The position numbers were made by a program, and so were the translations under genes. Positions 1 through 33,702 of a stretch of 33,702 nt of DNA are shown one piece after another. The DNA is taken from positions 1 to 33,702 of the IMG/VR virus record IMGVR_UViG_3300048556_000020; one strand, given 5' to 3'. Source of the DNA: a virus. The first letter of the stretch is position 1, and the number at the start of each line of letters is the position of its first letter. The notes beneath the pieces were generated by a model, which saw only the letters and a program-made list of their open reading frames with translations, had not been told where the DNA came from and did no database searches.

Positions 1-147
1 GTTTGCGAGATAATCGAAAATTTATGCAGTGTATTAACACAAGACTGCATATCTTTAAAATACAATTTAACTGAGATAATAATATATGACCCTTTCAAAA
101 ACATCGAACCTTTTAAATTTAGCAACCAATATTTTAAAACCTTATAA
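1..147 (+). CDS. C-terminal part of a small hypothetical protein, 5' end cut by the window edge
   Basis: Frame 1 is open from the first base to TAA at 145-147 and encodes 48 residues with no start of its own. The next gene starts one base later, at 149, the close packing seen all through this genome. The last gene of the window (33430-33702) reaches the right edge exactly on a codon boundary, so joining the two ends gives one uninterrupted 139-residue protein. I infer that this is its C-terminal third. No domain is recognised; the segment is rich in Ile, Asn, Phe and Lys. It would be the second gene of the early operon that starts at the promoter near 33122. Confidence 0.6.
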   Translation, partial: VCEIIENLCSVLTQDCISLKYNLTEIIIYDPFKNIEPFKFSNQYFKTL

Positions 148-148
148 A

Positions 149-439
149 ATGAGACAAATAACAATAGATAGTATTAATTCTTTTTTAAATAGAGAAACAT
201 TCACCCGACAAAATATGAAGGTGAGAGAGATGAACGGCAAATTTTATTTAAAATTACATAATAATATAATAGCCGTACTTCATCCAGAAGGCACCCTACA
301 AATAACCAATGCAGGCTGGCAAAGTAATACAACAAAAGAACGTTTGAACGGTTTGCCTAATGTTTCAATATATCAAAAGAATTTTGTTTGGTATCTTAAC
401 GGCAAAGAATGGGACGGACAATTAACAACTATTAATTAA
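149..439 (+). CDS. Conserved small phage protein of unknown function (96 aa)
   Basis: The protein begins MRQITIDSINSFLN and has a C-terminal half containing NAGWQSNTTKERLNGLPNVS and a WYLNGKEWDG motif. That pattern (NTTKERLNxLP followed by WYLNGxxWxG) recurs, from memory, in hypothetical proteins of Bacteroidetes phages. An in-frame ATG at 86 would add 21 residues, but it lies inside the open frame that ends at 147. The ATG at 149, one base after that stop, is preferred. Its first residues resemble those of the gene at 33159 (M-x-x-[LI]-T-[VI]-x-S-I), so the two may share an N-terminal element. Function unknown. Confidence 0.75.
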   Translation: MRQITIDSINSFLNRETFTRQNMKVREMNGKFYLKLHNNIIAVLHPEGTLQITNAGWQSNTTKERLNGLPNVSIYQKNFVWYLNGKEWDGQLTTIN

Positions 440-446
440 CAACATT

Positions 447-683
447 ATGAAATTAACACTCTCACAAAAACTAAATATATTAAAGAGTAAAAAAACATTT
501 ATCTCTTTTAATATTGATAAGGATAAAAAGTTAATAGAGTATACTTTAAATGATAACTTTGTAAGATACAAACCAAAGTATAATAATTTTAAATTGTTGG
601 ATATCTTTAAAGATGATTATATTTTGAACTCAAAACAAAACTACACATTAAAACAAATATTAAAACAAATAAATATATATTGA
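447..683 (+). CDS. Hypothetical protein, small and lysine-rich (78 aa)
   Basis: An open frame 7 bases after the previous stop, with an AT-rich leader (AACATTATG) typical of starts here. The product is basic and rich in Lys, Asn, Leu and Ile (MKLTLSQKLNILKSKK at the N terminus) with no membrane segment or catalytic motif that I recognise. It sits in the early operon between two other small genes. Its size and composition fit the host-takeover genes common at the edges of phage genomes, but the sequence gives no specific function. Confidence 0.65.
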   Translation: MKLTLSQKLNILKSKKTFISFNIDKDKKLIEYTLNDNFVRYKPKYNNFKLLDIFKDDYILNSKQNYTLKQILKQINIY

Positions 684-685
684 TT

Positions 686-835
686 ATGATACAAGAATAT
701 AAAAACCTAATAAACAATTTTGGTTCCTATGAAGTTAACGCCATATTAGGAAATATAAAAAGCTATGAGAGATTAAGAAACAAACATAGTTATAAACAAA
801 TCTATAAAGAAGTTTTATATCTATTGAAAGTTTGA
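686..835 (+). CDS. Very small hypothetical protein (49 aa), last gene of the early operon
   Basis: ATG at 686 lies two bases after the stop of the preceding gene; stop TGA at 833-835. The product (N terminus MIQEYKNLINNFGSYEVNAI) has a short region rich in Tyr, Lys and Arg that looks helical (SYERLRNKHSYKQIYKEV). The spacing, the immediate downstream terminator (861-886) and phage-like composition support a real gene. The central charged and aromatic helices could suit nucleic-acid or protein binding, but nothing specific is seen. Confidence 0.55.
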   Translation: MIQEYKNLINNFGSYEVNAILGNIKSYERLRNKHSYKQIYKEVLYLLKV

Positions 836-860
836 ATTTTAATACATATTATACAAATTA

Positions 861-886
861 GGGGCTATATTTTAGCCCCTTTTTTT
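861..886 (+). terminator. Intrinsic terminator ending the early operon
   Basis: GGGGCTA (861-867) and TAGCCCC (873-879) form a perfect 7-bp stem around a 5-base loop, followed by seven T (880-886). It lies 25 bases after the stop of the 49-residue gene. Confidence 0.85.
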
Positions 887-1141
887 ATGCAATTATTTTT
901 ATAAGTATCTCAGCGTCAAATATAGGTATTAATTTGGTTTGTGGCCGATTTTAAGCCCTTCTAATAGCCTATCTCTTTTCCTCTAACCTCAACTATCAAA
1001 TTCAGTACAAAGCGTCTTAAAACGCTTTATATCAGCTAATAAGAGACTGACACATTGTCAGCAAGATTGTTTGGTTTTGTCAGTTTGACGTAAATTGAAG
1101 AACTCGGCAGTTGTGTTATCCATTCCAATGATTTCAATCAC

Positions 1142-1241
1142 GTTTAATATGATGGGGGTCAAAACTCTTTTTGACTAAAACTGATTTATTGATTTCAGAA
1201 ATATATCTGGAAACAAGTTTATGTTTAATATGATGCCCCCC
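1142..1241 (+). repeat. Pair of GTTTAATATGATG repeats with G5 and C6 tracts
   Basis: GTTTAATATGATG occurs at 1142-1154 followed by a G tract, and again at 1223-1235 followed by six C. The G and C tracts could pair across 80 bases, enclosing the GTCAAAA/TTTTGAC hairpin. The same core recurs after terL (32756-32840), after the tail tube gene (13144-13179) and after the lysis cassette (22161-22196). Confidence 0.7.
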
Positions 1242-1463
1242 TTTAGGAAGATAGTTATTTTAAAATAGATTTATACTCGTTAGGTTGAATACTACTTGGG
1301 CATCAGCGAAAATAACAAAGGATTAAGTAGTGCAATTTCTAAGGAGATTTGATTTACCTGAACCAACTATATCTCTATAGAAGTTTGGCAACTTATGCAG
1401 ATTTGCGACTGCTATACACTTATAACAATAAACCACTATTTTCATTTTGGGTGTATAAGAAAA

Positions 1464-1500
1464 AAGTATTGATACTTAGTTAGCTATAGATAATATCTAT
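1464..1500. promoter_or_regulatory. Two short dyads upstream of the first late gene (operator candidates)
   Basis: AAGTAT-TG-ATACTT (1464-1477) and ATAGAT-AAT-ATCTAT (1486-1500) are perfect inverted repeats 9 bases apart. They end 23 bases before the TTGTTATAATACTATG element. Position and symmetry suit a dimeric regulator or RNA hairpins; no regulator is identified. Confidence 0.35.
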
Positions 1501-1523
1501 GATAAAATGATATTCATCAAATA

Positions 1524-1539
1524 TTGTTATAATACTATG
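1524..1539 (+). promoter_or_regulatory. Late-gene motif TTGTTATAATACTATG before the tail chaperone gene
   Basis: The 16-base element ends in the start codon at 1537. It recurs (with C or T at one position) at 9432, 13214 and 31136, and in weaker form at 11036 and 20676, each time before a virion or packaging gene or the fibre accessory gene. It contains TATAAT. It may be a late promoter giving an almost leaderless mRNA, or a strong translation-start context. Confidence 0.5.
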
Positions 1540-2262
1540 AGTAAAATAGATTTAACGATACCATTTAGTTTGGGGCAGATAACACTAGGTCAATATCAGG
1601 ATTATTTGAAGATATTAGATAAGTGGGATAAGGAAGATGAGACGTATCTAAAATTAAAGATACTACAGATATTTTGTAAGATGTCTGCGGAAGATGTACA
1701 GAGGATTAAGCTATCAGAGTTTGAGGATACTATACAACACATAAACAACTTATTTGATGATGACACTAGTAAGTTGGTTAATAGATTTAAGATGACTGGT
1801 AGTGACGGAGAGGGCGGTCAAAGGACTGTTGAGTTTGGTTTTATACCTAAGCTAGATGACATATCTTTTGGGGAGTATATTGATTTAGAGTCCTACATAG
1901 GAGAATGGAAAGATATGCACAAGGCTATGGCTGTTTTATTCAGGCCTATATCAAAACACAGCAGGGGCTTCTACTTAATAGAAGATTACGCTGGGAGTAA
2001 TAAGTATTCAGAGGCTATGAGAGATATGCCACTGAATGTAGCTTTATCGGCTACGGTTTTTTTTTATCGTTTAGGAATAAAATTGCAGAATTATACTCTG
2101 GACTCTTTAGCGAAGCAGATGTCGAAGGCGGAAGCTCAACAAGCATGCAGGCTAACTTTGGGAAAAAGTGGGGTTGGTATCAATCAATACATACACTTGC
2201 TCAAGGAGACGTTAGAAGGATTGACGAAGTTACAGCGACCAGTCTTCATAAGTGCTTTATGA
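1537..2262 (+). CDS. Tail assembly chaperone, short form (G-like, 241 aa)
   Basis: This is the zero-frame product of a lambda G/GT-type pair. Such chaperones coat the tape measure protein during tail assembly and are absent from mature virions. The protein is helical and acidic, and a segment VFFYRLGIKLQNYTLDSLAK resembles the FFxxLGxxLxxxTLxxL stretch I associate with Bacteroidetes phage tail chaperones. The start at 1537 is chosen over 1507 because it completes the recurring TTGTTATAATACTATG element. A GGGAAAA slippery heptamer sits at 2160-2166 in the right phase, giving the longer form described separately. As in other phages, the unshifted form should be the more abundant. It is first in a long structural operon. 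Confidence 0.75.
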   Translation: MSKIDLTIPFSLGQITLGQYQDYLKILDKWDKEDETYLKLKILQIFCKMSAEDVQRIKLSEFEDTIQHINNLFDDDTSKLVNRFKMTGSDGEGGQRTVEFGFIPKLDDISFGEYIDLESYIGEWKDMHKAMAVLFRPISKHSRGFYLIEDYAGSNKYSEAMRDMPLNVALSATVFFYRLGIKLQNYTLDSLAKQMSKAEAQQACRLTLGKSGVGINQYIHLLKETLEGLTKLQRPVFISAL

Positions 2263-2330
2263 TGTTAGAATATGAAAAGGACAAGAATAAGGTTGAGAAC
2301 GCTATGATTAAAAAATCAATGAGAAAATAA
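1537..2330 (+). CDS. Tail assembly chaperone, long form made by -1 frameshift (GT-like, 264 aa)
   Basis: Reading 1537-2166, slipping back one base at GGGAAAA and continuing 2166-2330 gives 210 + 54 = 264 residues. The shifted reading joins to give LGKKWGWYQSIHTLAQGD at the junction; the GKKWGWY-like motif is, from memory, conserved in the C-terminal part of Bacteroidetes phage tail chaperones. The -1 frame has no start of its own with a plausible leader. In lambda the T extension recruits the tail tube protein to the G-coated tape measure, and I infer the same role. A mass-spectrometry peptide spanning the junction would prove it. Confidence 0.7.
2160..2166 (+). promoter_or_regulatory. -1 programmed ribosomal frameshift site GGGAAAA
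   Basis: The heptamer fits X_XXY_YYZ in the zero frame (TTG GGA AAA AGT), so P-site GGA and A-site AAA can re-pair as GGG and AAA. Lambda uses the near-identical GGGAAAG at the same gene pair. I saw no clear downstream pseudoknot by eye. Confidence 0.75.
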
Positions 2331-2333
2331 GAT

Positions 2334-2831
2334 ATGAACTTTTACGAATTAATAGACTTAATTAAGCAACTAATAGGAGACAACGACTTCACCAATAAGA
2401 TTACTTTTGGGGAGCTTGCAGATGTGGACTTGAATAAAGACACGACCTTTCCTTTGTTGCACATAATGCTTGAGCAAGTAACAATACAGCCTTCATCAAT
2501 GGAGTACAGGCTAAACATAATTGCTGCTGATGTTGTAGACAAAATGAATACTGATATAGGTGTTGACGATTTCTATGGAAACGACAACACCCAAGACGTA
2601 ATTAATACACAGCTAAGGGTTACTACGCAGTTAGTAAATGCACTTAGAAGACTAGACTTAGTGGGAGAGAAGTTTACCAGACTTCAGGACGAACCTATAG
2701 CAACACCATTCAAGGAGAGATTCGACAATGAGATTGCTGGCTGGGAAACAACTATAACACTTAAAAAGACACAGGATGGTTCGTTTGGTATTGCAAACCC
2801 ATCTGGTGTAGGCCTGCCTGATTGTACATGA
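2334..2831 (+). CDS. Tail completion or tail terminator-like protein (165 aa)
   Basis: The N-terminal helix (MNFYELIDLIKQLIGD) is followed by a beta-rich core with the pattern ITFGELADVDLNKDTTFPLL, then a helical stretch around DNTQDVINTQLRVTTQLVNA. This arrangement matches, from memory, small virion proteins of Bacteroidetes phages found beside an HK97 gp10-like gene and thought to end the tail tube or join it to the head. The family assignment rests on pattern and context, not on catalytic residues. It starts 3 bases after the chaperone stop and its TGA overlaps the next ATG, so translation is probably coupled. Confidence 0.55.
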   Translation: MNFYELIDLIKQLIGDNDFTNKITFGELADVDLNKDTTFPLLHIMLEQVTIQPSSMEYRLNIIAADVVDKMNTDIGVDDFYGNDNTQDVINTQLRVTTQLVNALRRLDLVGEKFTRLQDEPIATPFKERFDNEIAGWETTITLKKTQDGSFGIANPSGVGLPDCT

Positions 2832-3310
2832 GTTTAGAGCAAAACATAAGAGACGCTCTCGAAAAAATAGGAGAGTATTATGTTGTAGAGCTGAAGAACA
2901 GGCTTGCGGCTGATGATAATGTGGCCTCTAGGGATTTGATAAATAGCATATCATCAAAGCCCATAAGCCAAGAGGCAGTAGTAATAACGGCCAACAGATA
3001 TCTGGAAGCCTTGTCTGACGGAAAGAAGGCAACAAGTAAGGGGCCTTCTCCTGAGATGGTAAGTAGAATTACATCTTGGATGAAGTTTAGAGGTCTTAGA
3101 CCAAGAAACGGAGGTTTAACACCCTCTAGCTATAAGTCTGCATCTTTTGTTATTGCAAGAAGAATTAACAAAACTGGCTGGGCTGGAAGCAGCGTAATAC
3201 AAAGGTCATTCAAGGCAATAGAAGACAAGATTGACATAGAGATTACAAACGCATTTAAAAAAGAATTAGATAGAATTATCGAAGATATAAACAAAGAGCA
3301 AAAGAAATGA
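2828..3310 (+). CDS. HK97 gp10-like head-tail joining protein (160 aa)
   Basis: The protein has an N-terminal helix (SLEQNIRDALEKIGEYYVVE), a small beta region, a central basic loop (GKKATSKGPSPEMVSRITSW, then MKFRGLRPRNGG) and a long C-terminal helix. The GPSPEMVxRIxxWMKxRGLxPR stretch is typical of gp10-like tail completion or head-closure proteins in Bacteroidetes phages. The ATG at 2828 overlaps the upstream TGA (ATGA) and is preferred over TTG at 2822. Its own TGA overlaps the next ATG at 3307. It presumably acts at the head-tail interface. Confidence 0.6.
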   Translation: MSLEQNIRDALEKIGEYYVVELKNRLAADDNVASRDLINSISSKPISQEAVVITANRYLEALSDGKKATSKGPSPEMVSRITSWMKFRGLRPRNGGLTPSSYKSASFVIARRINKTGWAGSSVIQRSFKAIEDKIDIEITNAFKKELDRIIEDINKEQKK

Positions 3311-4800
3311 TAGTAACATACAACAAGGTACTAATAGACATAACAAGCGAGTTTGACACTGGCGACACAATAGTAGTAACTGACTCTGGAGGGAATACGC
3401 TTACTTGGACTTCTCCAGCAGATTATCCAACACCAACTGGAACTGAAACATCTCAGTCGCTTCTGTCTTTTATTAGCTCCTTGTCTAGCGGAGACAATAT
3501 ATCTATAAGCGGTAAAATGCAATTAAGAGCCTATGGTGGCATAACAAACTTTACTAGGGGAAACTTTCTTCTAGGAGATAGACTAATTAGCTTTTCTTCT
3601 GTTGTGGCTGGAGGCTCTAATTCATCAGGTGCTATAACCGCAACAACTGGAACTGTCAATAGGGGGTTTACGAATATACTATCAAGAAGTCCTTATGTAA
3701 TACAAAGCAATCAATCGGCATCAGAGGAGTCTGTTGGATTTGAGCTAGATGTTGACAATAATGAGATTTTCAATTTTGACCCTGCTACTGGATTTAGTAT
3801 TGACTCAACCATAACCTATGTTAAGGGTGTTGCTCTTTCGGATATAAGTCCATTTTCCAGAGATTTTATTCCAAGTGATTTTAATGGAGTTTACAGCACA
3901 AAAAACTCTGCGACTCAAGCAAAATACTCAACATTAATAGCAGACCCTCAAATATACATAGGATTTGACGGATATGGCTATTTTGAGGATGGATTCAATC
4001 CAGAGATAACAAAGGCCCTTATGCAATCCAACACTAACATATCTAAGCTAGACGACTCTCCAGTTAGGGTGCCTGTGCTTAGGGCAGCTACAGAGTCTGT
4101 TCAGTTTAGTTATCAGGGCGAAATGACATACTCTACTCAGGTGGGAACATCTTTGTCTTGTGATGAGCAAATACTTTACGTTAGTGACGTGGTTAGTGGA
4201 TTTGACAGCTTCATGCAAAGAGTTCTTTTAGACGGAGGGGTATTTGAAAATAATTCCTGCATAGAGAACTTTGAGGACGCAAACACAATATACCCTGTAG
4301 ATACAATATACATAACTGGAACTGACGGAACTGTTGAACTTATAACAGTAACAAATGTAGAGGAATGTAAATACGAGCCATACAAGATTACATTCGTAAA
4401 CAAGTTTGGCGCGCTACAAGACATTTGGTTCTATAAAAGGTCTAATTTATCCACAGAGGTAGAGAACGAGCAATACAGGGCTTCTGTGGTTTCTAGTTCT
4501 TTAGACTCGTATGGGGTTCTTACTACTGGCTACAGCACGTCTAGTCATCAGTATAAAAACATATACTCATCAGGAAAGGAGTCATTAGAGCTTAATAGTG
4601 GGTTCTACCCAGAATCTTACAATGAGATATTTAAACAACTTATGCTTAGTGAGGTTACTTGGATTAATTACGACAATAAAACACTTCCAGTAAACATAAA
4701 GACATCATCAATAAAGTACAAGACTCAATTAGACGACAAGTTAATAAACTACAATATAGAAGTTGACTTTGCATTTGACAAGATAAACCTAGCAAATTAA
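3307..4800 (+). CDS. Large virion structural protein, probably tail or tail tip (497 aa)
   Basis: A Ser-, Thr- and Asn-rich, beta-rich protein. The diagnostic stretch is residues ~355-385, with ECKYEPYKITFVNKFGALQD followed by IWFYKR. I associate this ExCxYxPYKxTFVNKFGxLQDxWFxKR motif with large virion proteins of Bacteroidetes siphophages. Their exact role is not settled in my knowledge; position between tail-completion genes and the tape measure suggests a distal tail or baseplate component. It is translationally coupled on both sides (ATGA at 3307, TAATG at 4798-4802). Confidence 0.6.
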   Translation: MIVTYNKVLIDITSEFDTGDTIVVTDSGGNTLTWTSPADYPTPTGTETSQSLLSFISSLSSGDNISISGKMQLRAYGGITNFTRGNFLLGDRLISFSSVVAGGSNSSGAITATTGTVNRGFTNILSRSPYVIQSNQSASEESVGFELDVDNNEIFNFDPATGFSIDSTITYVKGVALSDISPFSRDFIPSDFNGVYSTKNSATQAKYSTLIADPQIYIGFDGYGYFEDGFNPEITKALMQSNTNISKLDDSPVRVPVLRAATESVQFSYQGEMTYSTQVGTSLSCDEQILYVSDVVSGFDSFMQRVLLDGGVFENNSCIENFEDANTIYPVDTIYITGTDGTVELITVTNVEECKYEPYKITFVNKFGALQDIWFYKRSNLSTEVENEQYRASVVSSSLDSYGVLTTGYSTSSHQYKNIYSSGKESLELNSGFYPESYNEIFKQLMLSEVTWINYDNKTLPVNIKTSSIKYKTQLDDKLINYNIEVDFAFDKINLAN

Positions 4801-6992
4801 TGAGAAGACAGGTAGAATTATACATAAAGAAAGACAACGAATCAGGCACAGGTTATGAAAGAGTTGATTTGTTTGACTTTGAGGACATCAACATAAACAA
4901 CTCTATAAAAGACGCTAGAGACATTGGAAAGGTGTTTACGGAGTTTACTCAAGAGTTTAAAGTTCCTGCATCTAAAAACAATAACAAGCTTTTTTCTCAC
5001 TACTACAACTGGGATATATCAGTAGGTGGATTTGACGCTAGACTGAAAGTACCTGCACTGATAAAAATAAATGGTGTTGATTACAAAAAGGGTCGTTTAA
5101 CATTAAAGGGGTCAGCTCTTAACAAGAACAGAGCTAAGAACTATAGTGTTATATTCTACGGAGAAACAGTGAGTCTTAAGTCTTTGATTTCTGATGACAA
5201 GCTAAAAGATTTGAGTGCTACTTACTTGAATCAGTTTGAACTTGAGTACACTAGTTTAAGTGTTAGAAACGCCTTTATAAATGGATATAATTTAAGCGGT
5301 GGTTCTTTAGTATTAAATACTGGAACTGACGCTGGAGACCTGTGTGCTCCATTTATAAGTGCGCAAAACTACTACTTCTACGACAGCACAAATGGTGGAT
5401 TAAATCCAATAGAAGGTGCTAGCGAGTCTAGGAATGTATCGACTACCGCAACAACGACCCCAAGAGGGGTCACGTATTCAGACTTAAAGTTTGGAATAAG
5501 GGTATATCATATAATAAAAGCAATAGAAGAAACTTATGGAATTACATTCAGCACAGACTTCTTCTCTACAACAAATTTAGATTTCTATGATTTATATTTA
5601 TTTTTAAGCAAAGAAAAAGGAGGATATGCTGAAGAGGGTGGTACTTTAGTAACAGATATTGACGATTTTCAGCTAGATAGCGGTAATGACGCTAGGCCTA
5701 TGTATATTTATTACTCGTTTCAATACCCTCGTTTTATTTCTCAATTTTATGATATAACATATACTGTTACAACTCCATTTCCTAGCGCAAATTATACTGT
5801 TAAAGTTATAGATACAACAAACAATGTCGAGTATTTTAACTCAACTGGAGGTGGAACTAGCACTACTTTTGATTTTAGAGTGCAAGCAAGTTTTAATACT
5901 AGTTATTATCCAACTTTAGAGTTTGTTATTCAAGGAGAGAATGTTGGCAGTTTCGGTCAAGACCTAGTAATAAAGAAGACTACAGTAGTTAGTGGGGTTT
6001 CTAGTACGGAAGAGACATCTGAATATTCTCTTGCGTCTCTAGGCTCAAATAACTTTAACGTAGTTGGCAATATGCCAGACATAAAAGTGATAGACTTTCT
6101 TACATCACTGTTTAAGACCTTTAATCTGGTGGCATATTATGATAATGAAAAGATAAACGTAAAGACTCTTGTTGATTATTACGACAACGGACAATCAATA
6201 GACTTGACAGACTATGTAGATAACAATGTTGCAAACCTGAACAGGACAAACTTATATTCTACTATAAACTTCGAGTTTGAGAAGCCAAGTACATTTGCTG
6301 TGCTTAACTCCAATGAAATAACTTCTGATGAGTTTGGTAATGAAAAGATGAATAATTTAAGTCAAAACCCAGAGATATTTAGCACACTAGCATTTGACGG
6401 AGGAACTTACAACGTCAAGAATAAGTTTGAGAAAATAATGTACGAGAGAATGACAAACCAAACAGGAGGCGCAAATACAAATGTTGGCTGGGGTTGGCTT
6501 GTAAACAAAGACCAAGAATCTGTTTTAACTAAGCCTATACTTTTTTACGGCATAAAACAGCAATTAAGTTCAGCTCCATCAGGAAACACTCCTCCTGTAC
6601 TAATCTCATTTGACAACTTAGATGGAACATACACCAGCCTGACAAGATACATAAGAGCATCTAATACGAGGTCTCACTACAGTGGCTTGAGCTTTGTAGA
6701 AGCTCAGTCAATAAACTTCGGAAGTGAGTTTGATGAGTTCCATCAAGTAGAAAACACAACTAGCTTGTTTAAAACATACTATGAAGAGTATGTTGAAGAC
6801 ATATACAACAGAAGGTCAAGAATACTAAAGGTAAAAGCATTTCTGCCAGTAAACGTAATACTCAAGATGACTTTAGATGACGAGGTTACTATAGGCAACA
6901 GACTGTACGGAATAAACAAGATGAAGCTAAATTTGAACACAGGTAAGGCTGATTTAGAGCTAATGACAAGAACCGCAAGTAAACTAAGTTAA
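4800..6992 (+). CDS. Large virion structural protein, putative tail tip/baseplate component (730 aa)
   Basis: The N terminus reads MRRQVELYIKKDNESGTGYE, followed by SIKDARDIGKVFTEFTQEFK, VPASKNNNKLFSHYYNWDIS and a GGFDARLKVPALIKINGVDY stretch. This block is characteristic of a large virion protein family of Bacteroidetes siphophages that I recognise by pattern but whose biochemical role I cannot name. The central part is beta-rich and Thr/Ser-rich, possibly carrying adhesion domains; the C terminus returns to a mixed fold (RRSRILKVKAFLPVNVILKM). Gene order after the 497-residue protein and before the tape measure supports a tail role. Start overlaps the previous stop as TAATG. Confidence 0.6.
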   Translation: MRRQVELYIKKDNESGTGYERVDLFDFEDININNSIKDARDIGKVFTEFTQEFKVPASKNNNKLFSHYYNWDISVGGFDARLKVPALIKINGVDYKKGRLTLKGSALNKNRAKNYSVIFYGETVSLKSLISDDKLKDLSATYLNQFELEYTSLSVRNAFINGYNLSGGSLVLNTGTDAGDLCAPFISAQNYYFYDSTNGGLNPIEGASESRNVSTTATTTPRGVTYSDLKFGIRVYHIIKAIEETYGITFSTDFFSTTNLDFYDLYLFLSKEKGGYAEEGGTLVTDIDDFQLDSGNDARPMYIYYSFQYPRFISQFYDITYTVTTPFPSANYTVKVIDTTNNVEYFNSTGGGTSTTFDFRVQASFNTSYYPTLEFVIQGENVGSFGQDLVIKKTTVVSGVSSTEETSEYSLASLGSNNFNVVGNMPDIKVIDFLTSLFKTFNLVAYYDNEKINVKTLVDYYDNGQSIDLTDYVDNNVANLNRTNLYSTINFEFEKPSTFAVLNSNEITSDEFGNEKMNNLSQNPEIFSTLAFDGGTYNVKNKFEKIMYERMTNQTGGANTNVGWGWLVNKDQESVLTKPILFYGIKQQLSSAPSGNTPPVLISFDNLDGTYTSLTRYIRASNTRSHYSGLSFVEAQSINFGSEFDEFHQVENTTSLFKTYYEEYVEDIYNRRSRILKVKAFLPVNVILKMTLDDEVTIGNRLYGINKMKLNLNTGKADLELMTRTASKLS

Positions 6993-6993
6993 T

Positions 6994-7134
6994 ATGGAAT
7001 CATTAAAGGCATTAATAGAACTCTTAGACTCTGATGACTTCTTGGTAGGAGACGAGGACATAGATATAGCAAAAGGAAAATATAAAAGACCAGAAAGCTG
7101 GAAAGAATTTAGAAACATACTAAAACGTAAGTAA
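6994..7134 (+). CDS. Small acidic protein upstream of the tape measure (46 aa)
   Basis: ATG at 6994 is one base after the previous stop; TAA at 7132-7134 overlaps the tape measure ATG (TAATG). The product (MESLKALIELLDSDDFLVGD at its start) has an amphipathic helix, an acidic middle and a basic tail ending in NILKRK. The tight coupling on both sides argues that it is translated. It may be a small tail-assembly factor, but only position supports that. Confidence 0.6.
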   Translation: MESLKALIELLDSDDFLVGDEDIDIAKGKYKRPESWKEFRNILKRK

Positions 7135-9413
7135 TGGCAGAACAAAAAATAGACATTAAAATACAAATAAATAAAGACGCAAGCGTAAGCATAAAGTCTT
7201 TGTCTAAGGAGTTTGGAAACATAAAGGTATCAGCCAAAGATGCTTCTATGGCAGCTAAACAACTTGGTGTTGACATTCAGAAGATTAAAGCTGGAGGAAA
7301 CGTAAGTGTTGTTGCAAAAGACTTCACTAAGCTAAGAGACGCTATGTCTGGAGCTTCTGCTGCTAGTGGAGGTGCTACAGCATCTGTCCTTGAACTTGGT
7401 CGTGTTATATCAGATGCACCCTATGGAATACGAGGTGTGGCAAACAACTTGCAACAGTTAGCCTCTAACTTTGCATTTATGGCAAAACAGGCTGGTGGTG
7501 CAGGTGCAGCTATGAAGGCTATAGGTTCTGCATTAATGGGGCCTTTAGGTATATTAATAGCAGTTCAAACTGTAATAGCCGTTTTAGACCATTTTTCTGG
7601 TAAAATGGGAGAAGTTAAAAACGAGCTGGGAGAGCTAGAGGCTCAGGGTGTTACCGCTAACGTAATGAAGCTTCATCTTCTTAGAGAAGCATTAAACGAT
7701 TCTACCGTAGCGATGGAGGATAAGGTGTCGGCATTAAAAGAAGCTGGAACTGAGTTTAGTGAACTAAATGGGTTTATAGACGATGGAACAATAGCTTTAG
7801 ACGCATTTAATGAAAAGGTTGGCACAATGATAATGCGAATGAGAGAGGTTGCATTTGCAAAGGCTGTTTTAAAAGAGACAGAAGAAGTCATGCAAGACTT
7901 TGTTAAGACAGTAGTAAAGGGTGCGGACGTCACTATTACAGACAGATTTCTTGGTATATTTAATCCAGTAGCATCAGGACAGACATTGGCCTCAGCAAGA
8001 TTTGCTAAGGAGGTTTCAGAAATAGAGGGCAAGTACACCAAACTATACGACCTTCTATTAATGAAGCAGAAGGACGGAGATGGAATACTTTTAGAGCATA
8101 TATTTGGCGATTCAAAAAAATCAGGCTCTGGAACAAGAGCAAGAATTTTAAAGCAAAACCTGCTTGACCTTTCTAAATTAATTCAGTCTAATTACGAGAA
8201 GACTTGGAAGTCATCTGAGAAGAATGAGATTGAGCTGATGAAATTAAATGAAGACTTTGAAAGGCAAGATTTAGCAAGAAGAAAGCAGGCTTTTATTGAT
8301 AGACAAGTTCAAAGACACAAAGACTTTGTTGCAAAAGCAAAAACTCAAGAAGAGATAAATCAAGCAGATGAGGTTTTAAGAAAGTCTAAACTTCAAGCAG
8401 AATCTCAATACCAAGAAGCCCTCACCTCTCTAGAGGTAAAGCATACTATGCTTAGGTATCAAAAACAACTTGAACTTCAGCAGAAGTTTGATGAAGAAAT
8501 GTTTAATCAACAACTTATATCTGCCAGAGCAAACGAATCTAGGCTTCAGTCTCTTAGGGCTGGCACAGGTGCAGGGGCCTTAAATAAACCCATGAGTGCT
8601 GTTGGTGCTGAAGATATAGAAGGTCAGAACGAAATGGCCAGACAGAGGATGGCTGCTGAACAGGAAAACTTTGAAAATGACCTAGAAAGAAAGAAAACCA
8701 ACCTTCTAAACGAAGGGTTTAGTCTTCTTGAGGTCGAGCAAATGGTTGCTGGAGAAAGGCACGCATTTCAGATGAGCCAAGCAGAACAAGAGATAGAACT
8801 TGAAAGAAATAAGATTGAAGCTAAAAGAAACATAAATCAAGAATATGTTTCTTGGGTTCAAGGTCTTAGCAGCGTATTTAAAAGCATAGCAGGAGAAAAC
8901 GAAGCACTTGCTACAGCAGCACTAGTTTTAGAAAAGGGTTCTGCTATTGCAAATGTAGTAATATCAACTCAAGCAGCTAATGCAAAGATTACGGCTAACA
9001 TGCTTGAGGAACAGGCTGGTTATAGAGCAAGTGCTGGACTTTATTCTGCTGTACCAGTAGTAGCTGCTGGGTTTGAGGCTCAGGCCGTAATGGCTGGAGT
9101 AATGGGTAAAAAGAGAATACTCAAAAACAATATTGGAGCAGGTATATCTATTGCTAAGATTGCAGCTACAACCTTGCAGTCTAGAGGCGGAGCTTCTGGT
9201 GGCGGCGGAGGCGGAGGAGAAGGAGGCGGAGGCGGAAGAACCTTTGACTTCAACCTTGTTGGCTCTACAGGACAAGACCAATTAGCACAGGCTGTTGGAG
9301 GTCAATTTAGCCAAGGCCCTGTTCAAGCTTATGTTGTAAGTTCACAGATGACATCACAACAACAGTTAGACAACATAATAGAGTCTGACGCTACATTTGG
9401 CGGAGACAATTAG
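7134..9413 (+). CDS. Tail tape measure protein (759 aa)
   Basis: The longest helical protein of the structural region. N-terminal ~75 residues are mixed charged, then an Ala/Gly-rich hydrophobic segment (~120-155, around ALMGPLGILIAVQTVIAVLD) typical of tape measures that insert in membranes during DNA entry. Residues ~350-560 are a long, charged, Gln/Glu/Lys-rich coiled-coil region, followed by a second Ala-rich hydrophobic part and a Gly-rich tract at ~685-702. At about 1.5 Angstrom per residue the tail would be of the order of 110 nm, assuming the whole chain is used. The Gly tract and the C-terminal tail after it resemble other Bacteroidetes phage tape measures. Confidence 0.85.
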   Translation: MAEQKIDIKIQINKDASVSIKSLSKEFGNIKVSAKDASMAAKQLGVDIQKIKAGGNVSVVAKDFTKLRDAMSGASAASGGATASVLELGRVISDAPYGIRGVANNLQQLASNFAFMAKQAGGAGAAMKAIGSALMGPLGILIAVQTVIAVLDHFSGKMGEVKNELGELEAQGVTANVMKLHLLREALNDSTVAMEDKVSALKEAGTEFSELNGFIDDGTIALDAFNEKVGTMIMRMREVAFAKAVLKETEEVMQDFVKTVVKGADVTITDRFLGIFNPVASGQTLASARFAKEVSEIEGKYTKLYDLLLMKQKDGDGILLEHIFGDSKKSGSGTRARILKQNLLDLSKLIQSNYEKTWKSSEKNEIELMKLNEDFERQDLARRKQAFIDRQVQRHKDFVAKAKTQEEINQADEVLRKSKLQAESQYQEALTSLEVKHTMLRYQKQLELQQKFDEEMFNQQLISARANESRLQSLRAGTGAGALNKPMSAVGAEDIEGQNEMARQRMAAEQENFENDLERKKTNLLNEGFSLLEVEQMVAGERHAFQMSQAEQEIELERNKIEAKRNINQEYVSWVQGLSSVFKSIAGENEALATAALVLEKGSAIANVVISTQAANAKITANMLEEQAGYRASAGLYSAVPVVAAGFEAQAVMAGVMGKKRILKNNIGAGISIAKIAATTLQSRGGASGGGGGGGEGGGGGRTFDFNLVGSTGQDQLAQAVGGQFSQGPVQAYVVSSQMTSQQQLDNIIESDATFGGDN

Positions 9414-9431
9414 AAATAAAAACAAAATTAA

Positions 9432-9447
9432 TTGTTATAATATTATG
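9432..9447 (+). promoter_or_regulatory. Late-gene motif TTGTTATAATATTATG before the protease gene
   Basis: Identical to the element at 31136 and one base different from those at 1524 and 13214. It ends with the ATG at 9445 and lies in the short gap after the tape measure gene, so a new transcription or translation start here is plausible. Confidence 0.5.
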
Positions 9448-10371
9448 GAAAACTTAGACATATTTGAATTATTCATAGACGAGGAAAACGAATGGGGTGG
9501 CATAGAAGCTATCTCTATCGTTGAGAATCCAGCTATTGAAGAAGACTTTATTGCTCTTAAATCACAAGAAGTAAAGCTCGCTGAGGTAAACGCAGAGAAG
9601 AGAATCCTAATGGGTGCTGCTCTGATACCAAACAAAAAGATATACAGAAGGAGCGGGGACAAAGAATACTACATACACTTTTCAGAAGACACAGTAAGAA
9701 AAGCATCACAGCTTTTTCTATCAAGAGGCAAACAAAACAACTCAACCTTAGAACACGAAGTTGAGCTTGGTGGTTTATCTGTTGTAGAGTCTTGGATAAT
9801 TGAAGACGAAGTACAAGACAAGTCTCGCAAGTACAATCTAAATATGCCTGTTGGAACTTGGATGGTTTCTGTAAAGGTAAACAACGATGAAATATGGGAA
9901 GAGTTTGTTAAGACTGAAAAAGTCAAAGGCTTTAGCATTGAGGGGTTCTTCAGTGATAAAAACCAGAACGGCCCTAAAGAAAGTGTTGAAGAAGATTTAT
10001 CAGCAGGAGACCTAGCTAAGATATACGAGATACAAGAGATTTTAGGTGCAGCTAATAACGTAGAGTTAAAAACGTATGGAGACTATCCACAGGCTGCTAG
10101 AAACAACGCTAAGAGAGCTATAGCTTGGAAAGAGAAGAATGGTAGTTCTTGTGGAACAAGTGTAGGCTGGACGAGAGCCGCACAGCTCGCTAGAGGTGCT
10201 AATCTTAGCCGTTCCACGATTGCAAGAATGGCTAGCTTCAAAAGACATCAACAACACAAAGACGTGCCTTATTCTGAGGGATGCGGTGGTCTTATGTGGG
10301 ATGCTTGGGGTGGCTCTGCTGGAGTTAACTGGGCTATTAGCAAGCTAAAGAAGATAGATAATGAGGGCTAA
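9445..10371 (+). CDS. XkdF-like prohead protease with a conserved C-terminal extension (308 aa)
   Basis: Residues ~52-170 match the XkdF/S78-like putative serine protease pattern: KRILMGAALIPNKKIYRR, EYYIHFSEDTVRKA, a likely catalytic His in TLEHEVE (H104) and a likely catalytic Ser in KGFSIEGFF (S164). Such enzymes cleave scaffold and capsid proteins during head maturation. Residues ~210-304 form a second conserved block (ARNNAKRAIAWKEKNGSSCG, GWTRAAQLARG, RHQQHKDVPYSEGCGGLMWD, AWGG), which I associate with Bacteroidetes phage protease genes but cannot assign a function. The start at 9445 is chosen because it completes the TTGTTATAATATTATG element; an ATG at 9397 would overlap the tape measure gene. 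Confidence 0.75.
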   Translation: MENLDIFELFIDEENEWGGIEAISIVENPAIEEDFIALKSQEVKLAEVNAEKRILMGAALIPNKKIYRRSGDKEYYIHFSEDTVRKASQLFLSRGKQNNSTLEHEVELGGLSVVESWIIEDEVQDKSRKYNLNMPVGTWMVSVKVNNDEIWEEFVKTEKVKGFSIEGFFSDKNQNGPKESVEEDLSAGDLAKIYEIQEILGAANNVELKTYGDYPQAARNNAKRAIAWKEKNGSSCGTSVGWTRAAQLARGANLSRSTIARMASFKRHQQHKDVPYSEGCGGLMWDAWGGSAGVNWAISKLKKIDNEG

Positions 10372-10540
10372 ATATTGCAAGTGTAAAAACACATACACGA
10401 TAAACAACTGTAAGGACTGTAACGCTCCTGACTACTGGAAGCAAGGTATAGGAGTGATTACTGGGGTTCTAAAGTATTATTTACTTCAGGAGAATGGCTT
10501 TGAGTTGCGACAAGAAAATAACAATAAAATTGAATTATAA
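10361..10540 (+). CDS. Small cysteine-rich, zinc-ribbon-like protein (59 aa)
   Basis: ATG at 10361 overlaps the end of the protease gene; TAA at 10538-10540 overlaps the next ATG (TAATG). Four cysteines lie near the N terminus as CKC and CKDC (C6, C8, C17, C20), which could bind a zinc ion, followed by a short hydrophobic stretch (GIGVITGVLKYYLL) and a polar tail. The CxC spacing is not that of a classical CxxC knuckle. Coupling on both sides supports translation. Role unknown; its place between protease and fibre-like gene suggests a virion or assembly function. Confidence 0.6.
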   Translation: MRAKYCKCKNTYTINNCKDCNAPDYWKQGIGVITGVLKYYLLQENGFELRQENNNKIEL

Positions 10541-11007
10541 TGTCTAATAAAAAAATATCACAATTAACAGAAACTACTGATTTAGTAAGTACTGATGAAT
10601 TTGTAGTTGTTGAAGGAGGAACTACTAAAAAGATAACATTTGGCAATTTGCAAAAAGAGGTAGTTAATTATTTAGTTCCTAAACACATTATTGTAAGTAG
10701 AGAAAATAATATTGACTTGGGTGCATCAGATTACGATTCTTCTGAGTTAATAAGACTAAGTTGGGATGGTTCAAATGGAAATATGACAATGACTCTGCCA
10801 GATTGCACAGCTTCAAACAATACCAATAGAGTAATAAGATTTATTTCTGACAGAACATTCTCAACGAATACGAGAGTCTACTTAGCACCTGTATCTGGCC
10901 AAACTATTGACAATAGCGGAAGTCCATATGAAATAAACAAAGCATTTGAGGGCGTACAATTATGGAGTGACGGTGTGGAATGGTTTATCATACAGAAAAA
11001 GGCTTAG
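10540..11007 (+). CDS. Virion protein with a fibre-type N-terminal motif (155 aa)
   Basis: It begins with KISQLTETTDLVSTDEFVVV followed by EGGTTKKITFGNL. This 'KISxLxxxxxLxxxDxxxVxxGGTTKKIT' start is common on phage tail-fibre or decoration proteins, where it acts as an anchoring beta segment. The rest is a beta-rich domain of ~110 residues with GTVYLAPVSGQTID-like content (here RVYLAPVSGQTIDNSG) and an aromatic end (GVQLWSDGVEWFIIQ). It lies between protease and scaffold genes, so it may decorate the head or be a small fibre. Not assignable more precisely. Confidence 0.5.
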   Translation: MSNKKISQLTETTDLVSTDEFVVVEGGTTKKITFGNLQKEVVNYLVPKHIIVSRENNIDLGASDYDSSELIRLSWDGSNGNMTMTLPDCTASNNTNRVIRFISDRTFSTNTRVYLAPVSGQTIDNSGSPYEINKAFEGVQLWSDGVEWFIIQKKA

Positions 11008-11035
11008 GTCAAAAATGAAATAAACTTTAACTTAA

Positions 11036-11051
11036 TTGTTATACTAATATA
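11036..11051 (+). promoter_or_regulatory. Weaker copy of the late-gene motif before the scaffold gene
   Basis: TTGTTATACTAATATA keeps TTGTTATA of the late element but differs afterwards and lies 30 bases before the ATG at 11066. If the element is a promoter, this copy would give a normal short leader before the scaffold and capsid genes. Confidence 0.35.
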
Positions 11052-11065
11052 AAAACCTTTAATTT

Positions 11066-11560
11066 ATGAAAGCTACAGAAATTTTAGAGAAACTACAGAA
11101 TGTTTTTCTATCTGCTGAAGCAGAAGTATCTGAGGCTCCTGTAGAGGAAGTCAAAGAGGAGTTATCTTCTGAAGAGGTAGTGGAAAGCGTTGAGTTAGAA
11201 GCTCAAGAAGAAGTTAGCGAAGAAGTAGTAGAAGAAACTACTGAGCTAGCTGAAGAAGAAGAAGAGGTTGTAGAAGAAGAAGTGGTAGAAGAAGAAGCTG
11301 CTGCTCCTGAATACGCAACTAAGCAAGACTTATCTGACATGAAAAAAGAGTTCATGGAAGTAATTGAAAGTCTTATGAAAAAAGAAGAAGAGTATAAAAA
11401 AGAAGTACCAGCAGAATTAAGTTCTGATTTATCAGAGGATGCTGAGGAAATTTCTCACTCTCCTGAGTCTGGCGTTGAAAGCAAAGCTAGATTTGTTATT
11501 GGTGGAAACAGACCAATGACTACTAAAGACAGAGTGTTTAATAAAATGTTTAATAATTAA
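11066..11560 (+). CDS. Scaffold-like head assembly protein, Glu-rich (164 aa)
   Basis: Residues ~15-90 are extremely acidic (many EE and EEE runs), followed by a short charged coiled coil (around LSDMKKEFMEVIESLMKKEE) and a basic C terminus ending in TTKDRVFNKMFNN. A long acidic helical protein immediately upstream of the major capsid gene is the usual position and character of a scaffolding protein, whose basic C-terminal end contacts the capsid protein. It is smaller than many scaffolds. It would act inside the prohead and be removed, probably by the XkdF-like protease. Assignment is by composition and position. Confidence 0.65.
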   Translation: MKATEILEKLQNVFLSAEAEVSEAPVEEVKEELSSEEVVESVELEAQEEVSEEVVEETTELAEEEEEVVEEEVVEEEAAAPEYATKQDLSDMKKEFMEVIESLMKKEEEYKKEVPAELSSDLSEDAEEISHSPESGVESKARFVIGGNRPMTTKDRVFNKMFNN

Positions 11561-11575
11561 TTATTCTAAATAAAA

Positions 11576-12505
11576 ATGGCAACAACAACATCTATTACTA
11601 CAACTTATGCTGGTGAGAAATTGCAAGGCTTTATCTCTGCTGCATTATTATCTGCTAACACTATTGAAAATGGTGGTGTTACAGTAAAACCAAACGTCAA
11701 GTTTAAAGCCGTAATCAAGTCTCTTGCTACAGGAACTTTGATTGCTGATGATACTTGCGACTTTACTGACAGTTCTTCTGTAACTCTCGCTGAGAGAATC
11801 TTACAGCCAGAGACTTTTCAGGTTAACTTGCAACTATGTAAGGACGATTTTCGTTCTGACTGGGATGCTATCTCTATGGGCTATTCTGCATTTGACAGCT
11901 TGCCTCCATCTTTCGCTGATTACTTAGTAGGCCACGTTGCTGCTAAAGTAGCTGAAGAAATGGAAACTACTATCTGGAGTGGAGTTAACGCCAATGCTGG
12001 AGAGTTTGACGGATTTACTACTTTATTTGCTGCTGACGGAGACGTTATTGGCGTAGCTGGAACTACAGTTGACGCTTCTAACGTAATTGCTGAAATGGGC
12101 AAAGTAATTGACGCTATCCCTTCTGCTATCTACGGAAAAGAAGACCTTAAATTATACGTTTCTAAAAACGTAATGAAAGCCTACGTTCGCGCATTAGGCG
12201 GATTTGGAGCTCAAGGTTTAGGTGCTGCTGGTTCTGACAATAAAGGAACTCAATGGTATGACAACGGAGCTTTATCTTTCGATGGAGTATCTATCTTTAT
12301 GGCTAACGGTCTTGCAGATAACAAAATGGTAGCTGCTCAGTCTTCTAACTTATACTTCGGTACAGGCGTATTGTCTGACTTAAACCAAGTAAAAGTTTTA
12401 GACATGGCTGACCTAGACGGTTCACAAAATGTTCGTGTAATCGCACGTTTCACTGGAGGAATCCAGTATGGTTTTGGAGCTGAGATTGTATACTACACAG
12501 CTTAA
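11576..12505 (+). CDS. Major capsid protein, HK97-fold type (309 aa)
   Basis: A Gly/Ala-rich protein of typical size following the scaffold-like gene. Features: an N-terminal arm (MATTTSITTTYAGEKLQGFI), an acidic helix region around CKDDFRSDWDAISMGYSAFD, an A-domain-like segment ending IARFTGGIQYGFGAEIVYYT. These match, from memory, the major capsid proteins of Bacteroidetes siphophages. GC content and codon choice (more C-ending codons) look optimised relative to the neighbours, consistent with very high expression. A strong terminator lies 22 bases downstream. Confidence 0.85.
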   Translation: MATTTSITTTYAGEKLQGFISAALLSANTIENGGVTVKPNVKFKAVIKSLATGTLIADDTCDFTDSSSVTLAERILQPETFQVNLQLCKDDFRSDWDAISMGYSAFDSLPPSFADYLVGHVAAKVAEEMETTIWSGVNANAGEFDGFTTLFAADGDVIGVAGTTVDASNVIAEMGKVIDAIPSAIYGKEDLKLYVSKNVMKAYVRALGGFGAQGLGAAGSDNKGTQWYDNGALSFDGVSIFMANGLADNKMVAAQSSNLYFGTGVLSDLNQVKVLDMADLDGSQNVRVIARFTGGIQYGFGAEIVYYTA

Positions 12506-12527
12506 TAAACTGTTCATTTAATATAAG

Positions 12528-12558
12528 GGGGATGGGACTCTATCCCATCCCCTTTTTT
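12528..12558 (+). terminator. Strong intrinsic terminator after the major capsid gene
   Basis: GGGGATGGGA (12528-12537) and TCCCATCCCC (12543-12552) form a perfect 10-bp GC-rich stem with a 5-base loop, followed by six T. The preceding ATTTAATATAA resembles the GTTTAAYAT element found at other terminators. Confidence 0.92.
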
Positions 12559-12582
12559 GTTTAACTATAAAAATATAAAATT

Positions 12583-13131
12583 ATGCCTTGTGATATAGCT
12601 ACTGGAAGAACGGAAGCGTGTAAAGAAAGTGTTGGTGGATTAAGAAACATCTACATTGGTAACTTTGTTGCTGGACTTCATGCTGACGTACTTGCAAACC
12701 TAGACTCTGATGAGCAGATTACTGCATTAGCAACTGACCTAGTTGTTTACAAGTTTGAGCTAAGAGGAGAAAACAATACTTTTGAGGAAACTAACGAGAA
12801 CTCAAGAGACAATGGAACTTCTTTCTGGACTCAAACAGGTTCAATCGTTCTTAAAAAACAAGATGCTGCAACTCAAAAAGCTCTTAAATTACTTTCTTAC
12901 GGAAGACCTCACGTTTTAATTGAAGACTACAATGGTAACTTTAGACTTGCTGGTGTTCAAAACGGTGTTGAGTTTACTGTAAATACTGCCACTGGTGGTG
13001 CTATGGGAGACCTTAACGGTTACAACATCTCATTTGAAGGTAAAGAAACTAGACCTGCTTACTTTGTAGATTCTACAATAGTTGGTGCTGGACTTGACTT
13101 TGATGTAAACACTACAGTTATTAATCCGTAA
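12583..13131 (+). CDS. Major tail (tube) protein (182 aa)
   Basis: The N terminus MPCDIATGRTEACKESVGGL followed by RNIYIGNF matches the [C]xxxGRxxxCKxSVGGLxxxY start of tail tube proteins I know from Bacteroidetes phages. The rest is beta-rich with a conserved-looking NGVEFTVNTATGGAMGDLNG segment near the C terminus. It is bracketed by terminators, so it can be transcribed as its own abundant unit. Position directly after the capsid gene is unusual, since the tail chaperones and tape measure lie far away at 1537-9413. Confidence 0.75.
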   Translation: MPCDIATGRTEACKESVGGLRNIYIGNFVAGLHADVLANLDSDEQITALATDLVVYKFELRGENNTFEETNENSRDNGTSFWTQTGSIVLKKQDAATQKALKLLSYGRPHVLIEDYNGNFRLAGVQNGVEFTVNTATGGAMGDLNGYNISFEGKETRPAYFVDSTIVGAGLDFDVNTTVINP

Positions 13132-13154
13132 TAACTAATCATCTTTAATATTAG

Positions 13155-13186
13155 GGGGCTCTTGTTTAACATTAGCCCCTTTTTTT
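13155..13186 (+). terminator. Intrinsic terminator after the tail tube gene
   Basis: GGGGCT (13155-13160) pairs with AGCCCC (13174-13179), followed by seven T. The loop contains GTTTAACATT and the stem is preceded by TTTAATATTA, so both arms carry the recurring GTTTAAYAT element. Confidence 0.85.
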
Positions 13187-13213
13187 ATTAAATAAAACAA
13201 AAACACCTGTTTG

Positions 13214-13229
13214 TTGTTATAATACTATG
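13214..13229 (+). promoter_or_regulatory. Late-gene motif TTGTTATAATACTATG before the 553-residue virion gene
   Basis: Exact copy of the 16-base element at 1524, ending in the ATG at 13227. It lies 27 bases after a terminator, the expected place for a new promoter. Confidence 0.55.
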
Positions 13230-14888
13230 ACAATAGCAGACGTAAATAGTTTACCAACGATTACATTAAATGTTACAGGGCGAGAGGGCTCTGGAACATC
13301 TGTTACTGTAATAAATCAAGAGTCTAAGGAGAACATACAAGCCTCTAGTTTTAGCTACACTCAAAATCAATCATTAGTGGTTACGCTAAACGATGCTGAC
13401 TTTTTAAGCTCAATAGAAGAGACAACAACTCTGTCTGTTATATTGTACGACAACAATATTCCTCTGTATAGAGATATTGTTAGGTTTAGCGGTGAAATGA
13501 ACACATCTAGCGACTATACGTCTTATGACAATGACGATGATTACTTCATATACGAACCTCCTAATGACAGTGACTCAGACAATGTAACTTCATACGGAGA
13601 AGGAGATGTTAGTGGCTCTGGCTCTTCTGGAGGCTCTAGTTCTGGGTCTAACAGCGAGGAAACTGGCTCAAGCTCATCTACAACAACTGTAAGTCAAAGT
13701 GCATTGTCAGGTAAGTCGTTACTGACAGACCTCAACAGTGATACTATAGTTGCATCTACAAGCAATTCTGTTGTTTACGACACCAACAACAATGGTAGAG
13801 GTGAAATGAAAATAGGCAGCAACTACTCATATTTGCAATCTGTGGAGGAGACATTAGGAGACTTTAAGGTTCGTTCCTCTGAGTACGGAACATTTAACAG
13901 CTCTCCGTCATCACTAGAGGCCATAACCGTATATGATTACGACTTCAACGCCAACAACGGAAACTTCTATGGATATTCTTCTCAGTTTTTGGATGGAAGG
14001 AATCCAGACCTAGTAAATCATTTGTCTAGAGACTTTGGAGACGACCCCGCTGGCAACAATATAGGTGAAAGGGCTTATGCTCACTTCATAAATGGTAGAG
14101 ATAACCAGCTAAATGAAAGAATAACCACCTTAAGGCTAAGAGAAGAAAATTCACTTGATTTAAGCAGTTTCGAGAGGGTTGTGTATGTAGAAGACTCTTC
14201 TTCTGGATTTAGCGTTGGAGATAGTGTTTATTCAGACCAGTCAGGAACTTCGATAACAGATTTTGAAGATTCATTTGCTAATGCAGAAGATTTAAGCAGG
14301 TTTCATTTTATATACAAGAACGGAAGCACATGGGAATTAATAAAATGTACAGATGGTATTGTAACTCATGTTGAAGATACCTCTACCAACTACATTAGGT
14401 TCTCTGAAATGTATAGAGTCTACATATTTGGTAACATACCAAGTTCTCCTAGCACAGGAACTACTTTTTCAGATAGAAAAACTTGGATTGAAAGCGTACT
14501 AGCCGACAGCACAACCGTATTCTATGAGGGAACTTCGTTTGTGAGCTACACAGACGCATTAGTTAGCATAAACACTAACACAGAGAGAGACGAGAACAGG
14601 TTGCCGATTGACAACGAGGATAGCACTATATCTCCTATTGGTAGCAAGATTTTTGTCAGCACAGAGTCTACTAATATTGAAAGGGTGTTTCACAAGCAAA
14701 TAGCTACAGAAGACGCAAAACCAACTCAGTTTATTGAAAACTCACCAAATAGATATTATTTTGAGCTTTTAGCCCAAAAATACGAGCCAATATATCAATT
14801 AAATTTTTATGAAATGCCTATGTTGCTTTTAGAAAAAGACAGGTACACAGGTTTAATATCTAACAGAGCTTGGATTCAACCTCAGTAA
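13227..14888 (+). CDS. Large virion protein of unknown role with Ser/Gly-acidic linker (553 aa)
   Basis: An N-terminal domain of ~100 residues (Ig-like, beta-rich; MTIADVNSLPTITLNVTGRE) is followed by a low-complexity linker at ~100-165 rich in Asp, Ser, Gly and Tyr (DNDDDYF; GSGSSGGSSSGS), then a large mixed domain of ~390 residues ending NRAWIQPQ. No family is recognised. It lies between tail tube and portal genes, has its own late motif and no terminator before the portal. Domain-linker-domain layout suits an exposed virion protein such as a head fibre, neck whisker or tail decoration. A transmembrane segment or signal peptide is not seen. Confidence 0.65.
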   Translation: MTIADVNSLPTITLNVTGREGSGTSVTVINQESKENIQASSFSYTQNQSLVVTLNDADFLSSIEETTTLSVILYDNNIPLYRDIVRFSGEMNTSSDYTSYDNDDDYFIYEPPNDSDSDNVTSYGEGDVSGSGSSGGSSSGSNSEETGSSSSTTTVSQSALSGKSLLTDLNSDTIVASTSNSVVYDTNNNGRGEMKIGSNYSYLQSVEETLGDFKVRSSEYGTFNSSPSSLEAITVYDYDFNANNGNFYGYSSQFLDGRNPDLVNHLSRDFGDDPAGNNIGERAYAHFINGRDNQLNERITTLRLREENSLDLSSFERVVYVEDSSSGFSVGDSVYSDQSGTSITDFEDSFANAEDLSRFHFIYKNGSTWELIKCTDGIVTHVEDTSTNYIRFSEMYRVYIFGNIPSSPSTGTTFSDRKTWIESVLADSTTVFYEGTSFVSYTDALVSINTNTERDENRLPIDNEDSTISPIGSKIFVSTESTNIERVFHKQIATEDAKPTQFIENSPNRYYFELLAQKYEPIYQLNFYEMPMLLLEKDRYTGLISNRAWIQPQ

Positions 14889-14906
14889 ATTATTATATAA
14901 TTAAAA

Positions 14907-16127
14907 ATGGAAAGTAAAAACATTAGAATAATAGAGTTATCTGGCTACCAAACCCCCTTAGTTGAGGAACAATACAACAAGGACTGGGTTAAGTATGGAG
15001 AAGATAACAACTACTTCAAGACTCTTATAGACAACTACATGGGCTCTCCAACGAACTCTCGTTGTATCAATGGTATTGTTGATATGATTGCTGGTAGAGG
15101 CTTAGAGGCTACAAACAGAGAAGATAAGCCAGAGCAGTATATTGAGATGAAGAACCTTCTCAAGAAGAGAACTGTAAAAAGAATAGCTCACGACTATAAG
15201 ATGCTAGGGCAGGCTGCCATACAGGTAACATACAACAAGAGAAAGACCAGAATACTTAAGGTATCTCACTTCCCTATGGAAACGCTGAGAGCTGAGAAGT
15301 GTGACGTTAACGGAGTTATAAAGGCTTACTACTACCACCCAAACTGGGCTGAGTATAAGACTACTGACAAGCCTAAGAGAATACCTACATTTGGTAACGG
15401 AGGCAAGAAGCAACAAAACGAGCTATACATCGTAAAACCTTACAGAAGCGGCTTTTATTATTATGCCCCTGTAGATTATAACGGATGCTTACAATATTGC
15501 AACTTAGAGCAGGAGGTATCTAATTATCACATAAACAACATCAAGAATGGTCTGCAACCAAGTTTATTGATTAACTTCAATAACGGCACACCACCTGAAG
15601 AAACTCAAGCGGCATTAGAACGCAAAATCTACGAGAAGTTCTCAGGTTCTAGCAACGCAGGTAAATTTATAATTGCATTTAACGAGTCACAAGACACTAA
15701 GGCAGACATAGAGCCTATACACTTGCCTGACGCTCATGCACAGTATCAATTTATGTCTGATGAAGCTAGAGAAAAGATTATGTTAGGTCATGGCATAGTT
15801 TCTCCTATACTTTTAGGTATCAAAGATAACACTGGCTTCGGAAATAACGCAGAGGAGCTTAGAACGGCTGCTGTGCTTATGGATAACGTAATTATAAGAC
15901 CATTACAGGACGGAATTATTGAGGCACTAGAAGACATATTAAAGTTTAACAATATTGACTTAGACTTGTACTTTATAACCTTGCAGCCTATTGAATTTAC
16001 AGAGTTAGACAACATATCTACTAAGGTAAAAAGAGAGGAAGAGACTGGAGAGAGACTAAGCTCACAAGTTGAGAATGAGGAGGCTTCAGAAGAGTCTTTT
16101 GTAGAATTTAAAGACGAAGAGGAATAA
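14907..16127 (+). CDS. Portal protein (406 aa)
   Basis: The protein forms the dodecameric ring at the head vertex through which DNA enters and leaves. Supporting features: N-terminal DNNYFKTLIDNYMGSPTNSR with CINGIVDMIAGRGL, the central beta region, the QFMSDEAREKIMLGHGIVSP and ILLGIKDNTGFGNNAEELRT helix-turn segment typical of Bacteroidetes phage portals, and an acidic C-terminal tail. The length is typical of short portals. It overlaps the downstream adaptor gene as TAATG. In most siphophages the portal follows terL; here it lies far from it, downstream of capsid and tail tube. Confidence 0.8.
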   Translation: MESKNIRIIELSGYQTPLVEEQYNKDWVKYGEDNNYFKTLIDNYMGSPTNSRCINGIVDMIAGRGLEATNREDKPEQYIEMKNLLKKRTVKRIAHDYKMLGQAAIQVTYNKRKTRILKVSHFPMETLRAEKCDVNGVIKAYYYHPNWAEYKTTDKPKRIPTFGNGGKKQQNELYIVKPYRSGFYYYAPVDYNGCLQYCNLEQEVSNYHINNIKNGLQPSLLINFNNGTPPEETQAALERKIYEKFSGSSNAGKFIIAFNESQDTKADIEPIHLPDAHAQYQFMSDEAREKIMLGHGIVSPILLGIKDNTGFGNNAEELRTAAVLMDNVIIRPLQDGIIEALEDILKFNNIDLDLYFITLQPIEFTELDNISTKVKREEETGERLSSQVENEEASEESFVEFKDEEE

Positions 16128-16645
16128 TGGCAAAGAAAGCACTATTTATAAGCGTATCTGACCTTAAGAAAAGGTCTATGATTGAAGGAAGCGTTGACAG
16201 CAGTAAGATTGTTCAATATATTGAAGTTGCTCAAGACTTACACATACAAAACTACTTAGGCGGAAAGCTGTATAAGAAGATGCAGCAACTAGTTATTAGT
16301 GGTGATATCTTAACAGCTCCAAACGCTAATTATAAGACCCTCTTAGACGACTATATCAAGCCTATGCTAATATGGTACACACAGTCAACGATACTGCCTT
16401 ATATGATGTTCTCTATCACTAATGGAGGCGTTGGAAAGCACATCTCAGAAAGCTCTGAGACAGCTACACATGAGGATATGACTTACTTGGCTCAAAGAAT
16501 GAATGATACTGCTGAGTTTTATACTAAGCGGTTCTTAGATTACATTTGCAATTATTCTAATTTATTCCCAGAGTACACAAGCAGCTCTAATGAGGAGATG
16601 AATCCAGACAGAGATGTTAACTATACAGGTGGCTGGTACATATAA
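16127..16645 (+). CDS. Head-tail adaptor-like protein (172 aa)
   Basis: An all-helical protein starting MAKKALFISVSDLKKRSMIE, with VDSSKIVQYIEVAQDLHIQN and YLGGKLYKKMQ. This layout (short basic start, DxxKIxxxIxxAQxxxIxxxLG) is that of gp6/gp15-like connector proteins, and the family looks to me like the DUF6712-type proteins of Bacteroidetes phages. These bind beneath the portal to form the neck. It is coupled to the portal gene (TAATG) and to the small gene after it (TAATG at 16643). Confidence 0.65.
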   Translation: MAKKALFISVSDLKKRSMIEGSVDSSKIVQYIEVAQDLHIQNYLGGKLYKKMQQLVISGDILTAPNANYKTLLDDYIKPMLIWYTQSTILPYMMFSITNGGVGKHISESSETATHEDMTYLAQRMNDTAEFYTKRFLDYICNYSNLFPEYTSSSNEEMNPDRDVNYTGGWYI

Positions 16646-16764
16646 TGAAAGAGAAAAAGATAAACATATACAAGCCTAAAAAGGTCAATGTTGTTAAGCT
16701 AAAGAAATACCTTAGCAAGATACAATTAGAGGATAGTATATTAGGACAAATAAATAAGAAATGA
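16645..16764 (+). CDS. Tiny lysine-rich protein between adaptor and fibre genes (39 aa)
   Basis: ATG at 16645 overlaps the adaptor stop (TAATG) and TGA at 16762-16764 overlaps the fibre gene start (ATGA). The product is strongly basic (MKEKKINIYKPKKVNVVKLK at its start) with a short helical tail. Coupling at both ends is the main evidence that it is real. Function unknown. Confidence 0.55.
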   Translation: MKEKKINIYKPKKVNVVKLKKYLSKIQLEDSILGQINKK

Positions 16765-18029
16765 GTAATCCAAAGTTAGCATTAATACCAAGCGGATATA
16801 AAGGTGGGAGTACACCAAAGGTGTATTCTATATTGCCTAATGATGGTAGTGGAGATTTCACTTTTGATAGGGATACAGTAGCCACACGAGTACGCAAGGA
16901 TGGACTTATTGAAGAGGTCGCAGCAGACATACCAAGACTTGATTGGTTAAACTCTAACTGTCCGAGTTTACTTTTAGAGCCATCCAGAACAAATCTTGCA
17001 CACTATTCAGAGCAAATAGATAATGCTTATTGGATAAAAACTGGCGTTAGCGTTACTGCAAATCAAACAACTTCTCCAGATGGAACTTTAAGTGCCGACA
17101 AACTACAAAGAACATCAACTGGCTCAGATAGGTTGGCTAAACTCTTCACTAAGACTGCTTCTGAAGTTCAAAACTTTACGCTTTCTGTATTTGTGAAAAA
17201 AGGAGATAGCAGATATGCTACATTGGCTTTACAAGGAGATTACCCAGACAGAGCCTATTTACAATATGACTTTGAACAAGGTACAATAAACGCTTCTATT
17301 GATTTTGTAGATTTCACAATATTAAGCACAAAGGCTGAAAACTACAATAACGGATGGGTAAGGTTGTCTTTTGCAGTATCAACAGATGCTCACAGTTCTA
17401 TTACTGTTTTAATATCTCCAAAAAATGATGTAGTTACAACTGCTTTGACTGATAGTTCAGATAGTTGTTTTATGTATGTATGGGGTATTCAATTAGAAAA
17501 AGACACTTATTCAACTTCGTACATAAAAACAGAGGCCAGTTCAGGAACAAGAAACGCAGATGTTTGTACAGATGCTGGAGATGTAAATGTATTCAACAGT
17601 TTAGAAGGTGTATTATATGCAGAGATAAGTGTGTTATCTGATGACTTAACAAATAGAGAAATATCATTAAATGACGGCACAACAGCTAATAGAGTATCAT
17701 TATTTTACCAAGGTGCTTCAAATAGAATTAGAGCAGAAATAAAAAAAGATACTAATGTTACAATATTTAATTCTTTTACAACAAATTATGATGAAAAAAA
17801 TATAAATAAAATAGCTATAAAATATAAATCTTCTGATTACTCATTTTATATTAATGGAACTAAAATTGGGTCATCTACAACAACAAATTCTTTTAATGCT
17901 AATACTTTAAATACATTGGATTTTAGAAGACCTATTCATTCTTCTACTATTTTCTATGGAAGATGCAAAGATTTAAGATATTACGATACAGCATTAACAG
18001 ATGCACAATTAACAGAATTAACAACATAA
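16761..18029 (+). CDS. Tail fibre/receptor-binding protein with LamG-like C-terminal domain (422 aa)
   Basis: N-terminal residues ~20-80 carry a block seen in Bacteroidetes phage fibres: FTFDRDTVATRVRKDGLIEE followed by IPRLDW and SLLLEPSRTNLAHYSEQ. Residues ~85-255 form a beta-sandwich domain with carbohydrate-binding character (LSVFVKKGDSRYATL; YNNGWVRLSFAVSTD). Residues ~265-422 (from RNADVCTDAGD; GVLYAEISVL; SFYINGTKIG; DTALTDAQLTELTT) resemble a concanavalin/LamG-like fold. It is paralogous to the next gene over the N-terminal block, the sandwich and the C-terminal domain. Likely exposed at the tail end and involved in glycan recognition. Confidence 0.7.
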   Translation: MSNPKLALIPSGYKGGSTPKVYSILPNDGSGDFTFDRDTVATRVRKDGLIEEVAADIPRLDWLNSNCPSLLLEPSRTNLAHYSEQIDNAYWIKTGVSVTANQTTSPDGTLSADKLQRTSTGSDRLAKLFTKTASEVQNFTLSVFVKKGDSRYATLALQGDYPDRAYLQYDFEQGTINASIDFVDFTILSTKAENYNNGWVRLSFAVSTDAHSSITVLISPKNDVVTTALTDSSDSCFMYVWGIQLEKDTYSTSYIKTEASSGTRNADVCTDAGDVNVFNSLEGVLYAEISVLSDDLTNREISLNDGTTANRVSLFYQGASNRIRAEIKKDTNVTIFNSFTTNYDEKNINKIAIKYKSSDYSFYINGTKIGSSTTTNSFNANTLNTLDFRRPIHSSTIFYGRCKDLRYYDTALTDAQLTELTT

Positions 18030-18030
18030 T

Positions 18031-20583
18031 ATGGCAAACGAAATATATCATAGAAGTAATTGGGGTAATGCAGTAAATGATAAATACTGGGCAGATGTTT
18101 ACGAGAAATATTCTGCTACTAATAAAATGTATATACGTTCAGACTATTACGAGAATAGCAACGAAACAGACAAACTAATGGCTGATATATACCCAAAGCC
18201 AAGTATATTACTAACACCTACTGCATACGATAATGGCTCTTTACATAGTGTTAAGCCTGTTCAATCTTTAGGTAGTGAATTAGTTACTAATGGTGGATTT
18301 GACACAGATAGTAATTGGAATAAAACAAACGCTACTATATCTAATGGAGTAGCTACTGTAACAGTAACTGGTGGTGGTTATTCTGCTATTACACAAAGCG
18401 TTACATATGTAAGTGGAAAAAAATATAGAGTTACTGCTCAAATACAAGGATTAAGCGGGTCAAGTGGTAAACAAATTAGATTTCAAGATAATGGTAGTAA
18501 TTTAGGTGGATTAACTTTATCAAATGGAATAATTACACTTGATGAAACTTTGCAAAATATTGAAATTACTTGGACTGCTAATAGTAATTCAAATAATATT
18601 GTAATAGCAAGAAATGGAAGTGGCGATTATAGTTGGACTATTGACAACGTATCAGTAAAAGAAGTAATAGACGCAGACTTTGACTTTACCAGAGGCTCAT
18701 CAGCCACAAGAGTAAACGAAAAAGGACTTATAGAAGATGTACAGATATTAAGTGGGAATTTAGTACAAAACGGAGATTTTGAAGAAGAAGGCTCGGAGTT
18801 AGTTACTAATGGTGATTTTGATACTGATAGTGATTGGAGTAAATATTATGCTGGAGATAATAATTCTATAACAATAGCTAATGGTGTTTTATCTTTTGAT
18901 AGTAATACAAATCAAAATGTCCAGCAAACAATAAGTAGTTCAAATTTAAGTGGATTTTATAAAATAACATATACTATAACTTCTTACACAAGAGGAAATG
19001 CACATTTTTTATTAGGTGGTGGCTCAAATATATATTTAGGTTTTGAAACAGGAACATTTACTAAATACGTTCAAGGTGGTGGTAATACTAATAATTTTGT
19101 TATATATGGTGGAATTTTTGGTCAAGGTGGTGAATTATCAATAGACAACGTATCAGTCAAAGAGGTCGGACAGAATTGGAGTTCTTATGATGGTAATGTT
19201 ATTTTTAAACAAGGTAGCGTTCAAATTGACACAAACGGAGCTGCTTATACAGAATTTAGAGCAGGTAACGATTTTAATTCTCCTGATGCAATTTTAACAA
19301 TAGGTAATAAGTATAGATTAACTTATACTATATCTGAATCAAATAGTGGTGGAATTAAAACAAATTCTTTAATAGCTAATGACACAATATTAACATCTAC
19401 TGTTGGAACTCATACTATTGAAGGTTTAGCAAATTTAACATCATTAGGTATTTTAAGAAATGGAGATACTGATATAACAATAGACAACATATCAGTAATA
19501 GAAATAACAGACGACACAGACTTACCAAGAATAGATTATACAGATGGAACGGGGAGTTTGTTGTTAGAACCGCAGTCAACTAATTTATTTAGTTACAGCC
19601 AAGATTTTACTAATTCTTATTGGCTAAAATCTGCTAATGTTACAGTTACAAATAGTTCAGAATTATCACCAAATGGAGAATTAGATGCTTATTTAATTGA
19701 GTATGACGGAGGTGGTTTTTCTTTTATTAGAGTTAATAGAGGTTCAACTAATACAACATCAACACTTTCTGTTTTTGCTAAAAAAGGAAATTGGAGATAT
19801 TTAGGTTTTAGAAATTTTCAAACTTCAGGAAACGACCATACTGTTTTTGATTTTGACACAGAAACTTTTTCAAATATTGCAAGTGTACAAAATGCTTCTT
19901 TTGAAATTTTTCCTAATGGTTGGTATAGAATTAAAGTAAATCAACCTTCGCCGTCAAGTAATCCATATCTTGGCTTTGCATTAACAAACTCTACTGGAAC
20001 AGAATCAAACCCTACGGGTGGTCAAGTAGCTAATGTACATTTATTTGGCGCACAAACAGAAGAACTATCATACGCAACTTCTTACATACCAACAAGCGGA
20101 AGCACCGTTACAAGATTAGCTGATGTATGCAACAATGCTGGTAGTAGTGATTTAATAAATTCAACAGAGGGAGTTTTATATGCGGAGATAGCTGCACTTG
20201 GTAATCAAGGCACGGCAAGAGAGATTACAATAAATGATGGAACTACTAATAATAGAGTGATTATTTCTTACAATGTTTATAACCAAATAAGAATTAATTA
20301 CAGAAATTCATCATCTAATATATTTGACCAATTAATTAACTCTACAATTACTGACTTTCATAAAATCGCTGTAAAATGGAAAGTTAATGATTTTAGTTTT
20401 TATTTAGATGGAAACGAAATAGCATCAAGTTCAAGTGGCTCTGTTATACCTGCTAACACTTTAACAACATTAAGCTTTGATGATGGAGGTGGCGGCTACA
20501 ACTTTGAAGGAAAAGTTAAAACAGTTGCAGTATTTAAAGAAGCACTAACAGACGAACAACTACAAAAATTAACACAAGTGTAG
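18031..20583 (+). CDS. Large tail fibre/receptor-binding protein with tandem carbohydrate-binding-like repeats (850 aa)
   Basis: Three repeats of ~110-135 residues, each ending in the motif IDN[VI]SVxE[VI], occupy ~83-212, ~247-379 and ~380-492. The first two begin ELVTNGxFDTDSxW, as in CBM4/9-like modules. A split copy of the paralogue's N-terminal block surrounds repeats 2 and 3: FDFTRGSSATRVNEKGLIED at ~218-236, then PRIDYTDGTGSLLLEPQSTN at ~499-518. The C terminus (~690-850) matches the LamG-like domain of the 422-residue paralogue (ADVCNNAGS; GVLYAEIAAL; DEQLQKLT). The gene looks more AT-rich than the head genes, which suggests domain acquisition. Probable role: host receptor or capsule binding. 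Confidence 0.7.
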   Translation: MANEIYHRSNWGNAVNDKYWADVYEKYSATNKMYIRSDYYENSNETDKLMADIYPKPSILLTPTAYDNGSLHSVKPVQSLGSELVTNGGFDTDSNWNKTNATISNGVATVTVTGGGYSAITQSVTYVSGKKYRVTAQIQGLSGSSGKQIRFQDNGSNLGGLTLSNGIITLDETLQNIEITWTANSNSNNIVIARNGSGDYSWTIDNVSVKEVIDADFDFTRGSSATRVNEKGLIEDVQILSGNLVQNGDFEEEGSELVTNGDFDTDSDWSKYYAGDNNSITIANGVLSFDSNTNQNVQQTISSSNLSGFYKITYTITSYTRGNAHFLLGGGSNIYLGFETGTFTKYVQGGGNTNNFVIYGGIFGQGGELSIDNVSVKEVGQNWSSYDGNVIFKQGSVQIDTNGAAYTEFRAGNDFNSPDAILTIGNKYRLTYTISESNSGGIKTNSLIANDTILTSTVGTHTIEGLANLTSLGILRNGDTDITIDNISVIEITDDTDLPRIDYTDGTGSLLLEPQSTNLFSYSQDFTNSYWLKSANVTVTNSSELSPNGELDAYLIEYDGGGFSFIRVNRGSTNTTSTLSVFAKKGNWRYLGFRNFQTSGNDHTVFDFDTETFSNIASVQNASFEIFPNGWYRIKVNQPSPSSNPYLGFALTNSTGTESNPTGGQVANVHLFGAQTEELSYATSYIPTSGSTVTRLADVCNNAGSSDLINSTEGVLYAEIAALGNQGTAREITINDGTTNNRVIISYNVYNQIRINYRNSSSNIFDQLINSTITDFHKIAVKWKVNDFSFYLDGNEIASSSSGSVIPANTLTTLSFDDGGGGYNFEGKVKTVAVFKEALTDEQLQKLTQV

Positions 20584-20675
20584 CAATTACACCTATGATA
20601 AAAACAAGGGTAAATCTTTACATAAGAAACACAATAAGATAAAAAAATTAAAAAAACTATACATATAAACACTAA

Positions 20676-20687
20676 TAGTTATAACTA
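20676..20687. promoter_or_regulatory. Palindrome TAGTTATAACTA, weak late-motif match before the fibre accessory gene
   Basis: A perfect 12-base dyad 13 bases before the ATG at 20700. It shares GTTATAA with the late motif. The rest of the 116-base gap after the fibre gene holds only a 15-codon frame (20594) that I do not call. Confidence 0.3.
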
Positions 20688-20699
20688 AAAGTAAATAAA

Positions 20700-21065
20700 A
20701 TGAAAATAGGAAAATACGAATTTAAAGACCAAGCAGCTGCTGAGGCTAAAATAAAAGCTTTAGGAGTAGATACAGACGAAGATGGGAACGAGTACCCAAC
20801 ACACAGACACGCTATTGTAAAATTAGGACATATTGTTTTAGAGCAAGGCGAATACGATGAAGAGGGCAACGAAACCAAAGCACCAGTATTAAGCGACAAG
20901 TACCACTTAGACGTTATGTGGAGATTAGAAGATACTGTTGATGAAGAGGGTAATGTTATTGTAGCAGAGCATCCTTACGGATGGAAGTCTGCTGCTGTTG
21001 GTAATATAGATGGTAACGGAGTACACAGCTTTTATGGTGTGGACTATCAAGAAAATAAAATGTAA
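20700..21065 (+). CDS. Fibre-associated hypothetical protein (121 aa)
   Basis: An acidic protein with a regular pattern: a helical start (MKIGKYEFKDQAAAEAKIKA), then GHIVLEQGEYDEEGNETKAP, KYHLDVMWRLED, HPYGWKSAAVGNIDGNGVHS and FYGVDYQ. The YHxDVxWxxE...P.GW...xVGxxDGNGVHxFxGxDY layout recalls small proteins found just downstream of fibre genes in Bacteroidetes phages. These could be chaperones or accessory parts of the fibre. Its TAA overlaps the next ATG (TAATG). No enzymatic motif is seen. Confidence 0.65.
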   Translation: MKIGKYEFKDQAAAEAKIKALGVDTDEDGNEYPTHRHAIVKLGHIVLEQGEYDEEGNETKAPVLSDKYHLDVMWRLEDTVDEEGNVIVAEHPYGWKSAAVGNIDGNGVHSFYGVDYQENKM

Positions 21066-21163
21066 TGGTAAAAGCACTTAGGTACTTAGCAGACAAAATA
21101 GAATACTTGCAGTTTTACATTATTGCTAAGTGGAACGCTTTTTTAAGAGGTTTAATGTTATGA
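21065..21163 (+). CDS. Very small amphipathic protein at the start of the lysis cassette (32 aa)
   Basis: ATG at 21065 overlaps the preceding stop (TAATG); TGA at 21161-21163 overlaps the holin-like gene start at 21160 (ATGA). The product is MVKALRYLADKIEYLQFYII followed by a Trp- and Leu-rich end; it is aromatic, basic and helical. Double coupling suggests translation. It could be a lysis accessory peptide. Function is not supported beyond position. Confidence 0.45.
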   Translation: MVKALRYLADKIEYLQFYIIAKWNAFLRGLML

Positions 21164-21333
21164 GTTTAGAAGATATAAAATTGTACATATTCAATATAAT
21201 TACTTTAGGTGTTAGTTTTACTGCCGTTGAAAATAGTCTAAAAATTGTACTTCTTTTGGCTACTATCTTTTATACGTTCCAGAAGATATACGCAACCTAC
21301 AAGAGAAAGAATGAAACTGACAAAGAACTTTAA
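21160..21333 (+). CDS. Small holin-like membrane protein (57 aa)
   Basis: Two hydrophobic segments (~7-24, LYIFNIITLGVSFTAV; ~28-45, KIVLLLATIFYTFQKIY) separated by a short turn, and a charged C terminus (ATYKRKNETDKEL). This is the layout of a class II holin with both ends probably in the cytoplasm. ATG at 21160 is preferred to an upstream in-frame alternative at 21130 because it overlaps the previous stop as ATGA. Its end overlaps the start of the M15 endolysin-like gene. It probably forms the lesions that time lysis. Confidence 0.65.
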   Translation: MSLEDIKLYIFNIITLGVSFTAVENSLKIVLLLATIFYTFQKIYATYKRKNETDKEL

Positions 21334-21688
21334 GCTAAAAGAGTTTGAGTGCAAAGGTGGTGGCAAGATGCCCTTAGAGGCTTACGAGAACATCATTAAA
21401 CTTGCAGGACAACTACAATTCCTGAGAGACTACACAGGAAGAGCTATAAGAATTAATAGTGGTTTCAGGTCGGAAGCTCATAATCAAGATATAGGTGGAG
21501 TACCAAACTCACGCCATCTGCTAGGCCAAGCAGCAGACATCACAATAGACGGCCTTAATCCAGCACAGGTGTTTGCACTTATAGAAGACCTAATTGATAT
21601 GGGTCTCATGTTGCAAGGAGGTTTAGGCAACTACAAGAATTTTACACACTACGATATTAGAAAAACTAAAGCACGTTGGAATGGGTGA
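21311..21688 (+). CDS. Endolysin-like peptidase of family M15 (125 aa)
   Basis: A compact M15/VanY-type D-Ala-D-Ala peptidase. The SGFRSEAHN segment (~50-58) is followed by the zinc-binding SRHLLGQAAD motif (H69 and D76, spacing HxxGxAxD) and by a final HxD (H113, D115) in FTHYDIRKTKARWNG. These three zinc ligands are intact. It would cleave peptide cross-links of host peptidoglycan at the end of infection. ATG at 21311 is preferred to 21245 because the upstream extension would overlap the holin-like gene heavily. No signal peptide is seen, so export would depend on the holin. Confidence 0.85.
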   Translation: MKLTKNFKLKEFECKGGGKMPLEAYENIIKLAGQLQFLRDYTGRAIRINSGFRSEAHNQDIGGVPNSRHLLGQAADITIDGLNPAQVFALIEDLIDMGLMLQGGLGNYKNFTHYDIRKTKARWNG

Positions 21689-22157
21689 TTATAAGAAAAA
21701 GAACGGAACTACAAGAGTCGGAGACGCTTTACGTTGGCTAGTAAAACAAGGCAAGGAAGTAGCACCAGAACTATTATCAATAGCTGGTGGTATAACTGGA
21801 ATAGACCAGTTAAAAGAACTTGCAAATAAGATTGACACAAATAAACAACTCAGCGAAGCTGATAAGGAATTGCTATTAGAGGAATTAAGATATGATATGA
21901 TTGAAATGCAGGAGTCAACTAAGCGTTGGGTTGCTGACATGAACTCTGATAGTTGGTTAAGCAAGAATATAAGGCCTCTAAGCCTTGGATTCTTGACTTT
22001 GACTCTATTTGTATACATAATACTAGATAGTTCATTAGAAGGCTTTAAAATAGCCTCTAATTGGATTGATTTACTATCTTCACTACTGCTTCTTGTTTAT
22101 GGAGGTTATTTTGGGGCAAGAAGTGCCGAGAAAATAACTAAGAACTGGAAGAAATAA
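21681..22157 (+). CDS. Holin-like membrane protein of the 3TM-holin type (158 aa)
   Basis: A soluble charged N-terminal half (~1-95, including IDTNKQLSEADKELLLEELR) is followed by MNSDSWLSKNIRPLSLGFLT and two hydrophobic segments (~98-116; ~128-146, WIDLLSSLLLLVYGGYFGAR). The KRWxADMxSDSWLSKNIRPL...WIDLLxSLLLxVYGxYFGxRxAEKI arrangement matches the 'Holin of 3TMs' group (PF11351) as I remember it. It overlaps the endolysin gene by 8 bases. With the 57-residue protein it gives the cassette two membrane proteins, perhaps holin plus antiholin or a second pore component. Confidence 0.75.
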   Translation: MGDYKKKNGTTRVGDALRWLVKQGKEVAPELLSIAGGITGIDQLKELANKIDTNKQLSEADKELLLEELRYDMIEMQESTKRWVADMNSDSWLSKNIRPLSLGFLTLTLFVYIILDSSLEGFKIASNWIDLLSSLLLLVYGGYFGARSAEKITKNWKK

Positions 22158-22160
22158 CTT

Positions 22161-22196
22161 GTTTAATATTCTGGGGGTTGTTTAACATAATGCCCC
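22161..22196 (+). terminator. Weak terminator-like hairpin with GTTTAAYAT elements after the lysis cassette
   Basis: GTTTAATATT (22161-22170) precedes GGGGG (22173-22177); GTTTAACATA (22180-22189) lies in the loop and CCCC (22193-22196) closes a 4-5 bp stem, followed by TGTTTT. The stem is short, but the layout copies that at 13144-13186. Confidence 0.5.
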
Positions 22197-22345
22197 TGTT
22201 TTGGCTATAGAACATAGCTATCCTGTATAGTTGGCTTTGCAAAGAGTAGAAATCGTATTTTGAAGAAAAATACTTGATTTATACGTGGGACAATTTCGCC
22301 ACTTCGGCTTTTTTGAGCCTTGTGGCTGTTTTTACAAAGTTTAAG
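22197..22345 (-). ncRNA. Candidate leftward structured RNA from the lysis/early junction
   Basis: A well-formed Bacteroidota-type promoter (22346-22376, minus strand) fires into this gene-free stretch, where no frame beyond 25 codons is open on that strand. The region carries hairpins 22298-22326 (GCCAC/GTGGC plus GGCT/AGCC), 22255-22273 (GTATTTT/AAAATAC), palindrome CTTTGCAAAG (22235-22244) and 22204-22218 (GCTAT/ATAGC). Longer transcripts would be antisense to the holin gene. The first hairpin is followed on the plus strand by TGTTTTT, so it may instead be a plus-strand terminator. The RNA itself is inferred. Confidence 0.35.
22298..22333 (+). terminator. Hairpin plus T tract, possible terminator of rightward late transcription
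   Basis: GCCAC (22298-22302) pairs with GTGGC (22322-22326), and inside it GGCT (22306-22309) pairs with AGCC (22316-22319), leaving a small internal loop. TGTTTTT follows. This is a better terminator than the one at 22173. Confidence 0.5.
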
Positions 22346-22376
22346 CAAAGGTAGCGTTTTTTCCGCAAAAAGTCAA
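22346..22376 (-). promoter_or_regulatory. Leftward Bacteroidota-type promoter
   Basis: On the minus strand: CTTG, 20 bases, TACCTTTG. TAnnTTTG as the -7 box and TTG about 20 bases upstream match the Bacteroidota sigma consensus. It is the only good minus-strand promoter noticed and points away from all early genes, toward the lysis cassette. Confidence 0.55.
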
Positions 22377-22431
22377 GTTAAGTTACTAACAATGTTAATA
22401 ACTATCCCTTTTTTATATACCTATTATTTAT

Positions 22432-22439
22432 TATATTTG
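22432..22439 (+). promoter_or_regulatory. Promoter -7 box TATATTTG before the degenerate M15 gene
   Basis: Matches TAnnTTTG; the start codon at 22447 is only 7 bases downstream, implying a very short or absent leader. No clear TTTG lies at the -33 position. Confidence 0.4.
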
Positions 22440-22446
22440 TAGTGTT

Positions 22447-22872
22447 ATGTCATTATTACATCGCCCACAATATGAAATAGGTTACAGTGAAGAGGATGAT
22501 AAAGAGGGATTAAGGAAGTTGCTTTGGTCTCAGTTTATGTGTAAGTGTGGGCGTTGTAGTATTAAGACAGGAAAGAACTTTATGGAAAGGTTGCCTGTTT
22601 TTATATTAGATGAGATAGCACAGGAGGAGAGAATGAGGTTTGATATTAGATTAGCATATACTTGCAAGCATCACTCTGACAAAATAGCATTGATAAGTAA
22701 GAATCCACATAGAGTTGGATTAGCAGTAAAGATTAGAATAATTAATAATATGAAAAGATTAAAGTTAGTTCGAGGTTTAATAATGCGAGGAGTCACTAGG
22801 ATTAGATTGTGTGACGAGTTCGTTTACTTTGATACTGACGACCTCAAACCAATGTCATTGCATATCAAGTAA
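22447..22872 (+). CDS. M15 peptidase-like protein lacking its zinc ligands (141 aa)
   Basis: The layout is that of a VanY/M15A-like domain: a CKCGRC start (~32-37), an amphipathic helix, the region equivalent to SGYRCxxHN (here LAYTCKHHS, ~69-77), then HRVGLAVKI (~88-96) and FVYFDTD (~125-131). In active members the last two read HxxGxAxD and HxD. Here the Asp is Lys95 and the His is Tyr127, and the Arg of SGYR is Thr72, so hydrolysis is unlikely. The gene has its own promoter-like -7 box and a strong terminator, so it may be expressed alone and early. It could be a peptidoglycan or peptide-binding decoy or a regulator. An intact M15 enzyme is encoded 1.1 kb upstream. Confidence 0.65.
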   Translation: MSLLHRPQYEIGYSEEDDKEGLRKLLWSQFMCKCGRCSIKTGKNFMERLPVFILDEIAQEERMRFDIRLAYTCKHHSDKIALISKNPHRVGLAVKIRIINNMKRLKLVRGLIMRGVTRIRLCDEFVYFDTDDLKPMSLHIK

Positions 22873-22874
22873 TG

Positions 22875-22904
22875 TTTTGTTTTATTTTGTTTTATTTTGT
22901 TTTA
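22875..22904 (+). repeat. Three tandem copies of TTTTGTTTTA
   Basis: Perfect decamer repeats at 22875, 22885 and 22895, immediately before a terminator. They could be an AT-rich unwinding element or polymerase-slippage product. Confidence 0.8.
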
Positions 22905-22910
22905 AGAAGG

Positions 22911-22938
22911 GAGCTACAGAAATGTGGCTCTTTTTTTT
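22911..22938 (+). terminator. Intrinsic terminator after the degenerate M15 gene
   Basis: GAGCTACA (22911-22918) and TGTGGCTC (22923-22930) form an 8-bp stem (one G-T pair) on a GAAA tetraloop, followed by eight T. Confidence 0.88.
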
Positions 22939-22945
22939 ATTTTTA

Positions 22946-22977
22946 TTTGGATAATTGAAAAATGTTGTTTATGTTTG
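22946..22977 (+). promoter_or_regulatory. Early promoter TTTG-N20-TATGTTTG
   Basis: TTTG (22946-22949), 20 bases, TATGTTTG (22970-22977): an exact fit to the Bacteroidota -33/-7 pattern. It lies between a terminator and the ATG at 23001, so it should start the DNA-metabolism operon. The in-frame ATG at 22962 would lie inside it and is rejected as the gene start. Confidence 0.75.
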
Positions 22978-23000
22978 TACCAACATTAATAATTAACACA

Positions 23001-23195
23001 ATGGAAATAGATATAAATAAAATAGACAACTTAGAAGTAGATGGCATTGACACCAGAGATTATCCTGACTTTGTTGATGCGTTTATCTCTCACGCAGAGA
23101 TTGATGGAGAGCCATTAACTGACGAACAATTAGATGAACTGACAAGTGAGTACCCTGAATTGGTTTACGACCTTGTAATTAATAAATTATTTTAA
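23001..23195 (+). CDS. Small acidic early protein (64 aa)
   Basis: First gene of the early operon. It contains the stretch YPDFVDAFISHAEIDGEPLT followed by DEQLDELTSEYPELVYDLV, which matches, from memory, a small acidic protein common in Bacteroidetes phages (YPDFxDAxIxxAExDGxxxTxEELDELN). Start ATG at 23001 follows the promoter by 23 bases. Strongly acidic and helical, so it could be a DNA mimic or an adaptor that binds a host protein; no enzyme motif is present. Confidence 0.75.
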   Translation: MEIDINKIDNLEVDGIDTRDYPDFVDAFISHAEIDGEPLTDEQLDELTSEYPELVYDLVINKLF

Positions 23196-23196
23196 C

Positions 23197-23352
23197 ATGG
23201 AAAAGCAAAAAGAAAAACCATTTTGGGAAACAAACACAAATCCAATCACAGGTTGGAAAGTGTTTGCTAAAGATGAACTTATAAATTCATCTAAATTAGC
23301 AGCAGAAAGAAGAATACTTAAATCATTAAAAAGCTACGGTAACAATGGATAG
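23197..23352 (+). CDS. Small hypothetical protein (51 aa)
   Basis: ATG at 23197 is one base after the preceding stop; TAG at 23350-23352 overlaps the next gene's start at 23345. The product starts MEKQKEKPFWETNTNPITGW and has a basic helical end (AAERRILKSLKSYGNNG). The TNPITGWK segment followed by a basic helix suggests a small regulatory or binding protein, but it is not recognised. Confidence 0.6.
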   Translation: MEKQKEKPFWETNTNPITGWKVFAKDELINSSKLAAERRILKSLKSYGNNG

Positions 23353-23566
23353 ACACGAATTAGAATTAGACGGAGTATTATTAGCAGCCTATGGAAGCTA
23401 CTATGAAGGAATGAGTGGAGATTATTTTAATCCACCAGAACCAGAAGAGTTCTCTTTAGACAGTGTGCACATTGAGGAGGGAGATGTAGAGATAGATGTA
23501 ACAGACCTTTTATACAATAGGTTAGAAGAGATTGAAGAGATTGTAATGAACCAAAACTATAGATAA
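23345..23566 (+). CDS. Small acidic hypothetical protein (73 aa)
   Basis: Net strongly acidic, with DGVLLAAYGSYYEGMSGDYF and PPEPEEFSLDSVHIEEGDVE in the centre and a helical C terminus (LLYNRLEEIEEIVMNQ). It overlaps the previous gene by 8 bases and the next by TAATG. Conservation of a glycine/aromatic N-terminal half with an acidic patch is common among small early phage proteins. No function can be read from it. Confidence 0.65.
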   Translation: MDRHELELDGVLLAAYGSYYEGMSGDYFNPPEPEEFSLDSVHIEEGDVEIDVTDLLYNRLEEIEEIVMNQNYR

Positions 23567-23805
23567 TGGAATTGATAGAACATCAGACGTATAACGCTTG
23601 GTATAAGGCTTTAGGTAATAAGCTACTTGACTGGCACGAAGCCAAGCCAGACAATAAGGACTTGATTAATTTAGTCAAGGCCGTTGAGATTATTGGGTTG
23701 CATAACGCAAAAATAGCTAAAGAGAATAGACAACTTGAGTTTGAGTTACAGAGCCTAAAAGAAAAGCTAAAAGAAACAATAGAAGATTTAAACAGTATAT
23801 TATGA
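23566..23805 (+). CDS. Coiled-coil hypothetical protein (79 aa)
   Basis: After ~35 residues containing Trp and His (YNAWYKALGNKLLDWHEAKP) the C-terminal ~35 residues are a leucine-spaced coiled coil (ENRQLEFELQSLKEKLKETI). It is likely to oligomerise or bind a partner. The start overlaps the previous stop (TAATG) and its stop overlaps the next start (ATGA). Confidence 0.65.
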   Translation: MELIEHQTYNAWYKALGNKLLDWHEAKPDNKDLINLVKAVEIIGLHNAKIAKENRQLEFELQSLKEKLKETIEDLNSIL

Positions 23806-23984
23806 ATGATTTACACGACTTTAAAAATATGCAGATAAAAGCACTGCACAATGAACTTAGTGAGCTAAGAGAATACATCACTAAACTGGAGACTTTTATA
23901 TTTGAATTGACAGACGAAAGCTATCCAGACGACTATAAAAATATAGTTAGGAAAGAATTATTTTCAGGAAAAGATGAAGAATAA
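23802..23984 (+). CDS. Short coiled-coil hypothetical protein (60 aa)
   Basis: Starts MNDLHDFKNMQIKALHNELS with a helix of heptad character through ~40 (ELREYITKLETFIFELT), then an acidic end. It is coupled to the preceding coiled-coil gene by ATGA, and the two may form a hetero-oligomer. Last gene before the promoter for the recombination genes. Function unknown. Confidence 0.6.
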   Translation: MNDLHDFKNMQIKALHNELSELREYITKLETFIFELTDESYPDDYKNIVRKELFSGKDEE

Positions 23985-24016
23985 TTTGGATATAAGCTAT
24001 TTATTTACTATATTAG
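23985..24016 (+). promoter_or_regulatory. Promoter TTTG-N20-TATATTAG before the ERF gene
   Basis: TTTG (23985-23988), 20 bases, TATATTAG (24009-24016): one mismatch to TAnnTTTG with the same spacing as the promoter at 22946. ATG follows at 24045. Confidence 0.5.
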
Positions 24017-24044
24017 CAGAATATTAATTAAAACAATTAACATT

Positions 24045-24572
24045 ATGAACTTTCATGACAAGGTACTAAAAGTACAATCGGAGTTAAAAGCTCCTAAGAA
24101 CCAAAGAAACAATTTCGGTAAATACAATTACCGTTCTTGTGAGGATATATTAGAGGCTGTAAAGCCACTATTAACTGCAAATGGACTAACCCTTATGATT
24201 ACTGACGAGATTAAGGAAGTAGCTGGATTAGTCTATGTAGAAGCAAGAGCAGTATTATTTGATACTGAGGGCAGGATTGAGGCCACAGCACAGGCTGGTA
24301 TTGACCCTAACCGAAAAGGTATGGATATAGCACAGTCTTTTGGCAGTAGCTCTTCATACGCTCGTAAATACGCTCTAAACGGCTTATTCCTTATTGATGA
24401 CACTAAGGACGCAGATGCAACGAACGACCATAAGGACGCTCGTAAATGGCTAAATAAGAACACTCCTGAGTTTAAGAAAGCACAGCAGTTTATGGCATCA
24501 GGTGGAACTTTATCCACTATTGAACAGAAGTATAAATTATCAACAGAAGTTAAACAACTATTAAATAAGTAA
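24045..24572 (+). CDS. ERF-family single-strand annealing protein (175 aa)
   Basis: Typical ERF pattern: GKYNYRSCEDILEAVKPLLT (~25-44), LVYVEARAVL with DTEGRIEATAQAG, then SSSSYARKYALNGLFLIDDT and KDADATN (~101-127). ERF proteins bind single-stranded DNA and pair complementary strands during recombination and repair of replicating phage genomes. The C-terminal ~50 residues are helical and charged and may contact SSB or other partners. A promoter-like site lies 28 bases upstream. It is followed after 4 bases by the SSB-like gene. Confidence 0.85.
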   Translation: MNFHDKVLKVQSELKAPKNQRNNFGKYNYRSCEDILEAVKPLLTANGLTLMITDEIKEVAGLVYVEARAVLFDTEGRIEATAQAGIDPNRKGMDIAQSFGSSSSYARKYALNGLFLIDDTKDADATNDHKDARKWLNKNTPEFKKAQQFMASGGTLSTIEQKYKLSTEVKQLLNK

Positions 24573-24576
24573 TATT

Positions 24577-24858
24577 ATGGAAAACACAAAAGTATTCGCA
24601 GACGGATTTATTTTTAAGCGAAATGAAAATGCACCTGAATTTGTTATAGGTGGAATTAGCATCAAGGTAGAAGAGGCACAGAAGTTCCTATCTGCTAACC
24701 AGAATAATGGCTGGGTAAACCTAGATGTTAAGCAGAGTAAAAGCGGCAAGTACTACATGGAGTTAAATACCTTTACTCCGAAGTCAAGCAACAGTGGGAC
24801 ACCAGTGCCTAAAAGAGACAACTTCAAAGTTGCTGCTGGGGCTGACTTGCCGTTCTAA
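24577..24858 (+). CDS. Single-stranded DNA-binding-like protein with DLPF tail (93 aa)
   Basis: A small OB-like beta protein: FADGFIFKRNENAPEFVIGG, ISIKVEEAQKFLS, NGWVNLDVKQSKSGKYYMEL and a flexible linker, ending in GADLPF. The acidic-hydrophobic end recalls the DDIPF tip by which SSB proteins recruit partners. It is much shorter than cellular SSB. It follows the ERF gene and is closed by a terminator. The VIGGxISIKV / NGWVNLDVKxSKxGKxYxELN pattern agrees with Bacteroidetes phage SSB-like proteins as I remember them. Confidence 0.7.
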   Translation: MENTKVFADGFIFKRNENAPEFVIGGISIKVEEAQKFLSANQNNGWVNLDVKQSKSGKYYMELNTFTPKSSNSGTPVPKRDNFKVAAGADLPF

Positions 24859-24869
24859 CCAATCAAACA

Positions 24870-24894
24870 GGGGTGGGGAAACCTGCCCCTTTTT
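24870..24894 (+). terminator. Intrinsic terminator after the SSB-like gene
   Basis: GGGGTGGG (24870-24877) and CCTGCCCC (24882-24889) form an 8-bp stem (two G-T pairs) with a GAAA loop, followed by five T. Confidence 0.8.
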
Positions 24895-24927
24895 ATTAAA
24901 ACAAAATAACAAAACAAACACAAAAAT

Positions 24928-25833
24928 ATGAACACAGACGACAAAGAAATACAAAGGATGCACATGGAGAAAATAGATAACGACTGTTATGTCGATATCT
25001 CTGAGTCCATAAAGCACCCTCCTGTTGCGTTGTCATTTGGCAGATACTCTATAAACACGCCAAGTGGCATAAAGAGATACCCCATACCTATTGGCACTTA
25101 TGGTAACTTTAGTTTCGTAAGCGGCCCACCCAAAACCAAGAAAACCTTTTTTGTCTCACTACTAACTTCAGTCTACTTATCATCATCTGGTAAAAACCCC
25201 TATGGCGGCAAAATGAGAGCCGACAGAAAGGGCAAGTGTGTTATACACTTTGATACAGAGCAGGGCAAGTTCCACGCACAGAGAGTGTTTAGGAGAGTTG
25301 TCGAAATGAACAACGGAGAGAACGTAGGTTGCTACCATACCTACGGACTCCGTTCAATAGGGTACAAGACAAGGATTGACTTTATAGACTACAAGCTAAA
25401 AACAGTGTCTAAGGACAATGAGATAGGCTTAGTCGTTATTGATGGTATTGCTGACTTAGTTAGTGATGTTAACGATATACAGGAGTCTAACGAGTGTATT
25501 CAAAGGCTGATGACTTGGAGTGAAAGATATAACTGCCATATTGTGCTTTGTATTCACACCAACAATGGCTCAGAGAAACCGACAGGCCACTTAGGTAGCT
25601 TTGCCCAGAAGAAGTGTGAGACGGGTATAGTGTTAGAGAGAAATGAAACTGAAGAGGAGTTTATAACCGTAAGATGTAAGCAAAGTAGGGGGTTCTCTTT
25701 TGAGCCTTTTAGCTTTAAGGTTACGGAGTTTGGTTATCCAATGATTGTAACCAGTCTGGATGATGATATAGCTGCTATTCAGCCCCAGAAGAAAGAACCT
25801 AGTAAATGGCAACAAAAAATGAATATCGCATAG
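24928..25833 (+). CDS. RepA-like AAA/RecA-fold ATPase, probable replicative helicase (301 aa)
   Basis: A RecA-fold ATPase. The P-loop is SGPPKTKKTF (~65-74), where the usual Gly before Lys-Thr is Lys71; variants of this kind are familiar to me from Bacteroidetes RepA-like proteins. Walker A-prime-like FDTEQGKFHA (~109-118) and Walker B LVVIDGIADL (~168-177) follow, then IVLCIHTNNGSEKPTGHLGS (~205-224). RepA-type enzymes unwind DNA at the fork as hexamers. The gene lies after a terminator without an obvious promoter of its own. Its end overlaps the next gene by 28 bases. Confidence 0.75.
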   Translation: MNTDDKEIQRMHMEKIDNDCYVDISESIKHPPVALSFGRYSINTPSGIKRYPIPIGTYGNFSFVSGPPKTKKTFFVSLLTSVYLSSSGKNPYGGKMRADRKGKCVIHFDTEQGKFHAQRVFRRVVEMNNGENVGCYHTYGLRSIGYKTRIDFIDYKLKTVSKDNEIGLVVIDGIADLVSDVNDIQESNECIQRLMTWSERYNCHIVLCIHTNNGSEKPTGHLGSFAQKKCETGIVLERNETEEEFITVRCKQSRGFSFEPFSFKVTEFGYPMIVTSLDDDIAAIQPQKKEPSKWQQKMNIA

Positions 25834-26219
25834 TTACGCCTATGTACATTGATTTAGAAAGAAAAACTAAAAAGGACAGAAGAGTCTATGTCAATATGAA
25901 CTCTTATGGAAATGTAAATCACTTTATAAACAACCAAGTGAAGAAGAAGTTTAAGGACATAGTATCAAGCCAGTTAGTCGGAGTTAAGATACCGACACCT
26001 GTAGAGATATTCTATCAGGTATTCAAGCCGAGCAAAAGGAGGCTTGACAAGATGAATGTCATAGCTGTAACGTCTAAGTATTTGCTTGACGCAATAACAG
26101 AGACAGGCTGCTGGGAAGATGACAATGACGATTATGTAAAGACAGAAACAATACTGCCTACAGTTTACGACAAAGGTAATGGCAGAGTTGAGATTTTAAT
26201 TAGAACTATAGATGATTAA
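25806..26219 (+). CDS. RusA-like Holliday junction resolvase (137 aa)
   Basis: RusA-type pattern: a central beta region with VEIFYQVFKPSKRRLDKMNV (~63-82; the Asp of RRLD is a candidate metal ligand), a helix KYLLDAITETG (~89-99), and an acidic WEDDNDDYVKTETI (~101-114) containing further likely metal-binding Asp residues. RusA dimers cut four-way DNA junctions symmetrically, freeing concatemers for packaging. It starts inside the end of the ATPase gene, so translation is probably coupled; a later Met (~residue 14) is an alternative start. The next gene starts 8 bases before its end. Confidence 0.75.
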   Translation: MATKNEYRIVTPMYIDLERKTKKDRRVYVNMNSYGNVNHFINNQVKKKFKDIVSSQLVGVKIPTPVEIFYQVFKPSKRRLDKMNVIAVTSKYLLDAITETGCWEDDNDDYVKTETILPTVYDKGNGRVEILIRTIDD

Positions 26220-26778
26220 TAAGCAATTAGAGAAACTTGCATCCAAGCACAAGACTTGGGTTGGGTTGGTTAAGAGTATGGGTTGCAACTCCTCTTATGT
26301 AGAAGATGTTGTTCAGGACGCTTATATCAGGGTTTATGAATACCTAAACAAAGGAGTTGATATATCTTACGGAGATGATGATGTGAATGATTTTTATATG
26401 TACATGACCTTAAGAAGCATATATCTTAACAAAGCAAAGAAAAAAAGCATAGCCAATGAAACTGTTGATATGCAACAGGAGGCTCTGGAGTTTACGCTAA
26501 ACAACCTAAGAGAAGAGTTTGCAGATGTTGAAGAGGAGCAGGGTTTCAAAAGATTAATGAATAAGATATTTACAGAAGTCAATAGCTGGGATTTCTATTC
26601 TAAAAACATATTCATAGCTTACTTTACTACAGGATTGTCTCTGGATAAGCTATCCAATGAGACAGGCATAGGAAGAAGCAGTCTTTATAACTCAATAAGG
26701 AGATATAGAGAAGTGATAAGAGAAAGTTTCTCAGAGGATGCTGAGGACTATTATAACGGAGATTACGATAAAATTTAA
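26212..26778 (+). CDS. Sigma-70-family-like transcription factor (188 aa)
   Basis: Residues ~28-45 (SSYVEDVVQDAYIRVYEYL) look like sigma region 2 (EDxVQxxxxRxY), and ~134-172 (IAYFTTGLSLDKLSNETGIG, RSSLYNSIRRYREVIRE) like a region 4 helix-turn-helix. An acidic linker (~100-112) separates them, as in ECF-type sigma factors. It could recruit host RNA polymerase to late promoters; the TTGTTATAATA element before several late genes is a candidate target. It lies in the early operon, the expected place for a middle-to-late switch. It could also be a non-sigma HTH protein, since region 2 is only partly convincing. Confidence 0.7.
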   Translation: MINKQLEKLASKHKTWVGLVKSMGCNSSYVEDVVQDAYIRVYEYLNKGVDISYGDDDVNDFYMYMTLRSIYLNKAKKKSIANETVDMQQEALEFTLNNLREEFADVEEEQGFKRLMNKIFTEVNSWDFYSKNIFIAYFTTGLSLDKLSNETGIGRSSLYNSIRRYREVIRESFSEDAEDYYNGDYDKI

Positions 26779-26780
26779 TT

Positions 26781-27203
26781 ATGGAAGAATTTAAAGGAGA
26801 CAAAAGAACAAAGGCTTACAGAGAATGGAAAGCTAGATTCGAGAAAGAACAAGAGAGCAAGTCAAAAGGACTTGGAGATACTGTTGAGAAGATTACTGAA
26901 GCAACAGGTGTTAAAAAAGCTGTTAAGGCTCTTTTCGGAGAGGATTGCGGTTGTGATGAGCGTAAGGCTAAGTTGAACAAACTTATGAGCTATAACGTCA
27001 CTAATTGCCTTGAGGAGAAAGAGTACAACTACCTTAGCGATTTTCTGTCTAAGAATAAACAGAACGTAACTATGGTTGAGCAGAGAGCTTTGTTGGATAT
27101 ATTCAATAGAGTGTTTAATCAGAGAAAGCAGATGAGCAGTTGCCCTAGTTGTATTAGAGGTATGATTGCTGACCTTAGAAAATTGATGAATAATTATGAA
27201 TAA
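26781..27203 (+). CDS. Conserved protein with cysteine pairs (140 aa)
   Basis: Contains KGLGDTVEKITEATGVKKAV followed by KALFGEDCGCDERKAKLNKL (~52-72) and a CPSC pair near the C terminus (~121-124). This GLGDTVEKIT...GxKKAV...CGCDERKxKLNK pattern is familiar from Bacteroidetes phages, often near genes for DNA metabolism. The four cysteines could bind one zinc. It follows the sigma-like gene after two bases and overlaps the lipoprotein gene. Function unknown. Confidence 0.7.
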   Translation: MEEFKGDKRTKAYREWKARFEKEQESKSKGLGDTVEKITEATGVKKAVKALFGEDCGCDERKAKLNKLMSYNVTNCLEEKEYNYLSDFLSKNKQNVTMVEQRALLDIFNRVFNQRKQMSSCPSCIRGMIADLRKLMNNYE

Positions 27204-27336
27204 GATAAAAGGTTTTGTTATGGGCTTGGCTCTGCTCGGATGCGAGCCAGCCCCCTGTTATGAGTGCTACGATGTTTTCTACAGCGATGGCACTAGCGAC
27301 TGGATTTGTGTTCAATATAATTGCGATAGATTATGA
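27196..27336 (+). CDS. Predicted small lipoprotein (46 aa)
   Basis: A classical lipoprotein signal: basic n-region (MNKIK), hydrophobic h-region (GFVMGLALLG) and lipobox LLGC, with Cys16 as the lipidation site. The mature part is 31 residues with four further cysteines, ending WICVQYNCDRL. ATG at 27196 lies within the previous gene's end and TGA (27334-27336) overlaps the next ATG. Small phage lipoproteins made early can block receptors or DNA injection (superinfection exclusion, e.g. T5 Llp); that is inference here. No obvious Bacteroidota surface-export signal follows the Cys. Confidence 0.65.
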   Translation: MNKIKGFVMGLALLGCEPAPCYECYDVFYSDGTSDWICVQYNCDRL

Positions 27337-28046
27337 GAGATTTTAGACCAAGATTAAGCGGAAATAAGCTAAAGGCTTTTAGGAATATAACTAAGGACGA
27401 AAGTAGAGTTCTGGTTATTGGAGACCTGCATGAGCCATTTTGCTTGGACTCGTACCTTAAGCACTGTAAAGATGTTTATGCTAAATACAACTGTAATAGA
27501 GTTGTGTTTATTGGAGATGTAATCGACAACCATTACTCAAGCTACCATGAGACAAATGCTGATGGTATGGGTGGTGGAGATGAGCTAGACCTAGCCATAG
27601 ACAGGATAGCAAGGTGGTACAGAGCCTTTCCAAAGGCTGATGTAACCATTGGTAACCACGACAGAATAATAGCAAGGAAAGCTCAGACTTCATCTATACC
27701 TAAGAGGTGGGTAAGGGATTACTCAGAGGTACTCAATACACCTAACTGGAACTTCACAGAGAGAGTTGTTATTGATGATGTTCAGTATATTCATGGAGAG
27801 GGCGGTACTGCCAGAACTAAGTCTAAGGCAGATATGATGAGTACGGTTCAAGGACACTTGCACACTCAGTGTTATACAGAGTGGTCTGTAGGTGCTAAGT
27901 TCAAAGTATTCGGAACTCAGGTAGGATGTGGGATAGACCACGAAAAGTATGCTTTTGCATACGCTAAGGCAGGCAAGAAGCCAGCCATAGGATGTGCTGT
28001 TGTTATTGGCGGCCATACTGTAATTAACGCACTTATGAATCTGTAA
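27333..28046 (+). CDS. Calcineurin-like metallophosphoesterase (237 aa)
   Basis: All metal-binding motifs are present in order: GDLHE (~30-34), GDVID (~61-65), GNHDR (~107-111), HGEGG (~154-158) and GHLHT (~174-178). This is the pattern of calcineurin-like phosphoesterases with a two-metal centre. Substrate is not given; phage members may be DNA or nucleotide phosphatases or 2',3'-cyclic phosphodiesterases. It starts by ATGA overlap with the lipoprotein gene and ends in TAATG with the next gene. Confidence 0.85.
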   Translation: MRDFRPRLSGNKLKAFRNITKDESRVLVIGDLHEPFCLDSYLKHCKDVYAKYNCNRVVFIGDVIDNHYSSYHETNADGMGGGDELDLAIDRIARWYRAFPKADVTIGNHDRIIARKAQTSSIPKRWVRDYSEVLNTPNWNFTERVVIDDVQYIHGEGGTARTKSKADMMSTVQGHLHTQCYTEWSVGAKFKVFGTQVGCGIDHEKYAFAYAKAGKKPAIGCAVVIGGHTVINALMNL

Positions 28047-28390
28047 TGAACTACAACAACGACTTTAAATACGACCTGAAAGTTGGGCAAGTAAAAGAAC
28101 GAGAGCTTGCCAACATATTCTCAAGTAAGACTATTGAGGTTAAGTACGACCTTAGAGCAGATGAGACGGGTAATGTATTTATTGAGTATGAGAGTAGAGG
28201 CAAGGCCAGTGGGATAAGCACAAGCGAGTCTGACTACTATTGCTTTTGCATCAACAATACGTTTCACTTGATACCTTCTGAGTTGCTTAAGCAGAAGTGT
28301 AGAAAGTATGTTGGAACAAAAAGAGACAAACTAGGTGGCGACAGTAATACCTCCAAAGGTATTCTGTTGCCTATAAATGAATTATTTTAA
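28046..28390 (+). CDS. PD-(D/E)XK nuclease-like protein (114 aa)
   Basis: KYDLKVGQVKERELANIFSS gives a helix with a conserved Glu, followed by KTIEVKYD (~29-35, ExK) and GNVFIEYESRGKASGISTSE (~42-61). The E...ExK...EY arrangement fits a minimal PD-(D/E)XK fold of the type found in phage junction or DNA-end nucleases. A strict PD motif is not evident, so this is a fold-level call. It overlaps the phosphoesterase gene as TAATG. Confidence 0.55.
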   Translation: MNYNNDFKYDLKVGQVKERELANIFSSKTIEVKYDLRADETGNVFIEYESRGKASGISTSESDYYCFCINNTFHLIPSELLKQKCRKYVGTKRDKLGGDSNTSKGILLPINELF

Positions 28391-28392
28391 AT

Positions 28393-28758
28393 ATGTGGAC
28401 TATGACTATAACACACGATATAATAAGCGGAACTGAGTCTGCTTATGTAGTAGAGAAGAGAAAGAATATGCCTGTATTTAGTGGCGTATTAAAATACTTC
28501 CCAGACGCAATTAGAGAGGTCTCTAAAACGTCTTGGGCAGGTAATGAGCAACATCATCCAGACAAGCCTCTTCATTGGGATAGAAGCAAGTCTGGAGACG
28601 AATTAGACGCTTTGTCAAGGCACTTGATAGAAGCTGGAACTGTAGACACAGATGGCATAAGACATTCGGCAAAGGTGGCTTGGAGAGCCTTAGCGAATCT
28701 ACAGAAAGAACTGGAGGCTTCTGGAGAAGCACCCCTAAGCGAGTATAACAATAAATAA
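28393..28758 (+). CDS. dATP/dGTP diphosphohydrolase-like protein, DUF5664 type (121 aa)
   Basis: The central block MPVFSGVLKYFPDAIREVSK, then GNEQHHPDKPLHWDRSKSGD and HSAKVAWRALANLQKELEA, matches the DUF5664/dATP-dGTP diphosphohydrolase N-terminal family (PF18909 as I remember it). In some phages with 2-aminoadenine genomes a member works with PurZ, but many phages without PurZ also carry it. No PurZ gene is present here. It would lower dATP or dGTP pools or sanitise nucleotides. ATG at 28393 is used; an ATG three codons later is possible. Confidence 0.7.
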   Translation: MWTMTITHDIISGTESAYVVEKRKNMPVFSGVLKYFPDAIREVSKTSWAGNEQHHPDKPLHWDRSKSGDELDALSRHLIEAGTVDTDGIRHSAKVAWRALANLQKELEASGEAPLSEYNNK

Positions 28759-28766
28759 ATATTAAG

Positions 28767-28895
28767 GTGGCAAGAGCGCAGATAACAACAAAGATAGAGA
28801 AGCCTAGAAAAAGAAGAAGAGGTATTCACTCTAAGAACGCAAGTAAAGGCCAGACAGGGTACAAGAAACCCTACAGAGGTCAAGGAAAGAAATAA
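28767..28895 (+). CDS. Small basic protein with RRRGIHSK motif, GTG start (42 aa)
   Basis: GTG at 28767 opens a frame for KIEKPRKRRRGIHSKNASKG followed by GYKKPYRGQGKK. A short, highly basic protein with KxRRRGxHxK...YKKxYRGQG is, from memory, a recurrent neighbour of the diphosphohydrolase gene in Bacteroidetes phages. No ATG is in frame. The charge suggests nucleic-acid binding. Confidence 0.6.
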   Translation: MARAQITTKIEKPRKRRRGIHSKNASKGQTGYKKPYRGQGKK

Positions 28896-28910
28896 ATAAA
28901 TAATAATATT

Positions 28911-29033
28911 ATGGTAATACACAATTATATTTTCGACTCATACAGAATGGAACAAGAAGAGATACAAAAGGCTATACAGCTACTAAAAGAGAACGGATAT
29001 GCCGTTTACAAAAAAGAAGTTGTAGAAAATTAG
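28911..29033 (+). CDS. Very small helical protein (40 aa)
   Basis: ATG at 28911 follows a TAATAATATT leader. The second half (MEQEEIQKAIQLLKENGYAV, then YKKEVVEN) resembles a common short phage protein with KALELLKxxGYxVxK pattern. A start at 28947 (28 aa) is equally possible. Function unknown. Confidence 0.55.
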   Translation: MVIHNYIFDSYRMEQEEIQKAIQLLKENGYAVYKKEVVEN

Positions 29034-29053
29034 GTTTTTTGAGTTATTTTGTT

Positions 29054-29061
29054 TATATTTG
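29054..29061 (+). promoter_or_regulatory. Possible -7 box TATATTTG before the exonuclease gene
   Basis: Matches TAnnTTTG, 19 bases before the ATG at 29081. The nearest TTTG upstream ends at 29041, only 12 bases away, so a proper -33 is missing. Confidence 0.3.
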
Positions 29062-29080
29062 TTAAATAAATAGGTATATT

Positions 29081-29764
29081 ATGGATATTAATGCTATTTT
29101 AGACGCAGACAGCATGGTTTATGCTTCCGCAGTAAATTCAGAGGACTTAGAAGAAGCTAAAGTTAAGCTAGACGCTAAAATAAACAATTCTTTGAACAAT
29201 TTGCAGGACTTGGGCTATGATATTGTAAGTTTAATCGTTTGCAACGGTTCAAAAGGTAATTTTAGGCACTTTATTGCCGATAATTACAAGGCAAACCGTA
29301 AGGACACCGAAAGACCGCCCTTTTTAGAGCAGTTACACGACTATTGTAAGCAGGATTGGCAGTCTATGTCTGGTTATGGCTATGAAACCGATGATTTGGT
29401 TGCTAAGTTGTGGCTACAGAGCCAAGAAGCAGGAGAAAACCCTGTTATTGTCTCTATAGACAAGGATTACTTGCAGTTCCCAGCTAAAATATACAATTAT
29501 AACACTAATGAGTTAGTTGAATTGTCAGAATTAGACGCTCTAAGGAACTTTTACACTCAAATGATAGTTGGAGACACCGCAGACAACATAAAGGTCTGTA
29601 GTGGCAAGGGAAAGGCTTATGCAGGCAAGTTGCTTGGTCCACTAACCACAAAATATCAAATGGTAAAGGCTGTTTACAATGTTTATAAGGAACATTACAA
29701 GTCTAAGGCAAGAGAGAAGTATATCCAATCTTATAACCTACTTAAATTAAGGACAAATGTATAA
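29081..29764 (+). CDS. 5'-3' exonuclease / FEN-type nuclease (227 aa)
   Basis: PIN/FEN-fold motifs in order: N-terminal LDADSMVY (D8, D10), the arch-type NYKANRK (~68-74), GYETDDLVAKL (~100-110; E102, D104, D105), SIDKDYLQF (~125-133; D127, D129) and GDTADNIKV (~164-172; D165, D168). These acidic residues bind two metals. Related phage enzymes (T5 D15, T7 gp6) remove RNA primers and flaps or degrade host DNA. The C-terminal third holds a helical region like the FEN H3TH end. The next gene starts 8 bases before its end. Confidence 0.85.
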   Translation: MDINAILDADSMVYASAVNSEDLEEAKVKLDAKINNSLNNLQDLGYDIVSLIVCNGSKGNFRHFIADNYKANRKDTERPPFLEQLHDYCKQDWQSMSGYGYETDDLVAKLWLQSQEAGENPVIVSIDKDYLQFPAKIYNYNTNELVELSELDALRNFYTQMIVGDTADNIKVCSGKGKAYAGKLLGPLTTKYQMVKAVYNVYKEHYKSKAREKYIQSYNLLKLRTNV

Positions 29765-29981
29765 TGACTCACAACAAGACATAGTTTACTCGTATTACTT
29801 GTTAACTTTGTACAGTATATCTCAAGGGGAGACCATTGAGGAGCTGGAGGAGGTTGTTCTGGGATTTGAACAGGATGATTTATACGAACAGTGTGACGGC
29901 ATGAGGCAAGCCATAGAATTTGCCAAGACAAACACAATTCAGGCAGTCCTATCTGAATTAAATAAAGGAATAGAAACATAA
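29757..29981 (+). CDS. Hypothetical acidic helical protein (74 aa)
   Basis: Overlaps the exonuclease stop and starts MYNDSQQDIVYSYYLLTLYS. Mostly helical, with an acidic stretch (ETIEELEEVVLGFEQDD) and a single Cys. Not recognised. Coupled to the exonuclease gene, it may be a partner of it. Confidence 0.65.
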   Translation: MYNDSQQDIVYSYYLLTLYSISQGETIEELEEVVLGFEQDDLYEQCDGMRQAIEFAKTNTIQAVLSELNKGIET

Positions 29982-29991
29982 AAACAAAACA

Positions 29992-30525
29992 ATGACACTA
30001 CAAGATTTAACAGACAAACTTAACGAATATTATAAATTTGACATCAAGCAACGCACAAGAAAAAGAAAGTATGTTTATGCGAGAAAAGTTTACTCTGTAA
30101 TAGCAAGAGAAATGGGATATACTTTTGAGAAAATAGGAGCTCACATAGGATTAAAACACGATGCTGTTTTATATCACTGTAGAAGTATTTATTCTGTTGA
30201 AATAAAGGACAAGGTTATATTCAACAGGGTTATTAAGGATTTTTCGCTTCCTATAAAAGAGATTGATTTAGACACAAAAAAAGCTATAATGCAGGCTGAA
30301 GAAGAGTCAAAGGCTATAGACAACGTAAGCTATATTAGTCAAAAATTGATAGACAGTATTACAGGCATTGTTAAGGACTGGGATATTGAGTCAATAAATG
30401 ATTTTATAAATACAAGACTTGAGCCCTATGATAAGATGATGCAAGCTAAAACACTAAGAGCTGCCCCAGTAAGGGTAGAGCCTGCTGTAATGAGAAGAGC
30501 AGTATCTAATCCGTTTTTAAAATAG
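29992..30525 (+). CDS. DnaA domain IV-like DNA-binding protein (177 aa)
   Basis: Residues ~18-70 (FDIKQRTRKRKYVYARKVYS, then REMGYTFEKIGAHIGLKHDA, VLYHCRSI) match the DnaA C-terminal duplex-binding helix-turn-helix: RxR...ARxVYxxIA, GxTFxxIGxxIGxxHxxVxYxCR. The rest is a helical domain without an ATPase. It may bind an origin or regulate transcription. Short DnaA-like HTH proteins of this kind recur in Bacteroidetes phages. Start ATG at 29992 follows an A-rich leader. Confidence 0.75.
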   Translation: MTLQDLTDKLNEYYKFDIKQRTRKRKYVYARKVYSVIAREMGYTFEKIGAHIGLKHDAVLYHCRSIYSVEIKDKVIFNRVIKDFSLPIKEIDLDTKKAIMQAEEESKAIDNVSYISQKLIDSITGIVKDWDIESINDFINTRLEPYDKMMQAKTLRAAPVRVEPAVMRRAVSNPFLK

Positions 30526-30531
30526 ACTACT

Positions 30532-30786
30532 ATGATTAAAGTAAATAAAAAGATGCTTAAGGCACTACAATACACCAATAAGCTAACTTCATACCAGAAG
30601 TTTGCATCAAGGGTAGGTTACATGGGTAGCGGCTTTTTAATAGCCGCACAGTGGACTATAAAGCCAGAACTATACATAATAGGCTTTACACTTGTAATGA
30701 TACAGACTGCTTCCAGAAAACAGTGGAACTTGGTGGCATTAAATATAAATGGGCTTATAGCTTGGATAACACACTTAATATTATGA
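30532..30786 (+). CDS. Small membrane protein (84 aa)
   Basis: A basic N terminus (MIKVNKKMLKALQYTNKLTS) is followed by hydrophobic segments around 30-44 (YMGSGFLIAAQWTI), 46-61 (ELYIIGFTLVMIQTA) and 66-84 (NLVALNINGLIAWITHLIL). Two or three spanning segments are likely. The QWTIxPELYIxGFxxVxIQxxxRxQWNLVxLNxNGLxAWIxHLI pattern is familiar from Bacteroidetes phages; role not known. Its stop overlaps the next ATG (ATGA). Confidence 0.7.
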   Translation: MIKVNKKMLKALQYTNKLTSYQKFASRVGYMGSGFLIAAQWTIKPELYIIGFTLVMIQTASRKQWNLVALNINGLIAWITHLIL

Positions 30787-30929
30787 GACTTAAAAAACTA
30801 ACACAGCAACAGAGAATAGGTAGATTAGAGAAAGTTGTTTCTCAGCTATTCATACTTACTAAGAAGATTGAGGGAGAGATTAAAGTAATACAAGATAAAA
30901 CTGGTTATCACCTTGAAGAAGAAGAATGA
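30783..30929 (+). CDS. Small coiled-coil protein (48 aa)
   Basis: ATG at 30783 overlaps the membrane-protein stop. The product (MRLKKLTQQQRIGRLEKVVS, LFILTKKIEGEIKVIQDK) is a single amphipathic coiled-coil helix with an acidic tail. A longer in-frame reading from 30651 is rejected because it overlaps the membrane-protein gene throughout. Confidence 0.6.
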   Translation: MRLKKLTQQQRIGRLEKVVSQLFILTKKIEGEIKVIQDKTGYHLEEEE

Positions 30930-30930
30930 T

Positions 30931-31134
30931 ATGTTATCTCAAGAAATAATAAAGTGGTGTTTTAAAGAGGGCTATAAGATATACCCTGTTACAAAAGATA
31001 ATCAGACTTATAAGGTCGAAGTCAGCAAGGCTCATCAAAGTGCCTTGCTTGACGAGACTCACACCAAAAGAACTATTCATCAGGCTGTTAAAGATGTTTA
31101 CATCAAACTATACAATAAACAAAACAATAAGTAA
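30931..31134 (+). CDS. Small hypothetical protein (67 aa)
   Basis: ATG at 30931 follows the previous stop by one base; a TTG at 30913 would lie within the preceding gene and is not chosen. Product: MLSQEIIKWCFKEGYKIYPV, then a Lys/His-rich middle and basic helical end (KDVYIKLYNKQNNK). No recognised domain. It is the last gene before the late motif that precedes the terminase genes. Confidence 0.6.
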   Translation: MLSQEIIKWCFKEGYKIYPVTKDNQTYKVEVSKAHQSALLDETHTKRTIHQAVKDVYIKLYNKQNNK

Positions 31135-31135
31135 A

Positions 31136-31151
31136 TTGTTATAATATTATG
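31136..31151 (+). promoter_or_regulatory. Late-gene motif TTGTTATAATATTATG before terS
   Basis: Same 16 bases as the copy at 9432, starting two bases after the preceding gene's stop and ending with the terS ATG. Confidence 0.5.
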
Positions 31152-31541
31152 AGTAGACATAAGAAATCAGAGGAGACCTCTAAGAACGATGGCAGGAAGT
31201 ATAATAAGAGGTTAGCACCAAAGCCTATATCTACAAAGGACAAGATGATTAAGCCTGCTAGAACTACAAAGGCTAAGAAAGACAGGATAGCTTCCTATGC
31301 CGTTTCAGCTATGAAAGAAGTATTCGGCAGTGAGAAGGATGCTTTTATACACATGGCAGAACTAGCCAAGAAGAACTTTAACCAGATGAAGTTGCTTATG
31401 GAGTATGCTTATGGTAAGCCATCAGATAGTATAAACTCAGACAGCAAGAAGAAAACCAAGTCTGCACCTACAATTAACTTTGTTATGAATAATCAACAGC
31501 CTCAGATTGATAATACTATTGACATAGAGACAGAGGAATGA
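31149..31541 (+). CDS. terS: Terminase small subunit-like protein (130 aa)
   Basis: Short, basic N-terminal half (MSRHKKSEETSKNDGRKYNK, then TKAKKDRIASYA) and a helical middle with MKEVFGSEKDAFIHMAELAK and LLMEYAYGKP. The pattern MKEVFGSExxAFxHxAxxAKKxFNxxxLLxEYAYGK is characteristic, in my recall, of Bacteroidetes phage small terminases. The subunit recognises the packaging site and stimulates the ATPase. It overlaps terL by 4 bases (ATGA). Confidence 0.7.
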   Translation: MSRHKKSEETSKNDGRKYNKRLAPKPISTKDKMIKPARTTKAKKDRIASYAVSAMKEVFGSEKDAFIHMAELAKKNFNQMKLLMEYAYGKPSDSINSDSKKKTKSAPTINFVMNNQQPQIDNTIDIETEE

Positions 31542-32752
31542 AAAACTCAATACAATTAAATGACAAGTATGTACCTCTTTTTACTGACAAATCGAGGTAT
31601 TTTGTTGTTACAGGGGGTCGTGGTTCTGGTAAGTCTTTTGGCGTAAATGTATTCTTACTTAACCTAACATACGAGGCAGGACACAAAGTCCTGTTTACTC
31701 GTTTTACATTAACCTCTGCTGCCGCATCTATTATACCAGAGTTCATTGAGAAGATTGAACTTATGGGAGTTGAGTCAGACTTTAGGATAACAAAGGATGA
31801 GATTATAAATCTAACCACAGGAAGCTCTATTATCTTTAAAGGTATCAGGACATCATCTGGTAACCAAACAGCCGCCCTGAAGTCTCTTAGTGGCGTTACG
31901 ACCTTTGTTCTGGACGAGGCAGAGGAGCTGGTGGACGAGGACACCTTTAGTAAGATTGACTTCTCCATACGTTCTAACACCAAAGCCAACAGGGTTATAT
32001 TAATACTGAATCCAACAACTAAAGAGCATTGGATATATCAGAGGTTCTTTATGTATCCTAACGTGAAAGCTGGTACAAACGGCTCTAAAGCCGATGTAAC
32101 GTACATACACACGACTTTTGAAGATAATAAGGAGAATCTATCAAAAAGTTATTTAGAGCAGTTATACGACCTTAAAAGACGTGATATAGTTAAGTTCGAG
32201 CATCAGATACTTGGTGGCTGGCTAAACAAGGCAGAAGGAACTATAATAACTAACTGGAAGGTAGGACACTTCGTACAGACAGAACTCATGTGTTACGGAC
32301 AGGATTTTGGATTCTCTACAGACATAACCAGTTTAGTAAAGGTGGCTGTGGATAAGGACACCAGAAGTGTTTATGTGAAGCAGATATACGGAAAGACAAA
32401 CCTATCTACTTCAGACATAGCCTACAGAAATAAGACTGAGTGTGGCACAGATTTAATTATCTGTGACTCAGCAGAGCCAAGACTTATATCAGAGCTTAAG
32501 AATATGGGTCTTAACATAAGACCTACAATAAAGAAGAAAGGGTCAATCCTCTCAGGGATTGCCCTAATGCAAGATTACCAGATAATAGTAGACAGGAACT
32601 CTGAGGGTATTATCAGAGAGATAAACAACTATGTTTGGCACGAAAGAAACCAACGTCCAGTTGATAAGTTCAACCACTACATTGATGCGATTAGGTACTC
32701 GCTTATGTATTTACTTCAAGGTGTGAACTCTGGAAAGTATGTAATTAGGTAA
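31538..32752 (+). CDS. terL: Terminase large subunit (404 aa)
   Basis: Packaging ATPase and nuclease. Walker A GGRGSGKS (~26-33), Walker B VLDEAEE (~124-130), then a C-terminal RNase H-like nuclease domain with acidic residues in GQDFGF (D256), IICDSAEP (D310) and HYIDAIRYSLM (D383). The layout resembles PBSX/SPP1-type terminases, which cut by headful packaging from a pac site and give permuted ends. It ends 3 bases before a four-copy repeat array that could hold a packaging or termination signal. Confidence 0.9.
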   Translation: MKNSIQLNDKYVPLFTDKSRYFVVTGGRGSGKSFGVNVFLLNLTYEAGHKVLFTRFTLTSAAASIIPEFIEKIELMGVESDFRITKDEIINLTTGSSIIFKGIRTSSGNQTAALKSLSGVTTFVLDEAEELVDEDTFSKIDFSIRSNTKANRVILILNPTTKEHWIYQRFFMYPNVKAGTNGSKADVTYIHTTFEDNKENLSKSYLEQLYDLKRRDIVKFEHQILGGWLNKAEGTIITNWKVGHFVQTELMCYGQDFGFSTDITSLVKVAVDKDTRSVYVKQIYGKTNLSTSDIAYRNKTECGTDLIICDSAEPRLISELKNMGLNIRPTIKKKGSILSGIALMQDYQIIVDRNSEGIIREINNYVWHERNQRPVDKFNHYIDAIRYSLMYLLQGVNSGKYVIR

Positions 32753-32755
32753 GAC

Positions 32756-32840
32756 GTTTAACATGAGGGGGTATGTTTAATATTATACCCCCCTGTGTTT
32801 AATATGATACCCCCACCATGTTTAATATGAGGGGGGTATC
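32756..32840 (+). repeat. Four GTTTAAYATKA repeats alternating with G and C tracts
   Basis: Copies at 32756, 32775, 32797 and 32820 are separated by GGGGGTAT (32767-32774), ATACCCCC (32785-32792), ATACCCCC (32807-32814) and GGGGGTAT (32832-32839). Two 8-bp stems can form (32767-32792 and 32807-32839), each with the GTTTAAYAT core in its loop. It directly follows terL. It may be a terminator without T tract, a protein-binding array or a packaging site. Confidence 0.75.
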
Positions 32841-33057
32841 TTGGTTAGTGGTTAAAATGATAACCGAAAATCAGATAGGTAATTAATAAGGTCAAAAATA
32901 TCACCGCATAAAAAACTATCATCTTGAGCAAAGTGGTTAATATGTTTCTTATAATTCTAAACATGGTACAAATATAAATCGAAGCCTATGTTATGGATAG
33001 AAAAAAATCAGCAAAAAAGTCTTGCGTATTAAATATATTTTTTGTAATAAGAAGATA

Positions 33058-33092
33058 TGTGTAGTTTAACGATTAATTGTGTAGTTTATCGA
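33058..33092 (+). promoter_or_regulatory. Operator-like direct repeat TGTGTAGTTTAACGA / TGTGTAGTTTATCGA
   Basis: Two 15-base copies (33058-33072 and 33078-33092) with one mismatch, spaced exactly 20 bases apart, about two helical turns. They lie 30-64 bases upstream of the early -7 box at 33122. This is a plausible activator or repressor site. Confidence 0.5.
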
Positions 33093-33121
33093 AATAGTTT
33101 TTTTTATTGAATTATGGCTCG

Positions 33122-33129
33122 TATGTTTG
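33122..33129 (+). promoter_or_regulatory. Early promoter -7 box TATGTTTG
   Basis: Same octamer as the good promoter at 22970. A TTTT-rich stretch, not TTTG, lies at the -33 position 20 bases upstream. The ATG at 33159 follows at 29 bases, so the in-frame ATG at 33114 would lie upstream of the transcript and is not used. Confidence 0.5.
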
Positions 33130-33158
33130 TGCTATTAATAACAATAAAACAATATAAT

Positions 33159-33413
33159 ATGAACACTTTAACAGTAAAATCAATAGACAATTATTTAACA
33201 GAAAATTATGGCGGTGCAAGGCACTGTGTAAAAACTATAAAAAAAGCTTGTGATATTATAGCAAAAGAGTATAAATATACGCCTCTTGATATATTCTATT
33301 TAATTATAGAAAATGAGCCTTTAAGTGGTACACACTCTTATGGCTTTCACACAAGATATGGACGAGATATTATAGATACATTTAAAGACACTTATTACTC
33401 AATATTAAACTAA
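33159..33413 (+). CDS. Small early protein (84 aa)
   Basis: The start at 33159 follows the promoter and the recurring AACAATATAAT leader; the next gene uses the same leader (33420). The product starts MNTLTVKSIDNYLTENYGGA and has a helical centre (KKACDIIAKEYKYTPLDIFY). It shares the beginning M-x-x-[LI]-T-[VI]-x-S-I-[DN]-x-[FY]-L with the gene at 149. No known domain. First gene of the early operon that wraps across the window ends. Confidence 0.7.
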   Translation: MNTLTVKSIDNYLTENYGGARHCVKTIKKACDIIAKEYKYTPLDIFYLIIENEPLSGTHSYGFHTRYGRDIIDTFKDTYYSILN

Positions 33414-33429
33414 ATAAAACAATATAATT

Positions 33430-33702
33430 ATGACACCAATAGAAGAAAAGTTTTTTGACTTAGAGACAAGATATAAATTAGATATAGATACATTTCCAGA
33501 AACAGAACAAAATGATTTTGAGGAATATTTTAATGACTTGATTGAGGCTACTTTTTCAATAGAATGTATTTATTATAGGGTGGCTATGGAATATCTTATG
33601 GATAACGATATAAGTTTGTCTGAATCTTTAGGTTTGGCCTCAAATATGGGATATGAGCCTGAAAACTTAAATAGTGAAACTTTGGCCACTATATTAATGC
33701 AA
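33430..33702 (+). CDS. Small acidic early protein, 3' end cut by the window edge
   Basis: ATG at 33430 opens a frame that runs to the last base (91 codons). It begins MTPIEEKFFDLETRYKLDID and is acidic with predicted helices (DFEEYFNDLIEATFSIE; YYRVAMEYLMDNDISLSESL). Position 1 continues the same frame to TAA at 145-147, making 139 residues. No recognised domain. If the join is right, this is an intact gene and the genome is circular or permuted. Confidence 0.65.
   Translation, partial: MTPIEEKFFDLETRYKLDIDTFPETEQNDFEEYFNDLIEATFSIECIYYRVAMEYLMDNDISLSESLGLASNMGYEPENLNSETLATILMQ

Follow-up and report, generated by a model that had tools for sequence, protein, structure and literature searches.

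The gene after the terminase: where its frame probably changes

A viral DNA sequence of 33,702 nt (IMG/VR record IMGVR_UViG_3300048556_000020; hereafter, the window) contains an ORF at positions 1507-2262 whose 3' part is overlapped by a second open frame, which raises the question of where, and by what agent, a protein might be read from the first frame into the second. An earlier sequence-only reading had placed a lambda-like -1 ribosomal frameshift at the heptamer GGGAAAA (2160-2166, plus strand). The heptamer is indeed present, and ORF 1507-2262 reads it as G GGA AAA; both frames are open there, and GKKWGWYQSI is encoded in the -1 frame where that reading had located it. Comparison with related loci supports a programmed change into the -1 frame that joins the upstream ORF to an extension carrying KWGWY, with both frames open and under selection, and corrects a plausible but wrong slip site. 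On comparative sequence evidence, the earlier reading had found the right two-frame gene but set the slip about 95 bases too far downstream.

The proposed site of the frame change is a run of nine T's (T9) at 2057-2065 on the plus strand, within frame-0 codons GTT TTT TTT Txx (2056-2067), which read GTT TTT TTT TAT in the window. No other T9 or A9 run occurs in the window, against an average of 3.4 in dinucleotide shuffles. The run had been overlooked by the sequence-only reading.

The frame-0 ORF is also open from ATG 1507, but relatives favor a start at ATG 1537, giving a product of 241 amino acids (1537-2262, plus strand; phrog_32199, E 1.3e-14). The open stretch of the -1 frame covers 2004-2330, and the extension beginning at the T-run (2064-2330, plus strand) comprises 88 amino acids, LSFRNKI...KWGWYQSI.... 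Fusion at the T-run would join 176 residues to these 88 (2064-2327), for a protein of 264 amino acids. This is the length given earlier, and it follows arithmetically from ATG 1537. The proposed fusion sequence did not survive intact, since residues 177-208 (32 residues, from the T-run to GGGAAAA) would read LSFRNKIAELYSGLFSEADVEGGSSTSMQANF and differ from the frame-0 sequence.

Every comparative test in this analysis supports the frame change. We consider it very probable that the gene is switched into its -1 frame, in a programmed way, at 2057-2065 and yields two C-terminal variants, a judgment that concerns the frame change at the T-run and neither its agent nor the function of the products. 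When no slip occurs, the 241-amino-acid frame-0 protein would be made; in a fraction of events, slippage on the T-run would lead to the 264-amino-acid protein, ...VFF/LSFRNKI...KWGWYQSI.... The comparative data below establish the site, its direction and conservation, and two-frame selection over about 62 codons; from them we infer that slippage takes place, at some rate and by one of the two agents considered further on.

Conservation of the T9 run and two-frame selection

The loci compared were the window, 16 viral contigs, the isolate Nonlabens phage P12024L, 80 more viral contigs, 4 Bacteroidota genome contigs, and a further 80 contigs found by searching with the extension; some contigs recur across searches. 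All 180 junction-bearing loci carry T9 (162 loci) or T10 (18 loci) at the equivalent position, in phase at the frame transition and as an uninterrupted A/T run of at least nine, and all 180 encode the KWGWY extension in the -1 frame. The junction takes 159 distinct sequences among them, and a set of 60 loci share less than 80% identity with one another over 300 nt. Two loci lack the junction, and both end ahead of it. Among the 180 relatives' loci, none has the extension fused in-frame to the upstream ORF. Within the viral collection, at least 593 stretches match the gene.

A search pattern blind to the slip, with only the frame-0 amino acids fixed and the wobble bases free, returned 80 loci, at least one of which (L154) appears unrelated, and all 80 had GTTTTTTTTTA, that is, TTT TTT. 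Elsewhere in these genes, TTC makes up 13.6% of the other Phe codons and GTT only 39% of Val codons. The eighth T of the run (T8, the last base of the T TTT TTT heptamer) is never C in the 180 loci, even though C would be doubly synonymous there in nearly all of them; at other doubly synonymous sites of the overlap, C is found in 29 of 78 cases. The +1 frame stops two codons past the run in 53 of 60 diverse loci (window 2066-2074), so that slips in the other direction would terminate almost immediately.

Substitution rates, calculated from 51 disjoint pairs of relatives, locate the start of two-frame coding. At frame-0 third positions the rate is about 0.235 up to codons -10 to -6, then 0.086 in codons -5 to -1, among which the run lies, and 0.05 over the five codons that follow. 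Second positions of frame 0, equivalent to third positions of the -1 frame, have a mean rate of 0.043 upstream and rates of 0.09-0.22 from about codon 25 onward. Since the wobble rate drops exactly at the run, two-frame coding starts at T9, whereas a shift at GGGAAAA would have prolonged single-frame coding by about 32 codons. The overlap (2065-2262, plus strand) spans about 197 nt, with about 62 codons read in both frames. Its frame-0 tail stays open for a median of 62 codons, against a mean of 13.7 expected when the -1 frame is randomized synonymously, and changes that are synonymous in the -1 frame create a frame-0 stop in 0 of 226 cases within the overlap versus 44 of 151 beyond it. The open frame-0 tail and the absence of stop-making changes indicate that purifying selection maintains both tails past the site.

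These data bear on three other accounts of the locus. The heptamer GGGAAAA has in its favor that it is in phase, lies where both frames are open, and is one base away from lambda's GGGAAAG. Among the 93 relatives with a readable motif, however, GGGAAA(A/C) occurs in just 11 (GGGAAAA in 9 and GGGAAAC in 2), and GGAAAAA (22), GGAAAAC (15), and GGACAAA (10) are found at the same position; two-frame coding already begins about 95 nt upstream, at the T-run, and the LSFR...LF segment between the T-run and GGGAAAA is conserved in the -1 frame as well as in frame 0. We therefore rejected GGGAAAA as the slip site, since it is unconserved and the wobble rate is already low upstream of it; the heptamer, not confirmed as more than a chance occurrence, is read here as Gly-Lys codons, in place of which most of the other loci have different Gly-Lys codons, and the version of events built on it is largely refuted and very improbable. 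Just as improbable is an account that makes the extension an independent gene, translated from a start codon of its own. The window does offer an in-frame ATG at 2145-2147 (plus strand), and the small gene is listed apart in the annotations of Nonlabens phages P12024L and P12024S. Yet that ATG is replaced in relatives by Ile, Leu, Val, or Ala codons, in 86 of 93 loci the -1 frame has no ATG, GTG, or TTG on the way from the T-run to KWGWY, and conservation of the -1 frame reaches from ATG 2145 back to the T-run. The earlier statement that the extension has no start of its own thus holds in substance for the family, whereas the window itself carries this ATG. Still harder to credit is a homopolymer error of sequencing or assembly, or the decay of a gene once in a single frame: nine T's are error-prone in some sequencing methods, but all 180 loci, which come from independent samples, keep an identical phase, and the two-frame selection that kept the frame-0 tail open for 62 codons refutes this account unless that selection is artefactual.

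The two Nonlabens phages deserve separate mention, because their annotation shows the extension as a gene of its own, the arrangement that would have spoken against a frame change. Both carry a homolog of the gene after the terminase, with the T9 run, annotated as two separate hypothetical proteins (gp40/gp41 in P12024L, gp38/gp39 in P12024S; phrog_32199 / phrog_38404). In P12024L, the T9 run and a -1 frame open into KWGWY connect gp40 with gp41, and the frame-0 tail differs in extending only 25 codons; in P12024S, where T9 alone was checked, the run was confirmed. P12024L gp41 (L018 12522-12689) and P12024S gp39 (L307 828-995) each look like the C-terminal extension of the gene before it, wrongly split off. 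Given the T9 run and open -1 frame that join both parts (T9 only for P12024S), a mis-split is the most likely source of the separate-gene annotation. By the same comparative evidence, recoding is probable for this widespread "hypothetical" gene, which standard annotation divides into two.

RNA polymerase or ribosome as the possible slipping agent

The change of frame at T9 could come about in two ways that predict an identical protein: RNA polymerase could add one U at the run, or two tRNA-Phe could slip -1 on U UUU UUU. Bacterial polymerase slips efficiently in vivo on runs of nine A/T (PMC5009743), and A/T runs of such length are selected against in the coding sequences of many genomes (PMC1088944). 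We lean slightly toward RNA polymerase, because the run is 9 or 10 long everywhere, T8 is never C, and no conserved RNA structure accompanies it; amino-acid constraint alone could hold the first and ninth T, and a ribosomal preference for UUU could hold T8.

A purely ribosomal slip, in which polymerase has no part and the P- and A-site tRNA-Phe shift backward by one base on U UUU UUU, is the strongest competitor, and we give it a substantial chance somewhat short of even. The in-phase T TTT TTT obeys the X XXY YYZ rule, -1 frameshifting of a corresponding kind is found widely among the tail assembly genes that long-tailed phages carry (PMC5009743), and the low ratios expected without a stimulator would suit a chaperone pair. 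What speaks against it is that the Z base, T8, is not once C in 180 loci, although T TTT TTC would satisfy the heptamer rule too and comparable sites often carry C, and that neither a conserved downstream structure nor a consistent Shine-Dalgarno-like sequence was found. No downstream RNA structure emerged as a stimulator (mean z about -0.3 to +0.35), and a Shine-Dalgarno-like stimulator was rejected as inconsistent across loci. The likely hosts belong to the Bacteroidota, in which ribosomes generally do not recognize Shine-Dalgarno sequences (PMC8710568).

A short hairpin (GTAGC/GCTAC, 2037-2055, plus strand) adjoins the T-run and is clear only in the window and its nearest relatives, including L002. 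It resembles an intrinsic terminator or a nascent hairpin that stimulates slippage; because it is not kept across the family, a conserved role in either capacity was rejected.

Polymerase slippage at the T-run would resemble the bacterial transcriptional slippage at long A/T runs known from Thermus thermophilus dnaX, IS elements, and Citrobacter rodentium tssM1 (PMC5009743, PMC1088944, PMC4256274) in its homopolymer of at least nine, its lack of conserved structure, and the two product lengths predicted here. It would differ in concerning a phage gene in which selection keeps both tails. If polymerase is the slipping agent, a tail-module gene would have reached the lambda-type two-product arrangement through transcription and not translation. 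In a large, unnamed family of Bacteroidota phages, a tail-module protein pair may be made by polymerase that is programmed to slip at an invariant T9, with about 62 codons read in two frames; to this proposal we give close to, though a little under, an even chance. The literature searched contained no description of this site for phages of Bacteroidota; what is new is the site, the long two-frame overlap, and the possible polymerase slippage.

Gene neighborhood, likely function, and other features of the window

In relatives, the gene order is terminase, the T-run gene, then homologs of the window genes 2334-2831, 2828-3310 (Neck1-like), 3307-4800, and 4800-6992. The T-run gene is thus first in the tail module, after the terminase, and not between the major tail protein and tape measure genes. 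A terminase homolog lies upstream of it in 94 loci. The gene at 2334-2831 (plus strand; phrog_30964) is its conserved downstream neighbor in 153 loci, and that at 2828-3310 (plus strand) encodes a tail completion or Neck1-like protein (phrog_5, E 1.1e-5). In the window, 4800-6992 is followed by the gene at 7134-9413 (plus strand), whose product of 759 amino acids is a probable tape measure protein by sequence character and position, with no confirming family match. Four genes separate it from the T-run gene, so the two are not directly adjacent. The window's terminase large subunit gene (31538-32752, plus strand; Pfam Terminase_3, E 4.6e-31) is near the opposite end, which fits a circular or circularly permuted genome.

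Judging from gene order only, the pair is rather likely to have the role of lambda gpG/gpGT, a tail assembly chaperone with its long form. The chaperone identity assigned by the sequence-only reading is plausible on that basis and gained nothing from homology: no match to a known tail assembly chaperone was found in Pfam, PHROG, NCBIfam, or PDB sequences, which counts as weak evidence since such proteins diverge widely. The likeness to lambda lies in a -1 frame change that would give an N-terminal protein and a longer fusion from a gene in the tail module. The detailed resemblance that had been suggested did not hold. The site is T9 here and GGGAAAG in lambda, about 197 nt of overlap are under two-frame selection here compared with 18 nt from site to stop in lambda, and the gene here does not adjoin the probable tape measure gene. 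Nor was any sequence relation found, as profiles matched neither gpG nor gpT and hhalign gave lambda G and T a probability of about 0.

Searches of the window for Rfam matches and tRNA found none. The sequence GTTTAATATGA (1142-1154, 1223-1241, and 32756-32840) occurs four times in the window, against 0.07 expected from shuffles, together with near copies. The copies mostly precede runs of C or G, and on a circular genome all four would fall in the interval from the terminase stop to the T-run gene; a regulatory or origin-like array of repeats is possible. Finally, the adjacent proteins encoded at 16761-18029 and 18031-20583 have a common C-terminal domain (phrog_5939, phrog_34853) and are possibly duplicated tail fiber or receptor-binding proteins.

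Follow-up and report, generated by a model that had tools for sequence, protein, structure and literature searches.

A leftward promoter lies behind the lysis genes of a phage whose main genes are rightward. What could be its role? The window analysed here is a whole 33.7-kb virus record, IMGVR_UViG_3300048556_000020 (positions 1 to 33,702). The junction that contains the promoter has an M15 endolysin/holin pair on one side and the first gene of a putative early region on the other (Table 1). An earlier note on the window proposed that the promoter drives a structured RNA antisense to the lysis genes, which would keep lysis off until late in infection. To judge from the sequences of relatives, some phages of marine Bacteroidota carry a leftward stretch without protein behind the lysis genes, with a putative promoter and a 14-nt box kept even in distant relatives. 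Gene finders pass over elements of this kind.

Table 1. Features at the junction behind the lysis genes (positions in the window)
Feature	Position	Strand	Remarks
Endolysin, M15 peptidase	21314..21688	+	phrog_894; PF08291, E 7.1e-19
Holin-like gene, last of the lysis cassette	21681..22157	+	phrog_3427 holin, E 1.6e-24; Pfam holin match under cut-off
Putative late (lysis) operon terminator, GGGG..CCCC then TGTTTT	22173..22202 (hairpin 22173-22196)	+	absent from the earlier note
Small hairpin GCTAT-GTTCT-ATAGC, overlaps the 3' half of the box	22204..22218	-	from sequence
Conserved 3' box ACAGGATAGCTATG, 14 nt	22226-22213	-	kept in relatives; absent from the earlier note
Putative noncoding RNA core, ~129 nt	22213..22341	-	predicted start to box end
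Hairpin 2, AAATC-AA-GTATTT..AAATAC-GATTT, two-base bulge	22250..22280 (core dyad 22255-22273)	-	group A
Hairpin 1, GCCAC-AA-GGCT-loop-AGCC-GAA-GTGGC	22298..22326	-	pairs kept in groups A and B
Leftward promoter CTTG-N20-TACCTTTG, host sigma-A type	22346..22377	-	sequence and conservation
Operator-like palindrome TAACAATGTTA between two divergent promoters	22387..22397	.	putative function
-7 box TATATTTG of rightward early promoter	22432..22439	+	predicted start 22444, ATG 22447; poor -33
First gene right of the junction, remote M15-peptidase-like	22447..22872	+	31% to annotated peptidase M15 of Rheinheimera phages

The leftward promoter and its surroundings

On the minus strand, CTTG (22377-22374) is followed by a 20-nt spacer (22373-22354) and TACCTTTG (22353-22346), as the earlier note had described. 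TAnnTTTG is given as the -7 box of sigma-A in Flavobacterium psychrophilum, at -12 to -5 (PMC9723704). Based on this placement, the leftward transcript is predicted to start near 22341. Over both strands of the window, TTG-N19-21-TAnnTTTG has three matches against a mean of 2.72 in shuffles, and 95 of 200 shuffles reach three. The narrower form TTGAC-N18-TA[AC]CTTTG, which was chosen after the site had been seen, occurs once in the window and in none of the 200 shuffles. The site had been ranked among the best Bacteroidota-type promoters. By pattern alone it is at chance level for the composition of the window; it is credible because it is conserved across relatives, not because the pattern is rare.

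The spacer is exactly 20 nt in 23 of the 26 copies listed (18–22 nt were allowed), and 19 or 22 nt in the remaining three, which belong to group E (Table 2). Its letters vary, and the promoters of the window's copy (WIN) and L006 are identical at 20 of 31 positions. A further copy beyond the 26, L057 of group D, combines a -7 box with the 3' box, without TTG at 20 nt. The statement that no leftward gene follows holds: a 47-aa TTG frame at 22348-22205 begins inside the -7 box.

The product of the first gene to the right has no match in Pfam or PHROGs. Calling this gene early is a guess, since its product is itself remotely similar to M15 peptidases. At the position matching the rightward early promoter of the window, L008 has TTG-N20-TATATTCG. 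Palindromes between divergent promoters are seen elsewhere as well: TAACAnTGTTA in group A, a similar one in group B, and TGACAnnnTGTCA in group E (L066-L078). These operator-like sequences suggest a shared regulator.

Copies in other phages

Relatives of the proteins encoded on either side of the junction led to 80, 15 and 80 loci, and pattern scans added more. The promoter and the box were listed together in 28 rows including the window, from which L096 and L104 were dropped as chance. At least 26 distinct copies including the window, many of them near-identical, are present in metagenomic phage contigs and fall into about eight groups. Their bodies are 58–179 nt long and wholly different between groups; the promoter, the box and the place are constant. 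The antisense strand behind the holin of L350 has the same type of promoter, then 4.4 copies of a 16-nt unit (TAGAGTCAAGCTTCTT) other than that of group F, and no box.

Table 2. Groups of copies
Group	Copies	Character of the body	Length
A	WIN, L002, L005, L006, L008, L009, L040, L090	two hairpins	117-127 nt
B	L091-L093	hairpin 1 only	62 nt
C	L094, L095, L356	box within one hairpin arm	58-61 nt
D	L057		
E	part of L066-L078	TAGAAGT repeats by eye; none by TRF for L068	149-154 nt
F	L258, L297	16-nt unit, 3.9 copies (TRF, L258)	178-179 nt
G	L355		91 nt
H	L349	diverged box	116 nt

Most holin relatives are without the element. In the first scan, 71 of 80 loci had enough flank; by pattern, 15 of them have the promoter and the box, 3 have the promoter only, and 53 have neither. 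Three of the 53 (L057, L070 and L071) do bear the box with another spacer or -33, which brings the count to 18 of 71. Among the best 80 of more than 593 holin relatives in the second scan, the element is seen in L349, L355 and L356. The promoter-start pattern picked up 27 viral loci. Eight of these contain the box (L431, L443, L445, L449, L100, L101, L193 and L203); the other 19 have no box, and many of them look coding by eye. In genome contigs, 15 matches to a 17-base version of the box were seen; none has the layout of the element, and three have TAnnTTYG within 300 nt. Only chance-level matches were seen in INPHARED phages. In L304 and L311, from a GC-richer phage, the promoter and the exact box stand directly before an ORF (MLKKIGGK...); these were treated as chance and are not counted.

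All 16 tabulated copies lie behind the lysis cassette. The distance to the last plus-strand gene is 6–128 nt in 14 of them, and L095 and L356 are 219 nt from the holin. The last cassette gene is mostly a holin relative; a different 133-aa protein takes this place in L090-L092, and an extra gene follows the holin in L094. The first early gene, in the copies where it could be read, is M15-like, another ORF or, by eye, RusA-like (L057) or HNH-like (groups E and F). Such a constant place with changing neighbours fits a boundary element, and also a link with lysis. The conserved parts, which are the promoter, the hairpins and the box, all end before the holin.

The hairpin at 22173-22196 can be assigned to the plus strand as a terminator, because its T-tract is on the plus side and the G·U pairs of the group E terminator exist only there, being A·C mismatches on the minus strand (by eye). 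A plus-strand terminator is located 24–31 nt from the box in 9 of the 16 copies: WIN, L005, L006 and L008 in group A, L066, L068 and L072 in group E, and L258 and L297 in group F. None is near the box in groups B, C, G and H and in L090 (7 of 16 copies). In group D none was found by a stem rule that also missed the group E terminators. The earlier note had named, as a case against its reading, a promoter lost in relatives with the hairpins kept as plus-strand terminators. The outcome is mixed: the promoter is kept, and this hairpin does belong to a plus-strand terminator. On the minus strand, only two of the 16 copies (L008 and L349) have a terminator-like site between the box and the holin, as does L040; further ones lie inside the holin gene. 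At several loci with a holin relative but no element, a rightward -7 box follows the holin at once and no hairpin is obvious (by eye).

Two copies of GTTTAAYAT(A) lie around the late terminator (22161-22190, +), and other copies of groups A and B have similar pairs (by eye). The motif resembles one arm of a Xer/dif site.

The RNA body and the 3' box

The four dyads described by the earlier note (22298-22326, 22255-22273, 22235-22244 and 22204-22218) are all present, and the one at 22235-22244 is a palindrome. Across relatives, where the note proposed to look for covariation, pairs changed on both sides are seen in both main hairpins. Hairpin 1 is paired in 63 of 63 cells over seven sequences of groups A and B, and two of its nine pairs are changed on both sides; one of these two double changes is G-U in the MAFFT alignment and A-U if the insertions of group B are aligned by structure. 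Hairpin 2 is found in all seven aligned group A sequences with one pair changed on both sides, and was not seen in group B. The small hairpin is kept with a G-U pair in L008, and is absent in L090 and outside group A.

Against shuffles, the body of the window folds with a z of -3.8 on the minus strand and -2.1 on the plus strand. The minus-strand z is -2.8 to -3.8 in group A, about -1.9 in group B, -1.5 in group H, and -0.4 to +1.2 in groups C, E, F and G; the body and the box of L068 were taken one base off in this test and in the box-pairing test, because its promoter is one base shorter. Since the plus strand of group A also folds well (z -1.4 to -3.7), the folding energy does not settle the strand.

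In five pairs among WIN, L005, L006 and L008, the bodies are 79–88% identical, compared with 67–70% at the third positions of conserved holin codons. Identity in the same pairs is 60–73% over the 45 nt that precede the promoter and 65–90% over the promoter with its spacer. For the near-identical pair of WIN and L005, the values are 95% in the body and 97% at the holin third positions. The body of group A is folded, is more conserved than synonymous sites and shows compensatory pair changes. As for the structured leftward RNA proposed earlier, conservation backs the promoter and the untranslated body; the structure is found only in some of the groups.

The box is the other conserved part. Of 24 records picked because they bear the element, 22 have one match each to ACAGGRTARSTRTG within 1 mismatch. 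The two group C records, whose box is AAAGGGTAGCTATA, have none. A 23rd match, in the record of L010, lies outside any element, and the box read backwards has no match in all 26 records. Outside group C and the diverged group H, the boxes differ little from ACAGGATAGCTATG.

No pairing between the box and the body is evident over the 16 copies (mean z 0.03), and a TGTCC-GGATA(box) pairing drawn by RNAalifold in group A is not backed by this test. None of the 26 phage records contains a complement of the box when 1 mismatch is allowed. The 13-nt complement is present in 4 of 149 Flavobacteriaceae genomes, and two 23S rRNA loci contain nothing under 3 mismatches. The window encodes a protein with a DnaA C-terminal (DNA-binding) domain at 29992-30525 (+, E 2.8e-8). 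Among 31 phage records, 20 have this domain at E<=1, five of them over the cut-off. It was considered as a partner of the box and rejected: it is seen in records both with and without the element.

Possible roles of the leftward unit

Taken together, the sequences show a conserved promoter, a conserved box and no conserved ORF, placed behind the lysis cassette and facing a plus-strand terminator. Our preferred reading, which is tentative and ahead by a thin margin, is a short unit transcribed leftward, toward the late operon and without protein product, whose role would be that of a boundary by pausing or collision. Transcription would start at the host-type promoter and meet the end of the late/lysis operon from the opposite direction. 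The conserved part of the unit ends in the box just before the late operon terminator. Leftward polymerases may slow or pause at the box, and the paused polymerase and the terminator hairpin together could act as a convergent (collision) terminator, which would stop late transcription from entering the early region. In Escherichia coli, "sequence-specific pausing" is described as positioning the head-on collisions that terminate convergent transcription (PMC13082048, a preprint). Such a terminator would need two active convergent units, a hairpin between them, and termination that depends on the opposing polymerase. The putative opposed promoter is conserved, the late operon is predicted to be convergent with it, and a plus-strand hairpin with a T-tract is present in the nine copies listed above and in none of groups B, C, G and H by the same rule. 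The constancy of promoter, box and place beside variable flanking genes and wholly different bodies also argues for a boundary, and so do the loci without the element that have a rightward -7 box and no obvious hairpin behind the holin.

A loose pause consensus is given as G-10, Y-1 G+1 (PMC12288461). In a chosen register, the box variants match it as quoted there, including that of L090 with C at -1; some register would match by chance about 1 time in 3 (an estimate), and groups C and H carry A at +1. The fit of the box to the pause consensus is suggestive only. Against the boundary reading, the 14 conserved letters are more than a pause alone needs, and collision does not require a conserved and folded body as in group A. 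Besides, no plus-strand terminator was found near the box in 7 of the 16 copies, L350 is without the box, and group D is without TTG at 20 nt.

The body of group A is better explained by a trans-acting small phage RNA, whose body and box would bind a protein or RNA of the host or the phage, for example as an early decoy. This is almost as likely as the boundary role, which makes it possible though doubtful. It agrees with the conservation beyond synonymous sites and the folding in group A, and with the hairpin 1 pairs of groups A and B, all kept with compensatory changes. The 16-nt repeats of group F and L350 (TRF) and the similarly spaced ones of group E (by eye) also look like repeated binding sites. 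On the other side, Rfam has no match, the bodies of groups C, E, F and G fold no better than shuffled sequences do, the box is without pairing to the body, and the complement searches in phage records, Flavobacteriaceae genomes and 23S rRNA loci gave no target. The same repeats could be iterons of a DNA element, such as a replication origin or an operator, which the transcript would activate or of which it would be a by-product. The palindromes between the divergent promoters and the DnaA-type protein of the window are in line with such an element, which we regard as improbable all the same: there is no turn in GC skew, groups A–C have no such repeats, and the DnaA C-terminal domain was not found in the 33.9-kb record of L003 (group A) or in a 36-kb group E record.

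Antisense control, in which the leftward transcript reads into the holin and endolysin genes and keeps lysis low until late, appears unlikely, if slightly less so than a DNA element. The constant place behind the lysis cassette agrees with it, the late terminator is specific to the plus strand, and the scarcity of minus-strand terminator-like sites before the holin (2 of 16 copies) would permit readthrough. Since every conserved feature stops outside the lysis genes, such control is conceivable and unsupported; the last cassette gene is not constant, and the box is left unexplained. The suggestion of the earlier note that an antisense RNA could keep lysis off is not supported. Least probable is a leader of a short leftward peptide, with the box read as AGGA plus an ATG or GTG start. 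Most copies of groups A, B, E and G do have ATG or GTG at the box end, and a 25-codon frame follows the box in the window (by eye). However, the frames (MFYR*, MLKKKS*, MFKKKESD* and others, by eye) are not conserved, changes in the A-run shift them in group E, and L090 and groups C and H have no start codon at the box end.

It can be speculated, with considerable doubt, that these copies represent an undescribed family of phage noncoding units at the end of the lysis cassette, in which interchangeable bodies, made of hairpins, of 16-nt repeats or of neither, lie between one promoter and the 14-nt 3' box as a frame for a pausing boundary or for decoy RNAs that change fast. If the unit is a boundary device, phages with all genes on one strand would block transcription from late to early genes by an opposing promoter without product. 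If it is a trans-acting RNA, phages of marine Bacteroidota would have a new family of small RNAs, whose candidate active site is clear.

Rfam 15 has no match in the window, apart from one unrelated sub-threshold match within 22100-22500, and no such element is described among the literature matches listed. The element would work like a small productless convergent transcript, and is not assigned to a known family. The known example of such a transcript is the OOP RNA of phage lambda: short and untranslated, it reads leftward at the boundary of an operon, converges with the rightward transcription of the phage, and overlaps the end of cII. The likeness is in the productless convergent transcript; OOP overlaps a neighbouring gene, whereas the conserved part here does not. 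The ops element of RfaH is a pause-type element downstream of a promoter with a similar GG..TAGC..TG look, but the letters align only with a shift. Pfam gave no NusG-like match in 20 proteins of the window. Type III antitoxin RNAs are built of repeats in tandem, each about 36 nt long, next to the gene of a ToxN-type toxin; TRF gives 16-nt repeats in L258 and L350 and none in the window or L068, and on the repeats this type was rejected. So was 6S RNA, which is a long end-to-end helix with a central bubble: there is no Rfam match, and the consensus fold of group A is mainly of separate hairpins. The bidirectional terminators of E. coli consist of two convergent units with a hairpin between them, and pausing is said to set the meeting point (PMC13082048, as quoted above). 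In contrast, one partner here would be without gene product, and the arrangement is predicted from sequence.

The nearest isolated relatives found are the Nonlabens phages P12024S/L (Inhavirus), the sole INPHARED relatives of a 730-aa protein of the window (29% identity). They share the M15 peptidase followed by the holin. No box within 1 mismatch is present in P12024S, and behind the holin of these phages a plus-strand hairpin is seen by eye, without leftward promoter or box. One protein of P12024S is annotated with a sigma-70 region 2 domain. In the window, a weak match to sigma-70 region 2 (E 0.005, below the cut-off) at 26212-26778 (+) might represent a phage sigma factor.
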